Assembly: GCA_037481875.1 (NCBI GenBank)
Contig: JBBFKY010000002.1
Location: forward strand, 103,164-167,163
DNA length: 64,000 bases
Reading direction: 5' to 3'
Source of the DNA: Desulfosoma sp.
GTDB lineage: Bacteria > Desulfobacterota > Syntrophobacteria > Syntrophobacterales > DSM-9756
Both the position numbers and the translations under genes were made by a program. The notes under the pieces are model-generated. The model did no database searches and was not told the origin of the DNA. It saw only the letters and a program-made list of their open reading frames with translations. Positions 1 through 64,000 of the stretch are shown one piece after another. Position 1 is the stretch's first letter; every line of letters starts with the position of its first letter.

Positions 1-1
1 T

Positions 2-133
2 TATGCGCGCCTCAACGAGGTTTCCGAACGCCAGGCTTTGAGGGAATTGACGGACATGGTGGATAAAGGCCTGTTGGTGCGTATGGGAAAAGGGCGAAGT
101 TGCCAGTACGTTTTCGCCCAAGAAACCTCATGA
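2..133 (+). CDS. C-terminal fragment of a winged-helix protein (5' end outside window)
   Basis: An open frame enters from the left edge and stops at TGA 131-133, leaving the last 43 residues. They read as a helix-turn-helix followed by a beta-wing: YARLNEVSERQALRELTDM, then VDKGLLVRMGKGRSCQYV. This is the pattern of the C-terminal winged helix in Fic-type and RecG/DNA-binding-like proteins, where an 'S-x-R-Q-A-x-R-E-L' recognition helix is followed by 'G-L-L-x-R-x-G-x-G-R'. The full protein cannot be identified from this piece. It is too short and start-less to be found by ordinary ORF calling. Confidence 0.6.
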   Translation, partial: YARLNEVSERQALRELTDMVDKGLLVRMGKGRSCQYVFAQETS

Positions 134-174
134 AAGGCACGCTGCGTGGTGTTCCCGCCCCTTTTCTGGAATCT

Positions 175-300
175 TTCGTCCTAGAACGGGTTTTTCCTTG
201 GAAGCGCGAACGTCTCGACCGCACAAAGCACGGGTTGGACGCATGCGCTTCCATGGGAAAACCATCGCCTTTCGTCAAGGTCGAACAGTTTTCCGGGTTT
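175..300. repeat. Diverged copy of the dispersed palindromic repeat
   Basis: An imperfect inverted repeat at 200-253 pairs GGAAGCGCGAACGTC with GGACGCATGCGCTTCC. The preceding TCCTAGAACGGGTTTTTCC resembles the left end of the element at 60947 (GTCCGAGAGCGGTTTTTT, then GGGAGCGCGGGCGTCCC). The stretch GCACAAAGCACGGGTTGGA, followed later by AAAACCATCGCCTT, also recurs at about 40740-40798. It is therefore part of the same intergenic repeat family, not coding sequence. Confidence 0.5.
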
Positions 301-327
301 TCGTTTCCCAGAGACTCGGCAAAGCGC

Positions 328-355
328 TTGACATCGTGGGGCAAGCCAATAGAAT
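328..355 (+). promoter_or_regulatory. Candidate sigma-70 promoter of the carboxyltransferase gene
   Basis: TTGACA (328-333) and TAGAAT (350-355) are separated by 16 bp. A start site near 362 would leave a leader of about 60 nt before the ATG at 425, which has AGGAG in front of it. Confidence 0.6.
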
Positions 356-424
356 TGCGCGGAGCCCCAAGACGGCTAGGCCTATGATCCCTCCACGTGA
401 CCAGAATCAACAGGAGAATCACTT

Positions 425-1978
425 ATGCAGACGGTGGCGGACAAAATCAAGGAACTGCGAGAGCGCGAAGCGAAGATCAAAGAGATGGGCGGCGAAAAGG
501 CCGTCGCTGCGCAGCATGAGCGGGGAAAAATGACCGCGCGGGAACGTTTGGAATATTTCTTTGACCCCGGAACGTTTCGTGAACTGGACATCTTCGTCAA
601 GCACCGCGGGACCTTGTTTGGCCTGGACAAGATGGACATTCCTGCAGACGGCGTCATTACGGGTTACGGCCTGGTGAATGGTCGACAGGTGTTCGCCTTT
701 TCCCAGGACTTTACCGCTCGAGCCGGCACTTTGGGGGAAATGCATTCACGCAAGATCTGTAAAGTTATGGACCTGGCCCTCAAAGCCGGAAAACCCTTTG
801 TGGGTTTCAACGATTCAGGGGGTGCTCGTATTCAGGAAGGGGTGGATGCCTTGTCCGGATACGGTCAGATCTTTTATCGCAACGCCATCAGTTCCGGGGT
901 GATTCCCCAGATTTCCGCCATTATGGGACCGTGCGCCGGCGGTGCGGTGTATTCTCCGGCCATGACGGACTTCGTCTTCATGGTGAAAAACACCAGCTAC
1001 ATGTTCATTACAGGTCCTGATGTCATTAAATCGGTGCTGGGAGAAGAGATCACCCAAGAAGAGCTGGGCGGAGCCATCGCCCACAGCACCAAGAGCGGGG
1101 TTGCGCATTTCGCCTGCGAAAACGATCAGCATGCTATCGATGAAATCAAAAGGCTCCTGACTTTCTTGCCGGATAACAACATGGAAGACCCTCCCATTGT
1201 GGATACCGGCGATGATCCGTATCGGCTGGCTCCCGAGCTGGATACGATCCTTCCGGATAATCCCATGGGTGCTTATGACATGAAGGATGTCATTCGTGCC
1301 ATTGTGGATCGAGGGGATTTTTTTGAGGTCCACGAAGGATATGCTCAAAACATGGTGGTAGGCTTTGGGCGACTCAACGGCCGAACCATCGGAATCATTG
1401 CCAACCAGCCTAAAGTGTTGGCCGGCTGCTTGGATGTGGATTCTTCCGATAAGGCCACGCGGTTCATTCGCTTCTGCGATGCTTTTAACATTCCTTTATT
1501 GACCTTGGCGGATGTGCCCGGCTATTTACCTGGTAAGCAACAGGAATGGGGCGGCATCATTCGTCATGGTGCCAAACTTCTGTGGTGCTATTCCGAAGCG
1601 ACGGTACCGAAGGTCACCCTCATTATTCGCAAGGACTATGGTGGATCCTACTTAGCCATGTGTTCCAAGGATCTGGGTGCCGATATCGCTTTGGCATGGC
1701 CGACGGCGGAAATCGCCGTCATGGGCGCCGAAGGTGCGGCCAATATTATCTTTCGAAAAGATATTCAGTCGGCACCGGATCCCGTGGCGAAGCGAAAAGA
1801 AAAAATCGAGGAGTATCGAAATCTCCTCTACAACCCCTACATTGCCGCTTCTCGAGGATATATCGACGCAGTTATCGTTCCCAGTGAAACTCGGGCTCGC
1901 CTCGTGGAAGCCTATGAACTTCTGGCGACCAAACGGCAGGCTTTACCTCCCAAAAAGCATGGGAACATTCCCATGTAA
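425..1978 (+). CDS. Acyl-CoA carboxylase carboxyltransferase (beta) subunit, propionyl/methylmalonyl-CoA type
   Basis: 517 aa, full length for the biotin-dependent carboxyltransferase family (PccB / MmdA / AccD-like). These enzymes move CO2 between carboxybiotin and an acyl-CoA such as propionyl-CoA. The N-terminal half has the acyl-CoA crotonase fold with GGARIQEG near residue 138 and GPCAGGAVYSPAMTDF near 169. The C-terminal half has DVPGYLPG and the ASRGYIDAVI motif near the end. Start ATG 425 follows AGGAG and a good promoter. No biotin carboxylase, biotin carrier or decarboxylase membrane subunit lies nearby, so it could be the alpha subunit of methylmalonyl-CoA decarboxylase or part of propionyl-CoA carboxylase; sequence reading alone cannot separate these. 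It is monocistronic, with a strong terminator after it. Confidence 0.9.
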   Translation: MQTVADKIKELREREAKIKEMGGEKAVAAQHERGKMTARERLEYFFDPGTFRELDIFVKHRGTLFGLDKMDIPADGVITGYGLVNGRQVFAFSQDFTARAGTLGEMHSRKICKVMDLALKAGKPFVGFNDSGGARIQEGVDALSGYGQIFYRNAISSGVIPQISAIMGPCAGGAVYSPAMTDFVFMVKNTSYMFITGPDVIKSVLGEEITQEELGGAIAHSTKSGVAHFACENDQHAIDEIKRLLTFLPDNNMEDPPIVDTGDDPYRLAPELDTILPDNPMGAYDMKDVIRAIVDRGDFFEVHEGYAQNMVVGFGRLNGRTIGIIANQPKVLAGCLDVDSSDKATRFIRFCDAFNIPLLTLADVPGYLPGKQQEWGGIIRHGAKLLWCYSEATVPKVTLIIRKDYGGSYLAMCSKDLGADIALAWPTAEIAVMGAEGAANIIFRKDIQSAPDPVAKRKEKIEEYRNLLYNPYIAASRGYIDAVIVPSETRARLVEAYELLATKRQALPPKKHGNIPM

Positions 1979-2020
1979 TGAAAAACAGCACAAAAGCCTT
2001 TGGAAAAAGGAAATGGTTGA

Positions 2021-2055
2021 AAGGGACGGCCGTTGCGCCGTCCCTTTTCATTTTT
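2021..2055 (+). terminator. Rho-independent terminator after the carboxyltransferase gene
   Basis: A perfect 10-bp stem (AAGGGACGGC / GCCGTCCCTT) with a short loop is followed by TTTTCATTTTT. Confidence 0.85.
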
Positions 2056-2093
2056 CCAAAAGGGTTCATGTTCTCAGGTACAGGTTTCTTGAA

Positions 2094-2270
2094 GGCTGTT
2101 CGAGAACGTCCGAGGACCGTTGGGCCGAATGCGGTTGTAAAAGAGTAGCGAGGCACGCCTCGCCACGACAAGGCTTCAAGGGGGTCTTTTCCTAAAAACA
2201 CAAAACTTCGACACGCTCTTTATGCACGAGGGACGCGCGCACCTTCAGATAAAAAACCGTTCTCGGAAGA
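2094..2270. repeat. MITE-like palindromic element, family A
   Basis: The left end GGCTGTTCGAGAACG (2094-2108) is inverted relative to the right end CCGTTCTCGGAAGA (2257-2270), sharing CGAGAACG. A GC palindrome, GCGAGGCACGCCTCGCC, lies at 2148-2164. It fills the gap between the carboxyltransferase terminator and the next gene. There is no coding content. Confidence 0.65.
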
Positions 2271-2315
2271 AATTTTGAAAGGCTAACTTGCGCTTTTCCT
2301 TGAAAAAAAAGAGGA

Positions 2316-2795
2316 TCATGGTCGGTCGGTCAGGCGGTAGGATTGGCCTGCCACTTGCAACACGTACTTTTGGGATTGGGAATCGTAGACCAGTCGAGAG
2401 GCCAGTTCGTAATAGGCAGGCTTGGCAAACCGTGCCAAAAGGTTTTTTCGCGTAGCCAGGCAGTAAAGGGCGCTTTCCGCCCTGACCGAAAGGGTTTCCG
2501 GCCTCAAGGCTTCCCTGCGCCCATCTTCCAACTGAATGTGAACAGCCTGAATATTCCCGTCGGTGTCCTCATCCAAGAACACATACCGAACCCACAAAGG
2601 CGCATCGGCAACCCGTACAGGATGAACTTCCCCTTCGCAACGCACGTAATAACGACCGTCTCTTTCAAAAAGGGAGCGGCTCAGCATGCGAAAAAGTTCA
2701 GGGTCCGTCACGGGATTTCCTTCACAGAACCAATTTCCATGCGCATCGATAAAGTAGTCATAAACGTGTTTTTGCTGCGGCATGCCCTTGTCCAC
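2316..2795 (-). CDS. DUF1285-like small cytoplasmic protein
   Basis: 159 aa from the GTG at 2795; an in-frame ATG four codons on (MPQQ) is an equally likely start. No signal peptide or membrane segment is visible. The pattern resembles DUF1285: an N-terminal 'D-x-x-G-x-W-x-x-x-G-x-P-V-x-x-x-x-L' segment, then 'FERDGRYYVRCEGE' and 'VRVADAPLWVRYV', followed by a second beta-rich repeat. Function is unknown; the family occurs widely in proteobacteria. It is the last gene of a minus-strand run behind selB and the Dabb gene, 15 bp after the latter, so probably co-transcribed. Confidence 0.65.
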   Translation of the reverse strand: MDKGMPQQKHVYDYFIDAHGNWFCEGNPVTDPELFRMLSRSLFERDGRYYVRCEGEVHPVRVADAPLWVRYVFLDEDTDGNIQAVHIQLEDGRREALRPETLSVRAESALYCLATRKNLLARFAKPAYYELASRLVYDSQSQKYVLQVAGQSYRLTDRP

Positions 2796-2810
2796 GCCGT
2801 CGCTTCGGAT

Positions 2811-3101
2811 CTAGAAGGTGAAATCCACGGCAATGATCTGGTCACAGAGGCTTCGAACCAATTCCAAGACTTTCATGTGTTCCGGGTGCGCTTGATATCG
2901 TTTCAGGGCTTCCATGTCCTGAAAGCTGGAAACCAAAGCAAAATCATAGGATCGTTGGGATCGAACGATGTCACGTCCAAAATCATAGGAAAGTATCTCC
3001 GGAATGGTTCCAGGGAGCCGATCCAGCCCCTGTTCCAACCGTGTGATATCCTCTTCGCCGACTCCCGGTTTGAATTTCATCACCACCACGTGTTTAATCA
3101 T
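2811..3101 (-). CDS. Stress-responsive A/B barrel (Dabb) domain protein
   Basis: 96 aa counted from the ATG at 3101, chosen because GGAGG sits 6 nt upstream; the open frame extends further but without support. It begins MIKHVVVMKFKPG and continues with RSYDFALVSSFQDMEALKRY and HPEHMKVLELV, the hallmark pattern of Dabb dimeric alpha-beta barrels (H near residue 4, Y-D-x-x-L-x-x-x-F, H-P-x-H). These are small ferredoxin-like-fold proteins of uncertain role. It lies between selB and the DUF1285 gene on the same strand. Confidence 0.8.
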   Translation of the reverse strand: MIKHVVVMKFKPGVGEEDITRLEQGLDRLPGTIPEILSYDFGRDIVRSQRSYDFALVSSFQDMEALKRYQAHPEHMKVLELVRSLCDQIIAVDFTF

Positions 3102-3196
3102 GGACGCCTCCGTTTTTCTTGATGTCACTTGTCGCCAAAACCCTTTCAAGACACCGCGTCACGCTTTTTTTCACGTCGCTTTTTCATTGCGACGGC

Positions 3197-5125
3197 TTAT
3201 CCAGCTGTCTTGCTGTCTCTCAAGCGTCGTACGTCGCCGATACGAATCGTAAGCTTTTGCCCGTCAAAGTATTCCAGGAGAGGGATGGTGTACTTGCGGC
3301 TGGCCTGCGTCATTTCCTTAAACTGAGCCGCCGAAATCTCGCCATGTTGTTGCAGAAAGGCCACCAATTTATCCTGTAAGTCGGCGATGGCTTCGGCGTG
3401 GAAAAATAAATCCTCCTTGACCTTGATCAAACGTCCCTGATTCAGCATCCAATCCAGAACGTCTTTATGCTGCCGGGATGTTCCGGGAAGTCGACTGGAC
3501 ACATCTTTAAAAAAGGGAGGCTGTAGGCCGGCTTCTCGGTAAGTTTTTTCCATGTGCTCCTGAATCGCCTTTTCTTCAGCGCTCAAATCTCCCTTATGGC
3601 TGGCAAGACGCACCCATTCCTTTTCCAGGACCACGGTCCCTTCTTCCCCAAGTCGACGCAGCACGTAGTGAAGCAGCTTCGGATCCACGGGCCGGTCGGT
3701 CTGAGCCGGAATCTCCTCCTTGGGCATGCCGGGTTTAAGAGGGTTTTTTGCGTGGTAGGTTTCCAAAATGGTTTTGATGTCGGCCTGCAGGGAGGCTAAG
3801 GACTCGGGATCGATAAACCGACGGTTTTCTCGGTCGTAAAGGACGGCCTTTTTCCGGGAAAGGAGCGTTTCCAAGGCCTCGGAAAAAGATTTTCCGAAAA
3901 GGTTGGCTCGAATTTGGAGTTCTTTTTCAGAAACGCCAAGCCACCCGGCATCGCGAAGATGCCACCGAAGCACCTCGGAAGCTTCTCCGTCTTCCAAAGT
4001 TCTCAGGGCTTGGGCTGCCAAGGGTTTGTCTTTTCCCTTGTGCTTTTTGGGCACCGGATGCAAGACCGCGCCACCCCCCAGGGTTCGAATGGGCGAATAG
4101 GAACGCAAAACATAACGGTCTCCTCGAAGGACCGCTAAAGGTCGATCCAACCGTACCTGAGCATAGGTTTTTTCTCCTGGAGCCAGCTGCTCTCGGTCCA
4201 GAAGAACCAGGGTCGCCACCGTTTCGGTGGTTCCCGTATGAAACCGAATCTTCTGGCGGTCTTTGATCGGCTGGGGAATTTCGGGCAAGAGTTCCAGGGA
4301 AACATCCAGCATGTAACTCGAAAGCAGCGAATCCGGTGTTGCCACCACTTCGCCCCGTTGCAATGCTTCACGTTCCACACCTTGAAGATTGATGGCCGTC
4401 CGTTGCCCTGGAAAAGCTACCTGAACCTCCTGATTGTGGACCTGAAGACCTCGCACCTTGGTGCTTATCCCAGAAGGATAAACGGTCACGGGGTCCCCCA
4501 CATGAAGCGTGCCTGAAAGACTGGTGCCGGTAACCACCGTGCCGAAACCTTTCATAGTGAAAACACGGTCGATGGACATGCGAAAGGGGCCTGAGGTGCT
4601 TCGAGCCGGGACTTTCGGGACCATTTGAAAGAGGACCTGTTTGAGGGTGTCCAGTCCTTCACCTGTGACCGCCGAAACCCGAACAATGGGGGCCTTTTCC
4701 AGGAAGGTTCCCTTAAGGAAATCGCGAATATCTTCTTCCACCATATCGACCCATTCACCATCGTCCACTAGGTCGATTTTGGTGAGCACCACCAGCCCTT
4801 CCTTGACACGAAGCAGTTGGCAGATTTCCAAATGTTCACGCGTTTGCGGCATCACGCCTTCGTCGGCGGCAATGACCAAAGCCACCAGATCGATTCCTGT
4901 GGCGCCGGCCACCATGTGCTTGACGAATCGTTCATGCCCGGGGACATCCACGATACCAAGCCGCGTGCCGTCGGGCAGATCCAGATAAGCAAAACCCAAT
5001 TCGATGGTAATACCGCGGCGCTTTTCTTCCTTCAGCCTGTCCGTGTCGATGCCTGTCAGCGCACGAATAAGGGACGTTTTGCCATGGTCGATGTGACCGG
5101 CGGTGCCGAGCACGACTTGGTGCAT
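3197..5125 (-). CDS. selB: Selenocysteine-specific translation elongation factor SelB
   Basis: 642 aa from the ATG at 5125, preceded by GGGAGG. The frame upstream is open but the GTPase begins right at [22 protein letters not shown]-binding motifs: GHIDHGKT (G1), DVPGHERF (G3), TKIDL (G4). EF-Tu-like domains 2 and 3 follow, and the C-terminal third is the tandem winged-helix region that binds the SECIS hairpin in selenoprotein mRNAs. SelB delivers Sec-tRNA(Sec) to UGA codons, so the organism should make selenoproteins. selA, selC and selD are not in this window. Confidence 0.95.
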
Positions 5126-5513
5126 GGTGCCTCCCTCGCTCACACGAAAAGCAAATGCAGTATCCCATTTTCTTCGGCATAGTGCCATAATCAGCACTGC
5201 AATTCAACGCCACAGTCCGCCAAGCTCCATAACCCACGGACTTTTGGCCATGTAGGGGCGGTTCGATGTGTCCGCTCCCCACCGAGCTCCATAGCCGACA
5301 CACCTGTGTCAGGATAACATCAGACGAATTCTGCGGGCCGAACGCCGGCGTTCCTGGAAAATCGGCCGATTTGAAACGTAGCGTCATGGTATGCCGTGCT
5401 TCTGCCGCTTAAAATGGGGCCAGAGGTGAAGGAGGAAGGCTTGAGAAAGATGGGGTGCTGTGGTAGGAGGCGGCGAACGCCAGAATGGAATCGGCTTCCC
5501 TGAGGCAAAGCGC
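5126..5513. other. Divergent intergenic region selB / mltG with one family-B repeat
   Basis: This 388-bp gap separates two divergent genes and must hold both promoters, though none is clear enough to call. It holds one GGGGCGG...TGTCCGCTCCCC repeat at 5252-5280. No convincing gene was seen. Confidence 0.5.
5252..5280 (+). repeat. Family-B short palindromic repeat
   Basis: GTAGGGGCGG, then GTGTCCGCTCCCC. The same arrangement (GTAGGGGCGG ... ATGTCCG) occurs at 59630, and in reverse at 22132 and 22212. Confidence 0.55.
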
Positions 5514-6602
5514 ATGAGTCAAGCACGTCGTCGAAGAATACAAATAGGGGCGGTTTTTTTGTGGATTGTTCTGGTCATGGTCGCCGTGGCCGCAGTCTTG
5601 GGTTTTCGACTGCTCCTATTCAGTCTCACTCCCACTCCGAAACTTGAAGCCTCCACAAAGATTTTCATTCGGCCCGGAACAGGGGCTCACGCCGTGGCGG
5701 CTCTTCTGGAAAAAGAGGGTGTCATCACTCAGGCGAACCTTTTTTACTGGTACGCTCGAGTCCGTGGCATGGCCGGCAAGATGAAAGCTGGAGAATATCA
5801 ATTCTCTGCGGCACCGACTCCGAAGCTCGTTCTGGAAACTCTGGTCGAAGGCAAGGTGGTGGCCTACAAGGTGACCATTCCGGAAGGGGCCACCGTGAAG
5901 GATGTTGCCCGTCTCGTAGCTGCTTCAGGACTGGCCGATACCGATGAGATCTTGGAGCTGGCTCGAGATCGACACCTTGTCACGTCCCTAGGCCTGCCAG
6001 ATAGCACTTCCCTGGAAGGATATCTTTTCCCGGAAACCTATCTCTTTCGGCGTAGCGACCGACCTCGGGACATTCTCAAGCGCATGGTGCTGGAATTCTG
6101 GCGAAGATTTTCACCGGAGCGGCAAGCCCAAGCCCGCCGAATGGGTTTTACGGTTCATGAAACAGTGACGTTGGCTTCCCTGGTGGAAAAAGAGGCGGTT
6201 ATGGACAGGGAACGGCCTGTGATCGCGGGGGTTTTTTTGAACCGCCTCCAGCGCAATATGCCTCTTCAAAGTGATCCCACTGCGGTCTATGATCTTGAAG
6301 ATTTTTCAGGTCCCATTCTTCGACGTCACCTGGAACGGGAAAGCCCCTACAACACCTACGTTCATAAAGGGCTTCCTCCTGGACCCATTTGTAACCCGGG
6401 TGAAAAATCCCTGCGAGCCGTCCTGGAAGCTCAAAAGACTCCATTCCTCTATTTCGTCAGTAACAATGATGGTTCTCACACATTTTCGAGCAGTTACGAC
6501 GAACACCTGCAAGCGGTGGCTCGTGTTCGTGCTCTGAAACGAGAAAACCGAAACGGGGCCAAACTGGAAGCGGATCATCTCAAAACAGAGGATATTCCAT
6601 GA
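5514..6602 (+). CDS. mltG: Endolytic murein transglycosylase MltG (YceG-like)
   Basis: 362 aa from ATG 5514, which follows GAGG; the frame is open 18 codons further up without a ribosome site. An Arg-rich N-terminus and a single membrane helix (about residues 10-30) anchor it in the inner membrane. The periplasmic domain has a LysM-like segment (KVTIPEGATVKDVA) and the YceG catalytic domain with SLVEKEAVM, RPVIAGVFLNRL and LQSDPT, then YNTYVHKGLPPGPICNPG. The Glu in SLVEKEA is the expected catalytic residue. It cleaves nascent glycan strands and is thought to terminate peptidoglycan polymerisation. Its stop overlaps the next start (ATGA), so the two are translationally coupled. Confidence 0.95.
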   Translation: MSQARRRRIQIGAVFLWIVLVMVAVAAVLGFRLLLFSLTPTPKLEASTKIFIRPGTGAHAVAALLEKEGVITQANLFYWYARVRGMAGKMKAGEYQFSAAPTPKLVLETLVEGKVVAYKVTIPEGATVKDVARLVAASGLADTDEILELARDRHLVTSLGLPDSTSLEGYLFPETYLFRRSDRPRDILKRMVLEFWRRFSPERQAQARRMGFTVHETVTLASLVEKEAVMDRERPVIAGVFLNRLQRNMPLQSDPTAVYDLEDFSGPILRRHLERESPYNTYVHKGLPPGPICNPGEKSLRAVLEAQKTPFLYFVSNNDGSHTFSSSYDEHLQAVARVRALKRENRNGAKLEADHLKTEDIP

Positions 6603-7429
6603 GTTCAGAAGCAGGATACCCCAAAGAGCTTCGAAGGGCGGCAAGCCTTATTCTCGCCGCCGGAAAGGGCAGTCGCATGCTCGGGTACGACGGCAACAAA
6701 ACCCTATTGCCCCTTTCCCCCCTTCCGCAAAACCCTTACCAGGGCTCTCGACCGATGCTTTTGGAAGTTTTGGAAAACCTTCCTTTGGGCCCTAAAGGCA
6801 TCGTGGTGCATCACCGTGCCGAAGATGTCCGCCGTGAAACTTCCCTTTACCCCTGCACCTATATTCATCAGCCTGTCACCGACGGTACCGGAGGGGCTGT
6901 GCTGGCGGCTCGACCTTTCCTGAAAAACCTTGACGAAGACGCGGTGATCATCACCATGGGCGATGTGCCTCTCATCCGTCCCGAAACCTATCTGCGTCTT
7001 TTGCAAGGGCTTCAGGAAGCTTCCATGACCCTTCTGGCCTTTCGACCCGAGGATGCGGCCCAATACGGAAAACTCGACGTGCACAAGAATCGTGTGCGAC
7101 GCATCGTGGAATGGAAATATTGGAACACTATGCCGGGACAAATGCATGGAGCTCCTTGCAATGCGGGTGTTTACGCCGTGCATCGGGAGACTTTGCTGGA
7201 AGGTCTGGAGACCCTCTGCCGCCTTCCTCATGAGGTCCAAAAGCAAAGAGACGGGCAATGGGTGACGATCCAGGAGTATTTCCTCACCGACTTGGTGGAA
7301 ATCCTTCACACTAAAGGCTTTGTGGTCACCTTTACCATGGCGGAAGCGTGGGAGGTCATGGGAGTGGACACTCCCGAGGCTTTGCAAAGGGTTCAGAAAA
7401 TCTACCGTTTACGTCAAAGAGACAATTGA
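6599..7429 (+). CDS. GlmU-like nucleotidyltransferase domain protein
   Basis: 276 aa, overlapping mltG by ATGA. It has the sugar-nucleotidyltransferase Rossmann-like fold: LILAAGKGSRM near residue 18, then HQPVTDGTGGAVLAA and IITMGDVPLI (the metal/NTP aspartate). NAGVYAV follows, as in GlmU. Only the pyrophosphorylase half is present; the left-handed beta-helix acetyltransferase half of GlmU is absent. It probably activates an (amino)sugar phosphate with UTP. The exact sugar is unknown, and it could be a stand-alone UDP-GlcNAc pyrophosphorylase. Coupling to mltG suggests a cell-wall precursor role. Confidence 0.8.
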   Translation: MSSEAGYPKELRRAASLILAAGKGSRMLGYDGNKTLLPLSPLPQNPYQGSRPMLLEVLENLPLGPKGIVVHHRAEDVRRETSLYPCTYIHQPVTDGTGGAVLAARPFLKNLDEDAVIITMGDVPLIRPETYLRLLQGLQEASMTLLAFRPEDAAQYGKLDVHKNRVRRIVEWKYWNTMPGQMHGAPCNAGVYAVHRETLLEGLETLCRLPHEVQKQRDGQWVTIQEYFLTDLVEILHTKGFVVTFTMAEAWEVMGVDTPEALQRVQKIYRLRQRDN

Positions 7430-7455
7430 CCGTTAAAGAGGAATTGTTTTATTGT
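7426..7455 (+). promoter_or_regulatory. Candidate sigma-70 promoter of the acyl-CoA ligase gene
   Basis: TTGACC (7426-7431) overlaps the stop codon of the upstream gene. TATTGT (7450-7455) lies 18 bp on. The match is moderate. Confidence 0.4.
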
Positions 7456-7540
7456 GCTCTTCGGTACAAACCGAAGCCGCAAAGCCGTCTTGGGAAAAGG
7501 TCCACGCACAAAGTTCCATCAACTGTCGAAGGAGGAATCC

Positions 7541-9187
7541 ATGCCAGTTAAGCTTGTCGATCGAACCCCGTCCGCCTACTCCTACCCGCTCCTTATTAAG
7601 CATCTGCTTCACAAACCCTTGAGGTGCACACCTAATCAGGAAATCGTGTATCGGGACCTGTATCGATTCACGTACGCTCAGATGTTTCAAAGGGTTCATA
7701 AAGCAGCCAACATGCTTCGACAGCTCGGAGTCGAGCAAGGTTCCACGGTAGGAGTCATGGATTGGGACAGCCATCGGTATTTGGAATTGTTTTACGCTGT
7801 GCCCATGATGGGAGCCATTTTGCACACGGTCAATATTCGATTGTCTCCCGAGCAGATCCTTTTCACCATCAACCATGCGGAAGACGATGTGCTCTTGGTG
7901 CACACGGACTTTTTGCCTATCGTGGAAGCCATTCAGGATCAATTCCAAACCGTCAAGAAGATCCTTGTGCTTAAAGACGGCCCGGACCTGCCTGCCACAA
8001 AGGTCCGTTTGGACGGCGAATATGAAGAGCTTCTTTCGCAAGCCTCGGATTCTTACGACTTTCCTGATTTCGATGAAAACGCGAAAGCCACCACCTTTTA
8101 TACCACGGGCACTACAGGACTTCCCAAAGGGGTTTATTTCAGTCATCGCCAGCTGGTGCTGCATACTCTGGCCGTATTGGCGGCGGCCGGATCCTACCAT
8201 ACGGCGGCCACCTTTCGATCCAACGATGTGTACATGCCTCTCACGCCCATGTTTCACGTGCACGCATGGGGAATACCCTTTGTGGCCGGCCAATTGGGCG
8301 TGAAACAAGTGTATCCAGGACGCTACGATCCGGCCGTGATCCTGAAGCTTTTGGTGACGGAAAAAGTGACTTTTTCCCATTGCGTGCCGACCATTTTGCA
8401 TATGATTCTTACCAGCCCCGCGGCCAAGAGCGTGGATCTTTCCGGTTGGAAAATGATTATCGGCGGCTCCGCCCTTACCAAAGGCCTTTGCAAAGCGGCC
8501 ATGGACCGAGGCATTGACCTGATCACGGGTTACGGTATGTCGGAAACCTGCCCGGTGCTCACCTTGGCCCAGCCTCAACCCGACATGATGCAATGGTCCG
8601 TGGATGAACAAATTCCCGTACGGTGCCGAACGGGTCAACCTATTCCTTTGGTGGACCTGCAGGTGGTCACTCCGGACGGCGTTCCCCTCCCCCACGATGG
8701 AAAAAGCACCGGAGAAGTGGTGGTTCGTTCACCCTGGCTGACCCAAGGGTATTTTAAGGATCCGGAACGTGCCGAGGAACTCTGGGACGGTGGGTGGCTT
8801 CATACAGGGGATGTTGGTTTTATCGACGAACGAGGTTATTTGCAGATCACCGACCGTATCAAGGATGTCATCAAGACCGGTGGGGAATGGATTTCCACTC
8901 TGATTCTGGAAGACATTCTCATGCAACATCCAGCGGTGAGTGAAGCGGCAGCCATTGGGGTGCCCGACGAAAAGTGGGGTGAACGCCCCATGGCTCTCGT
9001 GGTCCTTAAGGAAGACTTCAAGGGCAAGGTGACCCAAGAAGAGATTCGCCAGCATTTCATGCGCTTTGTGGAAGAAGGAACCATCACCAAATGGGCCGTT
9101 CCGGACAAGATCGGTTTTGTAGAGGCTCTGCCCAAGACCAGTGTCGGCAAACTGGACAAAAAGGTGATGCGTCAGCAATATCGTTAA
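7541..9187 (+). CDS. AMP-forming fatty acid-CoA ligase
   Basis: 548 aa from ATG 7541, which has AAGGAGG 6 nt upstream. It is an ANL-superfamily adenylating enzyme with the A3 loop TTGTTGLPKGVYFSHR near residue 190. It also has GYGMSETCPV (A5), LHTGDVGFIDERGYLQI (A7/A8 region) and the C-terminal lysine motif KTSVGKLDKKVM. The family converts a carboxylic acid, ATP and CoA into acyl-CoA, AMP and PPi. The sequence style (VNIRLSPEQ, HVHAWGIPF) is that of medium/long-chain fatty acyl-CoA synthetases. Chain length is not readable from sequence. A terminator follows. Confidence 0.9.
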   Translation: MPVKLVDRTPSAYSYPLLIKHLLHKPLRCTPNQEIVYRDLYRFTYAQMFQRVHKAANMLRQLGVEQGSTVGVMDWDSHRYLELFYAVPMMGAILHTVNIRLSPEQILFTINHAEDDVLLVHTDFLPIVEAIQDQFQTVKKILVLKDGPDLPATKVRLDGEYEELLSQASDSYDFPDFDENAKATTFYTTGTTGLPKGVYFSHRQLVLHTLAVLAAAGSYHTAATFRSNDVYMPLTPMFHVHAWGIPFVAGQLGVKQVYPGRYDPAVILKLLVTEKVTFSHCVPTILHMILTSPAAKSVDLSGWKMIIGGSALTKGLCKAAMDRGIDLITGYGMSETCPVLTLAQPQPDMMQWSVDEQIPVRCRTGQPIPLVDLQVVTPDGVPLPHDGKSTGEVVVRSPWLTQGYFKDPERAEELWDGGWLHTGDVGFIDERGYLQITDRIKDVIKTGGEWISTLILEDILMQHPAVSEAAAIGVPDEKWGERPMALVVLKEDFKGKVTQEEIRQHFMRFVEEGTITKWAVPDKIGFVEALPKTSVGKLDKKVMRQQYR

Positions 9188-9194
9188 GGCTTAT

Positions 9195-9222
9195 GCGGAA
9201 AGGCGCTTCGGCGCCTTTCCGC
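9195..9222. terminator. Bidirectional hairpin between convergent genes
   Basis: A perfect 12-bp stem GCGGAAAGGCGC / GCGCCTTTCCGC is capped by a TTCG tetraloop, between the acyl-CoA ligase and trkH stops. No long T-tract is present, so it may act as a hairpin-dependent terminator or 3' stabiliser for both strands. Confidence 0.7.
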
Positions 9223-9248
9223 CCATCTGTCCATCCCCTCGAACACGT

Positions 9249-10703
9249 CTACGGACGCCAGAATTCCGGAATCAAAAGCACCAGAACCGTGTAAATTTCT
9301 AAACGCCCCACAAGCATGCTCAAAGACAAAAGCCATTTGGCGGCTGTGGGAAGGCCCGCGTAGTTTTCGGCAGGCCCTACGGCACCAAAACCCGGCCCGA
9401 CGTTTCCCATGGTGGCGGCTACGGAAGAAAAGGCGGTGAGAAGGTCCAGTCCCAAAGCGGCCATCATCAGGGTAAAAAGCACGTAAAGGCCCAGGAAAAG
9501 TATAAAAAATCCCCAGACGCTGTAGAGGACATCCGAGGGTACCATGCGGCCTCCAAGTTTCACCTGATAGATGGAGTGAGGGTGAATGAGGCGCATTATT
9601 TCTCGGTATCCATGCTTGATCAAGAGCATGACCCTCAGGCACTTGATCCCTCCGCCCGTAGAGCCGGCCGAGCCCCCTAAGAACATGCAAAAAAACAGGA
9701 TTGCTTGGGTCAGGGGAGGCCATGTTTCATAGTCCGCCGTGGCAAATCCTGTGGTGGTTAGAATAGAGACGACCTGAAAGGCGGCGTACCGAAAGGCTCT
9801 CAAGGTCGAGTCATAGACCGATCCGTAAAGGCTTCCCGCGGTCGCCGCCGCGAGAACCATGCAAACCCCAAGGAAAAAGCGGCACTCGGGATCCCGCCAA
9901 AAGACTTGAGGTTTTCCTCCTATGGCCAAGTAGTGAAGAGAAAAATTAATGCCGGCCAGAAGCATAAAGATCGTGACCACACCATCGACGTAAGCGCTTT
10001 GGAAATGGCCCACCGAGGCGTTTCTAGTGGAAAAGCCACCGGTGGCCAGAGTGGTAAAGGTATGGCACAGGGCCTCAAAAAGGTTCAAACCGCCGGCCAT
10101 TAACAGGGCCGTTTCAGCCACGGTAAAGATGATGTAGACCTTCCACAAAGCCACTGCAGTGTCTTTGATGCGAGGACGCAGCTTGTCCGGTACGGGAGAA
10201 GGAACTTCAGCCTTGTAAAGTTGCATGCCCCCGACGCCGAGAAAAGGAAGAATGGCCAAGGAAAGCACGATGATGCCCATACCTCCCAACCATTGCGTCA
10301 GAGCCCGCCACAGGAGAATTCCTTGAGGAACGCTTTCAATGTCGATCAGAACGGAAGCTCCGGTGGTGGTAAAGCCTGACATGGATTCAAAAAAGGCATC
10401 GGTGAATGACGGAAAGGTTTCGGCCAAATAGAAAGGCAAAGCCCCTAAAACCGCTGCACCGAACCAACCGCAAGTCACGATGAGAACGCCTTCTCGGTGA
10501 GCGATGACGGGAGAGATTTCTTTCTTGTAGGTCGACAACATGAGAACGGCGCCCGAAGCCGCCGCCACCGCCATGGTGAGGAGGATGGCGGTGTGGGCCC
10601 CGTCTTTGAAGGCGATGGAAAATCCCAAAGGAAGGAGCAGTGTTGCGCCGACGCACCACAGAAGGGCTCCGACGGCGCGCCCCACGAAAGGCCATGAAAT
10701 CAT
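9249..10703 (-). CDS. trkH: Potassium uptake channel subunit TrkH
   Basis: 484 aa from ATG 10703, which overlaps the trkA stop (ATGA), so the pair is translationally coupled. It is an integral membrane protein of about ten hydrophobic segments with four pore-loop repeats: SGFTTTGAS, TLATGGFST, ILTTTGFAT and ATMGNVGPGF. The single conserved glycine of each loop forms the K+ filter. A fragment GSAGSTGGGIK, conserved in TrkH/KtrB, is present. It works with the cytoplasmic TrkA ring. Confidence 0.95.
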   Translation of the reverse strand: MISWPFVGRAVGALLWCVGATLLLPLGFSIAFKDGAHTAILLTMAVAAASGAVLMLSTYKKEISPVIAHREGVLIVTCGWFGAAVLGALPFYLAETFPSFTDAFFESMSGFTTTGASVLIDIESVPQGILLWRALTQWLGGMGIIVLSLAILPFLGVGGMQLYKAEVPSPVPDKLRPRIKDTAVALWKVYIIFTVAETALLMAGGLNLFEALCHTFTTLATGGFSTRNASVGHFQSAYVDGVVTIFMLLAGINFSLHYLAIGGKPQVFWRDPECRFFLGVCMVLAAATAGSLYGSVYDSTLRAFRYAAFQVVSILTTTGFATADYETWPPLTQAILFFCMFLGGSAGSTGGGIKCLRVMLLIKHGYREIMRLIHPHSIYQVKLGGRMVPSDVLYSVWGFFILFLGLYVLFTLMMAALGLDLLTAFSSVAATMGNVGPGFGAVGPAENYAGLPTAAKWLLSLSMLVGRLEIYTVLVLLIPEFWRP

Positions 10704-12064
10704 GACGGCTTCACTCGAACCGAAAGGTGCTTTTCCACCAGAGGGACCGCTTTTCGGGCACACAGAACCACGATGCGATCCCCCGCTTGAATAACCGTTT
10801 TCCCCGTGGCAATAACCACCTCATTGGCTCTCACCACCGCCAGCACCAGAGCGCCTTTAGGAAATTTGACATCTTTCAAGGGCCGATTCACGATGGGTGA
10901 ATGGGCCACGGCTTCCGCCTCCAGCACCTCGGCCTCTTCCCCTCGAAGTGACACGGCCGAAAGGATTTTTCCTTGGCGCACGTACTGCAAAATGCTGTTG
11001 ATAGCCGAAAGCCGCGGATTGACCACACGCCCCAAACCTACCGCTTGGGCGATAGGCATGTAAGCGAACTTGCTCAGACGCGTGATGATCCTTTGCGCTC
11101 CCAACCGCTGGGTCAACAGGGAGCAGAGCATGTTGGTTTCTTCGTCGCCGGTAAGAGAGAGGACCAAGTCCATCTGGGCGATGTTTTCCTCCATCAGGAT
11201 GTCCTGGTCTGTTCCATCCCCGTGAAGCACAATGGTTTTGTTGAGGGTTTGCGAAAGCACATCACAACGAGCGCGATCCTTTTCCAGCAGCCGCACACGG
11301 ACATCTCGTTTTTCCAATTGCTTGGCCAGTCTCAGCCCGATATCCCCTCCCCCGATGATCAAAATGTTTTCCGGAGGTCTTCCTCGACACCCAAAAAAAG
11401 CCAGCACACTCCGCATGTGGTCCTTGTCGGAGACCACGTAGATCAAGTCCCCGGCACGTAGAAAATCTTTCCCGGTAGGGACGATCAAGTGGTCATGGCG
11501 AAAGACGGCGCCAACAATGTAGGGAAGGTTTGGGGACGCTTGACCCAATTCAATGAGGGATTTGCCCTCGAGAGGGGATCGGGAAGGCACTCGAAGACCG
11601 ACGAGCTGAATGCGTCCCTCAGCCAATTCCCAAATATCTTCCGCATCCGGGACGGCCATGAGGCCTTCGATGGTGCGCACCAGTTCCTGATCTGGGTTGA
11701 TGATCTTGTCAAGGTTAAGGTGCTTTTCCAGTAATCCGGGTTGAAACTGGGTGTAGGCGTCGTTGCGTATACGAGCCAGTTTTTTGATGTGTGGAGCAAG
11801 AATGTTGGCGTAAAAGGTGGCGATCAGATTGGTTTCGTCGGCGTCTGTCACCGCCAGAAAGGTCTGGGCCTCTTCAATGCCGGCGGCCTGAAGCATACGC
11901 GGGTCACTGCCGGAACCTTCCAAAGTCTGCACATCGGCCAAGTCCGAAAGGCGCTTGAGGGCCTCCGGGTTCCTGTCAATGACGACCACTTCCTTGTGTT
12001 CTAGGGACAGTCGTTGCGCAATATGAAAGCCGACTTCACCCGCTCCAACAATGATAAGCTTCAA
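10700..12064 (-). CDS. trkA: Trk potassium transport regulatory subunit TrkA
   Basis: 454 aa from a TTG at 12064, chosen because the Rossmann fold starts there (KLIIVGAGEVGFHIAQRL) and GGAGG precedes it; the upstream open frame is not protein-like. It has two tandem RCK modules. Each has an NAD-binding Rossmann domain (GAGEVG near residue 8; IIGGGDIG near 235) followed by an RCK_C domain. The aspartates in VVVIDRNP and the acidic end of the second strand fit NAD(H)/nucleotide binding. It gates TrkH. Confidence 0.93.
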   Translation of the reverse strand: MKLIIVGAGEVGFHIAQRLSLEHKEVVVIDRNPEALKRLSDLADVQTLEGSGSDPRMLQAAGIEEAQTFLAVTDADETNLIATFYANILAPHIKKLARIRNDAYTQFQPGLLEKHLNLDKIINPDQELVRTIEGLMAVPDAEDIWELAEGRIQLVGLRVPSRSPLEGKSLIELGQASPNLPYIVGAVFRHDHLIVPTGKDFLRAGDLIYVVSDKDHMRSVLAFFGCRGRPPENILIIGGGDIGLRLAKQLEKRDVRVRLLEKDRARCDVLSQTLNKTIVLHGDGTDQDILMEENIAQMDLVLSLTGDEETNMLCSLLTQRLGAQRIITRLSKFAYMPIAQAVGLGRVVNPRLSAINSILQYVRQGKILSAVSLRGEEAEVLEAEAVAHSPIVNRPLKDVKFPKGALVLAVVRANEVVIATGKTVIQAGDRIVVLCARKAVPLVEKHLSVRVKPS

Positions 12065-12227
12065 AGATCCGCCTCCACCCCTCACCTTTTCGCCACAGGG
12101 TTCGGTCCCCTCTCCTTTAGCAGAACCAAGCCCACAATGGAAGATGGAGTGGCAGAATCTCTTGCGTGAAGTTTGCGAATCTGCTAGAAGGGAACATTGT
12201 GAAATAAAACGCGCACAGGAGGGAACG

Positions 12228-12419
12228 ATGTCGCAATGGGCATGGCGTCTTGGAATGTTGGTGGTAGGTTGTGTTCCCGCGATCATCGGCGGGGGATTGT
12301 TTTGGCATTTTTTTGAAAAGTGGACGGCGGTTGTGGTTTGGGAAATCGTGCTGCTTTTCCTTTTAAGCCTTATCATTGCCAAAGGCGACAAAAAAGCGGC
12401 TCAGGAAGCCCATCACTAA
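12228..12419 (+). CDS. Small two-helix membrane protein
   Basis: 63 aa from ATG 12228 with AGGAGGG directly upstream. Two hydrophobic segments (about residues 5-25 and 32-50, the second VVVWEIVLLFLLSLIIA) and a charged, His-containing tail GDKKAAQEAHH suggest a hairpin in the inner membrane. No family is recognised. It is divergent from trkA and 22 bp upstream of the Cys-rich gene, with which it is probably co-transcribed. Confidence 0.6.
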   Translation: MSQWAWRLGMLVVGCVPAIIGGGLFWHFFEKWTAVVVWEIVLLFLLSLIIAKGDKKAAQEAHH

Positions 12420-12441
12420 AGACGGCTTTCAGGGGAACCCT

Positions 12442-12645
12442 ATGGAATGCAAGAAGGAAAAAAATCTGCAGCTGTGCGTGTGTTCTTATGAACCTTGTGC
12501 CAAGAAGGGCCTTTGTTGTGAATGCCTTCAATACCACTTGAAAAGCCGCCAACTTCCGGGCTGTTGTTTTCCCAAGGATGCGGAACGCACCTATGATCGT
12601 TCTTTTGAACACTTCGCCCGTCTCGTGCAGGAAAAAAAGATCTGA
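12442..12645 (+). CDS. Cysteine-rich small protein, DUF6485-like
   Basis: 67 aa from ATG 12442, which follows AGGGG. Nine cysteines occur in the first 42 residues, in the pattern C-x8-C-x-C-x4-C-x5-CC-x-C followed by LPGCCFP. This layout (C-x-C-S-Y-x-x-C-x-x-x-G-x-C-C-x-C-L-x-Y-H) looks like a metal- or cluster-binding knuckle and matches the DUF6485 type seen in anaerobes. No signal peptide is present. Function unknown. Confidence 0.7.
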   Translation: MECKKEKNLQLCVCSYEPCAKKGLCCECLQYHLKSRQLPGCCFPKDAERTYDRSFEHFARLVQEKKI

Positions 12646-12682
12646 GGCTTTTCTGAAAAACCCATATTTCTTCCGGCCTCTT

Positions 12683-12703
12683 CATCCCCGCCTCGGCGGG
12701 GAT
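12683..12703 (+). terminator. GC-rich hairpin after the Cys-rich gene
   Basis: TCCCCGC CTCG GCGGGGA forms a compact stem-loop 38 nt downstream of the stop. There is no T-tract, so termination strength is uncertain. Confidence 0.5.
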
Positions 12704-12731
12704 GTTCCCCGATCTCCCTCAAGGATTCCCA

Positions 12732-12760
12732 TTGACCCCATTTGCGGGCTCGTGTAGATA
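12732..12760 (+). promoter_or_regulatory. Strong sigma-70 promoter of the exopolysaccharide operon
   Basis: TTGACC (12732-12737) and TAGATA (12755-12760) are spaced 17 bp apart. The expected start site is near 12767. Confidence 0.65.
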
Positions 12761-12782
12761 TGGCGCCCGACCGCTTCTTTGG

Positions 12783-12811
12783 ACCCTCTCACGTATGCGA
12801 GAGGGTTTTTT
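12783..12811 (+). terminator. Leader terminator / attenuator ahead of the exopolysaccharide operon
   Basis: The stem ACCCTCTC / GAGAGGGT runs directly into TTTTTT. It lies only about 16-45 nt after the predicted start site and 67 nt before the first gene. It is followed at 12818-12825 by GGCGCTAG, one base off the ops core GGCGGTAG, which may be coincidence. Confidence 0.7.
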
Positions 12812-12877
12812 ACCATGGGCGCTAGGCAACCCGTAGAATGATCGATTTTAAGGGTTTGCCGGAGGAGAGACCGACAT

Positions 12878-13843
12878 ATGCAAAAGGACGCATCCCGAGG
12901 CTTCGTGATGGATCTTATGGACCTTGTGGTCTATTCATGGAAGTATCTTGTGCTAGGCATTGCGGTATGCCTGGCGGCGGCGACGCTTTATCTTTGGAAA
13001 GCGACCCCGCTTTATGCCGTGAAAATGCAGGTGCGACCCGGTATCACGGCTTTTGACGAAACGGGAAAAGAAATCCGTAGCTGGAACGTCGGGGATGTGA
13101 TGGATTTTTTCCGGCAGGATGCCTACCGAGCTTTCCTTCCCGAGGATGGGGGTCTCCGTCGATCGCTCTCTTTGCATCCCGCGCAAGGCCGAAGCGCCAC
13201 CACGGTCACGGTGACCTTGTATCATGCCGACCCCGCCGAAGGGGTTCAAATCCTTCGGCAATTCTATGAAAATGTGCTTCAGTACTATCAATCGTCGGGA
13301 AAAGAACCACTGATTGCCGTTTCCACCAAAAAGATTCAGGAAAGGATGCAAGCACTGGAAAGCTTGATCCATCATGTGGATTCCGTGGAACGACCATCTC
13401 TGAACATGGAAATAGAGGGCCGCAAAGCGGATCTTGTGACCAAAAGGCGTCTTTTGGAGTCCGTGGAAAAAAGGCTTCAGGAAATAACGGCTTTAAAGCC
13501 CGATGCCAACATGTTCCACGTGCTTCTGGAACATGAAAGCATGGTGAAAACGTTGCGCAATGAAATCGCTGAAGAGTCCCGAGTGTTGGCAAGCCTTCAA
13601 CTGGCTCGAGACGCTCTAGACCTTAAAAAACGTCGTTTCGAAGCAGAAATGGCTCTGGAACGTCAGAAATTGGTCTCGCTGGTTCCTCTCGAACAGGTGG
13701 TGCCTCCCGTAGCCGGTCCCTCCCCTGTTCGACCTCAAAAGAAATGGCATCTGGTCGGGGCCGTTATGGCAGGAAGCTTTTTGGGCTTGTTGCTGGGTCT
13801 AGGCATGCGGGAGCGGCATGTTCGCAAAACCACCCTTCGGTGA
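12878..13843 (+). CDS. Wzz-type polysaccharide chain-length determinant protein
   Basis: 321 aa with GGAGGAGA upstream. The topology is that of a Wzz/PCP protein: an N-terminal membrane helix (about residues 22-42), a large periplasmic part with coiled-coil-rich helices (about 150-250), and a C-terminal helix (AVMAGSFLGLLLGLGM) flanked by Pro-rich VVPPVAGPSPVRP, the usual P-rich motif before TM2. No fused or neighbouring tyrosine kinase is seen, so it is PCP-1 or PCP-2 without its kinase. It sets chain length of the polymer made by the genes that follow and opens the operon. Confidence 0.8.
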   Translation: MQKDASRGFVMDLMDLVVYSWKYLVLGIAVCLAAATLYLWKATPLYAVKMQVRPGITAFDETGKEIRSWNVGDVMDFFRQDAYRAFLPEDGGLRRSLSLHPAQGRSATTVTVTLYHADPAEGVQILRQFYENVLQYYQSSGKEPLIAVSTKKIQERMQALESLIHHVDSVERPSLNMEIEGRKADLVTKRRLLESVEKRLQEITALKPDANMFHVLLEHESMVKTLRNEIAEESRVLASLQLARDALDLKKRRFEAEMALERQKLVSLVPLEQVVPPVAGPSPVRPQKKWHLVGAVMAGSFLGLLLGLGMRERHVRKTTLR

Positions 13844-13900
13844 AGCCGCATCAGTCGGTTCCGAGAAACACTCACGGAAGGGAACGAAGGAGGAATTTTC

Positions 13901-14902
13901 ATGCATTTGCAAAAGCGTGTCCTCGTCACTGGCGGCGCCGGTTTTTTGGGATCCCATCTCTGCGAAAGGCTTCTGGATCTGGGACATGATGTCTTGTGTG
14001 TGGACAATTTTTATACGGGCACCAAAGGAAATATCGTGCACCTTTTGAATAACCCGTTTTTTGAATTACACCGTCATGATATTACCTTTCCGCTCTTTGT
14101 CGAGGTGGATCAAATCTACAACTTGGCCTGCCCTGCCTCCCCCGTGCATTATCAGAATGATCCCGTGCAGACGACCAAGGTGTGCGTCCATGGCTCCATT
14201 AATATGCTCGGACTGGCCAAGAGGCTTAAGGCTCGCATTCTGCAAGCTTCTACCTCGGAAGTATATGGTGATCCCACGATTCATCCTCAAACGGAAGATT
14301 ACCGTGGCAACGTGAATCCCATCGGTCCCCGTTCTTGTTACGACGAGGGTAAAAGATGTGCGGAGACCTTGTTTTTCGATTACCGTCGCCAGCATAAGCT
14401 TTCCATCAAGGTGGCTCGTATCTTCAATACCTATGGACCCCGTATGCACCCCAATGATGGAAGGGTCGTGAGTAATTTCATCGTTCAAGCGCTCTTAAAC
14501 AAGCCTTTGACGGTCTACGGCGATGGCTCTCAAACCCGATCCTTTTGCTATGTGGATGACATGGTTGAAGGTCTCATTCGACTCATGGAATCCCCGGAAG
14601 AAGTGACGGGCCCCATCAATTTAGGAAATCCCGACGAATTCACCATCATGGAGTTGGCTCAGTTGGTCTTGGAACTGACCGGATCCAAGTCCGAGATTCG
14701 CTTTGAACCTTTGCCCAAGGATGATCCCGTTCGCCGTCGTCCGGATATCACGCGAGCGAAACAGATTCTGGGTTGGGCGCCGACGGTGCCGCTGCGGGAA
14801 GGACTTCGCAAGACCATCGACTATTTTGATGACTTCTTGCGGGAACGAAGCCTCAGTGCCGAAGGCTTGGCGAAGACGCCACAAGATTCCGCCGGTTTTT
14901 AG
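13901..14902 (+). CDS. UDP-glucuronate decarboxylase (UDP-xylose synthase)
   Basis: 333 aa with AAGGAGG before the ATG. It is an extended short-chain dehydrogenase: NAD motif [10 protein letters not shown] (residues 10-19), the UXS-typical [21 protein letters not shown], and YDEGKR carrying the catalytic Tyr-x-x-x-Lys. [11 protein letters not shown] and [16 protein letters not shown] follow. It converts UDP-glucuronate to UDP-xylose with CO2 release, supplying xylose to the polymer. No UDP-glucose dehydrogenase is in this window. Confidence 0.93.
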
Positions 14903-14907
14903 GCCTT

Positions 14908-16167
14908 ATGGAGAGGGGTTTCTTGAAAATCCCGGCGTCGGCATCCCTTATTCGAAACACCCTGTGGATGCTCGGTGGATTTGGTTTTCGCCTCGGGGTG
15001 CAGTTTGCCACCTTTGTCCTGGTGGCTCGTCTACTTCGCCCGGAAGCATTCGGTGTTTTTTCAGGGTGTTTGGCCGTCGTTTCCGTTTTGGTGCCTTTCG
15101 CCACATGGGGCACCGGCAATATTCTTATCAAACACACGGCACGCCAACCGAAACTCTTTGCCACTTATTGGGGTGCGGCACTGCTTACGGCCATCCTCTC
15201 AGGATTGGCACTCATAGCCTGCGCTGTAGGTCTCGGGATCGTGCTCTTTTCACCTCAGCTGGCCTTAACCGTCATGGCTCCCATCGCCGTTGCCGATCTG
15301 CTGGGAACACGGTGCGCGGACTTGGCCAGTCAAGCTTTTCAAGCCCAACAGAAATTATCCGGAACGTCGATCATCTGGAGTGCCGTAAGTCTGTTGCGCC
15401 TTTTGGGGGCGGTTGCTCTGGGGTGGCTTCCCATGGAAAAAACGGCAGCCCTATGGTCTTTCTTTTATATGCTCAGTGGGTTGGGGTCCGGCCTTTTCGG
15501 CGTTCTGTGGGTAAGGGTGCTTTGGGGACGGGCTTCGTGGTCCTTGAAACCGCTCCGCGGACAATGGCGCGAAGGTTTTTATTTCGCTGTAAGTCTTTCG
15601 GCTCAGGGGGCCTATAATGACATTGATAAGACCATCCTTTTGAGATTAGGGTCTGGGGACATGGCGGGAGCTTACGCGGCGTGCTATCGGTTGGTGGATG
15701 CCGGCTTTACGCCCATCAAAGCGCTTTTGGCTTCCACGTATCCCAGGTTTTTTCAGGAAGGGGCCAAGGGGCTTGGGGCGGCTTTGCAGTTTTCACGAAA
15801 ACTTTTGCCCTGGTCCTGCGCCTACGGCACTCTTGCCTGGGTAGGCCTCACGGTCTGCGCTCCCATTTTTCCATGGATTTTGGGACGTGACTACGCTCTG
15901 ACCCCTGCCATCATTCCTTGGCTGGCTCCATTGCTTCTCATTCGAACGGTGCATTTTTTGGCGGCGGACGCTTTAACAGGTTCCGGCTATCAGGGACACC
16001 GAACAGTCGCGCAGGTGGGTGTGGCTGCGCTCAACCTGGTGCTTAACCTGTGGTGGATTCCGCGTTATGGATGGCTCGGCGCGGCTTGGAGTAGTCTAAT
16101 TTCGGACGGAGCATTGGCTGTGGTCTTGTGGATCCTGGCTCGAACCTTGAGAAGGCGCCATGGTTAA
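14908..16167 (+). CDS. Polysaccharide flippase (Wzx-like, MOP family)
   Basis: 419 aa with about twelve hydrophobic segments and short charged loops; the N-terminus SLIRNTLWMLGGFGFRLG is typical of Wzx/RfbX proteins. It would flip the undecaprenyl-linked repeat unit to the periplasm. ATG 14908 lacks a clear ribosome site, whereas TTG 14923 (giving LKIPASAS...) has GGAGAGGGG 7 nt upstream and may be the true start. Its end overlaps the next gene by 8 bp. Confidence 0.85.
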   Translation: MERGFLKIPASASLIRNTLWMLGGFGFRLGVQFATFVLVARLLRPEAFGVFSGCLAVVSVLVPFATWGTGNILIKHTARQPKLFATYWGAALLTAILSGLALIACAVGLGIVLFSPQLALTVMAPIAVADLLGTRCADLASQAFQAQQKLSGTSIIWSAVSLLRLLGAVALGWLPMEKTAALWSFFYMLSGLGSGLFGVLWVRVLWGRASWSLKPLRGQWREGFYFAVSLSAQGAYNDIDKTILLRLGSGDMAGAYAACYRLVDAGFTPIKALLASTYPRFFQEGAKGLGAALQFSRKLLPWSCAYGTLAWVGLTVCAPIFPWILGRDYALTPAIIPWLAPLLLIRTVHFLAADALTGSGYQGHRTVAQVGVAALNLVLNLWWIPRYGWLGAAWSSLISDGALAVVLWILARTLRRRHG

Positions 16168-17383
16168 GCGTCTGGGTTTGGTCGCGGAAAAACTTCTGCA
16201 CATGGCCGTTCTCTGGCTTCTCATGGACTTTTTTCTTCCCTTATGGGCGGAAATGAAGGGTCTTCCTGAACCCGCCGGCTTGGAACCTGAACAGGTGTTC
16301 GTGGTATTGTTTTCCTTGGGCTTTGTAACGGCCGTGGTCTTCACAACCCCGTGGAAATTCCTTCACACCTTGTGGCGTTCATCCCTGGTGTGGATCCTTC
16401 TTTTGTGGGCCGCCTTTTCCTTTTTCTGGTCCGAAGCACCGGATTTGACCTTACGTCGAACGGTAGGTGTTGCCATCGTTGCCGTTTATGCTATGGCCCT
16501 TCGGGTTCGCTTCACCGACCAGGAATTTTTGACCTTGCTGGGATGGACGTTCTTCATCGCCCTTGGCATCAGCCTGATGCTAGTGCTGGGAGCGCCCCAT
16601 TGGGCGGTGATGGAATATCCCCATGAAGGCGCATGGAACGGTGCCTTTCTTCATAAGAATGTTCTTGGGCGAATCTCGGCACTGGGAGTGCTGACTTTCG
16701 GTTTTGTTCGCTGGACCGACCAACGGCCCCACCTGTGGAACGTCGCTTTGGTGCTTGCCGTGGTAAGTCTCTGGAAATCACAGTCGGCTTCGTCCCTTGT
16801 GGTTGTCGTTGTCTTGAGCGCTCTGGGGCTTGGGCTTCGTGAACTGCCCCGTCGACGTCTCTGGAAAGGGCCCACCATCTTCGTCTTTGCTCTGGGATTT
16901 GCCACCGCAGCCTTTTATGCCATGCTCAATTTCGATCTGATTTTACAAGTGCTTCGGCGAGATGTAACCTTAACCGGGCGCACGCCGCTCTGGGCCGCTT
17001 TGATTCCCCTTCTTCGGGACAGGCTCTGGACCGGGTATGGTTTTCGAGCTTTTTGGCTGGGATGGGAAGGACCTTCCGCAGAAGTTTACAGAGTCCTGAC
17101 CTGGTTGCCGGAACATGCGCACAACGGTTTTCTGGATCTCTGGCTGGAACTGGGGCTTGTGGGAATGATGCTCGGAGCCGGCTTGCTGCTCAGCCCTCTT
17201 GTTTTTCACTGGCGGACCGCCACCCAAGGACGCCCCCTGGCCTTGTTTTGGGTTCTTCTCGGCTTGTTTATTCTGTTTTATAACCTTCCGGAATCCTATT
17301 TCATGCGCCCCAACAGTATTCTCTGGCTGTTGGCGGTGGCCGCGGCCACTGTGCCGCCGGATCAGGAGGAGGAACGCTCTTGA
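16160..17383 (+). CDS. O-antigen ligase / Wzy-type polymerase
   Basis: 407 aa, about ten to twelve membrane segments, with one larger periplasmic loop in the second half containing the Wzy_C-type TGRTPLWAALIPLLRD and LPEHAHNGFLDLWLELGL motifs. This arrangement matches ExoQ/WaaL-like proteins. In a cluster with Wzx and Wzz, polymerisation of repeat units is the more likely role than ligation to lipid A core. The start overlaps the flippase stop; the end overlaps the next TTG start. Confidence 0.85.
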   Translation: MVKRLGLVAEKLLHMAVLWLLMDFFLPLWAEMKGLPEPAGLEPEQVFVVLFSLGFVTAVVFTTPWKFLHTLWRSSLVWILLLWAAFSFFWSEAPDLTLRRTVGVAIVAVYAMALRVRFTDQEFLTLLGWTFFIALGISLMLVLGAPHWAVMEYPHEGAWNGAFLHKNVLGRISALGVLTFGFVRWTDQRPHLWNVALVLAVVSLWKSQSASSLVVVVVLSALGLGLRELPRRRLWKGPTIFVFALGFATAAFYAMLNFDLILQVLRRDVTLTGRTPLWAALIPLLRDRLWTGYGFRAFWLGWEGPSAEVYRVLTWLPEHAHNGFLDLWLELGLVGMMLGAGLLLSPLVFHWRTATQGRPLALFWVLLGLFILFYNLPESYFMRPNSILWLLAVAAATVPPDQEEERS

Positions 17384-18540
17384 AGACCCGTCCACGCATT
17401 CTGGCCTTTAGGGATCACCTCCTTCCCTTAAGTGAAACCTTTGTGGTCAATCAAACGCTTGGCTTGGAAAATTTTGAAGCCTACTTGCTCGGATCCAAAC
17501 CCGGCCATGAACCTCGGATTCAGCTTCCGCCGGATCGAATGCGATTGATCAATCCAGGAACTCGCCGAGGATTTCTTCGGGAAATCCTTTTCAAGTTTTT
17601 TGGTATGATTCCTCGAGACATTTTGGATTGGTGCCGGTCCGTGCGCCCTGTGCTCATCCATGCCCACTTCGGCCCGGACGGAAGCCTTGCCATGCCTTTA
17701 GCTGAACGACTTAAGGTACCGCTTATCGTCAGTTATCACGGAAGTGACGCTACGGTTAAGGATGAGTATTCCTGGGGTTCCTCTGTGGGTCACCGACTTT
17801 ATCGCCTGCGCCGTAAAAAATTGGTACGGACGGCGCAAGCCTTTGTGACTCCAAGTCGTTTCGTCAAGGCTATGGCGGTGAGGCGACAGGGAATTCCTGA
17901 ACACAAGATCGAAGTCATTCCTCACGGGATTGACCTGAACCGTTTTCGGCCCGACGCGTCTCCGAAACCAGGTCGCATTCTCTTTGTCGGACGCCTTGTT
18001 GAACAAAAAGGACTGCACCATCTCATCGAGGCTGCTGCAAGGATTCGGGACTCTTTTCCTCAATTGCACCTGAGGATCGTCGGTGACGGTCCTGACCGCT
18101 CCATTTTTGAAACGCTTGCCCGAAATAAGCTCGGGGCCGCGTGCACTTTCCTGGGAGCCCTGTCCCATGACGCCGTGCGCCATGAAATGCAGAAAGCATA
18201 CGTTTTTTGTATGCCGACCCTCAGGATGCCGAACGGTGAAGCGGAAAGTTTTGGAATGGTCTACGTGGAAGCGCAGGCCTGTGGTGTTCCTGTGGTGGGT
18301 TATGCCGTAGGAGGCGTTCCTGAAGTTGTGCTCCACGGCGAAACCGGGTTTCTTGCCCCAGAACACGATGCTTCGGCCCTGACATCCTATCTCAAGACCT
18401 TGATGGAAAACGACGATCTTAGGAATGCCATGGGTCGAGCCGGGCGGGCCTGGGTGGAAGGCCGTTTTGATCGACGCGTTCAAAACACGGTCTTGGAAAA
18501 TTTGTACCGTCGAGTCTGTGGTCTAGGTGAGAAGCCATGA
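17380..18540 (+). CDS. GT4 glycosyltransferase (EPS repeat unit)
   Basis: 386 aa starting at TTG 17380, supported by AGGAGGAGG and a TTGA overlap with the polymerase stop. It is a GT-B fold retaining transferase: N-terminal acceptor domain with SETFVVNQ and HAHFGPDG, then IPHGIDLNRF, RILFVGRLVEQKGLHHLI, and the donor-site E-x7-E motif in EAESFGMVYVEAQACGVPV. It resembles the WcaL/AmsK branch that extends lipid-linked oligosaccharides on the cytoplasmic face. Sugar specificity is not readable. Confidence 0.88.
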   Translation: MKTRPRILAFRDHLLPLSETFVVNQTLGLENFEAYLLGSKPGHEPRIQLPPDRMRLINPGTRRGFLREILFKFFGMIPRDILDWCRSVRPVLIHAHFGPDGSLAMPLAERLKVPLIVSYHGSDATVKDEYSWGSSVGHRLYRLRRKKLVRTAQAFVTPSRFVKAMAVRRQGIPEHKIEVIPHGIDLNRFRPDASPKPGRILFVGRLVEQKGLHHLIEAAARIRDSFPQLHLRIVGDGPDRSIFETLARNKLGAACTFLGALSHDAVRHEMQKAYVFCMPTLRMPNGEAESFGMVYVEAQACGVPVVGYAVGGVPEVVLHGETGFLAPEHDASALTSYLKTLMENDDLRNAMGRAGRAWVEGRFDRRVQNTVLENLYRRVCGLGEKP

Positions 18541-19730
18541 ATCCGAAAAGACTTGGTTACCTTTCCGGAGCTCCTCGAGTGTCCACACGGCCGGAAGCAG
18601 AAGCCGCTGGACCCAGGTCGCATATTTTGGGTTTTATCGGGGCATTTCGCAATCTGGGCTGGGAGGTGCGTCCGTTTATCGTTGGGGATCGCATGCCTGC
18701 GGCATGGGTAAACGCAGGCTCAGAACAGAAACTGCGCCGGGGTTTGGGGACTCGAATGGCCGCCGATCTGGTGCGGCTTGTCCTCGCTTATCGTTATCGC
18801 CGCACGGCATGGCAGGAAGTTGGACCGGTAGACTGGGTCTATGAGCGCTTTGGGATTTTTCAGTCTCTCGGGCGAGCCTTTCAGAAGCGTGGTATTCCGT
18901 GGATTTTGGAAACCAACGGGCCCTTTTTTTATGAAGCTAAAATGGAAAGGCGCAGCATCGCCCTGGGTCCCGTGGCGCGCCGATTAGAAATTCAAGCGTA
19001 CCGTGACTGCGATGTTCTCGTGTGCATTACGAGTCCCTTACGGGATATCATCATGAGAGAAGCCGGCATACCTGAAGAAAAGATTGTTATTGTGCCCAAC
19101 GGCGTCGACACCCATCGTTTTGATCCCGCCAAAGCCGACGGATCTCGCTATTTTGAAATGCCCACCTTGGGTTTTGTGGGAAGCCTCATCGCTTGGCAGG
19201 GGTTGGACCGCCTTATCATGGCTTTGGCTGAACTCAAGGAAGAAGGGATTCATTGGGCTCTGGTGGTCGCCGGAGACGGTCCGGAACGAAATTCTTGGGA
19301 AACCATGGCGCGAGATCGAGGGCTCAGCGATCGAGTCCTGTTTTTGGGGGGAGTTCCCTGGGACGACGTTCCCTTGGTGCTTGGGCGTGTCGACTTGGGG
19401 TATTCCGGGCAAGTTCCTTTAAAAATAGGCACCATGTACCATTCCCCCTTGAAGCTTTATGAATACCTGGCCATGGCCAAGCCCGTGGTGGCTGCGGCTT
19501 ATGAAGATGCACTTCGCGTTGTAGTCCCGGAAGAAACGGGATATCTTTTCGCTCCGGATTCCATGACCGACCTAAAGGACGTGCTCCGTCGTGCTTACCG
19601 GGATCGGGATCGCTGGTCAAGCATGGGAACTAAGGCCCGAGAGCATGCCTTGACCCGTCATGGATGGGAAGTGCGAGTTCGACATCTCATCACAGAAGTG
19701 CAACGCATCTTGTCTCGAAAAGGGTCTTGA
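18537..19730 (+). CDS. GT4 glycosyltransferase (EPS repeat unit, second)
   Basis: 397 aa, overlapping the previous gene by ATGA. GT-B fold: IVPNGVDTHRFDP, TLGFVGSLIAWQGLDRLI, VVAGDGPER, and a donor-site segment HSPLKLYEYLAMAKPVVAA in place of the usual E-x7-E loop (a conserved Glu is retained in LYEYLA). Probably adds a different sugar from its neighbour, since the two proteins are clearly different subfamilies. Confidence 0.85.
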   Translation: MNPKRLGYLSGAPRVSTRPEAEAAGPRSHILGFIGAFRNLGWEVRPFIVGDRMPAAWVNAGSEQKLRRGLGTRMAADLVRLVLAYRYRRTAWQEVGPVDWVYERFGIFQSLGRAFQKRGIPWILETNGPFFYEAKMERRSIALGPVARRLEIQAYRDCDVLVCITSPLRDIIMREAGIPEEKIVIVPNGVDTHRFDPAKADGSRYFEMPTLGFVGSLIAWQGLDRLIMALAELKEEGIHWALVVAGDGPERNSWETMARDRGLSDRVLFLGGVPWDDVPLVLGRVDLGYSGQVPLKIGTMYHSPLKLYEYLAMAKPVVAAAYEDALRVVVPEETGYLFAPDSMTDLKDVLRRAYRDRDRWSSMGTKAREHALTRHGWEVRVRHLITEVQRILSRKGS

Positions 19731-20503
19731 TGGAAGCCGTTCAACTTTTAGGTGTCACGGTTCATGCACTCACTACTGAACAACTGACCGCAAGCGTCGT
19801 GGAAGCGGTGGAAAAAAAAGGCAAAGTGATTGTGGCCAATCACAACCTGCATAGTGTCTACTTGTACCATCACAATGCAACTTTTCGGGCCTTTTGCGAT
19901 GCCGCCCGTATCATTCATGTGGATGGCATGTCTCTTGTGTTGTTGGCCAAAATTTTAGGCGTTCCTTTGCGTACGGAACATCGCACCACTTATGTGGACT
20001 GGATTGTTCCCCTGATGCAAGCGATGGCCCATAGGGGTTACCGAGTCTTTCATCTGGGAGGACGTCCCGGTGTGGGAGAAAAAGCTGTGGAAGTCTTGCG
20101 GCGCGCGGCTCCGAAGCTGCAGATACAAACCCACCACGGCTACTTTGATACAAAAGGACCGGAAAATCGGGCTGTCCTTGCTACGATCGCCGAATTTCAT
20201 CCACATATTCTCATGGTCGGCATGGGTATGCCTCGCCAGGAAGCATGGATCCTTGATAATTTGGATGCCTTAAAAACCTCCGTGATTCTTAATTCGGGAG
20301 CCTGTTTTGACTTTGTGGCAGGCGTGGTGCCCATGCCGCCACGATGGATGGGCCGTTTGGGATTGGAATGGCTTTATCGGCTTATGAGTGAGCCGAAACG
20401 TTTGTGGAAACGATATCTGGTGGAACCCTTTTACCTGACCGGGCTTGTGGCTTCGGAATTCATCACCCGTCGTCTCGCACCGCGAACCAAGAATCGAGGA
20501 TGA
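19730..20503 (+). CDS. WecG/TagA/CpsF family (GT26) glycosyltransferase
   Basis: 257 aa from ATG 19730, which shares one base with the preceding stop (TGATG). GT26 motifs: VANHNLHSVYLY, IIHVDGMSLVLLAK, VFHLGGRPGVGEKA and LMVGMGMPRQEAWI, then NSGACFDFVAGVVPMPPRWM and GLEWLYRLMSEPKRLWKRY. Members transfer ManNAc, ManNAcA or related sugars to lipid-linked acceptors. It likely adds an early sugar to the carrier-linked unit. Confidence 0.92.
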   Translation: MEAVQLLGVTVHALTTEQLTASVVEAVEKKGKVIVANHNLHSVYLYHHNATFRAFCDAARIIHVDGMSLVLLAKILGVPLRTEHRTTYVDWIVPLMQAMAHRGYRVFHLGGRPGVGEKAVEVLRRAAPKLQIQTHHGYFDTKGPENRAVLATIAEFHPHILMVGMGMPRQEAWILDNLDALKTSVILNSGACFDFVAGVVPMPPRWMGRLGLEWLYRLMSEPKRLWKRYLVEPFYLTGLVASEFITRRLAPRTKNRG

Positions 20504-20509
20504 ACCCCT

Positions 20510-21901
20510 ATGAGTGAAGGACGTCTTCGCTCTTACGAACCGCTGCTTATTTCCACACACCGAGTGCTGGACCCTCTGGTGGCCGCCTTGGTGTTTCTCG
20601 CCGTCAGTGTCTATTTTCACAGCTACCATGAACCTTTATATCCGGCAACGGCCACCGTTATTTTTCTTCAAGGTCTCGGGATATTTCATCTTGCCGGAAT
20701 TTATCGCTCTTGGCGGGGCACTCCTTTACGTCAGGAACTGTACCGAGTGCTTCTTGGCTGTCTTATTCTCTTCGGCACTTCTCTCATATTGGCCTATGCC
20801 GTCAAGATGAACGCCATTTATGCAAGGGAAGTGGTTTTGTCGTGGATGGTGATCTTGCCGATCCTTTTATGTTCCGAAAGACTGGTGCTACGCACCATTG
20901 TGCGAAGGTTGCGTGCCAAAGGCTGGAACATCCGCCAGGGTGTGGTCGCCGGTCGAGGGCATCTGGCTGAGCACCTTATTGCCTGTTTCAAGGAAAACCC
21001 TTGGATCGGAGTCAAGATCACGGGATTCTTTGACGACAAAAGCGACGAGCCTCTGGACAGCCTGCCCTACTTGGGACCGCTGAAGGATCTTCCTCAGTAC
21101 GTCAAGGAAAAGAACATTCACCACGTTTATTTGGCCCTTCCCACCAAAGCCTATGAAAAAACGGAATGGCTGGTGAGGGAACTGGCGGACACGACGGCGT
21201 CTGTCTTCGTGGTTCCTGACGTTTTTCTCTTGGATGTGTTCCTCGGCGGCCACATGATCCGTCTGGACAACATGGCTTTTGTGGGACTCTGGGATTCTCC
21301 CCACATGGGCGTGAACAATCTCCTCAAACGCACCGAAGACCTGGTTCTGGGGAGCCTGGCGCTTCTCCTCGCTGCTCCTGTCATGGCCGTGATTGCCGTT
21401 CTTGTAAAACTGACGTCTCCTGGACCGATTCTCTTCAAACAATGGCGGTACGGCTTGGATGGGCAACCCATCAAGGTTTACAAGTTTCGCACCATGACGG
21501 TGTGTGAAGATGGGTATACGTTCAAACAAGCGACTAAGGGTGATCCTCGTGTGACCCCTCTTGGAAGCTTTCTGAGAAAGTCATCTCTCGACGAGCTTCC
21601 TCAACTTATCAATGTTCTTCAGGGGCGCTTGTCTCTTGTGGGACCTCGACCACACCCCGTAGCTTTAAATGAAGAATTTCGAAAAAAAGTTTTCGGCTAC
21701 ATGCTTCGCCACAAGGTGAGGCCCGGTATTACAGGGTTGGCCCAGATCAAGGGGTGGCGAGGAGAAACGGACACGCTGGAAAAGATGCAAAAAAGAGTGG
21801 AATTCGATCTGGAATACCTAAGGTCCTGGTCCTTGTGGCTTGATATCAAAATTCTCTTTTTGACCATTTTTCAAGTGTGGAAAAGCGAAAACGCCTATTG
21901 A
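20510..21901 (+). CDS. Undecaprenyl-phosphate sugar-1-phosphate transferase (polyprenyl glycosylphosphotransferase)
   Basis: 463 aa. Four membrane helices in the first 120 residues, then a soluble CoA-binding-like domain (VVAGRGHLAEHLI), a fifth helix near 280-305, and the catalytic bacterial sugar transferase domain with VYKFRTM, SLDELPQLINVLQG, LVGPRPHPV and RPGITGLAQIKGW. This is the WbaP/WcaJ/CpsE layout. It starts synthesis by loading hexose-1-phosphate onto undecaprenyl phosphate. It is the last gene of the operon. Confidence 0.92.
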   Translation: MSEGRLRSYEPLLISTHRVLDPLVAALVFLAVSVYFHSYHEPLYPATATVIFLQGLGIFHLAGIYRSWRGTPLRQELYRVLLGCLILFGTSLILAYAVKMNAIYAREVVLSWMVILPILLCSERLVLRTIVRRLRAKGWNIRQGVVAGRGHLAEHLIACFKENPWIGVKITGFFDDKSDEPLDSLPYLGPLKDLPQYVKEKNIHHVYLALPTKAYEKTEWLVRELADTTASVFVVPDVFLLDVFLGGHMIRLDNMAFVGLWDSPHMGVNNLLKRTEDLVLGSLALLLAAPVMAVIAVLVKLTSPGPILFKQWRYGLDGQPIKVYKFRTMTVCEDGYTFKQATKGDPRVTPLGSFLRKSSLDELPQLINVLQGRLSLVGPRPHPVALNEEFRKKVFGYMLRHKVRPGITGLAQIKGWRGETDTLEKMQKRVEFDLEYLRSWSLWLDIKILFLTIFQVWKSENAY

Positions 21902-22131
21902 ACCCATAGAGGATTTTGTTTAAGGGAAGGCCCCCTTCAGGCAGGTCCATCGAGTAGGTCACGCAAGAACCTCTATCGCCGGCATCTGCTGAACGCACGG
22001 CATCCGTGTGGTTGTAGCCACAGGACCATCCCCTTTTTCATAGCCCCTAACAGCCGCGCCGAAGGCAGACATTTTCATGAAGGGGCGCACCGGCGTGGGC
22101 GTTCTAAAAACCTGCCCCGACGGCGGGTTCT

Positions 22132-22154
22132 GGGGCGGACATATGGGGCCGCCC
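22132..22154 (-). repeat. Family-B short palindromic repeat
   Basis: GGGGCGGACATATGGGGCC followed by GCCC; the arms GGGCGG and CCGCCC pair. Reverse orientation relative to the copies at 5252 and 59630. Confidence 0.55.
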
Positions 22155-22211
22155 TTGCAACGCTTTGGTTGCGAACCGAACAAGGATCCACCGTGACTCG
22201 GCGTTCATTTC

Positions 22212-22238
22212 GGGTCGGACATATGGGGCCTCCCCTAC
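22212..22238 (-). repeat. Family-B short palindromic repeat
   Basis: GGGTCGGACATATGGGGCC then TCCCCTAC, a second copy of the repeat at 22132 with identical centre. Confidence 0.55.
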
Positions 22239-22292
22239 AGAATGAAGGTGAAAGAACGGGTCTGCCTCTCCAAAATGTCTGGGATCTAGTGT

Positions 22293-22940
22293 TTATGCCC
22301 GCGTAGGTTTGAAGCATGGCAAGGTAGGGGTTTTACTGATGGCTTTTTTCTTGATGCGCAGAAGTCCTGGGCTCTTGTGAAAGTACATGTGCGGAGAATC
22401 CACACCAAGAGATCGAAAAAGACTTTCGATGGTATCAAAAAGCACGAGGCGGTCCGGATAAGTAAAAGTCTTTTCGGCGGTTCGTAGTTCTTGCCAAAGT
22501 TCGGCGGCTTCGGGCCGGGCTGAAAAGACCAAATCTTTGACTTCTTCACAATAAAACATGGCGCATGAGATAGGAGGCAGTTTCCACACACAACCCTCGG
22601 GCCCCAAATACACGCAGCGGTCGGAGCGGTAAGGCCTAAGGAGAGCTTCAAAAAGCTGCTCCCTTTCGTGGGCTTTTGAAAGAATATAAGTGATCACCTG
22701 GTCTGCAAAAAAGGTAAAAATACTTTCAAAACCGCAGCAAGCGCTTCGATGTGTTTCAAAGCAAAGGGACACGCAAGAACGCTCAAAAAACCTTTCATGA
22801 AAGACGCGCAGTTTTCGTCGAAAAACGAGATAAGGCTCTAGGTCCGAGCGCAGTGCAGCCACTCGATCTTCCGATAAGGCATGCATGGTCGCCTCAATGG
22901 CCTTGAAGCTTTTCCACTGGTCCCGGTTGTATTCGCTCAT
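22293..22940 (-). CDS. YkgJ-like cysteine-cluster protein
   Basis: 215 aa, no signal peptide. The cysteines fall as C-x3-C-x7-CC near residues 55-69, then C-x7-C-x8-C-x4-C (CVYLGPEGCVWKLPPISCAM, then FYC). This is the layout of YkgJ-type Zn/Fe-chelating cluster proteins, but the first half is longer than usual and lacks the tight C-x2-C-x2-CC form, so the family call is tentative. Function is unknown. It is divergent from cutA. Confidence 0.5.
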   Translation of the reverse strand: MSEYNRDQWKSFKAIEATMHALSEDRVAALRSDLEPYLVFRRKLRVFHERFFERSCVSLCFETHRSACCGFESIFTFFADQVITYILSKAHEREQLFEALLRPYRSDRCVYLGPEGCVWKLPPISCAMFYCEEVKDLVFSARPEAAELWQELRTAEKTFTYPDRLVLFDTIESLFRSLGVDSPHMYFHKSPGLLRIKKKAISKTPTLPCFKPTRA

Positions 22941-23013
22941 GAAGCACGCTATGGTTTAAAAACATGTTTTACGCCCATGTCACCACACACGCACCTGGAA
23001 AGAAGGAGGGCAC

Positions 23014-23349
23014 ATGATGGCGTCTGATGTTTGGATCAGCTTTATTACCGTGAGCCAAGCCGATGAAGCCTATTCCATAGCCAAAACCGTGGTTGAAGAA
23101 GGACTGGCCGCCTGCGTGAACATCATTCCTGCCATCCGTTCCATTTATCTGTGGAAAGGCGAAATTTGCGACGACCCTGAATACCTTCTCATAGCCAAAA
23201 CCACACGTGACGTTTTCCCGCTCTTAAAAGCCCGTGTCAAGGCCTTACATAGCTATGAAGTTCCAGAAATCATCGCGGTACCGGTGCAAGACGGCCATGA
23301 ACCGTATTTGGCATGGGTGGCGGAATGCACCGGGAAAAAATGCTCATAA
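23014..23349 (+). CDS. cutA: CutA divalent-cation tolerance protein
   Basis: 111 aa after GAAGGAGG; ATG 23014 or the next codon ATG. CutA motifs: FITVSQADEAYSIAKTVVEEGLAACVNI, here seen as T-V-x4-E-A and LAACVNI; SIYLWKGEICDD; IAKTT; and HSYEVPEIIAVPV with the conserved HxYExPE. CutA proteins are trimeric PII-like ferredoxin folds linked to copper tolerance, with unclear mechanism. Confidence 0.95.
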   Translation: MMASDVWISFITVSQADEAYSIAKTVVEEGLAACVNIIPAIRSIYLWKGEICDDPEYLLIAKTTRDVFPLLKARVKALHSYEVPEIIAVPVQDGHEPYLAWVAECTGKKCS

Positions 23350-23668
23350 CAGAATGGGCAAAGGCTCCGGGCTTGCTCCATCTGGATCTTGAATGCCACG
23401 CAGCCCGACAAATCCTACAAGTTGCCTGAAGAGGGGATTGATTAAATCAGCCGCCGACTTCTTGGTCCTTCGAGCGTTTCCGAGAACTTGAAATACCGAG
23501 GTCTTTGTTGCCGTTTCAAGGTAGGGGCGAGGCGGCGCCTCGCCCTTTTAAGCTTGAAACCGAATTTTTTGTTGCAGGCGAAAACCTTTGGGCCGCTTTT
23601 AATGCAGGCAGCATGCCCGCCTTTCCAAGCGAGGTGTGGTGTTGCACAAGCCACGAACGAAAGAATGA
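23350..23668. other. Intergenic region with a family-A repeat copy
   Basis: No gene is supported. It holds half of a family-A element at 23475-23546. Confidence 0.5.
23475..23546 (+). repeat. MITE-like element, family A, left half
   Basis: The end CGTTTCCGAGAACTTG is followed by the shared internal text (TTGCCGTTTCAAGGTAGGGG) and the palindrome GGCGAGGC-GGC-GCCTCGCC (23527-23545). No matching right-hand inverted end is seen, so this copy is probably truncated. Confidence 0.6.
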
Positions 23669-24301
23669 TTAGGCGGGGGACACCTCTTGAAAACCTTCTT
23701 TGGAAAGAACGGCGAAGCGATACGGCGGCCCCACTTCCTCTTTATACCAGCTGAGGGATTCCATGGCCGAACGTACTTCCTTGAGCACCTCCTGCACCGC
23801 AGCACCTCTTTGCGCCATTTGGCTCAGTCGATATTCCAAAGCCATACGTCGAGGCACCGTAAAAGCATGGCGAATTTCCTCACCGTCCAACTGGGGCTGC
23901 TTTTTTTTAGTCCAGACAAGATAAAGCTTGAAAGGATTTTCTGAATCCTGCGCAGAGATGCCCGCTAGGATGAAATGCACCTGATGGATGGGATCCACTG
24001 GAACCACGCGGCACATTTTGCGCAGAAATTCGTTGTACTGGGAGGCAAGAAAAGACAAGGCCGCCGGGTAAATGTCGGAGATGTCCTGAAGTTTTTCCTC
24101 CATGACAAAGCGGCTTAACAACCGAGCCATCTCGGCTCCTTCCGGCGCTCCGCCGGCCGCCACAGCGGCTCGAGTTCCCAGGGGATGGAGCCATTCCACC
24201 GTGCTGTGGACCACATTTCCTTGGGCATCCACATCCACCGCTTTGGCGTCAACGCCCAGGATAATTCCTTCCCGAGTGACACAGGCGATAATCTGGGACA
24301 T
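23669..24301 (-). CDS. Proteasome/Ntn-hydrolase-fold-like protein
   Basis: 210 aa from ATG 24301 with AAGGAGG upstream. The N-terminal half reads like a proteasome or HslV beta strand pair: a 'T-R-E-G-I-I-L-G-V-D' strand followed by a turn and 'HPLGTRAAVAAGGAPEGAEM', comparable to 'G-V-V-L-A-A-D...I-x-x-x-G-x-R...A-G'. The usual N-terminal catalytic Thr/Ser/Cys after Met is absent (MSQIIACVTREG), although Cys7 and Ser2 exist. No family can be named with certainty. Probably a cytoplasmic protein of the anaerobe-specific 'proteasome-like' type; activity unproven. Confidence 0.45.
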   Translation of the reverse strand: MSQIIACVTREGIILGVDAKAVDVDAQGNVVHSTVEWLHPLGTRAAVAAGGAPEGAEMARLLSRFVMEEKLQDISDIYPAALSFLASQYNEFLRKMCRVVPVDPIHQVHFILAGISAQDSENPFKLYLVWTKKKQPQLDGEEIRHAFTVPRRMALEYRLSQMAQRGAAVQEVLKEVRSAMESLSWYKEEVGPPYRFAVLSKEGFQEVSPA

Positions 24302-24421
24302 ACCGTTCCTCCTTGTGCCATTGAGCATAAAATTGTTGCAATCCCTCATAAATCTAGGTTATCAGGAAAAGCACCGGAAAAACCTGCGCATCTCAGTGCC
24401 AGTTTAAGCAGGAGCCATGAA

Positions 24422-27328
24422 ATGATCAAGAAGTGGTGTCCCTGCACTTTCCTTTTGTTCTTGCTCTTTATGGTCTTTACGACAGTAGCGCACAGCCGAA
24501 CGGTTCGGGTCTGTTTCTACGAAGGGTTTCCCCTCTCTTTCCGCGATGAGGCTGGTCGGGCTTCAGGTCTTTTCAGTGAGCTTCTGAACGAAATTGCTCG
24601 AAGAGAACAATGGTCCTTGCAGTATCGTTACGAGGTCTGGGAAAATTGTTTGAGAGCCCTTAAAGATGGCGTCGTGGATGTGGTGCCTGCCATTGCGGAA
24701 AGCCCGGAGCGGGCCCACTTCTTCCGGTTCAGTCGTGAAACTGTGTTGGTCAACTGGGGTGTGTTGATTACCGCCAAGGGCCGATCCATCGAGAGCATTA
24801 CGGAGCTTCAAGGAAAAAAAATCGCCGTTCTCAGTGAGGATGTTTACGTACCACCATTGTTGGAATTGCTCGATCGTTTTCAAATTGAAGTCGAGCTAAT
24901 AAAAACATCCTCATACGACGCGGTTGTGGCCATGGTGGAAAGCGGCCAGGCGGACATGGGGCTTACCAACCGAATTTATGCGACTTTTTCCACAGCAGGC
25001 CGCAATGTTCAGAGCACTCCGGTGGTGGTGCACCCTGTCGAGATCAAATTTGCCGGCTCGATGAACGACTCCTTCGATCTTCTTGACAGCGTCGATCGAC
25101 ATATTCGCGAATGGAAAGCAGATGCCGATTCTTTTCTCTATCGAGCTCTATCCCACTGGTTGCAAACCCCTAAGGAAGCCTCGCGCGCAGGAGTCCCGCA
25201 GGCATATCTCTACACGGCCTTGGCAGGAGTTCTGATCTTGGCGACTCTGGCCTTTGTGCTCCGGGCTCGGCTTCGCCGAAAGCTGCACGATATAAAGGAG
25301 GTTACCGGTTGTCTTGAGGACGTGGCCGCGCAACATCGAGCCATGCAGGCTGCCTTGGCCGAGGCAGAAAATTGGTACCGAGCGGTTTTTGACAAAGCGG
25401 ACGATGCCCTGATGATTCTCGATGAAAAAGGGACTATTCTGGAATGCAATGCCTCCGCATGTCGCCTCTTCCAAGCCACGAAGGAACAGCTCATTGGTAA
25501 AACACCCATGGATCTCTCCTCGAAAATTCAACCGGACGGTAGCCTATCCCATAAGAAAGGGACTGATTTGTTGCAATCTACCTTGGCGGGGTGTCCGCAA
25601 AGGTTTGAATGGCTACATGAGACCCTAAACGGTGGCCTTATCAACGCCGAAGTTCAATTGAGTCTTGTGTTTCAATCCGGAGAGGCGCGTATTCTGGCCT
25701 GCGTAAGAGATGTGACGCAAAAAAAGGCCTTAGAGCTGGAACAAGAAAAACAGCGAGAATACTTGCAAACGGTTCTTGATGGAATTCCGATCGGCCTTTT
25801 TGTGATCGATCTTCAGGGAAGAGTGGTTTTTTGGAACAAGGTGTGTGAGACGATGACCGGAATGTCTCAACGGGAGGTCTTAGCAAGGCCTTTAAATCTG
25901 GAGCCGATTTTGGAAAGGAAAAATCTGCCTATTCCCGCGCTACTTCTCCTGGAAATGACGCCGCAGGAGCTTATTCAAAAACATCCCAAATGGAAAGCAC
26001 AGCCGTTGCCTTTTCATTCGGAAGGGCTGCAGTTGACCGGGAAAATCGTCTTTCGTGGCCAAGAAAGGTATACGAGTATCGTGGCTGCAAGGCTTAGAGA
26101 TCGGCAGGGGAAACTACTGGGAGTGGTGCAATGCGCAAGGGATATCACTCAGGAAATCCAAATGCAAAAACAGCTGTTACATTCCCAAAAAATGGATGCC
26201 GTGGGAAAGTTGTCTGCAGGCATTGCTCATGATTTTAATAATATCCTTACGATCATTCTCGGCTGCTGTGATCTCATGAGAAAAAAATCCGATCTGAACG
26301 GTGCTATCAAAAAGCGTGTGGATGAAATCGAAAAGGCTGCCGAACGGGGTTCCAGCCTAACCAGACAGTTGCTGGCATTTAGCCGAAAGCAGGTCATGCG
26401 TGCCGCGCCTCTTGACCTGAATCTGCTCGTCAAGGGCTTCAGCCCTATACTTCGCCGTGCCGTGGGAGAAGACATCGAGATCACCCTACAGCTTAGCCCG
26501 GATCTGTGGGCAGTCATGGCGGATCCTATGTTTATCGAGCAAATCCTTCTGAACCTGGTCATTAATGCTCGAGACGCCATGAAGGGAGGGGGCCGCATCA
26601 CGGTGGAGACTCGCAATGAGGCTATTGTGGAACCGAGAAATGCCGGGCTTTTTGTCATGCAACCCGGTGAGTATGTGTGTCTTCAGGTGCATGATACCGG
26701 GCACGGAATTGACCCGGAAATTCAACATAGAATTTTTGAACCTTTCTTTACCACAAAACCCGAGGGACGAGGCAGCGGCCTTGGTCTGGCTACTGTCTAC
26801 GGCATCGTCAAACAGCTTGGAGGCTATATTCTGGTGCAAAGTTCCAAGGGCCAAGGAGCGACGTTTCAAATCTTGCTCCCTCGAACCACACTCCAAGCCG
26901 ACAACTTCTTCATAGCAAGGCAGGAACGCCTTCAGGATTGGAGGGGTTCGGAGACCATCCTTGTGGTGGAGGATGAAGAGCCACTTCGGGCCATGATTGA
27001 AGAGGTTTTGCGCGACAGAGGCTATGATGTGGTAACGGCGTCTTCGGGTAGGGACGCATTAAAAATTTTGGAAAGAGCACCCAAAGTGGATCTTGTGGTG
27101 ACCGATGTCGTCATGCCGGAAATGAACGGGGTGAAACTAAGCCGTTGGCTTGCTGAATTCATGCCATCTGTCCCGATTCTTTTCATTTCCGGTTATACAG
27201 ATGATCAACTGGCCCATCGAGGGATTCTTTTGCCTGATGTGCATTTCCTGCCTAAGCCCTTTAGTTCAGAAAAACTTCTTCACATGGTTCAACTGGTTCT
27301 CAACCAAAAAAGAAATCGATCAGAATGA
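24422..27328 (+). CDS. Hybrid sensor histidine kinase (SBP_bac_3 - PAS - PAS - HisKA - HATPase - REC)
   Basis: 968 aa from ATG 24422 (AGGAG 7 nt before). A signal-peptide-like helix (residues 5-24) leads a periplasmic SBP_bac_3 amino-acid-binding-like domain (about 27-250), closed by a TM helix (about 263-283). PAS domains follow (about 310-420 and 440-560), then the H-box GIAHDFNNILTIILG and HATPase boxes NLVINARDAM, DTGHGIDPE and GSGLGLATVYG. A C-terminal receiver has the phospho-acceptor Asp in VVTDVVMPEMNG. Autophosphorylation and intramolecular phosphotransfer are expected, with a small periplasmic ligand as input. No partner regulator is adjacent. Confidence 0.9.
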   Translation: MIKKWCPCTFLLFLLFMVFTTVAHSRTVRVCFYEGFPLSFRDEAGRASGLFSELLNEIARREQWSLQYRYEVWENCLRALKDGVVDVVPAIAESPERAHFFRFSRETVLVNWGVLITAKGRSIESITELQGKKIAVLSEDVYVPPLLELLDRFQIEVELIKTSSYDAVVAMVESGQADMGLTNRIYATFSTAGRNVQSTPVVVHPVEIKFAGSMNDSFDLLDSVDRHIREWKADADSFLYRALSHWLQTPKEASRAGVPQAYLYTALAGVLILATLAFVLRARLRRKLHDIKEVTGCLEDVAAQHRAMQAALAEAENWYRAVFDKADDALMILDEKGTILECNASACRLFQATKEQLIGKTPMDLSSKIQPDGSLSHKKGTDLLQSTLAGCPQRFEWLHETLNGGLINAEVQLSLVFQSGEARILACVRDVTQKKALELEQEKQREYLQTVLDGIPIGLFVIDLQGRVVFWNKVCETMTGMSQREVLARPLNLEPILERKNLPIPALLLLEMTPQELIQKHPKWKAQPLPFHSEGLQLTGKIVFRGQERYTSIVAARLRDRQGKLLGVVQCARDITQEIQMQKQLLHSQKMDAVGKLSAGIAHDFNNILTIILGCCDLMRKKSDLNGAIKKRVDEIEKAAERGSSLTRQLLAFSRKQVMRAAPLDLNLLVKGFSPILRRAVGEDIEITLQLSPDLWAVMADPMFIEQILLNLVINARDAMKGGGRITVETRNEAIVEPRNAGLFVMQPGEYVCLQVHDTGHGIDPEIQHRIFEPFFTTKPEGRGSGLGLATVYGIVKQLGGYILVQSSKGQGATFQILLPRTTLQADNFFIARQERLQDWRGSETILVVEDEEPLRAMIEEVLRDRGYDVVTASSGRDALKILERAPKVDLVVTDVVMPEMNGVKLSRWLAEFMPSVPILFISGYTDDQLAHRGILLPDVHFLPKPFSSEKLLHMVQLVLNQKRNRSE

Positions 27329-27346
27329 GGGCTGGTAACAAAAAAG

Positions 27347-27373
27347 AAGCCGAAGGCTTTTCCTTCGGCTTTG
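27347..27373. terminator. Rho-independent terminator between the hybrid kinase and tRNA-Pro
   Basis: AAGCCGAAGG / CCTTCGGCTT, 10-bp stem with 5-nt loop, followed by T residues on the plus strand and preceded by an A-rich stretch (AAAAAAG), so it can also stop minus-strand transcription coming from the tRNA. Confidence 0.8.
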
Positions 27374-27383
27374 CACCCTGATA

Positions 27384-27460
27384 TGGTCGGGACGACTGGA
27401 TTTGAACCAGCGACCTCTGCGTCCCGAACGCAGCGCTCTCCCAAACTGAGCCACGTCCCG
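27384..27460 (-). tRNA. tRNA-Pro(CGG)
   Basis: Cloverleaf on the minus strand. The acceptor stem CGGGACG / CGTCCCG closes around D-arm GCTC...GAGC. The anticodon stem CTGCG/CGCAG holds loop TTCGGGA, giving anticodon CGG (Pro, codon CCG). The T-arm loop is TTCAAAT, and CCA is encoded (27384-27386). Confidence 0.95.
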
Positions 27461-28020
27461 CCGGAGGTTCTTTTAGCAAAACCCCGCCCTTCTGTCCAGC
27501 CTTTTCCAGGATTCGGGCGGAGGACAAGAAAGTCTTGGAGCGAAAGATCTTGGAGCGGGTACATGGCGTCGCCTCTAGGACTCTCTGATTGTACAAAGGA
27601 GATGCCTTGTTCGGGCGTACGGCCCGCACAATAAACGGGCCCAAGGGTCTTTGTTTTAGGGAATGCCCCGGTTTCGGGTTTGGAGAGGCAAGGCGCCGCC
27701 TCACCCCAAGTTTCGAATGGCATTTGATGCAATGGTCTTTATCGTTCTTGGACAGAGGCCTAGCCTCGCGCCTCTCTCTGGTGCTATAGAAACAGACGAA
27801 AGTTTGTCGCAAAACGGTTCGTGGCTGTCGGTCTGTGTCGGTGAAAAGCGTGCGGTCAATGTGTATGAACGGTTTCAGGGATAGCGACTTCGAGGCAAGG
27901 CTTGATTTTTGTCGGTTCGATGGGAAAGGTTCCGGGCAGCAGGAGCCTCCAGCGGCCACGCATCATGATGAGGAAGTCCTTACGGTGCAGGAACCTGGAC
28001 GGGACTTTCATAAACCCAGC
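27461..28020. other. Intergenic region with one family-A repeat, ahead of uvrC
   Basis: About 560 bp before the most defensible uvrC start. It holds the repeat at 27685-27755. An open frame upstream of uvrC is in phase from 27835 but reads as low-complexity text with no homology-like pattern. No other gene seen. Confidence 0.5.
27685..27755 (-). repeat. MITE-like element, family A, reverse orientation
   Basis: A decayed palindrome GAGGCAAGGCGCCGCCTCACC (27685-27705) is followed by TTTGATGCAATGGTC and the end CGTTCTTGGACAG (27743-27755). Read backwards it gives the same order as the copies at 30795 and 23475. Confidence 0.6.
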
Positions 28021-29955
28021 ATGGATGAAAGCGCCTCGACGGGTACTCGGGAAACAGAGCAATTCGCCACAGAAGACAGTGCCACAAGTCGGGGCAGCGA
28101 GGCGAGTTTCAGCAAATTGGTGGTGGAGGTTCCTCGAATGCCCCATGAACCCGGCGTTTATCTTTTTAAAGATGCCAAAGCGCATGTCCTATACGTCGGC
28201 AAGGCGCGAGATCTGCGAAAGCGGGTGGCCAGCTACTTTCGCGCTGCAGAAAGCCTCCCTGTTAAGACACGGGCCCTGCTCAAAAACGCCTCCCACCTGG
28301 AATTTGTTGTCACCAGAAACGAAAAGGAAGCTTTGCTTCTGGAATCGAGTCTCATCAAGCGCTACCGGCCTCGATACAATGTGGTTTTGAGGGATGACAA
28401 AAATTACCCTGCCCTGAGGCTGGATCCTCGAGAACCTTACCCTCGACTTTCCGTGGTTCGTCGGTTTGAAAATGACGGAGCCCTCTATTTCGGTCCATAT
28501 CATGCGGCTCATGCACTAAGAGAAACCCTCAAGGTTCTTCACCGAGTGTTTCCCTTGCGCTTATGCAAGTCGCCCAAACTGATGCCTCGGGATCGCCCAT
28601 GCTTGAACTACTCTTTGGGACGATGTCTTGGTGCATGTGCCGGAAAAGTGACCCAAGAAGAATACCGGCGTATGGTGGACGAGGCGATTCTGTTTCTTCA
28701 GGGCAAAACGGACAAGCTTCAGAACCTGCTTCGAGAGAGAATGCAGCAAGCCGCCGACGCTTTGGATTTTGAAAAGGCGGCCTATTATCGAGACCGGTTG
28801 CACTTCATCGAAGAAATTCAGGAATCGCAAAACATCGTCTCGAACCGCCTCCTGGATCAGGACGTGCTTGGTTTTGCGGAGGAAGAAGACCGCTGGACCG
28901 TGGTGGTGCTATTCGTTCGCCGAGGTGCCGTGGTAGGGCAAAAAACGTATCATTTGGAAGAGGTTTCGGGCGAACCTCCGGACATCCTGGCTTCCTTCGT
29001 GCAACAATTCTACGGGGAAGGACGTTGGATTCCCGATGAAATCCTCGTTCCCATGGAACTGGAAAGCCACGAAACCTTGGAAGAATGGTTGACAGAAATT
29101 CGAGGGAAAAACGTGCGCCTGTGGGCTGCACAACGTGGTAGGCGTCGAGCTTTGCTGGATCTCGCCATTAAAAACGCTCAAGAACATCACCGCAGCTCCC
29201 TTCGCCAAGACGATCTCTTCGTTGAGGTTGCGGCGCGGATCATGGAAATCTTTCACCTACCTCGCCTGCCCCGTCATATCGTGTGCGTGGACGTTTCGAA
29301 CACTTCAGGACGTCATGCCGTGGGCTCAGCGGTCACTTTCGTGGACGGAAAACCTCGCCCTTCCCTTTATCGTCGTTTTTCCATTAGCACTGTATCAGAA
29401 CCCGATGATCCGGCCATGATGGAAGAAACTGTGGACCGACTGCTAACCGCTCGGCGCCGCCCTTTTGAAACCATTGATCTTTTGGTCCTGGACGGCGGAA
29501 AAAGTCAACTGAACCGAATTTGCCGGCTCTTGGAAACCAAAGGTCTTGACCAAAAGCTCCCTGTTTTAGCTTTGGCCAAAGAAAAAGATAAGGATGTGGG
29601 ACCGGAAGGCCGCGGATTTTATGAAAAAGTCTATGTTCCGGGTCGAAAGAATCCTGTTTTTTTATCGAGACATCCCGAAGTGCTTCATTTTTTCCAGCGC
29701 ATGCGAGATGAAGCGCATCGGTTTGCCGTCAGTGGATACAAACACCGTCATCGCAAAAAACTACTGAGTTCCATTCTGGATGCCGTCAAAGGTTTGGGTC
29801 CGAAACGTAAACAGATTCTTTTAGCCCATTTTGAGGATATGGAAAGTTTACGGCACGCGACCCTAGACGAACTGATGCGCATTCCCGGCATTCCTGAACC
29901 CGTGGCTCGAAACGTCATGGAGCATTTTCAAAGAGCACAACCTTCCGACACATGA
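28021..29955 (+). CDS. uvrC: Excinuclease ABC subunit C
   Basis: 644 aa if the ATG at 28021 is used. The UvrC body begins shortly before EPGVYLFKDAKAHVLYVGKA (GIY-YIG endonuclease domain). It continues with NEKEALLLESSLIKRYRPRYN and DKNYPALRLD, a UVR segment (DFEKAAYYRDRL), the RNase H-like C-terminal nuclease domain (CVDVSNTSGR, DLLVLDGGKSQLN), and helix-hairpin-helix motifs at the end (IPGIPEPVARNVM). Together with UvrAB it makes both incisions in nucleotide excision repair. The frame is open back to 27835, adding 62 unusual residues. ATG 28138 has GGAGG upstream but would remove residues needed before PGVY. The start is unresolved. Confidence 0.93.
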   Translation: MDESASTGTRETEQFATEDSATSRGSEASFSKLVVEVPRMPHEPGVYLFKDAKAHVLYVGKARDLRKRVASYFRAAESLPVKTRALLKNASHLEFVVTRNEKEALLLESSLIKRYRPRYNVVLRDDKNYPALRLDPREPYPRLSVVRRFENDGALYFGPYHAAHALRETLKVLHRVFPLRLCKSPKLMPRDRPCLNYSLGRCLGACAGKVTQEEYRRMVDEAILFLQGKTDKLQNLLRERMQQAADALDFEKAAYYRDRLHFIEEIQESQNIVSNRLLDQDVLGFAEEEDRWTVVVLFVRRGAVVGQKTYHLEEVSGEPPDILASFVQQFYGEGRWIPDEILVPMELESHETLEEWLTEIRGKNVRLWAAQRGRRRALLDLAIKNAQEHHRSSLRQDDLFVEVAARIMEIFHLPRLPRHIVCVDVSNTSGRHAVGSAVTFVDGKPRPSLYRRFSISTVSEPDDPAMMEETVDRLLTARRRPFETIDLLVLDGGKSQLNRICRLLETKGLDQKLPVLALAKEKDKDVGPEGRGFYEKVYVPGRKNPVFLSRHPEVLHFFQRMRDEAHRFAVSGYKHRHRKKLLSSILDAVKGLGPKRKQILLAHFEDMESLRHATLDELMRIPGIPEPVARNVMEHFQRAQPSDT

Positions 29956-30014
29956 AGAGAGGTTCCTTGAGCCAAGGGGCGGATCCCAAAACGGTGCTTA
30001 TTTCGAGAGGAGCT

Positions 30015-30533
30015 TCACGGAATCCGTGCATCATCGGCAGTGAGCCGCAATAGTCTTTCCGCCATCTTGCGTAAATCCTTATCCTTCAGGGAAGCGACGA
30101 AAACCTTTTCAGCCTCCGTGAGTTTCCTCAAGGGAGGCTTTTTTTTCTTCTTCCTTGCTTTCTTGGGCGCCAGCTTCTGAAGCTTTTCGTAATTGGCGTC
30201 CAACTTATCGGCAACTTCTTCGATTTCTCCTACACGAATTCGAATCTCCGTAATGACGCGACGACCCCACTGTTCATTGATGCGGCGTAACAGCGCTTCC
30301 TTGTTCAGTTCCAGATGATGTTTCCAGACACTGTCCCGAGCGATAATGACCAAACACCCGTTCTTCAGAGATCGAGGTGTACAATGGCGCGCCACACTTT
30401 CTCCGACCAGTTCCTTCCAATCCCCGAGAGGTTTGCTGGCAAACGATGGTTGTTGCGCCAGCACATCCTTGATGAATTGTCCGATAGGAACCGGTTTGTG
30501 AAGAGACACCCTTTCCCGCGAACCCTCCAGCAT
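30015..30533 (-). CDS. DciA-like (DUF721) replication initiation-associated protein
   Basis: 172 aa. The N-terminal DUF721 domain has a helix with PIGQFIKDVLAQQ, then 'W-x-x-L-V-G-E-S-V-A-R-H' and 'L-x-x-G-x-L-V-I-x-x-x-D-S-V-W-x-H-H-L' (KH-like fold). 'EIRIRVG' follows. DciA proteins load the replicative helicase DnaB in bacteria lacking DnaC. The C-terminal half is a long Lys-rich tract (KKARKKKKKP) that may contact DNA. Convergent with uvrC. Confidence 0.82.
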   Translation of the reverse strand: MLEGSRERVSLHKPVPIGQFIKDVLAQQPSFASKPLGDWKELVGESVARHCTPRSLKNGCLVIIARDSVWKHHLELNKEALLRRINEQWGRRVITEIRIRVGEIEEVADKLDANYEKLQKLAPKKARKKKKKPPLRKLTEAEKVFVASLKDKDLRKMAERLLRLTADDARIP

Positions 30534-30582
30534 GCTTGCAATGCTCCTACCACTGTGTTATGAGTGAGAAGTTTTTCCGAGG

Positions 30583-30659
30583 GCCCCCGTAGCTCAGGAG
30601 GATAGAGCACAGGATTCCTAATCCTGGTGCCGCAGGTTCGAATCCTGCCGGGGGCACCA
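30583..30659 (+). tRNA. tRNA-Arg(CCT)
   Basis: Acceptor stem GCCCCCG / CGGGGGC, D-arm GCTC...GAGC, and anticodon stem CAGGA/TCCTG with loop TTCCTAA giving CCT (Arg, codon AGG). The T-loop is TTCGAAT, and encoded CCA ends at 30659. Confidence 0.95.
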
Positions 30660-31381
30660 AGATGAAAACGAAAGATCCTCTTCATCGAATACTTACCGTC
30701 GTGAAAACAATAGCGCCCATTTTCCAGAATGCGCAAGTAAAAGTCGCCGTTACTCATAAGGATGCCGCGTGCGTTTCAAAGCGCCCATGAGGAGTGTTTC
30801 CGAGAACTCCCGGCACCGAGGTCTCCAATGCCATTTCAAAGCAACGGCGAGGCGGCGCCTCGCCCTCCAACAACAGGCATTATTACCTGGGCGCCTAGGC
30901 CTGCAGGCATCTCGTTATGCGGGGATCACCCTAGCGCTCGTCGCTAAGAATCCGTTCTCGGACAACCTCTCGGGAGCATGTAGGGAATCGAAAAGCTAAG
31001 GTGATTGGTCTAGCTAACGCTAAGCCTGTTTGCCACCGCGCCAGGCATTGATATTGGTCTGAATTTCTTCATTAAATGTGTGCTATTTCACAAAAGGCGA
31101 TGGGGTCTGTCTTCATCGTCCCTTTCCCTTGGATGTGGAGATGGGGACTTGTCAATGATTTTGGAACAGAAGCAAAACATCGCGAACCCAAGGAGCCCTC
31201 GACATTCCTTCGTCGGCATCCACGGCGTGGGTCGATTATCGTAGCAAAAATTTTCCTCAAGTTTTTTCTTCAAAAAGCCGAAGATCATCCTGAGCAACGA
31301 ACGAAAGCTCCTTGAGGCGTCAAAGCGCCTCTTAGAAGTCCGCAACAACATTGACGCAATCACAAGAGTGGAGATGAGAGC
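30660..31381. other. 720-bp gap holding an intact family-A element
   Basis: After tRNA-Arg there is no credible gene. The element at 30795-30966 is the only recognisable structure. The rest (30967-31381) shows nothing I can identify; short frames there have no ribosome sites and no protein-like pattern. Confidence 0.5.
30795..30966 (+). repeat. MITE-like element, family A, most complete copy
   Basis: Left end TGTTTCCGAGAACTCC (30795-30810) and right end CCGTTCTCGGACAACC (30951-30966) are inverted repeats. Centre GGCGAGGCGGCGCCTCGCC at 30846-30864. Length about 172 bp, with no coding capacity. Confidence 0.7.
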
Positions 31382-33352
31382 ATGGCGCGGGAGACGGAAA
31401 TCCTGATCTTGCTGGTGGAAGATTCTTCGATCACACGAAAAATGGAAATCAAGGTCCTGAATTCTCTCGGCTATACAAGTATTCTCGAGGCAGAAAACGG
31501 CCGGGAAGCTCTCCGCATTCTTGAGGAAAACCCTCGCATCGCGCTGGTGATCAGCGATTGGAACATGCCCGATATGGGTGGTTTGGAGTTGGTACGGGCA
31601 TTACGCTCCCAGGAGCGGTACCGTGAGCTGCCTTTTATCATGGCCACAGGCCGGGCGCAGATGAAAGAACGCATGGAAGCGGCGGAAGCCGGGGCCAACA
31701 ACGTCATCACTAAGCCCTTTGCGCCTCAGGAACTGCAAAAGGCTATCGAGGATACACTGGCCGGGAAGACTTTGAGGGATCGAAAGTGCACCCAGGATCG
31801 GTGCATCGAGTTGACGGAAGCCGGCAAGGTGAGGCTCAAGGTGGCTCACATTCAAATCACGGATCATTTGACATTAGGGGTGGTCAAGCGCTTTATTGAA
31901 AACGGAGCGCAGACTCCGCGCCATTTTGAACTCGAGACCTTGTGCATGAGCAGCTGGAACCCGGTTCAGAAAGCTCTTGCGGAAGGCGAAGTGGATGCGG
32001 CGTTTGTGTTGGCCCCTTTGGCCATGGATCTTTTTGGCTACGGGGTTCCTTTGCGCATCGTTTTGCTGGCGCACAAAAACGGAAGCATCGCCGTACGCCG
32101 AAAAGCTTCGGGACAATCGATCGTGAACATGTTGAAAGGCAAAACTTTTTTTATTCCCCACGAATTGTCTATTCATCACATTTTTTCCCACATGTTTTTC
32201 AAGGGCTTAGGCTTGAATCCGGGTATTGCGGGACAGCCTGGTTGTGATGTGATCTATGAAGTGGCTCCGCCTGTGAGGATGCCCGATTTCCTTTCGGAGC
32301 AGCCCGGAGCCTGCGGCTTCATGGTGGCTGAACCCATCGGGACCAAAGCCATTGCCGCGGGTATCGCCGACGAACTCTTTTTGTCGGGGGAATTGTGGGA
32401 GAATCATCCGTGCTGTGTTGTGGCGGTGCGCGATGAAATCCTTCAGGAGCACCCGCAAGCCATGCAGGAGCTGGTCGGGATGCTTGTCCAGGCCGGCAAG
32501 TTCATTGCCAACAACCCGGAAGCCGCAGCGGAAATCGGAGTCCAGTTCTTGGACCCTCAAGGCACCCTGGGACTAAAAAAGGCCATCCTTAAAAACGTGC
32601 TGACAGATTCCATGGGAATTAAAACAGACGATTTGCTGCCGAACACCGACGATTTCGTCAAAATACAGGACTATATGGTGGATCAAATGGGTTTGGGATC
32701 CCGAGTGGATATCAGCCGATTGTTGGACCTTCGCTTTGCTGAAAGGGCCTGTCGTGAGACCGGAAGCCTGGTCCGCCGTTCCATTTTACACGATGCAAGC
32801 ATATTTGCTCGAGCGAAGGTAGAACTTCTCGAACAGCACGGAGGCTCCACCAACAAGGCGAACCTGGATCGGGAAGGCCAGTATCTTATATTTCACCTCA
32901 TGGATCAGACTTACGGTGTGGATGTCTTGTCTGTAAGGGAAATCGTCGGGATGAAACCCATTCGATCGGTACCCGAAACCCCGCGATCGTTCAAAGGGGT
33001 GGTCAACTTGAGGGGCCAGGTGATTCCTATTGTGGATCTTCGACTGAAATTTGGTCTTCCAGAAATTCCCTACCACGATCGGACCTGTATCATCATTTTG
33101 GAGATCCCTCAGGCAGGGCGCTTTATTCATATCGGTGTCGTGGTGGACACGGTATCTCATGTGGAAAGTATCAAAGCAGGGCACATTGAAGATGCGCCAG
33201 CCTACGGTTTGGGAGCCCCTTTGGAATACATTTCAGGTATGGCTAAACACGGAAACAGCGTGAGAATCCTGCTGAATGTACACCGTCTTTTTTCCGATCA
33301 ATTAAACGGACTCTCTACGGTGATTCATGAAGTGCGCTCAAAGGCCGCTTGA
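31382..33352 (+). CDS. Receiver - substrate-binding-protein-like - CheW fusion protein
   Basis: 656 aa, cytoplasmic (no signal peptide, no membrane helix). Residues 1-125 form a CheY-like receiver: acidic pair E13/D14, phospho-acceptor D59 in ISDWNMPDMGG, T89, and K111 in ITKPF. Residues about 150-450 read as an NMT1/SsuA/NrtA-type periplasmic-binding-protein fold (VDAAFVLAPLAMDLF, KGKTFFIPHELSIHH, ENHPCCVVAVRDE, NPEAAAEIGVQ), normally found outside the cell. Residues about 510-645 form a CheW domain (FHLMDQTYGVDVLSVREIVG, VVNLRGQVIPIVDLRLKFG). It could couple a phosphorylation signal and a cytoplasmic ligand to a chemoreceptor array. No CheA or chemoreceptor is directly adjacent. GGAG lies 9 nt before the ATG. 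Confidence 0.85.
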   Translation: MARETEILILLVEDSSITRKMEIKVLNSLGYTSILEAENGREALRILEENPRIALVISDWNMPDMGGLELVRALRSQERYRELPFIMATGRAQMKERMEAAEAGANNVITKPFAPQELQKAIEDTLAGKTLRDRKCTQDRCIELTEAGKVRLKVAHIQITDHLTLGVVKRFIENGAQTPRHFELETLCMSSWNPVQKALAEGEVDAAFVLAPLAMDLFGYGVPLRIVLLAHKNGSIAVRRKASGQSIVNMLKGKTFFIPHELSIHHIFSHMFFKGLGLNPGIAGQPGCDVIYEVAPPVRMPDFLSEQPGACGFMVAEPIGTKAIAAGIADELFLSGELWENHPCCVVAVRDEILQEHPQAMQELVGMLVQAGKFIANNPEAAAEIGVQFLDPQGTLGLKKAILKNVLTDSMGIKTDDLLPNTDDFVKIQDYMVDQMGLGSRVDISRLLDLRFAERACRETGSLVRRSILHDASIFARAKVELLEQHGGSTNKANLDREGQYLIFHLMDQTYGVDVLSVREIVGMKPIRSVPETPRSFKGVVNLRGQVIPIVDLRLKFGLPEIPYHDRTCIIILEIPQAGRFIHIGVVVDTVSHVESIKAGHIEDAPAYGLGAPLEYISGMAKHGNSVRILLNVHRLFSDQLNGLSTVIHEVRSKAA

Positions 33353-33505
33353 CAGGGCTTTCGGTATGAGACGGCGGCGGCTTTTCCTTTGGTACGGCGC
33401 TGGAAAGAGGAGCCGGCTTTATGTGACCTTCAGGGGCCCCTAGAGTCATGTCCTGCACGTTTGAAGAGCAGCTCTTTACAGTCATGTTAGTGATCTCGAC
33501 GTTTA

Positions 33506-34945
33506 CTAGCTTCCTTCGTCATGTTCGCGGGGGGCCAGGTCGCCTTTGAGGCGGGAGAGGATTTTCCGAAGGGCGACACGAGAAAGGCCGCTTTGCCGAG
33601 CGGCCTCGTAGATGTTCCCTCCGGTTGCCTGAAGGAGGTCCCGAACATAGTTTGCAGTAAAACAGGACAAAAGTCGAGCCTTGGCCTTTTTGTAGTAAGG
33701 CTGAATCCTTTTCATGGACTGGGAATTTTCCGGAATAGCTCCCGCTTCCACCAGACGTAAAGATTGCAGATCGATCACTTCTCCAGGACAGAACACCGCG
33801 AGGCGTCGCATCATGTTTTGAAGTTCACGGACGTTGCCGGGCCACTCTCGGTGTTTGAGCCATTCGATCACTTCAAGAGAGATATACTTTTCCTGCGTTT
33901 TCAGCTCATTACATGTTTTTTTCAAAAAATACTGAGCCAGCAGAGGAATGTCTTCAATACGTTCTCTCAGGGGCGGCACCGTGATGGTGAGGACATTCAA
34001 GCGGTAGTAGAGGTCTTCTCGAAAAGTGCGCTGAGCGATTTTTTCCTCAAGGTCTTGATTCGTCGAGGTGATGACTCGAACGTTGACCTTTACCACGCGA
34101 TCGGCTCCCACAGGCTTGATTTCCTGCTCTTGCAGCACGCGTAGCAGTTTGGTTTGCACACTGTGAGGAATATCTCCTATTTCGTCCAGGTGAACGGTAC
34201 CTCCGTTTGCCTGCAAAAACAGACCTCGTCGAGCCCGATCGGCCCCTGTGAAAGCTCCCTTTTCATGACCGAAAAGCTCACTTTCCAAGAGATTTTCAGG
34301 TAATGCCGGGCAGTTTACCGAAAGGAAAGGCTTGGCGGCTCTTGGTGAAAGAATGTGAATAAGCCTTACGACCAACTCTTTACCCGAACCTGACTCCCCT
34401 CGCACCAGCACCGGATAATCGTTTCGAGCGACCGCAGCCACCGAGTTCCTCAAACGCACCATACTAGGGCTTTCCCCGATAAGCGTGGTGCCTCCCGCTT
34501 CCAAGAGCTCTCGAAGCCTTGCGTTTTCCTTGGTCAACCGGCATCGTTCCAATCCACGGCGCACCACGCACAGAAGATGGTTCTTTTCCACCGGCTTGGT
34601 TAAAAAATCATAGGCACCCAGTTTGACGGCTTCCACGGCTGTTTCAATGGCACCATAAGCGGTCAGCACCACAGCCGCCATCTGTGGATACAACTCTAGA
34701 GCATGATCCAGCAAGGACATGCCATCCATGCCGGGCATGCGTAGATCCGTGATGAGAAGATCAGCACCGCGCGCTTTGAGCTCGGCCAGCGCTTCATGGC
34801 CGTTTGGAAGAGGAAGGCATTCCACATCAGGAAATTCAGCCGTGATGAGCCTGCAGAGTCCGCGGGCGAAGTCCATCTCATCGTCCACCACGAGAATACG
34901 AAAGCCCTCTCGCAGCTCTACTGGATTCACGGGGTCCACGGACAT
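33506..34945 (-). CDS. Sigma-54-dependent response regulator (NtrC family)
   Basis: 479 aa from ATG 34945, inside the end of the kinase gene (19-bp overlap), so the pair is coupled. Receiver domain with VVDDEMD and the phospho-Asp in LLITDLRMPGMDG. AAA+ domain with Walker A GESGSGKE, the sigma-54-contacting GAFTGAD loop and Walker B-like GGTVHLDEIGD. R-finger region 'LYYRLNVLTI...PPLRER' and C-terminal Fis-type helix-turn-helix (GGNIYEAARQSGLSRVALRK). Activates sigma-54 promoters; the probable target is the YeiH gene 5 kb upstream on the same strand. Confidence 0.95.
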   Translation of the reverse strand: MSVDPVNPVELREGFRILVVDDEMDFARGLCRLITAEFPDVECLPLPNGHEALAELKARGADLLITDLRMPGMDGMSLLDHALELYPQMAAVVLTAYGAIETAVEAVKLGAYDFLTKPVEKNHLLCVVRRGLERCRLTKENARLRELLEAGGTTLIGESPSMVRLRNSVAAVARNDYPVLVRGESGSGKELVVRLIHILSPRAAKPFLSVNCPALPENLLESELFGHEKGAFTGADRARRGLFLQANGGTVHLDEIGDIPHSVQTKLLRVLQEQEIKPVGADRVVKVNVRVITSTNQDLEEKIAQRTFREDLYYRLNVLTITVPPLRERIEDIPLLAQYFLKKTCNELKTQEKYISLEVIEWLKHREWPGNVRELQNMMRRLAVFCPGEVIDLQSLRLVEAGAIPENSQSMKRIQPYYKKAKARLLSCFTANYVRDLLQATGGNIYEAARQSGLSRVALRKILSRLKGDLAPREHDEGS

Positions 34946-37371
34946 TGGGTCACACTCTCTTTCACGGTCGCCTTTCTGGGAATGAAAAGAATGAAACAGG
35001 CACCACCCTCTGGGTTGTTGCACGCCTCCACACGGCCGCCAAGTTCTTGAAGGTAACTGTAGACCAGACTCAATCCCAGTCCCACCCCTTTGCCGGGGCC
35101 TTTGGTGGTGTAAAACGGGACAAAAATCTGTGAAAGCTCATTTTCGTTCAATCCTATTCCGTTGTCTTTGACTGTCAGGACCACCTCATCACGAACCGTA
35201 TCATGGTTAAGGGTTACCAGGATACGACCGCCCTGAGGGGGCAGAGCATCCAGAGCATTCAAAAGGAGATTGGCCATAATCTGCTCCAGCACCTGAGAGG
35301 ACGCTTCCACCATCGGGTCGGATCCATCGGTTTCAAATTGGACCGTCGCCTTCTTCTTTTCCGCCTGCACGCTGAACACACGAATGATTGCCTGGATCGC
35401 AGCTCGAATATCGGTACTCCGGCCGTCTGTCACTTTCGGGCGTGCGAAGTCCAAAAGGTTACGCAGCACCTCGCGAGCCTGTCTTGTGTGACGAAGGATC
35501 ACGTCCAAATCGGCGAGCTGTTCCGGCTTGGCGGACTGTTTGAGCAGTTCGGCGTAACAAAGGATCACTCCCAGCGGGTTATTGATTTCATGGGCTAGTC
35601 CTGCGGCCAGCTTACCGACTGTGGCCATCTTTTCCGAGCGACTCACCTGCTCAAGCATGCGACGCTGCTCGGTGACCTCGGTCACGTGCACAACCAACTG
35701 ACGTCTCTCATCATCCTTCAGAGGATGCAAGCCAAGAAGAAAGACTCGGCCCGAGGCCAGCTTTACTTCCATGACTTTCGAGGCTTCGCGAGACGTGGCC
35801 TTTGAAAGGCTTTGGAGCCATTGCTGCTTTTCACCATCCAAAAGTAAAGGCAAAAGGTTTCCGTCCTCACAGCGGCCATCGGAGAGTTGCCGAGCCAACT
35901 CTCGAGCGGCGTTGTTTGTGACGATCACCGTCCCCTGACCGTCTAGCAAAAGCAGAGGATCTGAAATGCCTTCAAAGATAGACTGTAACTGGTCCGAATA
36001 TCGCAGAAGGCTCTCAAGAGCCCATAAATACTCTGCGGCAATGCCGAGCTGACGCCCAAGAGCTCGAAGGATTTCCTGATCCTCGGCCCTAAAAGCCTCT
36101 CCTGGTTTTTTTTCCAGATACAGCAGCCCCTCGGGGTTTCTTTCTGAAGACTCCACAGAGATCAGAGCCACGTTTTGATCCACACGTATTCCGGACTGGG
36201 TCAGAATGTTCACGTAATCTTCAGGAAGCTTCGGCTTGGCAGCTCCGTCAGGCCAGAGGAATTGGTTGTGCGACGTGAAAGTGCAGGTGTAAGCGGCACG
36301 CTTCAAGGCAAAACGCCGACCCAGAAGAGGAAGGGAGCGCTGCCAGAGTTGCGACTTTGTCTGGCAGCGCGTGGCGGTATGGAGCAACTGAACGAAAAGC
36401 TCCACATCGGCTCTTCGTTCCAAGGATTCACGGGCGAGTTCTTGAGTCCGTTGGGCGACGCGGTCTTCCAAGGCCGCGGCGTATTCTTCCAGTTGAGCGC
36501 GGTTTTCGGCAATGTGCTGACCCAATTGGGCCACTCCCTGGATCATCGCCCCGATTTCATCGCGACTCTGAATTTCTCTCAAAAGCTCCTGTCCCTTGGC
36601 ATCTCGAAGGCTGTTTTGCAGCAGTTGCATGAGATGGCGCAGATTGTCCGTGACCACACGTTTAAAGATGAACTGCGTGGATAGGAAAAAGAGCACGGCT
36701 CCCAAGGAAAAGATGGTGAGAGAAATGAGGAGGCGTTGCTTCAACTTTGCCGTGTGAGGAGATGTGGGAATTCCGATAAAATCGATACCGCCCACCTGGT
36801 TTTCAGTCCGGCCGAAACCTCGCTCTCCGTACTGCTGCAACAGTTCCGGCGGAGCGTCCTCCGATCGACCATGACAGTGAAGGCAACTTTGTTCGAATCG
36901 TACCGGCCGAGCCATCACATAGTGGTCGACATCGTTGAAGCGAATATGGCCCTCCCAAAGATGAAGATCGGGATGTTCACGAAAGAAGGCGATCAGTCCC
37001 CGTTCAATGTCGTTCGCCTCAAACTGTGGATTTCGAGCGTTCTCGGCGACGCGGCGGTAGAGAACATGTCCCAGCTTCTGACCTGTCTGTTCCATGACGG
37101 ATCGTGAAATGAACGAAGAAGACATGGCTTCGATGACGAACTTATCGGGAAGTTCCCGATACATTCGAGGGCGAAGCGTTCTGCGAACATAATTCTGCAC
37201 GGATTCAACCTGTCCGAAAATAATTTCCGCCTTTTCTTGGACCTCTCCTTCCAGAACGTTGCGCACCTGAATATAAAAACCAAAGGCGAGGATGGTGCCG
37301 ATCAGGATGGCGGCCACGGTGAGGCCGAAGAAAAACTTGCTTTGTGTGGTATAAAAGTGAGGCAGTTTCAT
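34927..37371 (-). CDS. Heme-binding (DUF3365/Tll0287-like) sensor histidine kinase
   Basis: 814 aa. TM1 at about 14-35. A periplasmic DUF3365-type domain (about 40-205) carries the c-type heme motif C163-L-H-C166-H167, embedded in FEQSCLHCHG. TM2 is at about 210-232. HAMP and coiled coil (about 235-310), a GAF-like domain (about 320-450) and PAS (about 465-580) follow. HisKA has the H-box GLAHEINNPLGVIL, and HATPase_c has NLLLNALDAL, DNGIGLNENE and GKGVGLGLS. Covalent heme in the periplasm suggests redox or gas sensing. It is coupled to the sigma-54 regulator downstream. Confidence 0.92.
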   Translation of the reverse strand: MKLPHFYTTQSKFFFGLTVAAILIGTILAFGFYIQVRNVLEGEVQEKAEIIFGQVESVQNYVRRTLRPRMYRELPDKFVIEAMSSSFISRSVMEQTGQKLGHVLYRRVAENARNPQFEANDIERGLIAFFREHPDLHLWEGHIRFNDVDHYVMARPVRFEQSCLHCHGRSEDAPPELLQQYGERGFGRTENQVGGIDFIGIPTSPHTAKLKQRLLISLTIFSLGAVLFFLSTQFIFKRVVTDNLRHLMQLLQNSLRDAKGQELLREIQSRDEIGAMIQGVAQLGQHIAENRAQLEEYAAALEDRVAQRTQELARESLERRADVELFVQLLHTATRCQTKSQLWQRSLPLLGRRFALKRAAYTCTFTSHNQFLWPDGAAKPKLPEDYVNILTQSGIRVDQNVALISVESSERNPEGLLYLEKKPGEAFRAEDQEILRALGRQLGIAAEYLWALESLLRYSDQLQSIFEGISDPLLLLDGQGTVIVTNNAARELARQLSDGRCEDGNLLPLLLDGEKQQWLQSLSKATSREASKVMEVKLASGRVFLLGLHPLKDDERRQLVVHVTEVTEQRRMLEQVSRSEKMATVGKLAAGLAHEINNPLGVILCYAELLKQSAKPEQLADLDVILRHTRQAREVLRNLLDFARPKVTDGRSTDIRAAIQAIIRVFSVQAEKKKATVQFETDGSDPMVEASSQVLEQIMANLLLNALDALPPQGGRILVTLNHDTVRDEVVLTVKDNGIGLNENELSQIFVPFYTTKGPGKGVGLGLSLVYSYLQELGGRVEACNNPEGGACFILFIPRKATVKESVTQCPWTP

Positions 37372-37535
37372 GGCGTGTCGATGATTCTCGTCTCGTGCGC
37401 TGGGGTTTAAGATATCACGGAAAAGCGTATTTCATGACCAGGCTCTTGGCAACACCTCAGTTCGCTGGGGATGAGTTGTGTGCGGCCTGATGTCCACCGG
37501 GACGAAGGTCCAAAGAACGAGCACTGGAGCCATCC

Positions 37536-37892
37536 ATGCAGGGTTTGTTGTTGTCCATGGTTATAGCCGCCCTTTTGGGAGCGGCCTCGGTCCTTTTATT
37601 TTCCCTTGCTTGGATGTCGATTCTGGGAATGGTGGCGGCGGCGATTTTGTTCATGCGGGGCCAGATTTCGGGTAGGCGATGCCTTATGAGGATCACGACG
37701 AACCTCACGAGATGCGTTGGCTCTGCCCTAACCCTTATCGTAGGCTTTCAGTTTTACCTTGGGGTCCTGGGCCGAGGTGGAAGTCCGTTCGAACAAATGG
37801 CCTATCTGGCGGGCTGTCTCCCTATGCTCCTTCGCTTTTTCAAGCAGGTCTTCCAGCGCATCGACAGACTTTTTGATCTGGATAAAGACTAG
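37536..37892 (+). CDS. Small membrane protein of unknown function
   Basis: 118 aa from ATG 37536 with GGAG 8 nt upstream. Three to four hydrophobic segments (about 4-20, 21-42, 58-78 and 85-97) and a charged C-terminal tail (QRIDRLFDLDKD). It runs opposite to its neighbours, and its stop shares CTAG with the stop of the convergent gene. No family recognised; it could still be spurious, but the hydrophobic pattern is consistent with a real protein. Confidence 0.5.
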   Translation: MQGLLLSMVIAALLGAASVLLFSLAWMSILGMVAAAILFMRGQISGRRCLMRITTNLTRCVGSALTLIVGFQFYLGVLGRGGSPFEQMAYLAGCLPMLLRFFKQVFQRIDRLFDLDKD

Positions 37893-38161
37893 TCTTGCAC
37901 CATGGAACTTGAGCGTTTCACACCGTGAGGTCCAAAGCGAATGCTGCTGCGAGTTTCTACACCGGCATCGCCCGTAACCTCCACGTCCGTGTAAAAGAAC
38001 ATGCCTGTACGCAGATTGTGCTCATCAATCACTTGAGCTATCTGATCCATGGTGACGAAGGTTCGGTTTAAGGCAGGGCAGACAAGAAACATGAAACACC
38101 AGAAAAGGATCCAGCCTCCTAAAAAGGCCAGCCATTGCCGGGGTGCTCTTGCATTTTCCAT
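37889..38161 (-). CDS. Small single-helix membrane protein downstream of the YeiH transporter
   Basis: 90 aa with AGGAGG before the ATG. One hydrophobic helix (WLAFLGGWILFWCFMFLV, residues about 10-27), then a soluble 60-residue tail with VTMDQIAQVIDEHNLRTGMFFYTDVEVTGD. It is the second gene of the YeiH transcript, 89 bp after it and separated by a hairpin. It may be an accessory subunit; function unknown. Confidence 0.7.
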   Translation of the reverse strand: MENARAPRQWLAFLGGWILFWCFMFLVCPALNRTFVTMDQIAQVIDEHNLRTGMFFYTDVEVTGDAGVETRSSIRFGPHGVKRSSSMVQD

Positions 38162-38196
38162 AATTCAGTCCTCCTGCGTGGTTTTTGTCTTCATTG

Positions 38197-38231
38197 CCCC
38201 TCGAGGAGACTGAAATGATCTCCTCAAGGGG
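38197..38231 (-). promoter_or_regulatory. Intercistronic hairpin between the YeiH gene and its small partner
   Basis: CCCCTCGAGGAGA pairs with TCTCCTCAAGGGG (12 of 13). No T-tract follows on the minus strand, so this is more likely an mRNA-stabilising or processing hairpin than a terminator. It would let the transporter and the 90-aa protein be made in different amounts. Confidence 0.5.
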
Positions 38232-38250
38232 ATGCCGGATGAAACCGCCT

Positions 38251-39996
38251 TTAAATCTTTGCGGTGATCTCCGGGAAAACCACGTAGAACATCAGGTATG
38301 CCATGGCCAAGGTCAGAGCGAGGTTGAAACTCTGACCGCAGACGTAGAGGATGACTGGCTTGCCGCCTTTGAAATAGTGAGCCAGCTCCCGAAAATTCGT
38401 AGCGAGACCGATGGAAGCAAAAGCCAGAGAGAAACACCAGCCTCGGGCCAAGCCTGTAAAACCGCGTAGCACTCCCTGGTCGAGCATGACGTAGCCTGCG
38501 TCGGATCCCAACTGTGCGTCCAAAACCGAAAAAAGAATAGAAGCGGCCAGAAAGCCCAACACGAACTTCGGAAAACGGTACCAAATTTCCATCCAGCTGA
38601 CCCGTTGACCCTCCACACATTCAACTTTGGCGCACCAGTACACGGCGACTCCGAAGGCCGTCACGCCGATCAAGACATTTTGAATCATTTTGATGGTAGC
38701 GGCGACGTACAGCGCTTTGTCCGAAAGAAACGCTCCGGCTGCGGCTACGGCACCTGTGGCGTCAATGGTACCGCCCATCCATGCACCGCCAAGAATATGG
38801 GGCATTCCCACAGCTTTAATGAAGGCGGGCATGGCCACCATCATGATGGCCGTAAATACCAGCGAAATACCGATGGCCAGGGTCAATTCCTCCTTTTTGG
38901 CTCGGCAAGCGGCCGCGGTTGCAATGGCTGCGGACGTACCACAAACGCTCATATCGGCGGAAATCACGATATTGAGAGTTTTCGAAGGCATTTTGAGCAC
39001 CTTTTGCCCAAAGATAAAGGTGGTAATAAGGACGATAGGAGTTACAACCCAGGCCACGAAGATACCCGGTATCCCGATGGCGACAATCTTTGAGAAAAGG
39101 ACTTCAGCGCCTAGTAGGACAAGTCCGGTCTTGATGAAATACTCGACTTCTAACGCAGGTTTGATCCATTGCGGTGTTCCGATGGTATTGGCGATCAGCA
39201 TGCCGATGGCGATAGCCCACACGGCGTATTCGACACCATAGTGTTTCATGGTGGCCTGACTCGCCAAACAGTAAGCCACGACACTAATAAGGAAGACCGC
39301 TCCAAAGCCCTTGAGGAAAGCAAAAACACCTTTTCCCATAAATTTAATGCCTATGGAAAAGAAGAGAGCCATCACGACACCGAGTCCGAGAAGCGTCGGA
39401 ATCAGATTGTACGGCTTATGCTCCGTCTTAGCCTTGGCCTTGGAAGCGGCCGCATGAGCTTTTCGCCAGGCGTCGATCTTTTCTACGGCCGCAGCGTTCA
39501 ACGCCGCATCTTGGAATCCGGCTTGAGCCGCAGCATTTTGAGCGGCCATGGCAACCGCCAAAGCGTCGGCTTCCTTGGCTTTGGCGGCTTCGTATTTCGG
39601 CATGTTGGCCGTATTGAGAGCATCGGCCCGCTCCTTGCTCATGTAAAAAGACTGAGTGATATCGGTGCTCCAATCTTTCGGGTGCGCCAGCCATTTCCTG
39701 AAAAACTTGCCAACCTCACTGTTGGTCGCCTTTAATTTCTTTTTGGCATCCTGAGCTTGGTACCATTCGATGGTCTTGAACGGCGCTCGGGAAGCTTCCG
39801 CCTCCATGATCGCATTGGATTTAGCGATGATCTCGTGCATTCCTTTAGGTTTTGCAGACCAAAAGGCAATAAGACCTGCGATCAGAAGAATGAATCCCAG
39901 CCAGATGGCCCAATAGTCTTCCTTTGTCCATAGGTCGGACCAGCTTGCTGTGGCTCTGTCCATAACGATTTGCTCGTTCTTGGATGTCGGCTCCAT
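38251..39996 (-). CDS. YeiH-family putative sulfate exporter with long N-terminal extension
   Basis: 581 aa; typical YeiH/UPF0324 proteins are about 340. The conserved core starts near residue 195: YNLIPTLLGLGVVM, AIGMLIANTIG, EYFIKTGLVLLGAEVLF, DMSVCGTSAAIATAAACRAKKEELTLAIGIS, MGGTIDATGAVAAAGA and SIGLATNFRELA (about 10 helices). Ahead lies one extra TM (about 30-48) and an approximately 120-residue Ala/Lys-rich helical segment, probably outside the membrane. The family is annotated as sulfate/sulfite/sulfonate exporters. A sigma-54 promoter lies upstream and AAGGAGAGG precedes the ATG. Confidence 0.88.
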   Translation of the reverse strand: MEPTSKNEQIVMDRATASWSDLWTKEDYWAIWLGFILLIAGLIAFWSAKPKGMHEIIAKSNAIMEAEASRAPFKTIEWYQAQDAKKKLKATNSEVGKFFRKWLAHPKDWSTDITQSFYMSKERADALNTANMPKYEAAKAKEADALAVAMAAQNAAAQAGFQDAALNAAAVEKIDAWRKAHAAASKAKAKTEHKPYNLIPTLLGLGVVMALFFSIGIKFMGKGVFAFLKGFGAVFLISVVAYCLASQATMKHYGVEYAVWAIAIGMLIANTIGTPQWIKPALEVEYFIKTGLVLLGAEVLFSKIVAIGIPGIFVAWVVTPIVLITTFIFGQKVLKMPSKTLNIVISADMSVCGTSAAIATAAACRAKKEELTLAIGISLVFTAIMMVAMPAFIKAVGMPHILGGAWMGGTIDATGAVAAAGAFLSDKALYVAATIKMIQNVLIGVTAFGVAVYWCAKVECVEGQRVSWMEIWYRFPKFVLGFLAASILFSVLDAQLGSDAGYVMLDQGVLRGFTGLARGWCFSLAFASIGLATNFRELAHYFKGGKPVILYVCGQSFNLALTLAMAYLMFYVVFPEITAKI

Positions 39997-40100
39997 ATTC
40001 CTCTCCTTTGCTTTTGGGTTTTCCTCTTTTGCGTGCCATCTTTTCAGTCAGCCGCCCCCAACTGGGCTCGGGCTCAGGCGCCGTTGACTCTCGCCTGCAA

Positions 40101-40116
40101 AGCAAATAGCGAGCCC
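40101..40116 (-). promoter_or_regulatory. Sigma-54 (-24/-12) promoter of the YeiH gene
   Basis: Minus-strand GGGCTCGCTATTTGCT: GG and GC separated by exactly 10 bp, matching TGGCACG-N4-TTGCW at 10 of 12 defined positions. The start site would be near 40090, about 93 nt before the ATG. Confidence 0.7.
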
Positions 40117-40195
40117 CATAAGGCGATAATTGCTTAACCTATCGGAATACTTCTAAATATGTTCCATGCCGCGGGCTTGCTAGCGTATACCTGCC

Positions 40196-40209
40196 TTAGC
40201 ATCTGCTAA
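40196..40209. promoter_or_regulatory. Palindromic candidate activator-binding site
   Basis: TTAGCA-TC-TGCTAA is a perfect 14-bp palindrome, about 80 bp upstream of the -24 element, the usual distance for an NtrC-type enhancer site. The related half-site TTGCTAGC lies just beside it (40177-40184). Confidence 0.45.
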
Positions 40210-40629
40210 CAAAAGTTTGCAGTTTCAGGGCTTGGTTTAGAAGGTAATCCGGTCACCTTGAGCAGCGTCTTGTCGTCTTCCACTACGTTTGCCAAACGAC
40301 AATGAGGTTGCTGCTGGCGTTGAGAAAGATGGGTGTGCCAGAGACGTGACAAAGAGATTTGGTGGGATTTTCAGTGAGCGGCACCATGAGCTTCCGGTCC
40401 AGGTGCGACTTTTTTCTTTTCGTGGAGACAACACCCATCGGGCAGGCCTACTTAAGAATATTTTTCAGTGAATGCGGAGCTGGAAGGTAAATCTGGAGGG
40501 GGATACGTCGATCGGCCCCATCAGGCCTTGCGTCGGCTTATTTTGACGAAGTTCCCAGAAATGACCAAATGGGTATTGGTTTCGATTGGCAAGAAATTTA
40601 CAAGCCGGCTTTTTAATCAGAGCCTTGAA

Positions 40630-40942
40630 GGCTGTCCGAGAACTTAGATGGAACCGTTCCAGGTCAAGACGTAGGGGGCCAGGCGCGCCGTACCCCTACG
40701 TCTCAAGCCCATCTTTCCCTTGGGTTATCGTGCTTTTTGGCTGCACAAACGGCTGGGTGGATGTCCTTGCTTTCATAAAAAAACCATCGCCTTGTCTTAT
40801 TCTCGAATAAGCTCTTAGGATCTCGTCCAAGCAGGCGAAGGACTGCTGCGACAATGCCGTTTTCGGCAGAGGCCAGGCGCCGACTCGCCCCTGCCTTGAG
40901 ATGGCAAGCGATGCAACGGTCACTGTAAGTTTTCGGACAAAC
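40630..40942. repeat. MITE-like element, family A, long composite copy
   Basis: The ends GGCTGTCCGAGAACTT (40630-40645) and AAGTTTTCGGACAAAC (40927-40942) are inverted repeats. It carries two GC palindromes, GTAGGGG...CCCCTAC (40671-40698) and AGGCGCCGACTCGCC (40874-40888), and the GCACAAA...AAACCATCGCCTT text shared with 215-275. About 313 bp, nearly twice the size of other copies. Confidence 0.65.
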
Positions 40943-40952
40943 TCATGGTCTC

Positions 40953-42974
40953 TTAGAAATCCTGCAAATCCTCGTCAAAAGGAATGAGTTCTTGTGGTGA
41001 GGTCTTGTCGCTTTTGTTTAGCGTCGCAGGGTGAGCTTTGCCGTTTCCTGCCTTGGCCACGGATTTCGGCTCTTTCCGCGAAAACACTTTGTCTTTTGGC
41101 GAAGGGGGTGCTTTTTCTTTCTTCCAGGCTAAGCCTTTGATCTTGAGACCGTCGCCTCGCCTTCCCACGAGGGCCTGAAGTTCTTCCACCAGAGACTGCA
41201 ATTGAGCCGCCTGAGCATTCAGTTCTTCCGCGGCGGAGGCGGATTCTTCAGCATTGGCCGCCGTTTGTTGCACCACTTTGTCCATCTCCGAGATGGCCGT
41301 GTTCACCTGCGTGATCCCTTCACTTTGTTCATGGGAAGCCGCAGCGATCTCGTTCACCAGTTCCGCCACCTTGATCACACTTTCATGGACTTGGGAAAAA
41401 GCCTGATTGGTGGCTTCCGTAAGATCCGCCCCTTGTTTCACCCGCACCACCGTGCCTTCGATGAGCTGCGCCGTGTTCTTGGCCGCTTCCGCCGCACGCA
41501 TGGCAAGGTTTCGGACTTCATCGGCCACCACCGCAAAACCGGCCCCGGCTTCCCCCGCTCGAGCCGCTTCCACGGCGGCGTTCAGAGCCAAAAGATTCGT
41601 CTGAAACGCGATTTCATCAATGGTTTTAATGATCTTTTGGGTTTGTTCACTTGATCGTGTAATTTCTTCCATGGATTCCAAGAGCTCGACCATGCTGACC
41701 TTAGCTTTTTCTGCGGCTTTGGCGGCCTGTTTCATGAGTCCGTCGGCCTGAGCCGCATTGTCTGCGTTTTGCCGGGTCATGGAAGCCATCTCTTCCACGG
41801 CGGAAGAGGTTTCTTCAATACCTGCGGCCTGCTGAGAAGCCCCTTCAGCCAACTGCTGGCTTGCCGAAGCCACCTGACCGGCCGCCGAAACCACCTGTTC
41901 GGCGCTTTCCCCCAGTTCCTCCGAAGTCTTTCTCAGCACCGCGTTGATGCCGCGAGTGATGACGGCCCCGAGGAGAATGGCGAACCCAAGGCCGATCAGC
42001 GCCGCAGAAGTCATGAAGACTTTCATGCGTTCGGCAAAGGTGATGGAGTGCTCGGAGACGCTTTTCCCCACGTCTCGGTTGATGGCCACCACTTTTTCCA
42101 AGAGAGGCAAGGCGATGCGTTGTTTCTCGAGCACAGGCCCAAGCAATTGTTCTTCAAGGGCTGCCATGGTCGCATGCGCGTCATCGGCTATCTTGTTAAT
42201 CCCTTCAAAGTGTTTGAAGACCTCTTCACGAGCCAGTCGAAAACGGTTTTCAACAAGCACGCGGGCTTCTTCGTTCCTTCCTGAACGAACCAATTCCTTG
42301 ATTTCACGAAGGGTTTCGTGAAACAGACGATGAGGTTCCTGAACGGAAGCCAGGAGATTTTTGAGTTCAGGATTTTGCGTGGAAAACTGGGTAAGCCATT
42401 TTCCGAAACGACAGGCTGTATGGTCTTCACCGCCTTGGAACGATTTGCCCGTAAGGATCATGTCCAAAACTCGGGCTTCCAGATTCAGGTGATCTGCGGT
42501 GAACATCGAAATTTTTGATTTGAGCTCGTCAGGATCCTTGATTCCTAAGGCGTCAAAGCGCTTGGACATTTCCAGCGCCTTGTTGTTTTCCGCCTTCCAA
42601 GCTTCATGGGCCACCTTGAACTGTTTCCACACTTCGGCTTCTTCCGGAGTCTGCGGTAACGGCTCATAGATTTTCATGGCGCCTTGATAGGCCTCTCGAG
42701 CTTTGGCGATGTTTTCATACTGGCGCTGCCGGACCGCAGAATCCAGCCCTGAAATGGCCAAGGTTCGAAGACTTGCGCGAATGTCTTGCAGCTTTTCGGC
42801 CATGACCAAGGTCGCTTCCACACTGGGCAGTCTCACATGGCCCACCTCATTTAAAGCGCTGACAGCCCGAATAGCCGTAAAGTACGCCACGCCTCCGAGA
42901 ACCGCCACAACCCCACACAACACCGCAAATGTCAAACCCAAGCGTTTCCCCACAGTCCATCGTCTCTGTTGCAT
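40953..42974 (-). CDS. Methyl-accepting chemotaxis protein with a CZB zinc-binding motif
   Basis: 673 aa from ATG 42974 (GGAGGG upstream). TM1 at about 13-35, TM2 at about 335-358, so residues 36-334 are periplasmic. That part holds a four-helix-type segment and a CZB signature: H162-x-x-L, C188-R-F-G-K-W, H215-x3-H219. The cytoplasmic part is a methyl-accepting signalling hairpin with the conserved tip [22 protein letters not shown]. It likely senses metal, redox or an oxidant in the periplasm and reports to CheA/CheW. The C-terminus ends in DEDLQDF, with no classical CheR-binding pentapeptide. Confidence 0.92.
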
Positions 42975-43127
42975 CTCTTGCCCTCCTCTGTCTTTTGCAT
43001 GTTTCAGGGTCTGCGTGCATGACGAAAAGTAAGATGCTTTGCCGATGCACCGCTTTTCCATCCTGCCCTATGATCGGCACAGAACGGACAGGACTTTAGA
43101 GAAAATGCGCTCAGTTTCGGTCTTTTT

Positions 43128-44486
43128 TTACCAGAAAAAAAGTTCTCTCGAGACAGAAGAAGGTTTCAGGCCGAAGGCAGCCCGAATTTCTTTGAGGACG
43201 GTTTGTTGCATGGCAGGAGGTCCGCACAGGTAAAAGCCCTGATCGGCTTGAAGTTGGCTTTTCAGGATTTCGGCTGTGATATGCCCTTTAAGGAATAAAA
43301 CCCGCGGGCCATCTTCGGGATATCCGTTGGGGAAGGTTTCTCGACTGAGGACATGGACCACTTGAAGTGGCATAGTTTGAGCCATGGCGCTCAGCTCTTC
43401 CCGTGCGATGATATCTTTAAGGGTCTTGTTGGCATACAGAAGAACCGTGGGAACTGCTTGGCTGGTGACCTGAAAATGCCGCAACAAACTCAAAAAGGGT
43501 GTGATGCCGACTCCGCCCGCAATTAAGGCAAGGGATGAGTACCTGTTCACGTCGGCCAAAAACACGCCAAAAGGCCCTTCGTACAGGATACGATCCCCTG
43601 AAGACAGCCTATGAATCCGCTGAGTGAACGAACCGGTTCTCTTGATGGTAAAACGAAGCACTTGGTCTTCGGGAGGACCAGAGATGGTGAAAGGGTGCGG
43701 TTCACTGAACCCGCGCTTTGTGGCAAGGCGTAACAGGGCGAATTGTCCCGCCCGTCGAGGCGCCAATTTTCCCGTTTCTTTCAGGGGTCGAAGCCAAACA
43801 GAAACCGTATCATGCGTTTCCGGAACGATCTGCTCAACCTGGCATAAGATGCGACTTCCTCGAAGGATTTTTATCAACCGTCCAAGCGAAACACCCAAGA
43901 AAATTGACAGAAGAACAAGCCAAACTCCAAAGCGAAGTCCTTCTCCCATGGTGGTCCCTCGAAAGAGGGCATGGGCAAACGCTAAAGGAACAGCCCCATA
44001 AGCCAGGCCATGCAGAGGTTTCCACAGGATGAAAGGAACACGAAGAATCTTTCCCGACAGGGCCGCCATGGCGACAAGGAGAACCAGGAGAAGGGACATA
44101 CGACCTACCGTCATTTCCCACACGGTGGAGCCGACAAGCGCCGACAGGGCAAGGTCTTTTCCTCCGAGAGCATAGAAGCGTACACCTTGAAAGGCCACAT
44201 GACAAAGGAGCAGGCCGAAAGTGAGCAGCGCCAGGGGTCTATGAGTGCGGATCATTCGATCCAGTCCAATGAAATGTTCGACCACCCGAGTTCGACTTCC
44301 CAGCACCACGAGGACGACGAGAAAAACCAAGCCGTTTTGGGCGAGAATGGAACTCAACGCCGCAGCCCTATCGGCTGTTCCCATGGTTCCCATTTGCGGC
44401 AAGACAAAAGCTACCCATGAGCCAATGAGAAGCAAAGGCAGAAAAGCCCCGAGACCGATAAAGATTTTTACGGCTCGTCCATCCAT
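43128..44486 (-). CDS. Ferric-reductase-like flavocytochrome with FAD/NAD(P)-binding domain
   Basis: 452 aa. The N-terminal half has six or so membrane helices with paired histidines suited to b-type heme (HRPLALLTFGLLLCH, PLHGLAYGAVPLAFAH) as in ferric-reductase/NOX-type proteins. The C-terminal half is a ferredoxin-NADP+ reductase module with HPFTISG (FAD), GPFGVF, GGVGITPFLSLLRH (NAD(P)) and YLCGPPAM. Electrons would pass from NAD(P)H via FAD and heme across the membrane. The small cytochrome c gene 15 bp upstream is the obvious periplasmic acceptor or donor. Confidence 0.88.
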   Translation of the reverse strand: MDGRAVKIFIGLGAFLPLLLIGSWVAFVLPQMGTMGTADRAAALSSILAQNGLVFLVVLVVLGSRTRVVEHFIGLDRMIRTHRPLALLTFGLLLCHVAFQGVRFYALGGKDLALSALVGSTVWEMTVGRMSLLLVLLVAMAALSGKILRVPFILWKPLHGLAYGAVPLAFAHALFRGTTMGEGLRFGVWLVLLSIFLGVSLGRLIKILRGSRILCQVEQIVPETHDTVSVWLRPLKETGKLAPRRAGQFALLRLATKRGFSEPHPFTISGPPEDQVLRFTIKRTGSFTQRIHRLSSGDRILYEGPFGVFLADVNRYSSLALIAGGVGITPFLSLLRHFQVTSQAVPTVLLYANKTLKDIIAREELSAMAQTMPLQVVHVLSRETFPNGYPEDGPRVLFLKGHITAEILKSQLQADQGFYLCGPPAMQQTVLKEIRAAFGLKPSSVSRELFFW

Positions 44487-44501
44487 CGCCCAAGCTTCAG
44501 C

Positions 44502-44792
44502 TTAGAGATCTTTTCCGGATTTCAGAGAAGAAAGGAAGTCTACGATAACTTCCTTTTCTGCATCGCTAACGCGCGCTCCATGCTTTTGCATCCGCGTCAC
44601 ATAGGCATGCCAGGTGTTTCGGTCGTTTTTGGGGATATGGTCTCGAACACGCGTGAGATTGTGGCATACGGTGCACCGACTTTGGACAAGCTGACGTCCT
44701 TCAGGGCTTCCCTCAACCGCTTTTGGAACCAAAAACAAAGATGATACCCATAGCAGTGAACATCCGACGGTGAGCGCGACTGTTTTGATCAT
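44502..44792 (-). CDS. Small periplasmic monoheme cytochrome c
   Basis: 96 aa with GGAG before the ATG. Signal-peptide-like N-terminus (VALTVGCSLLWVSSLFLVPK), then one heme site CTVCH (residues 40-44). A later Met (in RMQKHGARVS) is a possible axial ligand, and a C-terminal amphipathic helix (KEVIVDFLSSL) is typical of class I cytochromes. It is 15 bp upstream of the flavocytochrome gene and probably co-transcribed with it. Confidence 0.85.
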   Translation of the reverse strand: MIKTVALTVGCSLLWVSSLFLVPKAVEGSPEGRQLVQSRCTVCHNLTRVRDHIPKNDRNTWHAYVTRMQKHGARVSDAEKEVIVDFLSSLKSGKDL

Positions 44793-44903
44793 GGCTTCTC
44801 TCCTTTTTGTAGAGGGTCATTGGGTGGTTCAAAGACAGTAGCTCTAGATAACCCATAAGAAACAAGGAGGTCCAGAAGCGTGTCTGGGAAAAAAATTCTC
44901 CCT

Positions 44904-45036
44904 GGGAGTGCGGGTGTCCCGCCCGCATAAACGGCGGGTCATGAGCACGCATCTAAGGAAACGGCCTGGTTTGGCCTTTGTAGGGACGAGCCATAGCCTC
45001 GCCCCTTCGAAGAAATGGTGTTCGATGCAACGGTCA
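44904..45036. repeat. Composite palindromic repeat abutting the Cache-kinase stop
   Basis: GGGAGTGCGGGTGTCCCGCC, then CGC and GGCGGGT...GCACGC, is the hairpin type also seen at 200 and 60974. It is followed by GACGAGCCATAGCCTCGCCCC and TTCGATGCAACGGTCA, the family-A right half. The TCA that ends it is the stop codon of the kinase gene on the minus strand. Confidence 0.6.
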
Positions 45037-47031
45037 CAATGTGCTTTCCTGCAAGGTTCTATTTTTTGGCTCTTCTTCTACGGGAAGCCAGAGGCTGAAT
45101 TCTGTACCCTGCCCTACCTGACTCTGTACCCGAATCACACCTCCATGTCGGGATACAATGCCGTAGGCTACCGAGAGTCCCAACCCGGTTCCCTTTCCGA
45201 CTTCTTTTGTGGAAAAGAAAGGTTCGAAGATCTTTTCCAGATTTTCAGAAGGGATGCCGCATCCGGTGTCTTGGACGCTCAGTTCCACCCCAAGACGTTT
45301 GATCCCTTCTCGGTTTGTCGCAGGTGCCACACGACTCGCAACGGTGATTTTCCCTCCCGGTTCGGTGGCATCCAAAGCATTGAGTAAAAGGTTAAGGAGC
45401 ACACTCTTGATTTGCTGCACGTCCATTTTCACCAGGGGTAGGTCTTGGCCGGGTTCGTACCGCAACTGAATGCCCTTGAGGGTGGCCTGATTTTCCACCA
45501 GAGGAAGAGTGTCCAGGACTACTCGGTGCAGGTCCGAAGGTTCCATGCGCGGTGTGGTCTGTCGAGAGAAGTCCAGAAGGCTTTTGACGATACGGCGCAC
45601 TCTTTCCGTCGCGTCCACGATAACGGTCAGCATTTCCCGGGCTTCTTCGTCCAGATCATCTCGCTGCAACAGAAGATGGCCGCAGGTGAGAACCCCCGTC
45701 AAAGGATTGTTGACTTCATGGGCCACTCCTGCCGCCAATCGACCGATGCTGCTCAGTTTCTGTGCCACCACGAGCTTGTTTTCAGCTTCTTGCCTTTGCC
45801 GTGTTTCTCGATCGCGAATCGCTTCCAGCATGGATGCAAAGGCTTTCTGCATGGCTCCGACTTCCCCCTTTTCGGCAGGGCCCAAATCCGGATGCATGTT
45901 GCCTTGAGCCACTTCCGCCGCCGCGCGGCTCAAGCGTGCCATGGGGGCGATGATTTTCCATTCCAGAAAGTACCCCAGCCAGATGGCCACGCTCATGCCA
46001 AGGACACTTAAGGCCGCAAAGAGCAGGATCGCTTTGTTGCGCACGTCGGCATACGGTTTTTCCAGGACGCCTACGTAGAGCATGCCGATGCGATGCCCAT
46101 CCTCATCCACAATGGGTTCATAACAGGTGATGTACCAGTCGTTCACCACAAAGGCTCGATCATTCCAACGTTGACCCTGTTCCAGAACCTGGCGGGCTAC
46201 ATCAGGGGAAGCTCTTGTGCCCAAAGCTCGCTGACCGTCGGCATTCAAGACATTGGTGGCGATGCGCACATCTTTCAAGAAAACGGTCACGGTCCCCAAA
46301 TTCCAGCCGTGGTGCTCGGTGCCTCGAAACAGGCTTTCCCGAATCGTGTCCACAAACGCGGACGCTCCGTTCAACACCGTAATGCCGAAAAGGGCGGCCG
46401 AGCCCTCAGAAGAACCCCCCACTGGAAGCACGACCGCCAGCACCATGGCTTCTTCCAAAAAGGTGAGCGAGGAGGTGTCTTTGGACGAGGAAGGTTTGAG
46501 GGGGGGTCGAGCCTTTTCGGCCAGCACAGGGTCCAAAAGGGCTAAATCGGAAAGAGGAAGCACCAAGGTTCCTCGAAGGGGCCGATGGGTCTTCAAGACC
46601 TTTTCAAGCCAGGGGAAAGCGCCCAATGAGGCGTTCACACGGCGCAAGGCCTTGGAGGAAAGAACCCAGATGCCTTGAGATTCATAGGCCAGGGCCACCA
46701 GGTCGAAAGGACCGTTTTCCGCCAGAGTTCGAAGAGGCGGCTCCAAGTTTTGTTCATGGATGTCTTGAGACAAACGTGAAAAAGGCTCCGTATGCGCCGC
46801 AACGGACAAGGCCAACGCCATCTTGTCCAAGTGATCCGCATACATTTGTCGTGCCGCGTTCAAGTCCTGAATGACCCGAATTTTGGCTTCACGCAAGAAT
46901 GTTTTGTAGAGCATGCCGCCACCGATCAAAAGGGGAACTCCGCCGGTGAGAAAGGAAAAGAGAAAGAAAGTGGCGATAAGTTTGGTGCGTGTGGAAGCCA
47001 GAACTGAGTATTTGCTTGAGAATAAGCCCAT
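45034..47031 (-). CDS. Cache-domain sensor histidine kinase
   Basis: 665 aa from ATG 47031, which follows GAGG; upstream in-frame codons lack ribosome sites. TM1 at about 15-40; large periplasmic sensor (about 41-325) whose end has the Cache-3-like motif WYITCYEPIVDEDGHRIGML, then YVGVLEKP. TM2 (about 330-352) and HAMP (about 353-405) follow, then HisKA with H-box GRLAAGVAHEVNNPLTGVL. HATPase has NLLLNALDAT, DTGCGIPSEN and GKGTGLGLSVAYG. Periplasmic small-molecule sensing is expected. No partner regulator is adjacent. Confidence 0.9.
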   Translation of the reverse strand: MGLFSSKYSVLASTRTKLIATFFLFSFLTGGVPLLIGGGMLYKTFLREAKIRVIQDLNAARQMYADHLDKMALALSVAAHTEPFSRLSQDIHEQNLEPPLRTLAENGPFDLVALAYESQGIWVLSSKALRRVNASLGAFPWLEKVLKTHRPLRGTLVLPLSDLALLDPVLAEKARPPLKPSSSKDTSSLTFLEEAMVLAVVLPVGGSSEGSAALFGITVLNGASAFVDTIRESLFRGTEHHGWNLGTVTVFLKDVRIATNVLNADGQRALGTRASPDVARQVLEQGQRWNDRAFVVNDWYITCYEPIVDEDGHRIGMLYVGVLEKPYADVRNKAILLFAALSVLGMSVAIWLGYFLEWKIIAPMARLSRAAAEVAQGNMHPDLGPAEKGEVGAMQKAFASMLEAIRDRETRQRQEAENKLVVAQKLSSIGRLAAGVAHEVNNPLTGVLTCGHLLLQRDDLDEEAREMLTVIVDATERVRRIVKSLLDFSRQTTPRMEPSDLHRVVLDTLPLVENQATLKGIQLRYEPGQDLPLVKMDVQQIKSVLLNLLLNALDATEPGGKITVASRVAPATNREGIKRLGVELSVQDTGCGIPSENLEKIFEPFFSTKEVGKGTGLGLSVAYGIVSRHGGVIRVQSQVGQGTEFSLWLPVEEEPKNRTLQESTL

Positions 47032-47121
47032 GGGAAGCCTCATGGTGCAGTGCCGTGTGCGGCGTCCGCAGGTTTGGATGCACGACACGCAAAGAGAATC
47101 TCGACGCTATAGGAGGATCCT

Positions 47122-47149
47122 TTGAACAATAGCGCCGTTCTGCTATCAT
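47122..47149 (+). promoter_or_regulatory. Candidate sigma-70 promoter of the HAD phosphatase gene
   Basis: TTGAAC (47122-47127) and TATCAT (47144-47149), 16 bp apart. The start site near 47156 fits the ATG at 47203 but excludes earlier in-frame starts. Confidence 0.5.
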
Positions 47150-47202
47150 TCGCAAACAAAACTCTCAAAGGCAGGAACGATTCTCATGCAAAGGAGCTCA
47201 AG

Positions 47203-47949
47203 ATGCCTGTCAACCGGCAAGAACTTAAAGCGGTCATTTTCGATTTCGACGGTGTTCTCGTGGATTCCGAACCCTTGCATTACCAAGCTTTTTGCGATGT
47301 GTTAGCCCCTTTGGGGTTGGCTCACTCTTACGAGGTCTATCTGGAACGCTATATCGGTTTCGATGATCGGGACGCTCTTCGAACCATCTTTGAGGATGCC
47401 GGCAGAGCCCTGGATAGCGATCTTTTTGAACGTCTTTTGAGGGATAAAGAAGCGGCTTTTCAGAATATTGTCTCGCGAGGCGTGGTTCCCTTTGCCGGAG
47501 CGAAGGAGCTCGTGGAAAACCTTAACAGTGCCGGACTGCCTTTAGCGATCGCATCCGGTGCCAGAAAAGAAGAAATCCACCTCATTTTGAAGAGCCTGGA
47601 AATGCTTGACGCTTTTTCCGTCATTGTTTCGGCCGATGATGTGGCCAAGGGGAAACCACATCCAGAAACCTATCAAAAAGCCCTGGAGGCTCTCCGGGCC
47701 ATCCATCCTACCCTGCGTGGTGCCCCGGAAGATGATGGATCCTCACCGCAAGGGGTGGTAGTGATCGAGGATACCCCCACAGGGATTCAGGCGGCTCTAA
47801 GTGCCGGTCTTTTCGTGGTGGCTGTGGCCCATACGTATCCTCCAGCCGCTCTGCAGCAGGCCCATTGGGTCGTGCCTTGCCTTGCGGATCTTTCCTTGGA
47901 TCGTCTTCGTCACGCCATGCAGGTTCAGGAATCTCGGCCGAATCCATGA
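47203..47949 (+). CDS. HAD-family phosphatase (beta-phosphoglucomutase-like)
   Basis: 248 aa from ATG 47203 (AAGGAG upstream). HAD motif I is FDFDGVLVDSEPLH, motif II is IASGARKEE, motif III includes K in KPHPETY, and motif IV is VVIEDTPTGIQAA. A helical cap lies between motifs I and II. Substrate is not readable; the best-known relatives are sugar-phosphate phosphatases and phosphoglycolate phosphatases. A 28-bp-plus gap and the next start suggest a shared transcript with the M24 peptidase. Confidence 0.88.
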   Translation: MPVNRQELKAVIFDFDGVLVDSEPLHYQAFCDVLAPLGLAHSYEVYLERYIGFDDRDALRTIFEDAGRALDSDLFERLLRDKEAAFQNIVSRGVVPFAGAKELVENLNSAGLPLAIASGARKEEIHLILKSLEMLDAFSVIVSADDVAKGKPHPETYQKALEALRAIHPTLRGAPEDDGSSPQGVVVIEDTPTGIQAALSAGLFVVAVAHTYPPAALQQAHWVVPCLADLSLDRLRHAMQVQESRPNP

Positions 47950-47988
47950 CCCGAAACGTGCGGCGTCAAAAGAAAAAGGGGAAAGACC

Positions 47989-49185
47989 ATGCTTCTCGTT
48001 CCTTCTTCCGAAATTGCTCAAAGGATCGTCGGCTTTCAAGCTCTGCTGCGTTCTCACCAAGTGGATGCGGCCCTCATTCGCCAAAACACCGATCTTTATT
48101 ATTTTTCCGGGACGGTTCAAGACGCCTGTCTCATCATTCCAGCCTCCGGACATCCCCTCTTTGCCGTGCGCCGTGATGTGCAGCGTGCCGAACAACAAAC
48201 GCCGCTGAGACCGGTCCTTCCGTTGGAAAGCCTTAAACAACTTCCTTCTCTGGTGGATGAGGCTGTAGGGCGTTCATCCCCACGCACGTTGGGCATGGAG
48301 CTGGATGTCTTGCCGGCCAACACCTTCTTTTACTTTGACGAGAAACTCTTTCCCAGGGATCGCATCGTGGACGTGAGCGGTCTTATTAGGCAGGTGCGCA
48401 TGCTTAAGTCTTCCTGGGAGTTGGACATGATGCGTCAAGCGGCGGTCATTTCCGATGCGGTGGCTCAAGCGGTGCCTCGGTTTCTTCACGAAGGCATGCG
48501 GGAATGGGATCTTTTGGCGGAACTGGAAAAAACAGCCAGGTTGGCGGGCCATTTAGGGTTTTCCAGGGTGCGAGGATTCAACCTGGAAATCTATTTCGGA
48601 CATGTTCTTTCAGGGCCTGAAGCTGCCGAGGCGCCTTATGCCGATCATCCCACCGGAGGTCCAGGGATCAGTCCCGCTTTCAGCCAAGGTTCAGGATATC
48701 GCACCATAGGCCGTGGGGATCTCGTCAGTGTGGACACCATGATGAACCATAACGGCTATTTGAACGATCAAACACGGAACTTCAGCCTAGGCCCCCCTTC
48801 TCCCATTTTGCAAGATCGCTACGCCATGTGCCGAGAGCTGCATCTATGGCTTCGAGAACACGCAGTGCCTGGCGCCGTGACCGGTGAGCTCTACGAGCAG
48901 ATGCTGGAGCAGGTTCGAAAGGCTGGACGACTGGAGCATTTTATGGGTCCTCATGACACCGGTGTCTCCTTTTTAGGGCATGGATTGGGCCTGGAAGTGG
49001 ATGAGTTTCCCTTTATCGCCAAGGGACAAAAAATGGTGCTGCGTGAAGGAATGACTTTTGCCTTTGAACCTAAATGGGTCATCCCGGGCATTGGTATCGC
49101 CGGATACGAAAACACCTATGTGGTGACAGCACATAGGGCTGAACCGATCAATATCACGCCGGAGGATCTGGTAATTCTTCCCTGA
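47989..49185 (+). CDS. Xaa-Pro aminopeptidase-like M24 family peptidase
   Basis: 398 aa. N-terminal creatinase-type domain (about 1-150), then the pita-bread catalytic domain with the five metal ligands visible: D in SVDTMMNH, D in YLNDQTRNF, H in LGHGLGLEVDEFP, E in FAFEPKW and E in GYENTYVV. M24 members cleave peptide bonds next to Pro or act on related substrates; a role as Xaa-Pro dipeptidase/aminopeptidase is the usual guess. Cytoplasmic, no signal peptide. Confidence 0.9.
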   Translation: MLLVPSSEIAQRIVGFQALLRSHQVDAALIRQNTDLYYFSGTVQDACLIIPASGHPLFAVRRDVQRAEQQTPLRPVLPLESLKQLPSLVDEAVGRSSPRTLGMELDVLPANTFFYFDEKLFPRDRIVDVSGLIRQVRMLKSSWELDMMRQAAVISDAVAQAVPRFLHEGMREWDLLAELEKTARLAGHLGFSRVRGFNLEIYFGHVLSGPEAAEAPYADHPTGGPGISPAFSQGSGYRTIGRGDLVSVDTMMNHNGYLNDQTRNFSLGPPSPILQDRYAMCRELHLWLREHAVPGAVTGELYEQMLEQVRKAGRLEHFMGPHDTGVSFLGHGLGLEVDEFPFIAKGQKMVLREGMTFAFEPKWVIPGIGIAGYENTYVVTAHRAEPINITPEDLVILP

Positions 49186-49200
49186 TGGTCCTTCGGCGCT

Positions 49201-51894
49201 TTATTGCAAAGCCAAATGGGGTGCTCGAAGCAGCCGGCTGATCTGCCGGCTGTAGTATTGCACTTGTTGACGTTCGGCGGTGTATTCCAATTTTTCCACC
49301 GCCTTGTCTATGCCTTTGGATTCATCGAGGCGCCGTTCCAAAAGCCCCTTTTCCACGAAATAGCTCAGAGCATTCCCGCAGACGATTTTGGAAATGGATT
49401 CGGGTCTTTCGATAAGTCCCATTTTAAGGTGTTTTTGACCTGTGGACAGTACCTTTTTGATGAGATCTTTTTCCGAGTAAGGTTTCTTTTGCACATAGCG
49501 AAGAGAGCGCAAGACCAGCCAGTAAGTTTCGAAAAAGTTGCGAATCAGCCCGTGAAAAGCCTGCACAGCCATGAGACCTCGATGCGTCAGCATGTAGGGC
49601 TGGTCTTCGGCAGGATCAAGGCTACGCAGCCAGCCCAGTCTTTCAAAAACATTCAGGAGCTGCTTGGCCATCTGATGGTCGCGTACATCCATGTCGTAGA
49701 CAAATTCATATTTGAAAAAGTCTTTCATAAAAGCCAGGTCTTCCAAGATATCCCCAAGACTGAACCGGAAGGTTTCTTGCCTGAGAATGGACGTGGCCAC
49801 GAAAGAGGCCGGCAGAAAAAAGTGGATGATATTGTTTTTGTAGTATTCCAAAGTGAGCCGGTGATCGTCGTCGAGGATAAAGACTTCTTCTTCCAGTTCG
49901 TCATCTTCGTCTTTGAGCCTTTCCAGAAGCTTGCTTTTGACCAAATCCTTGAGGGTATCTTCAATGACCTGGTCGTAGTTTTGAAAACTTCGGGAAAATC
50001 GCACACCGTTTTGTTCCAGGTATTGAAAGAGCAGGTGGATCGTCTGGGTGAGTTGGACCAAAGCCGTGCCCTTACGTGCTCCAGACAACAAAGCCGCAGA
50101 GACGAGGGCATGGGGCGTGACCAAGGAGGCTTGGTTGATGTTGGAAATGATGCGAAAAGCGAAGTCTCGGTACATGGCATGGCGAACCTTGGAAGAGAGG
50201 TTTTTTAAATCATAACGGTGACGTTCCAGGTAACGCCGCAGCGATATGGGTTCAGCGAACCGAACATAGACACGTCCGTAACGTTTTTTGAGAAAACGTC
50301 CGGCCCGAACAAGCTGTCCCAAGCTTTCTTCTCTTTTGGTACCTCCCGTGATTTCGTTAACGTAAACTTCCTCTTCGGGAATGCGGTCATAGCAAATAGA
50401 CGTCGGGACAAATACAAGGTCGTCACAGAACCCTTCTTCCACAGCCTGAATAAGAATGGCCAGAAGACCCAGTTTGGGCAGGACCATTTTGCCGGTGCGG
50501 CTGCGTCCCCCTTCAATGAAAAACTCGATGTTATGCCCGAAACGTACCATGGTTTTGACGTAAAGGGAAAAGACTTCTGAATAAAACCGAGCCCCTTTAA
50601 AGGTTCTGCGAATAAAAAAGGCACCGCCTCGACGAAAGATAGGACCCAACGGCCAAAAGGATAGATTTTTGCCTGCGGCGATAAAGGGCGAGTAAAGGTT
50701 GTTTCGAAAGAGGACGTAGGAGAGAATCAGATAGTCGATATGGCTCTTGTGGCAGGGCACGTACACCAAAGTATTATGCCGAGCGGCTTTGCGCACGCGG
50801 TGGAGGCTTTCCATGTCGACGTCAATGCCGTCGAAAAGGTTGTTCCACAACCAGGTAAGAAGCTTTTCACCCAATTGAATCATGGTGTAGCTGTAATCGG
50901 CGGCGATTTCTTCAAGGTATTTATCGGCTTCTTTACGGATCTTCCATACGGGTTCCCCAGAAGCCTTGGCCCGGCGTTTCATAAAGGCTTCCAGCTTAGG
51001 GTGATGGAGAATGATCTCCTTGAGTTCCAGTTTGCTTTTGATTTGGGGGCCCACCACGGCTCGGCGAATCTTGTCACCCGATTCGGTTAAGGTCCGCCGC
51101 AGTTCAAAAACCTGTTTGCGACGTTCCCAAGGGTCTTGAGACAATTCGGCCTGCACCTGAAGCAGGTCTAAAGGTTCCCCCACTTCAATGGCGGCGTAGG
51201 AGTAGTTTCGAATGAAAGAGACGAGCTTTCTCACTAGACCTGGATTTTCCAGGTTACCGAAGACAATGTCCCAAATTCCACGTCTTTCTTTTCGAGGGGC
51301 GCGGCTGTAAAGCAGCACCAGGGGCACCACGAAAATGGGGCGGGATATTTCTTTTTGCAAGGTCAGCAAATGATCCAAAGGATCGTGCTGCACCATGACG
51401 GCCCGTTGGTAGTAGCCTTTTTTGCCTAAAAGAAAAAGAAGGCCTGATCGGCCCTGGTGCAGCATATCGCGATAATAGCCGTGTTCGTAAGGGTCCGGAA
51501 CACCGTCGCGACTCAGATGTTGCGCAAGATTTCGAAGGATCACGGTGGTTGCGTAGGTTCTAGGCTGCCAAAAATACGGCCTTAGGTCGAAGAGAAAGGT
51601 CGGAGCAGGAAGCCCTAACTGGTGAAGTCGCAGACTCACGTAAACGAAATCCAGCTGGGATCGATGTCGAAGAGCGTAGATGATGCAACCCTTATCGGCT
51701 AAGGTTTCCAGTAGCTTTTGCTGATCTTCGGGAATGGAGGTTTTAGCGATGAGTTTTTCAAAGATGGGGCTGAGAAGAAACCGGGGTTTGTCCGGGATCG
51801 AAAAGCCAAAGGCATCGTCTGAGAGGCTTTGTTTTTCTTTTCCCCTCTCACCGAAAAAAGCCTTCTTGACGGACTGAAACCAGCTGCTCATCAT
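49201..51894 (-). CDS. plsB: Glycerol-3-phosphate 1-O-acyltransferase PlsB
   Basis: 897 aa, normal for PlsB. Acyltransferase boxes: block I VPCHKSHIDYLILSYVL (HX4D), block II GGAFFIRRTFKGARFY, block III FFIEGGRSRTGKM and block IV VFVPTSICYDRIPEE. Large N- and C-terminal flanks as in the E. coli type. It acylates sn-glycerol-3-phosphate at the first position, the first step of phospholipid synthesis, at the inner membrane face. Divergent from recN. Confidence 0.95.
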   Translation of the reverse strand: MMSSWFQSVKKAFFGERGKEKQSLSDDAFGFSIPDKPRFLLSPIFEKLIAKTSIPEDQQKLLETLADKGCIIYALRHRSQLDFVYVSLRLHQLGLPAPTFLFDLRPYFWQPRTYATTVILRNLAQHLSRDGVPDPYEHGYYRDMLHQGRSGLLFLLGKKGYYQRAVMVQHDPLDHLLTLQKEISRPIFVVPLVLLYSRAPRKERRGIWDIVFGNLENPGLVRKLVSFIRNYSYAAIEVGEPLDLLQVQAELSQDPWERRKQVFELRRTLTESGDKIRRAVVGPQIKSKLELKEIILHHPKLEAFMKRRAKASGEPVWKIRKEADKYLEEIAADYSYTMIQLGEKLLTWLWNNLFDGIDVDMESLHRVRKAARHNTLVYVPCHKSHIDYLILSYVLFRNNLYSPFIAAGKNLSFWPLGPIFRRGGAFFIRRTFKGARFYSEVFSLYVKTMVRFGHNIEFFIEGGRSRTGKMVLPKLGLLAILIQAVEEGFCDDLVFVPTSICYDRIPEEEVYVNEITGGTKREESLGQLVRAGRFLKKRYGRVYVRFAEPISLRRYLERHRYDLKNLSSKVRHAMYRDFAFRIISNINQASLVTPHALVSAALLSGARKGTALVQLTQTIHLLFQYLEQNGVRFSRSFQNYDQVIEDTLKDLVKSKLLERLKDEDDELEEEVFILDDDHRLTLEYYKNNIIHFFLPASFVATSILRQETFRFSLGDILEDLAFMKDFFKYEFVYDMDVRDHQMAKQLLNVFERLGWLRSLDPAEDQPYMLTHRGLMAVQAFHGLIRNFFETYWLVLRSLRYVQKKPYSEKDLIKKVLSTGQKHLKMGLIERPESISKIVCGNALSYFVEKGLLERRLDESKGIDKAVEKLEYTAERQQVQYYSRQISRLLRAPHLALQ

Positions 51895-52010
51895 GCAATC
51901 CTTCCTTGCTGAAAAAAATGGCGCTTCGGGTCTGCAAAGCGTAGTAACTTACCAAAAGAGGCTCGGTTTAGGAAAAGTTTTTTCCACGAGCATTCAAGGG
52001 GGAGTCTTCC

Positions 52011-53711
52011 GTGCTGAGTGAACTTGTGGTGCACAATTTTGCCATCATTTCGAAGCTTCATGTGACCTTTGATTCGGGTTTTACGGTGATCACCGGGGAG
52101 ACCGGAGCCGGAAAGTCCATATTGGTTGGGGCCGTGAATCTTCTTTTAGGAGGACGTGCCTCCCAGGAAATGATTCGTACAGGAGCCGAAGAAGCTACCG
52201 TGGAAGCTCTGTTTACCTTCGAAACCCCGGAGATTCTGGGGCCGCGTCTTGAAAGTCTCGACGTGAAACCATCTACGGAGCTCCTGATTAAACGCACAGT
52301 CAGTCGTTCGGGAAGAAACCGAATCTTCATCAACGGGCGCCTGGCTACCCTGTCCCAACTGCAGGCTCTGGCCACAGGACTCATTTCCATCTCTGGACAA
52401 CACGAACACCAGATCCTCTTGAACCCTGACATTCACTTGGAGCTTCTGGATCAGTACGGCAACCTGGGCTCCGATGTTTCGAAGGTGACGAAAGCTTACG
52501 GGGAATGGGTGCAACGGCTGGAGTCTCTAAAAAAACTTCAGCGCATGAAAGAACAGAGGCAGCAGCAGATGGATTTCATGCGCTTTCAACTTCAGGAATT
52601 GGAAGGAGCTGGGCTTTTGCCTCACGAAGACGAGGAATTGCAGGCGGAACGCAAGCTCTTACAACATGCGGCCGTCCTGCATGAAGCCGCCGAAGCGGCG
52701 TATCGGCTTCTTTATCGAGATCACGGATCGGTGTTGGAAAAACTGGGAGAGATCAATAAACATCTTGAGATTATCGTCGGTATTGATCCTTCTCAGAGGC
52801 AGGCTCTGGAGCATGTGGAGCAAGCTCGAATTCATGCGGAAGAATTAAGTTTTTTGATGCAGCGTTACGTGGAATCCATTCGCTTTGATCCAGGAAGATT
52901 GGCGGAGGTGGAAGACCGTCTGGCGGTGTTGGGACGGTTGGCGAAAAAGTATGGTCCCACCGTGGAGGACATGATTCGAAAACGGGAAGATCTTCGAAAG
53001 GCTTTAGGTGAAGATGCCGACGTGGCGTGGGAAGAATCGGTCCTGCAGAAAGAGGTGGTTCAGGCGGAAGAACGTTTGCGTGCTTTGGCGGAGGAACTTT
53101 CTCGAAAAAGGCAAGCGGCGGCCATAGAACTTCGAGGTGAAGTGGAAGACATCTTGGCGCGTCTGGATCTTCCCAAGGCTCGTTTTGATGTGGCTTTTTG
53201 CCATTCGGGGGAAGACACGGGTCAAAGCTTTGCCGGACGTGTGACGCCCAAAGGCATCGACCGTGCGGAATTCCTTCTTTCCGCCAATCCGGGGGAAGCC
53301 CTGAAGCCCTTGTCCAAGGTGGCCTCAGGCGGTGAACTTTCCCGTATTCTCCTGGCCTTGAAAACCCTTCTCAGTCGCCAGGGCGAAGCGGAAACACTCA
53401 TTTTTGACGAAGTGGACACAGGCATTGGCGGTCGCACGGCGGAGCTTGTGGGACGTCAGTTGCACAATCTTTCGCAGCGTTTTCAGATTATCTGTATCAC
53501 ACACCTGCCTCAAATCGCCTGTTTCGGAACCCACCATTACCGTGTGGCCAAGGAACTCGCAGGCGAAACCACCCAGACCATTATGACTCGACTCGAGCCT
53601 CAGGAACGTGTCTCAGAGCTGGCGCGCATGCTGGGCGGTGTCACCATTACCGACCAAACCTTAGCTCATGCCCGCGAATGGCTCGACCGTGCTCAGAGAC
53701 GGATTTCTTGA
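52011..53711 (+). CDS. recN: DNA repair protein RecN
   Basis: 566 aa from GTG 52011 with GGGGGAG upstream. SMC-like ATPase: MLSELVVHNFAIISKL, Walker A GETGAGKS and the extended coiled-coil centre (about 150-380). ABC signature VASGGELSRILLALK and Walker B TLIFDEVDTGIGG follow, then CITHLPQIA. It acts in double-strand-break repair with RecA. No LexA-type operator was recognised upstream. Confidence 0.95.
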   Translation: MLSELVVHNFAIISKLHVTFDSGFTVITGETGAGKSILVGAVNLLLGGRASQEMIRTGAEEATVEALFTFETPEILGPRLESLDVKPSTELLIKRTVSRSGRNRIFINGRLATLSQLQALATGLISISGQHEHQILLNPDIHLELLDQYGNLGSDVSKVTKAYGEWVQRLESLKKLQRMKEQRQQQMDFMRFQLQELEGAGLLPHEDEELQAERKLLQHAAVLHEAAEAAYRLLYRDHGSVLEKLGEINKHLEIIVGIDPSQRQALEHVEQARIHAEELSFLMQRYVESIRFDPGRLAEVEDRLAVLGRLAKKYGPTVEDMIRKREDLRKALGEDADVAWEESVLQKEVVQAEERLRALAEELSRKRQAAAIELRGEVEDILARLDLPKARFDVAFCHSGEDTGQSFAGRVTPKGIDRAEFLLSANPGEALKPLSKVASGGELSRILLALKTLLSRQGEAETLIFDEVDTGIGGRTAELVGRQLHNLSQRFQIICITHLPQIACFGTHHYRVAKELAGETTQTIMTRLEPQERVSELARMLGGVTITDQTLAHAREWLDRAQRRIS

Positions 53712-53724
53712 AACCTACAACTTT

Positions 53725-53753
53725 TTGACAAAAGGCAAAGTTTTTTTTAAAGA
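53725..53753 (+). promoter_or_regulatory. Candidate sigma-70 promoter of the cellulose operon
   Basis: TTGACA (53725-53730), 17 bp, TAAAGA (53748-53753). The spacer contains a run of eight T. It starts inside the short recN-bcsA gap and would give a leader of about 80 nt. Confidence 0.45.
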
Positions 53754-53838
53754 GCCTCGTTTGACCGTTCGATAAGACATAATGAGAATAGAGTCATGGT
53801 GGAGTGTTTTCTATTAGAGCTGAATTCCGAGAGTCGAC

Positions 53839-56190
53839 TTGGATATGTCGTCGAACACAGCACAGCGGCAAATGAACAACGTGAGCGTGACGCGCTGGAT
53901 TCCATGGGCATTTCTTTCTGTTCTTTGGGCTTATCTTACCTATGCCGCCACCATTTATCTGGAACTTCGGGACCAAGTTTTGGTGGGCTGGGGCCTTCTT
54001 GTGGTCTTATGGCTCCTGATACGCTGGAAAACCGGGACCATTCCCATTCGCGTTTTCATCATTCTTCTGAGTGCGTTTCTTTCGCTCCGCTATTGGATGT
54101 TTCGAACCTTTGAAACCCTTAGCTATACCGGCCCGTGGGATTGTATCGGCATGCTGCTTCTCTACGGCGCCGAAACCTACGGTATCAGCATTCATCTTCT
54201 GGGACTTTTCGTGAACATTTGGCCTTTGGAACGCACAGAAGAGCCGAGCCTTCCTCAAGACCCATCCCAATATCCAACCGTGGACATTCTCATTCCCACT
54301 TACAACGAGCCCGAAGAGATTGTTCGAACCACGGCTCTGGCCTGCACGCTCATCGACTATCCTCCAGACAAAATGAACATTTACATTTTAGACGACGGGG
54401 GAACGGTAGCCCGAAGAAACGATCCGGACCCGGAAAAGGCCCGTGCGGCGACCATTCGTCATGAACGACTGAAGAAGCTGGCCTCGGAGATCGGGGTCCA
54501 TTACATGACCAGAGATGATAACGGGCGCGCCAAAGCGGGCAACATTAATTATGCGCTGCAGTGCCTCTGTTCTACCGATGCTTTCAAGATGGAAGGGAAA
54601 AGTTTTACCTGCGTGAATGTGGGGATTCAGCAGTCCTGCAGTGATCTTATTCTTATTTTGGACTGTGATCATGTTCCGACTCGAGATATTCTCAAAAGAA
54701 CGGTGCCTTACTTTTTGAAGGACGAAAAGCTTTTCCTGGTGCAAACCCCTCACTTTTTCATCAATCCCAGCCCCGTGGAAAAGAACCTTGGCATCTATGG
54801 ACGCTTACCCGGAGAAAACGAAATGTTTTACCGGCGCATTCACCTGGGGTTGGATTTCTGGAACGCATCCTTTTTCTGTGGCTCCGCAGCCCTTTTGCGC
54901 CGTTCCTACCTCGTCGAAGTGGGCGGCATTCAGGGGGAAACCATCACGGAAGACGCCGAAACGGCCTTAGAACTTCACCGGCGTGGCTATAGGAGCGTGT
55001 ACGTCAACCGTCCCATGGTCTGCGGCCTGTCTCCGGAAACCTTTGACGCCTTCATACTGCAGCGCTCTCGTTGGGCCCAAGGCATGGTTCAGCTTTTTCT
55101 TCTTAAAAACCCTTTGCTGTCTAAGGGGCTCAGCTTTATCCAGAAACTTTGTTATCTCAATTCCTGTCTATTCTGGTTTTTCGGCCTGGCCCGTATCGTT
55201 TTCCTTCTCGCCCCCATGGCCTACCTTTTCTTCAGCCTTCGAGTCTACAACGCGTCGGTGATTCAGGTGATCGCCTACGCCCTGCCGCATCTTTTTGGGT
55301 CCATGCTTGCAGCCCATTATCTTTACGGGGATGTGCGCCACACTTTGTTTTCGGAATTCTTCGAGACAGTTCAGAGCATTTATCTGCTGCCGGCGGTCCT
55401 CTCTACCCTTAAGAACCCTCGATCCCCCCGTTTCAAGGTCACCCCCAAAGGAGGGCATCTTGAATCGGATGCCCCCAGCCCTTTGGGATATCCCTTTTAT
55501 GCCATGTTGGTCCTGGCATTATTGGCCATGGGAGCAGGTTACCACCGCTGGATCACGTTCCCTCTCGAACGGGACGTCATCCTCATCTGCTTATTCTGGA
55601 ATGTCTACAATCTGGGAATCATTTTGCTCTGTTTGGGAGCCGCTTGGGAACTGCATCAATGGCGGCGCCATCATCGGGTGGTCACCGATGAACCGGCCTT
55701 TCTTCTTACCGAAGACAACCGCAGGATACAGGCGCGCATCGTGGATCTCTCTTTAGGCGGTGTGAGACTTCGAGTAGGTTCGAACGACGCCCAACTTCTT
55801 CACCCGAGTAAGATTTTGACATTGTGCGCCACAGACAGTTCCCAAAAGGAGTATTCCCTATCGATTCAAATCGTTAGAATGGATCCTTGTCAAATCAACA
55901 AACAACGAGAATGCACCTTCGGCTGCCAATGGGCGGATGACGGGGCTCAAGCCTTTGCGGATCGAGTAAGTTTTATCTATGGCGATAGTGAGCGTTGGCG
56001 GCGTTTTTGGGAATCTTATCCACGGGGGCATTTGGCCTTGGGACGTGGCTATGTGTTGCTTCTTAAGACAGGTATTCAAAAAGCTTTTCAGAATTTTGTC
56101 GGCACGGGCAGATTGTTGGCGCATAACACATGGAAGATGATGGGGATTCTATGGACGCGAGGATTCAAAAGAGACCAAGAGGCTTTGTGA
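53839..56190 (+). CDS. bcsA: Cellulose synthase catalytic subunit BcsA with PilZ domain
   Basis: 783 aa. Several TM helices flank a GT2 domain with the full D,D,D,Q-x2-R-W set: DDGG (UDP binding), DCDH (metal), TED (catalytic base) and QRSRW. FFCGSAALLRR also matches. The C-terminal PilZ domain (about 610-710) has RRHHR and DLSLGGV, the RxxxR and D-x-S-x-x-G residues that bind c-di-GMP. It polymerises UDP-glucose and translocates the chain through the inner membrane. Start codon TTG 53839 (GAGAG 5 nt upstream) or ATG two codons later. First gene of the operon. Confidence 0.95.
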   Translation: MDMSSNTAQRQMNNVSVTRWIPWAFLSVLWAYLTYAATIYLELRDQVLVGWGLLVVLWLLIRWKTGTIPIRVFIILLSAFLSLRYWMFRTFETLSYTGPWDCIGMLLLYGAETYGISIHLLGLFVNIWPLERTEEPSLPQDPSQYPTVDILIPTYNEPEEIVRTTALACTLIDYPPDKMNIYILDDGGTVARRNDPDPEKARAATIRHERLKKLASEIGVHYMTRDDNGRAKAGNINYALQCLCSTDAFKMEGKSFTCVNVGIQQSCSDLILILDCDHVPTRDILKRTVPYFLKDEKLFLVQTPHFFINPSPVEKNLGIYGRLPGENEMFYRRIHLGLDFWNASFFCGSAALLRRSYLVEVGGIQGETITEDAETALELHRRGYRSVYVNRPMVCGLSPETFDAFILQRSRWAQGMVQLFLLKNPLLSKGLSFIQKLCYLNSCLFWFFGLARIVFLLAPMAYLFFSLRVYNASVIQVIAYALPHLFGSMLAAHYLYGDVRHTLFSEFFETVQSIYLLPAVLSTLKNPRSPRFKVTPKGGHLESDAPSPLGYPFYAMLVLALLAMGAGYHRWITFPLERDVILICLFWNVYNLGIILLCLGAAWELHQWRRHHRVVTDEPAFLLTEDNRRIQARIVDLSLGGVRLRVGSNDAQLLHPSKILTLCATDSSQKEYSLSIQIVRMDPCQINKQRECTFGCQWADDGAQAFADRVSFIYGDSERWRRFWESYPRGHLALGRGYVLLLKTGIQKAFQNFVGTGRLLAHNTWKMMGILWTRGFKRDQEAL

Positions 56191-58460
56191 TCCCGCTAGC
56201 TTGGGTTCTGGCAGCGGCCTTTCTGTGCCAGCTCTGTCCTCTGGGGGCATTCGCCGATGTTGAAAAGAACGGTGTCCCAACGGGGCCCATGCGTTTCAGG
56301 GTGCCATTGCCTCAGTTGGTGCCCGTATCCGTTCACAAGATGCAGGGAGCTTACAACGGATTTGACGTAAGCCTGCCGGTTCCCGAACGGTGGCATATCC
56401 ATGAAGCCGTGCTCACCTTTTCCTACGTGAATTCCACGGCCCTGCTCCGGGAAAATTCACGGCTCATCGTTGAACTCAACGGGCACCCTTTGGCCCAAGT
56501 GGTCCTCGAGGCACAGGCTCCCGAAGGAAGGGTTTCGGTTCGTTTGCCGACGAATCTCTTGAGCCCGGGTTACAATGATCTCTCTTTTAAGGTCACTCAG
56601 CACTATGTGCTGGACTGCGAGGATCCTACCGCTCCGGAGCTGTGGACGACCCTCAAGCTGGATGAAGCTTACCTGGATTGGACCGTATCACTGAAGCCTT
56701 TGCCGTTGCGACTGAGCGCCCTGCCCACCGTGGTTTTTGACCCTGCCAATCCAAGGCCGGAAAAGGTTCACATTGTGGTAGCTTCTGCATCTAAGGACGA
56801 TGCGAAACGGGCTGTCCTTGCGGCATCTGCGGTCGCTCTTCGTTTTGCTTATCGTCCCGTGACGTTTTCCGTCTCCGACAATTTGGAACCCGGCCGGGAC
56901 AACGTCGTGGTAGGATCCCCTGAGTTTCTCTCGCGCATTCTGGGATCTTCGGCTCCAACCCCCGACGGGGCTTACTTGGAAGTTCGGCATATGCCAAATC
57001 CTGCTGGGAAAGAGAATGATGCCTCCAACACGTTGGATGCCACTCATGCGTTGATTCTTGTGAGCGGACCAAATGATGCTGCGGTGGAAAAGGCGGTTCA
57101 GGCTCTTGCTTTTCTTTCCTTTCCTTTTCCGGATTCGGCGTTCACCCTGGTTCAAGAGGTGGCTCTGCCTGCGGTGAATCCGTACGAAGCTCGAGGGATG
57201 CTGCAATTGGACCGGACCTACACCTTTCAAGACTTGGGTTTTCCCAGTGTTACCTTTCAGGGCTACAGACCCGCTCCGTCCATCCTACGGTTTCGCTTGC
57301 CGTCGGATATCCTTATCAAACCCCATAAGTACGCCACCTTATCCTTGCATGTAGCCTACAGTGCGGGCATGCGTGAGGATTCCGTGTTGGCGCTCTTTTT
57401 TAACGGTAAGTTCTTTGCCTCTATTCCCCTTAGTGAAAAAGCTGGTGCGCACTACCAAGGGTATCGTATCTCCTTTCCCACCTACCTCTTGCGACCAGGT
57501 GACAACGAACTGGCTTTCCATACGGTTTTAACGCCTCTCATCACAGGCCGCTGTACCCTTATTCAGACGAACCATCTTCTCCTTACCGTCTTTGATGACT
57601 CCACACTCCATATTCCAGGCATTTCTCACTTTGCGGCCATGCCTGACTTGAGTCTCTTTTTCAAAGATGGTTTTCCCTTCGCCCGGCATCCTGACGGACG
57701 TGAAGCCGCCCTGCTTCTTCCCGAGGCCGACTTCGCTTCCATGGAAGCGGCTGTGAACCTGGTGGCGCTCATGAGCCAAAAAGTCGGCTATCCTCCGGTG
57801 GGGTTGCAGATTTGGGAGACGTTACCGGGACAGCCTTCCGTAAATGTCCTGGCCGTGGCTTCCTTAAAGGCCCTTCCCCAGGATTTGTTGCGGGCCGCCC
57901 CGTATCATCTGCTCCAGCCCGTCCAGGCCGCTTATCCTGTGGCTTCACCGCCGCGCAGTGAACCTCCCCAAGGGGAAAACTGGATCAACCGTTGGCTGCG
58001 GGGTTTGTTGGGCCGGACGGGTGTGCCTCAGGACACCTCCGTGGCGCGTTTCGCTCGAACGGACCAAACCGGGGGCCTTTCCGCACGAAGAGCCGCCCTG
58101 ATGGAATATCGTTTGCCGGGAACATCCAATCGGACCCTGTTGGTCTTGACGGCGCACGAGGCGGCGGTGATCTCTCGAGCAGCCAAGTCTCTTTGGGAAT
58201 TTGAAACCCAGGGCGCGTGTCGAGGCGATCTGGCGCTCCTGGATTGGGATGGGCTCAAGACACGGGTGCAAAGCCTTCGCGTGGGTGAAACTTATCGTGT
58301 GGGCAGCCTTACCCCGTTGACTCGTTTAGACTTTTTCGTCTACACGTACCCTTGGGCTTTTGCACTCACGGTCCTGTTAACCTTGGCTTTGGTAAGCTAC
58401 ATTATTTTCAGGCTCCTTAAGAAGTACCGTCGGAGGCGATTAAGTGCGAGTCAAGATTAG
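56151..58460 (+). CDS. bcsB: Cellulose synthase periplasmic subunit BcsB
   Basis: 769 aa from ATG 56151, inside the end of bcsA; an ATG 21 bp further up is possible. Signal-like N-terminus (VLAAAFLCQLCPLGAFA), two carbohydrate-binding/flavodoxin-like repeats (FSYVNSTALLRENSRLIVEL; LRFRLPSDILIKP), and a C-terminal TM helix (FALTVLLTLALVSYIIFRLL) that in BcsB completes the BcsA pore. Guides the glucan through the periplasm. Confidence 0.92.
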   Translation: MDARIQKRPRGFVIPLAWVLAAAFLCQLCPLGAFADVEKNGVPTGPMRFRVPLPQLVPVSVHKMQGAYNGFDVSLPVPERWHIHEAVLTFSYVNSTALLRENSRLIVELNGHPLAQVVLEAQAPEGRVSVRLPTNLLSPGYNDLSFKVTQHYVLDCEDPTAPELWTTLKLDEAYLDWTVSLKPLPLRLSALPTVVFDPANPRPEKVHIVVASASKDDAKRAVLAASAVALRFAYRPVTFSVSDNLEPGRDNVVVGSPEFLSRILGSSAPTPDGAYLEVRHMPNPAGKENDASNTLDATHALILVSGPNDAAVEKAVQALAFLSFPFPDSAFTLVQEVALPAVNPYEARGMLQLDRTYTFQDLGFPSVTFQGYRPAPSILRFRLPSDILIKPHKYATLSLHVAYSAGMREDSVLALFFNGKFFASIPLSEKAGAHYQGYRISFPTYLLRPGDNELAFHTVLTPLITGRCTLIQTNHLLLTVFDDSTLHIPGISHFAAMPDLSLFFKDGFPFARHPDGREAALLLPEADFASMEAAVNLVALMSQKVGYPPVGLQIWETLPGQPSVNVLAVASLKALPQDLLRAAPYHLLQPVQAAYPVASPPRSEPPQGENWINRWLRGLLGRTGVPQDTSVARFARTDQTGGLSARRAALMEYRLPGTSNRTLLVLTAHEAAVISRAAKSLWEFETQGACRGDLALLDWDGLKTRVQSLRVGETYRVGSLTPLTRLDFFVYTYPWAFALTVLLTLALVSYIIFRLLKKYRRRRLSASQD

Positions 58461-59493
58461 TGTGGTTTTCTTAGGGATGATTCTTGTGATGGGAAAGCCC
58501 TTTACGGCCTTGGGTTTGGAACGGGCTCTCTGGGATAGTTACAAGAATCGCTTTGTGAGTCCAGACGGGCGGATCATTGATCGTATGAATCGGCAGATAA
58601 GCCATTCCGAAGGGCAGGGTTACGGCTTGATTCTGTCTGTTTCCGTCGATGACCGGCAGGCTTTTGATCTCATTTGGCAATGGACTCAAAATAACCTGCA
58701 GGTACGCGGTTCGGATCGCTTACTGGCTTGGGCCTGGGGACAAAGACCTAACGGAAAGTGGCGTGTGCTTGATTTGAACAACGCTACGGACGGTGATCTT
58801 TTAGTGATCTATGGACTCTTGAAGGGTTTCGAGCGTTGGGGGGATGCGGGCCTTCGAACCAAAGCCTTGGAACTGGCCGGCGCTGTTAAGGAACACCTGA
58901 TTGGGAACATAAAAGACCGTCCACTTCTTCTTCCCGGCTACTACGGCTTTTTCGAGGAACAAGGCCTTGTGGTGAATTTATCGTACTATTTTTTTCCGGC
59001 TTTTCAGATCCTAGCTCGCTATGACAATGACCCGATTTGGAACCGTCTAGTTCAAAGCGGTTTGGAAATGCTGAATCGTTTTCGAAGCCTCTCCTGGAAT
59101 CTTCCTCCGGATTGGATCCTAGTGCGAGAGGAGGCTATGGAGGTTTTTAAAAAAAGGTCTTCCCGCTTCGGCTATGAGGCCGTGCGAATCCCGTTGTATC
59201 TGGCCTGGGCGGACCATCGGGAAGCTCTTCAACAATGGTCAGGAATGTTAGATTGGGTGGACAGAAATGAGTCCTTGCCCCTGTGGGTCGATGTTCTGGA
59301 ACCGGCGGTATCTTTAGACGAAGCACCGGGAGGGTTTCACGCCGTGTGGGCGGCGGCAGCTCAAAAACTGAACAAATTAAAGACCGCCGAAAAGCTTTGG
59401 AGACTGGCCCGCGAAAAGGTGGTTCATGAAAAGGAGGACTACTATTCCAATACCCTGTACCTCCTGAGCCTTCGATCGGTGGAAGGTCTCTAG
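58444..59493 (+). CDS. bcsZ: Periplasmic endo-1,4-beta-glucanase BcsZ (GH8)
   Basis: 349 aa from GTG 58444, overlapping the bcsB stop, with GGAGG upstream. Signal peptide, then a GH8 (alpha/alpha)6 barrel: SHSEGQGYGL carries the catalytic acid Glu, and NNATDGDLLV carries the Asp that positions it. BcsZ trims cellulose in the periplasm and is usual in bcs operons. Confidence 0.93.
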   Translation: MRVKISVVFLGMILVMGKPFTALGLERALWDSYKNRFVSPDGRIIDRMNRQISHSEGQGYGLILSVSVDDRQAFDLIWQWTQNNLQVRGSDRLLAWAWGQRPNGKWRVLDLNNATDGDLLVIYGLLKGFERWGDAGLRTKALELAGAVKEHLIGNIKDRPLLLPGYYGFFEEQGLVVNLSYYFFPAFQILARYDNDPIWNRLVQSGLEMLNRFRSLSWNLPPDWILVREEAMEVFKKRSSRFGYEAVRIPLYLAWADHREALQQWSGMLDWVDRNESLPLWVDVLEPAVSLDEAPGGFHAVWAAAAQKLNKLKTAEKLWRLAREKVVHEKEDYYSNTLYLLSLRSVEGL

Positions 59494-59852
59494 GTCAATT
59501 TAGGGTTGTCGCTTCTTACCAAAAGCCTCGTAGGGTCAGACCGTGACTGCGCAAGTAGGGGAAAGCCCATGTGCGCCTCAGGGCTGGCCCCACGGACGTC
59601 CATAGACGATCAGGCCCGCGCGTACCTGTGTAGGGGCGGACCTTTATGTCCGTCCTGAACCCGACCGGCAATGGGAAATCCTCAGGGACACACACCGGTG
59701 CGCCCCTACAAGCAGCCGTTTTCACCATGGACGGACATTTCATGCAAATCCGGCAAGGCAAACCTTATTTCCAAGCATTCGCACAGTCCGAAACGCCGAA
59801 CACGCCGGACCCAGAAATGTCGGAAAAACGTTAAGAGCCCACTCCCGACGAG
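59494..59852. other. Gap after bcsZ with a family-B repeat
   Basis: No gene. It holds GTAGGGGCGGACCTTTATGT, then CCGTCC, and a GGTGCGCCCCTAC copy at about 59698-59710, so the bcs genes on either side may be in separate transcripts. Confidence 0.45.
59630..59655 (+). repeat. Family-B short palindromic repeat
   Basis: GTAGGGGCGGACC then TTTATGTCCGTCC; the arms GGGGCGGAC and GTCCGTCC pair. Confidence 0.55.
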
Positions 59853-60620
59853 GTGAAAAGCCCTATGAAAACCCTCTTTTTTTTCAAACCGCTGGGCGCA
59901 CGTTCTAGAACCGATTTTCGGCTGGAATCGCCGGCGTCCTGCCCGCATCAAGAGCGGGGCGAGGGCCCACGCTCCCTGGAACACCATCGCTTTTCTTCAT
60001 TATCGGACAGGCTTTTGGCTCTAAATCCTTTTGCTTCTTTCCGCCGACGGTGTCGAAGCCATCACTCGCATTCCGTAAGATGCCTGGTGGGAGCAATCCT
60101 GGCCCTCACGCTTTTCGGAGTCCTGCAAGCCAGGGCTCAGGAATCCAATCAGGCGGCATTGATTCATGTGGAAAAGGGATCGCAGGAACACCTCCTGTTT
60201 CCGAAGGCCGTTTCTGTTCCCGTGGCATCGCACCCCGCTGCCGAGCAGCCTCCCCGTTCGACGGGGAATTTCCAGCACGATGTTCAGGAAAAACGGCCTG
60301 TAGGGAATCCTCTGGACATGGCACGCACTCGCCTGACCATCGCCTGGGGTTACTACAATCAGGCTCGATACCAGGATGCTGCAAGACTTTTTGAAGAGTT
60401 GACCCGCGAGGAAGCATTGAAGAGTGTCACCGAGGAAGCTCGATTGGGTCTGGCGTACAGCTTGATTCGATTGAACCGTCTTTCGGACGCTGCGGACTTG
60501 CTGGAAGATTTGGTGACTCAGGGCATCAGACTTGAAGAAACGGCACCTGCTCTAGTGGAAACCCTCCTGACTCTCAAACGGTATCAGGATGCGGAAAAGT
60601 ATCTACCTCTTTTGCGCTGA
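59853..60620 (+). CDS. Short TPR protein related to the BcsC N-terminus
   Basis: 255 aa from GTG 59853, or ATG 59865 four codons in. A hydrophobic signal-like stretch (CLVGAILALTLFGVLQARAQ) begins only near residue 76, so the N-terminal 70 residues look unconventional. They also include the palindromic repeat at 59925-59975, so the real start may be later. The last 100 residues form TPR-like helices (TIAWGYYNQARYQDAARLFE, EARLGLAYSLIRLNRLSDAA) that align residue for residue with the first repeats of the large BcsC-like protein downstream. Probable periplasmic helper, or a remnant of a duplicated bcsC. Confidence 0.65.
   Translation: MKSPMKTLFFFKPLGARSRTDFRLESPASCPHQERGEGPRSLEHHRFSSLSDRLLALNPFASFRRRCRSHHSHSVRCLVGAILALTLFGVLQARAQESNQAALIHVEKGSQEHLLFPKAVSVPVASHPAAEQPPRSTGNFQHDVQEKRPVGNPLDMARTRLTIAWGYYNQARYQDAARLFEELTREEALKSVTEEARLGLAYSLIRLNRLSDAADLLEDLVTQGIRLEETAPALVETLLTLKRYQDAEKYLPLLR
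59925..59975. repeat. Palindromic repeat inside the TPR gene frame
   Basis: CGCCGGCGTCCTGCCCGC and GCGGGGCGAGGGCCCACGCT are imperfect inverted repeats. They match the GCGGGTGTCCCGCCCGC hairpin at 44911. It encodes residues about 25-41 of the open frame. Confidence 0.45.
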
Positions 60621-61221
60621 AGCTTTTGTCTGGAAGTTCCCCGAAACTTTCGGTTCGTGATGGATATTTTCGTGACGCATAAGACTCTAGAATCATTTGT
60701 AAAGATTGGCTGTGTAAGGGACAGTGTTTTGGTGTGAAGGTTTCAGGCCAACCCTTCGTTCTGCCCCTAGAGGTCTTTGGCCACCAGACGCGCCTTAGAG
60801 AGTTTAGGCTGAATGTATGAGCCTGCCTTTACGTCTTCTTGGAAATGACTTGAGCAGGGGGAAGGTTTTGGGCGAACACTTCGGTCCGCCCCTACGGACA
60901 GTGTGTTGTCAAGCAGATCAAAAAAGAGTCTTGCAGACGACTATGAGGCTGTCCGAGAGCGGTTTTTTATCCTGGGAGCGCGGGCGTCCCCTCACACACA
61001 AAGAGTCGGCGAAAGGTTCGCATTTCCAGGAGAAAACACACAGTTTCAGGCTGTAGAAGCGAGGCGCCGCCTCGCCCCTAAATGAAAGGGTGTTCGCTGC
61101 AATGATCCTCGGGCGGTCTCAGAGAATCTTCGATCGGTACCCGCAGGTTGCCGGCTGCGGGCAGGCTTCCTAAAGCTTTGAATCTGCCTTTCTTCAAAGG
61201 AGCTGTGGGGAGATTTTCCAA
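60621..61221. other. 600-bp gap between the TPR gene and bcsC
   Basis: No gene. GTCCGCCCCTAC occurs at 60882-60893 and a full family-A element follows at 60947-61126. bcsC has no strong promoter that I can point to. Confidence 0.45.
60947..61126. repeat. MITE-like element, family A
   Basis: Left end GGCTGTCCGAGAGCGG (60947-60962), hairpin GGGAGCGCGGGCGTCCC (60974-60990), central palindrome GCGAGGCGCCGCCTCGC (61059-61075), shared GTTCGCTGCAATGATC, and right end CGGTCTCAGAGAA (61114-61126). Confidence 0.65.
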
Positions 61222-63780
61222 ATGAGACAAACAAAGCTGCTGGCGGCTATTTTTTGGGTGGTGTTTATCGGGGGCCTAACAGCAAGTGCAACGGCACCGT
61301 CTTTTGCGTCGGCGCAACAGATTTTGGCCTCGGATCAGAACGAACCCGGCGTTCGGGCTCGTGCCACCCTGGAAATCGCCTGGTGGCATTTTCGTGAAGG
61401 GAGGCCTCAGAGGGCCCTTGAACTTTTTGAAACGGTGCTGTCTAGCACGGGACCCCTGTCAGTGCGTCAGGAAGCGCAGTGGGGGAAAGCCTTATGTCTA
61501 GAGCGACTGCAGAGGCGAAAAGAGGCGGCTGTTCTTGTCCAAGATCTTCACAGGCAGGGATATCGCCTTCAAGAGATGGAAAAGTGGCTTAGGGGATACC
61601 ACCGGGCAGGAGCCCGGGTGCAGAGGAACCTCTTGGAAACAAGGATCAGGCAAGAGGCGGCTTTGGTGACCAAGGCTGAGGATGCTGAAAAAGCTTCAGA
61701 ATTCGTGGACCGAAACCAGAGAGTGCTTCGCCGTTGCGTGGCCCCGGAAGCCTTTTTCGAAGCGGCTCGAGTGCTTCGGCAAAAGGGAAAAATGGTTGAA
61801 GCTCGAAATCTTCAAGAAAAACTTTTGGAATGTACGCATCACCGATATGCCCTTCGTTTGGGAGTGTATTCCGAACTCTTGGATCTAGCGCCGGCGGACC
61901 AGTTGCTGGCATGGATCAAGTCCGAAAAGGAGCGGGTGTATGTTCCCGCGTCTTATCGAGACGGCCTGGATGCCTTGGAAACGGAAGCTTTGCGTCGAAA
62001 GCTGTTCACTCTTCCCGAAACCTCTGCAGAAACGGAACAACTGGCGCGCAAGATCTTGGAAAAAAAACCAGATGATCCCGATACATTGGTGAAGCTCGGT
62101 TGGCATGCTTTTCATGCGGGCCGGTTTTCGGAGGCGCAAGGCTTTTTTTCTAAGGCTCACACCACTCAACCAGAGCGTCAGGACAGCCTTTTAGGCCTTG
62201 CCCACGCCCTCATATCCCAAAAGAAATTTGCTCAAGCACAGCAAACCTTGGATTCCATGACACCGCCTTATTCCGAAGATCGTCGAAAAGCACTTTTTCG
62301 CCTTCACATGGAAGAAGGAGCTCATCGAGAGCAGGAAAACGATCTTCCGGGAGCTGAAGCCGCTTATGGACAAGCGGCCGAGCTTGAGAAGAAAGTCGTA
62401 GCTCCATGGCGTTCACTGGGCTGGGTTCTTTTGAAGCAGGGACGGGCGTCCGAAGCCGCTACAGCTTTTGAAACAGCTCTGGCTTTGGCACAAGAGCACG
62501 AAGACGCTCAAGGGCTCCTGCTTTCCTTGGAACGGTCCGGCAAAATGGCTGAGGCCTACTGGAAGGCTATGGTACTTACTGCAAGCGAGGACCCTTCTCT
62601 GAGGGAAGCCGCGACAGCTCATTTTCAAAGAACAGGTAAGGTCCTGCATGCCGCTCAGGCCGCCTCAAAGACGGCAAAGGAGGCTTCGCCGTGGAGTACG
62701 CTCGCTATCGCCTATGAAAGCCGCTCTGGAGATGACGGAACATCGCGGTTGAAAACCCTTCGCATGCCCTGGCACGTTTATGTGCCCACAGCTACCGCGT
62801 CTTTGTGGACTCTGAAGCTGGAAGGCCTTGATCTGGATTGCAATGATCCCGGAAAAAGACCTTTTGTGGGATCTGCAGGCCTTTTGCAGTCCCCAACCTT
62901 CCATGCGTCTCGATGGATCACATCCAAGACTTTGATTTCCCCTTCTGTGGCGTTTCTCAAAGAAGGGGTTTGGAATCTTCGAGCTGAAGTAGGCTTGACC
63001 CCTTTGGAAGGACCGGTGGATCCCTTGCCGACCTTTGCTTTAGAGCTCTCGGATCCTGCATGGAGTTTGGAATTCCATCAGGAGCCGGTGAAAGATTCGC
63101 TCCTTTCTTGGATCGGCCAGCGAGATCCCTATTCGGACAAGACCTGGGGCCGAGTGGTTCGAACCGGAGGATCACTGGCTTATAGCCGTTCCGGATCCGG
63201 TGGAACCTGGTCCAGTGTTCGAGTGGGTGCCGACTATTATCATGGAGAAGAGGTGTGGCGGAACTTTTCCGTCTCGAGCGATGTGGCGGCAGGCCAAAGC
63301 TACCCTTGGAAAGCCGGAACCGTTTCCGTAGGAGCGTTTCTTGCTGCGGGTCACTACGATCGAAATGTCGACTTTTACACCCTAGGCCACGGGGGTTACT
63401 TCAGTCCCTCCGGTTTTATAATGGCGGGGCCTACGGTTCGGTATCGCACGGACCCCGACAAGCCTTGGTGGTTGGATACCCAAGCATCTGCAGGTTACCT
63501 CTATTACAAAACCGATTCGAGCCCGGTTTACCCGCGGCGCGATCGGCCTGAAAAATATTCTGCGGACCGTTTTTCCGGCCTAGGCTATTCAGGATCCTTT
63601 AAGGCCGTGAGACTTCTCAAGCCTCATTGGGCCATAGGAATGCACCTGGATGTGGACAGGTCCTCCGATTACACGCGCTGGTCTGCCGGTGCCGCCATCA
63701 CCTGGTTTTTCGATGGCCGCTCCACCTTAGGCCACACCGTTCCCCGTTATGACCTATTCTTTGAGGCCCCAAAAAGGTAA
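61222..63780 (+). CDS. BcsC-like cellulose export protein (TPR + outer-membrane porin)
   Basis: 852 aa. Signal peptide (AAIFWVVFIGGLTASATAPS), about 480 residues of TPR-like helices (e.g. DTLVKLGWHAFHAGRFSEAQ, WRSLGWVLLKQGRASEAATA), and a C-terminal beta-barrel region. The BcsC_C hallmark is YTLGHGGYFSPSGFIMAGPT, followed by alternating aromatic strands ending in AITWFFDGRS. Shorter than E. coli BcsC (about 1,150), with fewer TPRs. It would export the glucan through the outer membrane. Confidence 0.88.
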   Translation: MRQTKLLAAIFWVVFIGGLTASATAPSFASAQQILASDQNEPGVRARATLEIAWWHFREGRPQRALELFETVLSSTGPLSVRQEAQWGKALCLERLQRRKEAAVLVQDLHRQGYRLQEMEKWLRGYHRAGARVQRNLLETRIRQEAALVTKAEDAEKASEFVDRNQRVLRRCVAPEAFFEAARVLRQKGKMVEARNLQEKLLECTHHRYALRLGVYSELLDLAPADQLLAWIKSEKERVYVPASYRDGLDALETEALRRKLFTLPETSAETEQLARKILEKKPDDPDTLVKLGWHAFHAGRFSEAQGFFSKAHTTQPERQDSLLGLAHALISQKKFAQAQQTLDSMTPPYSEDRRKALFRLHMEEGAHREQENDLPGAEAAYGQAAELEKKVVAPWRSLGWVLLKQGRASEAATAFETALALAQEHEDAQGLLLSLERSGKMAEAYWKAMVLTASEDPSLREAATAHFQRTGKVLHAAQAASKTAKEASPWSTLAIAYESRSGDDGTSRLKTLRMPWHVYVPTATASLWTLKLEGLDLDCNDPGKRPFVGSAGLLQSPTFHASRWITSKTLISPSVAFLKEGVWNLRAEVGLTPLEGPVDPLPTFALELSDPAWSLEFHQEPVKDSLLSWIGQRDPYSDKTWGRVVRTGGSLAYSRSGSGGTWSSVRVGADYYHGEEVWRNFSVSSDVAAGQSYPWKAGTVSVGAFLAAGHYDRNVDFYTLGHGGYFSPSGFIMAGPTVRYRTDPDKPWWLDTQASAGYLYYKTDSSPVYPRRDRPEKYSADRFSGLGYSGSFKAVRLLKPHWAIGMHLDVDRSSDYTRWSAGAAITWFFDGRSTLGHTVPRYDLFFEAPKR

Positions 63781-63863
63781 CCGACACCTAAGAGTGGCTG
63801 GGCAAAGAGGTTCATGAAGTATGTGATTCACGGAAATGGGTTGAGGGGAATCAAAATGGAATC

Positions 63864-64000
63864 ATTGAGTTATTAAGTCATTGAGTCATTAAGTCATTAA
63901 GTCATTAAGTCATTAAGTCATTAAGTCATTGAGTCATTGAGTTAGTGAGTCATTGAGTTAGTGAGTCATTGAGTTAGTGAGTCATTGAGTTAGTGAGTCA
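63864..64000 (+). repeat. 8-bp tandem repeat array (continues beyond the window)
   Basis: About 17 tandem copies of an ATTAAGTC / ATTGAGTC unit. From about 63936 it becomes a 16-bp higher-order unit ATTGAGTTAGTGAGTC repeated four times to the edge. Units are not a multiple of three and no coding frame fits. 84 bp downstream of bcsC. Confidence 0.9.

Follow-up and report, generated by a model that had tools for sequence, protein, structure and literature searches.

Background

In Desulfovibrio vulgaris Hildenborough the regulator DVU0946 and its paralogue DVU0539 have been mapped to the operon DVU0943-0946 as well as to further operons (PMC3333781, PMC4641369). In DAP-chip experiments DVU0946 binds upstream of DVU0943-0946, the operon that encodes DVU0946 itself; EMSA has been used to test its motif, and in a reporter assay the regulator activates pDVU0542 (PMC3333781). 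Transporters of the putative sulfate exporter (PSE) family are described in this work as sigma-54 controlled and, in sulfate reducers, as being without substrate data (PMC3333781, PMC4641369). During ordinary growth DVU0943-0946 is well expressed (PMC3333781), and this does not point to a system induced purely by NO. In Salmonella the transporter YeiH is the main sulfite-resistance factor (PMC12880088). Within the heme-Cache family an NO-binding type has been told apart from a Cys/His redox type and, in the part of that account drawn on here, the single signalling protein tested shows the behaviour of an NO binder, not that of an O2 sensor (PMC12889525). For heme-Cache kinases, target genes are not given in the portions of the literature that we found. 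Here we describe a recurrent circuit that joins such kinases to PSE transporters.

Results

Genes of the locus

In the window (the whole 64-kb stretch of Desulfosoma DNA that was analysed) a PF03601 transporter gene and the gene for a 90-aa membrane protein adjoin a gene pair encoding a heme kinase and an NtrC-type activator (Table 1).

Table 1. Features of the Desulfosoma locus, in window coordinates
Feature	Position	Strand	Evidence
NtrC-type sigma-54 activator (response regulator)	33506..34945	-	Pfam: receiver, sigma-54 AAA+ with GAFTGA, Fis-type HTH
Sensor histidine kinase, 814 aa	34927..37371	-	Tll0287/sCache_heme domain (aa 40-202), PAS, HisKA, HATPase
c-type heme attachment motif CxxCH (C163-L-H-C166-H167), in kinase	36871..36885	-	Sequence
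118-aa small membrane protein gene	37536..37892	+	tblastn conservation
90-aa single-pass membrane protein, conserved transporter partner	37889..38161	-	Adjacency in relatives
PF03601 putative sulfate-exporter (PSE) transporter, ~200-aa N-terminal extension	38251..39996	-	Pfam, NCBIfam searches
Predicted sigma-54 promoter GGGCTCGCTATTTGCT (GG-N10-GC)	40101..40116	-	Motif search and alignment with L085, L086
Second, promoter-proximal, weaker tandem UAS site GATGCTAAGGCAGGTATACGCT	40182..40203	-	Refined matrix 7.6
Palindrome TTAGCA-TC-TGCTAA, overlap of inner half-sites of two UAS copies	40196..40209	-	Sequence, matrix sites
First UAS site ACTGCAAACTTTTGTTAGCAGA	40202..40223	-	Best 64-kb match, matrix built without window

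The transporter falls within the PSE family, matching PF03601 with E=2.8e-44 and 151.7 bits (Pfam cut-off 24.5), and its orthologues show 57-79% identity. Against the YeiH subfamily model (NCBIfam TIGR00698) it scores 70.4 bits, well below the curated cut-off of 232.6. The original prediction was of a YeiH-family putative sulfate exporter; judged by the NCBIfam model the protein is a distant relative rather than a member. A PDB sequence search with the transporter found no relative. The 90-aa membrane protein gene, which had also been predicted, lies directly 3' of the transporter gene in most of the loci compared among relatives, and its product matched no family in Pfam or NCBIfam. Between this gene and the kinase gene, convergent with the former and divergent from the latter, is a 118-aa membrane protein gene that the original prediction overlooked. 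In tblastn searches it is conserved at the same place, in either orientation, in L085, L087, L140, L155, L034/L035 and other loci, and by this conservation it is a conserved accessory of the module. A Pfam search with the 118-aa protein returned no family.

The sensor domain of the kinase belongs to the sCache_heme (Tll0287/DUF3365) family, matching PF11845 with E=3.9e-33 and 115.4 bits (cut-off 24.1), and only one other PF11845 domain was found in the genome; a PDB sequence search with it gave only a weak match to Tll0287 (E=0.34). The predicted CxxCH is borne out, CLHCH at 163-167 being invariant across 34/34 aligned module kinases. Hydrophobic stretches flank the heme domain on both sides in the sequence, and the domain would be periplasmic and outward-facing, with a covalent c-type heme predicted from the CxxCH motif. 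In 38 of 40 sensor domains, that of the Desulfosoma kinase included, there is no extra Cys able to act as an axial ligand, so these domains resemble the NO-binding type and not the Cys/His redox type. Met83 of the sensor is also invariant in the aligned module kinases and could serve as a distal heme ligand, which would make a redox sensor.

The regulator beside the kinase, predicted to be of the NtrC family with a GAFTGA motif, was confirmed as an NtrC-type sigma-54 activator by its Pfam domains and sequence. In a tree of 42 EBPs, the backbone of which is not resolved, it clusters with the EBPs of loci L085 and L086 (100/100), and a separate supported branch holds most of the clearly unlinked EBPs. 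A search of the plasmid collection gave only short matches, those listed being generic sigma-54 activator fragments.

Linkage and the 22-bp site

Of 78 independent relatives, 33 have the kinase and/or activator gene beside the transporter gene, and three gene orders occur: PSE-then-kinase and operon-like (14), divergent (11) and kinase-then-PSE (8). Eight further loci have the pair beside other transporters of the same family; L053-L057 and L059 are loci with more divergent transporters. Upstream of the transporter a 22-bp site was found at 29/33 loci with the pair as against 2/43 without it (Fisher p about 2e-14); with the first matrix, four of the 33 loci that have the pair fail to reach p<0.05. 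The site can be written RSTGCnnnCnnnnGnnnGCAYY. Scored with the 22-bp matrix, loci that have the pair are told from those that lack it with an AUC of 0.97, and none of 500 column-permuted matrices exceeds 0.84. The first matrix was built from 11 sites with the Desulfosoma window excluded, and its best match in the 64 kb is 40202-40223, with a score of 15.1 (next 13.0). The refined matrix scores this site 17.2 vs 8.8. Only 2 of the 500 column-permuted matrices place the best match of the window in this region.

The connection between this regulator and this promoter, originally only inferred, is well supported because the linkage is recurrent and the upstream site tracks the presence of the pair. 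The same two observations make it highly improbable that another sigma-54 activator drives the transporter promoter while the neighbouring pair regulates something else, although these genomes carry many EBP-like genes (79 candidates at a first look in Desulfosoma) and four transporter loci without a heme kinase (L104, L137, L154 and L157) nevertheless have good sigma-54 promoters.

Promoter, palindrome and tandem sites

The predicted GG-N10-GC promoter is present and has aligned counterparts in L085 (TGGTACATTTCTTGCC) and L086 (TGGTACGCCTATTGCT), where the distance to the UAS is nearly the same. Each alone, the promoter and the palindrome are no better than chance. Promoter matches of equal quality number 9 in the 64-kb window, where 10.75 are expected from shuffles, and the exact 14-bp palindrome, unique in the genome, has 1 match at up to two mismatches in the window against 1.15 expected. 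The promoter and the upstream features become significant because they are conserved in relatives, and only so. It might be held, from the chance-level counts, that promoter and upstream site are fortuitous matches in a coincidental neighbourhood. This reading is already largely refuted and scarcely credible, since a matrix built without the window ranks 40202-40223 first in 64 kb and the UAS and promoter keep their register in the two closest relatives, L085 and L086.

A second, weaker copy of the 22-bp site lies nearer the promoter (7.6 bits with the refined matrix, fifth best in the window), in tandem with the first at an offset of 20 bp and in register with L086 and L085. Among relatives a tandem spacing of 19-20 bp dominates (20 pairs). 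The palindrome exists exactly as predicted, and conservation in relatives had been proposed as its check: the exact copy is absent in Desulfacinum and other relatives, whereas the 22-bp site is conserved. As the sites align, the 14-bp palindrome, itself not conserved, lies where the two tandem 22-bp copies join and is not the operator as such. That the palindrome (written TTAGCA-GA-TGCTAA) is itself a single-dimer operator and the 22-bp sites incidental is a reading suggested by its perfect inverted repeat, its uniqueness in the genome and its plausible distance. We consider it very unlikely, as its halves are the inner half-sites of the two 22-bp copies and the same arrangement occurs elsewhere although the junction there is not a perfect palindrome. 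Neither the further near-copies of the palindrome in the genome (L002, L003) nor the remaining exact TGCAAA-N6-TTRGCA match (L074) is flanked by a strong UAS.

When the whole genome was scanned with a model of the 22-bp site based on sequence only, nothing was found at E<=10, and the site is therefore not usable alone to call a regulon; a stricter pattern of the site had two matches, as compared with four in the control. Upstream of the kinase gene no notable 22-bp site or sigma-54 promoter was found that would point to autoregulation of the pair.

Discussion

In our reading the locus very probably forms a complete two-component circuit of the sigma-54 type for a transporter of the PSE family, with a heme c kinase and tandem activator sites. 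Comparison of the relatives shows the linkage of the genes, a site specific to the regulator together with its tandem layout, and the promoter. The kinase, its c-type heme domain loaded and facing outward, would phosphorylate the NtrC-type regulator, whose gene lies just 3' of its own. The regulator would then bind as dimers to the two tandem sites, which are about two helical turns apart and have their centres some 97 and 77 bp upstream of the -24 element, and would drive sigma-54 RNA polymerase at the promoter, so that the transporter and its 90-aa partner would be transcribed.

The signal may be NO, a redox change or another cue, and the cargo is most likely sulfite, or else a related sulfur anion. 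The chances seem about even that the circuit is right and yet the kinase responds to a cue different from NO (redox state, sulfide, sulfite, O2 or heme occupancy), the substrate of the transporter is not sulfite (but sulfate, or an anion connected with lactate metabolism), or both. In D. vulgaris the same regulators are tied to lactate genes, the papers give substrate specificity as unknown (PMC3333781, PMC4641369), and DVU0943-0946 is well expressed without added stress; the transporter scores below the YeiH cut-off, and the invariant Met83 would suit a redox sensor. Against this stand the NO binding of the one heme-Cache signalling protein tested in the part of the account drawn on (PMC12889525) and the sulfite-resistance phenotype of YeiH (PMC12880088). 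A broader proposal, which we advance only as a rather unlikely speculation, is that periplasmic heme-Cache kinases are widespread among sulfate reducers as a system dedicated to sensing NO: poisoning of sulfite reduction by NO or nitrite would make sulfite accumulate, and the kinase would induce a sulfite exporter through the tandem sites. If so, the heme-Cache circuit would link nitrosative stress to the export of sulfur intermediates. As the circuit is recurrent and has a defined DNA site, the cue of the kinase (gas or redox) and the sulfur anion of the transporter become testable in the genetically tractable Desulfovibrio.

Comparison with known systems

As in the DVU0946/DVU0539 regulon, an NtrC-type response regulator would control a PSE-family operon, and as in DVU0946-type circuits the regulator adjoins that operon, which has a predicted binding site and sigma-54 promoter upstream. 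A Desulfovibrio congener locus (L144; Desulfovibrio sp. A2) has the order Fur-PSE-TM90-hemeHK-EBP, which is that expected for DVU0942-0946, DVU0942 being Fur. This synteny indicates that DVU0943-0946 is the same module as the Desulfosoma locus. The circuit had been thought undescribed; its activator-transporter limb is not new, having been mapped in D. vulgaris (PMC3333781, PMC4641369), while the heme input and the tandem site appear undescribed in the parts of the literature consulted. The portions of the D. vulgaris reports used here do not mention a heme sensor in the partner kinase (PMC3333781, PMC4641369), and the signal is linked there loosely to lactate. In Desulfosoma, unlike D. vulgaris as compared by synteny only, an additional gene lies between those for the kinase and the transporter.

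The kinase resembles the sCache_heme/DUF3365/Tll0287 family, so far as the account consulted covers it, in the fusion of PF11845 to a kinase, the CxxCH and the lack of an extra periplasmic Cys (PMC12889525). It differs in the Met83 that is invariant among the kinases aligned here, and target genes for such kinases were not found in the part of that account used. The YeiE-YeiH sulfite stress system of Salmonella likewise has a PF03601/YeiH-group transporter controlled by a dedicated regulator that is its neighbour (PMC12880088). There, however, the regulator is a sulfite-binding LysR protein, whereas the Desulfosoma locus has a sigma-54 two-component system, and its transporter is distant, with the N-terminal extension and a small membrane partner.

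Gene content and linkage

The CxxCH (CLHCH) histidine kinase and the GAFTGA-bearing NtrC-type activator of the original prediction are both present on the minus strand (see table). A 118-aa membrane-protein gene on the plus strand had been overlooked. Homologues of the latter lie in the equivalent place, in varying orientation, in the relatives' loci L085, L087, L140 and L155 and in Desulfacinum loci (the Desulfacinum infernum genome, G004, has its family in common with the window genome).

Features of the module and other genes in the window
Feature	Position	Strand	Remark
Receiver, NMT1/SsuA-like substrate-binding and CheW domains	31382-33352	+	unusual fusion
NtrC-type activator	33506-34945	-	GAFTGA
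Histidine kinase	34927-37371	-	Tll0287-like periplasmic domain, CLHCH
118-aa membrane protein	37536-37892	+	between 90-aa protein and kinase, opposite strand; no Pfam family
90-aa membrane protein	37889-38161	-	single-pass
PF03601 transporter	38251-39996	-	profile match
Second, weaker tandem site	40182-40203		GATGCTAAGGCAGGTATACGCT; 20 bp after first site
First 22-bp site	40202-40223	-	ACTGCAAACTTTTGTTAGCAGA
Chemoreceptor	40953-43061	-	4HB sensor, CZB zinc-binding and MCP signalling domains

Neither the predicted promoter nor the palindrome is, by itself, better than chance: the window holds nine promoter-like sites of equal quality against 10.75 expected, and one palindrome with at most two mismatches against 1.15 expected. 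A comparative test was therefore needed. We fetched 80 genome contigs with transporter orthologues and set aside two duplicate Desulfacinum loci, leaving 78. The heme-Cache kinase and/or the NtrC-type activator adjoins the transporter in 33 of these, a count that includes loci such as L114, L116, L131 and L133, where one gene of the pair was detected (contig extent or lost frame). The kinase is downstream on the same strand in 14, divergent in 11, and the pair is upstream on the same strand in eight; from these three orders we argue that the association is functional rather than a single inherited operon. It is not a background effect, since PF11845 domains number only two in the window genome. 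The other one (G000:C14:46233-46667) lies in a frame of 224 aa, which, being short, probably encodes a stand-alone heme-Cache protein.

The pair also occurs in eight loci of an earlier genome search (L034, L035, L053-L057 and L059; the L056 contig ends within the kinase). In six of the eight, including one from the window's own genus, the PF03601 transporter is far more divergent (~31-37% identity). In L055 (9840-10303) and L056 (minus strand), transporters of other subtypes have their own small proteins in the promoter-to-transporter interval, and those of L055 and L056 resemble each other, as though transporters of this family generally required a small partner.

A 22-bp site upstream of the transporter

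Inspection by eye of intergenic regions in loci outside the window revealed an imperfect inverted repeat, 22 bp long, with the pattern RGTGC-N12-GCAYY. A first matrix built from 11 sites in six of these loci, window excluded, found its top match in the 64 kb at the first site (15.1 bits, against 13.0 for the runner-up). A further 76 loci, kept apart from training, served as the test set. There the highest-scoring site in the 600 bp upstream of the transporter exceeded shuffles at p<0.05 for 29 of the 33 loci that have the pair, compared with 2 of the 43 that lack it (Fisher p ~2e-14, nominal because related genomes are not independent). The AUC was 0.97, against at most 0.84 for 500 column-permuted matrices, only two of which placed the window's best match in the site region. 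After refinement on the test loci, with the window still excluded, the window site scored 17.2 and the next match 8.8; in a whole-genome scan the motif was too short to stand out. That the regulator acts on the transporter promoter, as originally proposed, thus gains comparative support from linkage to the pair and from a site that tracks it.

The predicted palindrome is a real inverted repeat upstream of the promoter, but it is the junction of two tandem 22-bp sites: these share two bases where the right half of the first (TTAGCAGA) runs into the left half of the second (GATGCTAA), giving TTAGCA-GA-TGCTAA. In relatives, the two sites of a tandem pair are mostly offset by 19 or 20 bp (20 pairs). 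One ordinary assembly mode of NtrC-type activators is a pair of dimers separated by about two helical turns. In the two closest relatives, L086 and L085 (transporter 78-79% identical), tandem sites and promoter align in register with the window, while the stretch separating them is poorly conserved.

Sensor and cargo

A 2026 preprint (PMC12889525) renames the kinase's sensor-domain family sCache_heme, with CxxCH as a defining motif. It describes Cys/His ligation and redox traits in stand-alone members, and tight NO binding with no stable O2 complex in a signalling member without the Cys. Because 38 of 40 module sensor domains have no extra Cys, the window kinase is of the signalling type by this criterion, which makes NO sensing a reasonable lead. 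M83, invariant across 34 aligned sensor sequences, could be a distal heme ligand.

The transporter matched the PF03601 model and fell below the cut-off of the curated YeiH model. In Salmonella, sulfite resistance depends chiefly on YeiH, a related protein (PMC12880088), and the substrate of the PSE (putative sulfate exporter) proteins of sulfate reducers is stated to be unknown (PMC4641369). Sulfite as cargo, like NO as signal, is a lead.

Relation to the Desulfovibrio vulgaris circuit

In D. vulgaris Hildenborough, the regulators DVU0946 and DVU0539 recognise a common motif, and their targets are DVU0943-0946, DVU2133-2132 and DVU0542-0545, with evidence from DAP-chip, gel shift and a reporter assay; other sulfate reducers are reported to have orthologues of the regulators, as well as copies of the motif upstream of their DVU0943 orthologues (PMC3333781, PMC4641369). 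In Desulfovibrio sp. A2 (locus L144) the genes run M16 peptidase, Fur, PSE, small membrane protein, heme kinase, regulator; in D. vulgaris, Fur is encoded by DVU0942 (PMC5646257). From this synteny, rather than direct comparison, we conclude that DVU0943-0946 would correspond to the module found in the window. Distant PF03601 paralogues in Nitratidesulfovibrio (L189:1088, L174:1052, L192:1139) likewise carry the 22-bp site, ~80 bp ahead of a sigma-54 promoter (TGGTCCCGATnTTGCT), in keeping with a multi-operon DVU0946 regulon.

On the comparative evidence we consider it highly probable that the circuit is real. It had been thought undescribed, which does not apply to its regulator-transporter limb, of the kind known for DVU0946 and DVU0539; the heme sensor as input and the tandem arrangement of the sites are additions to that known kind.
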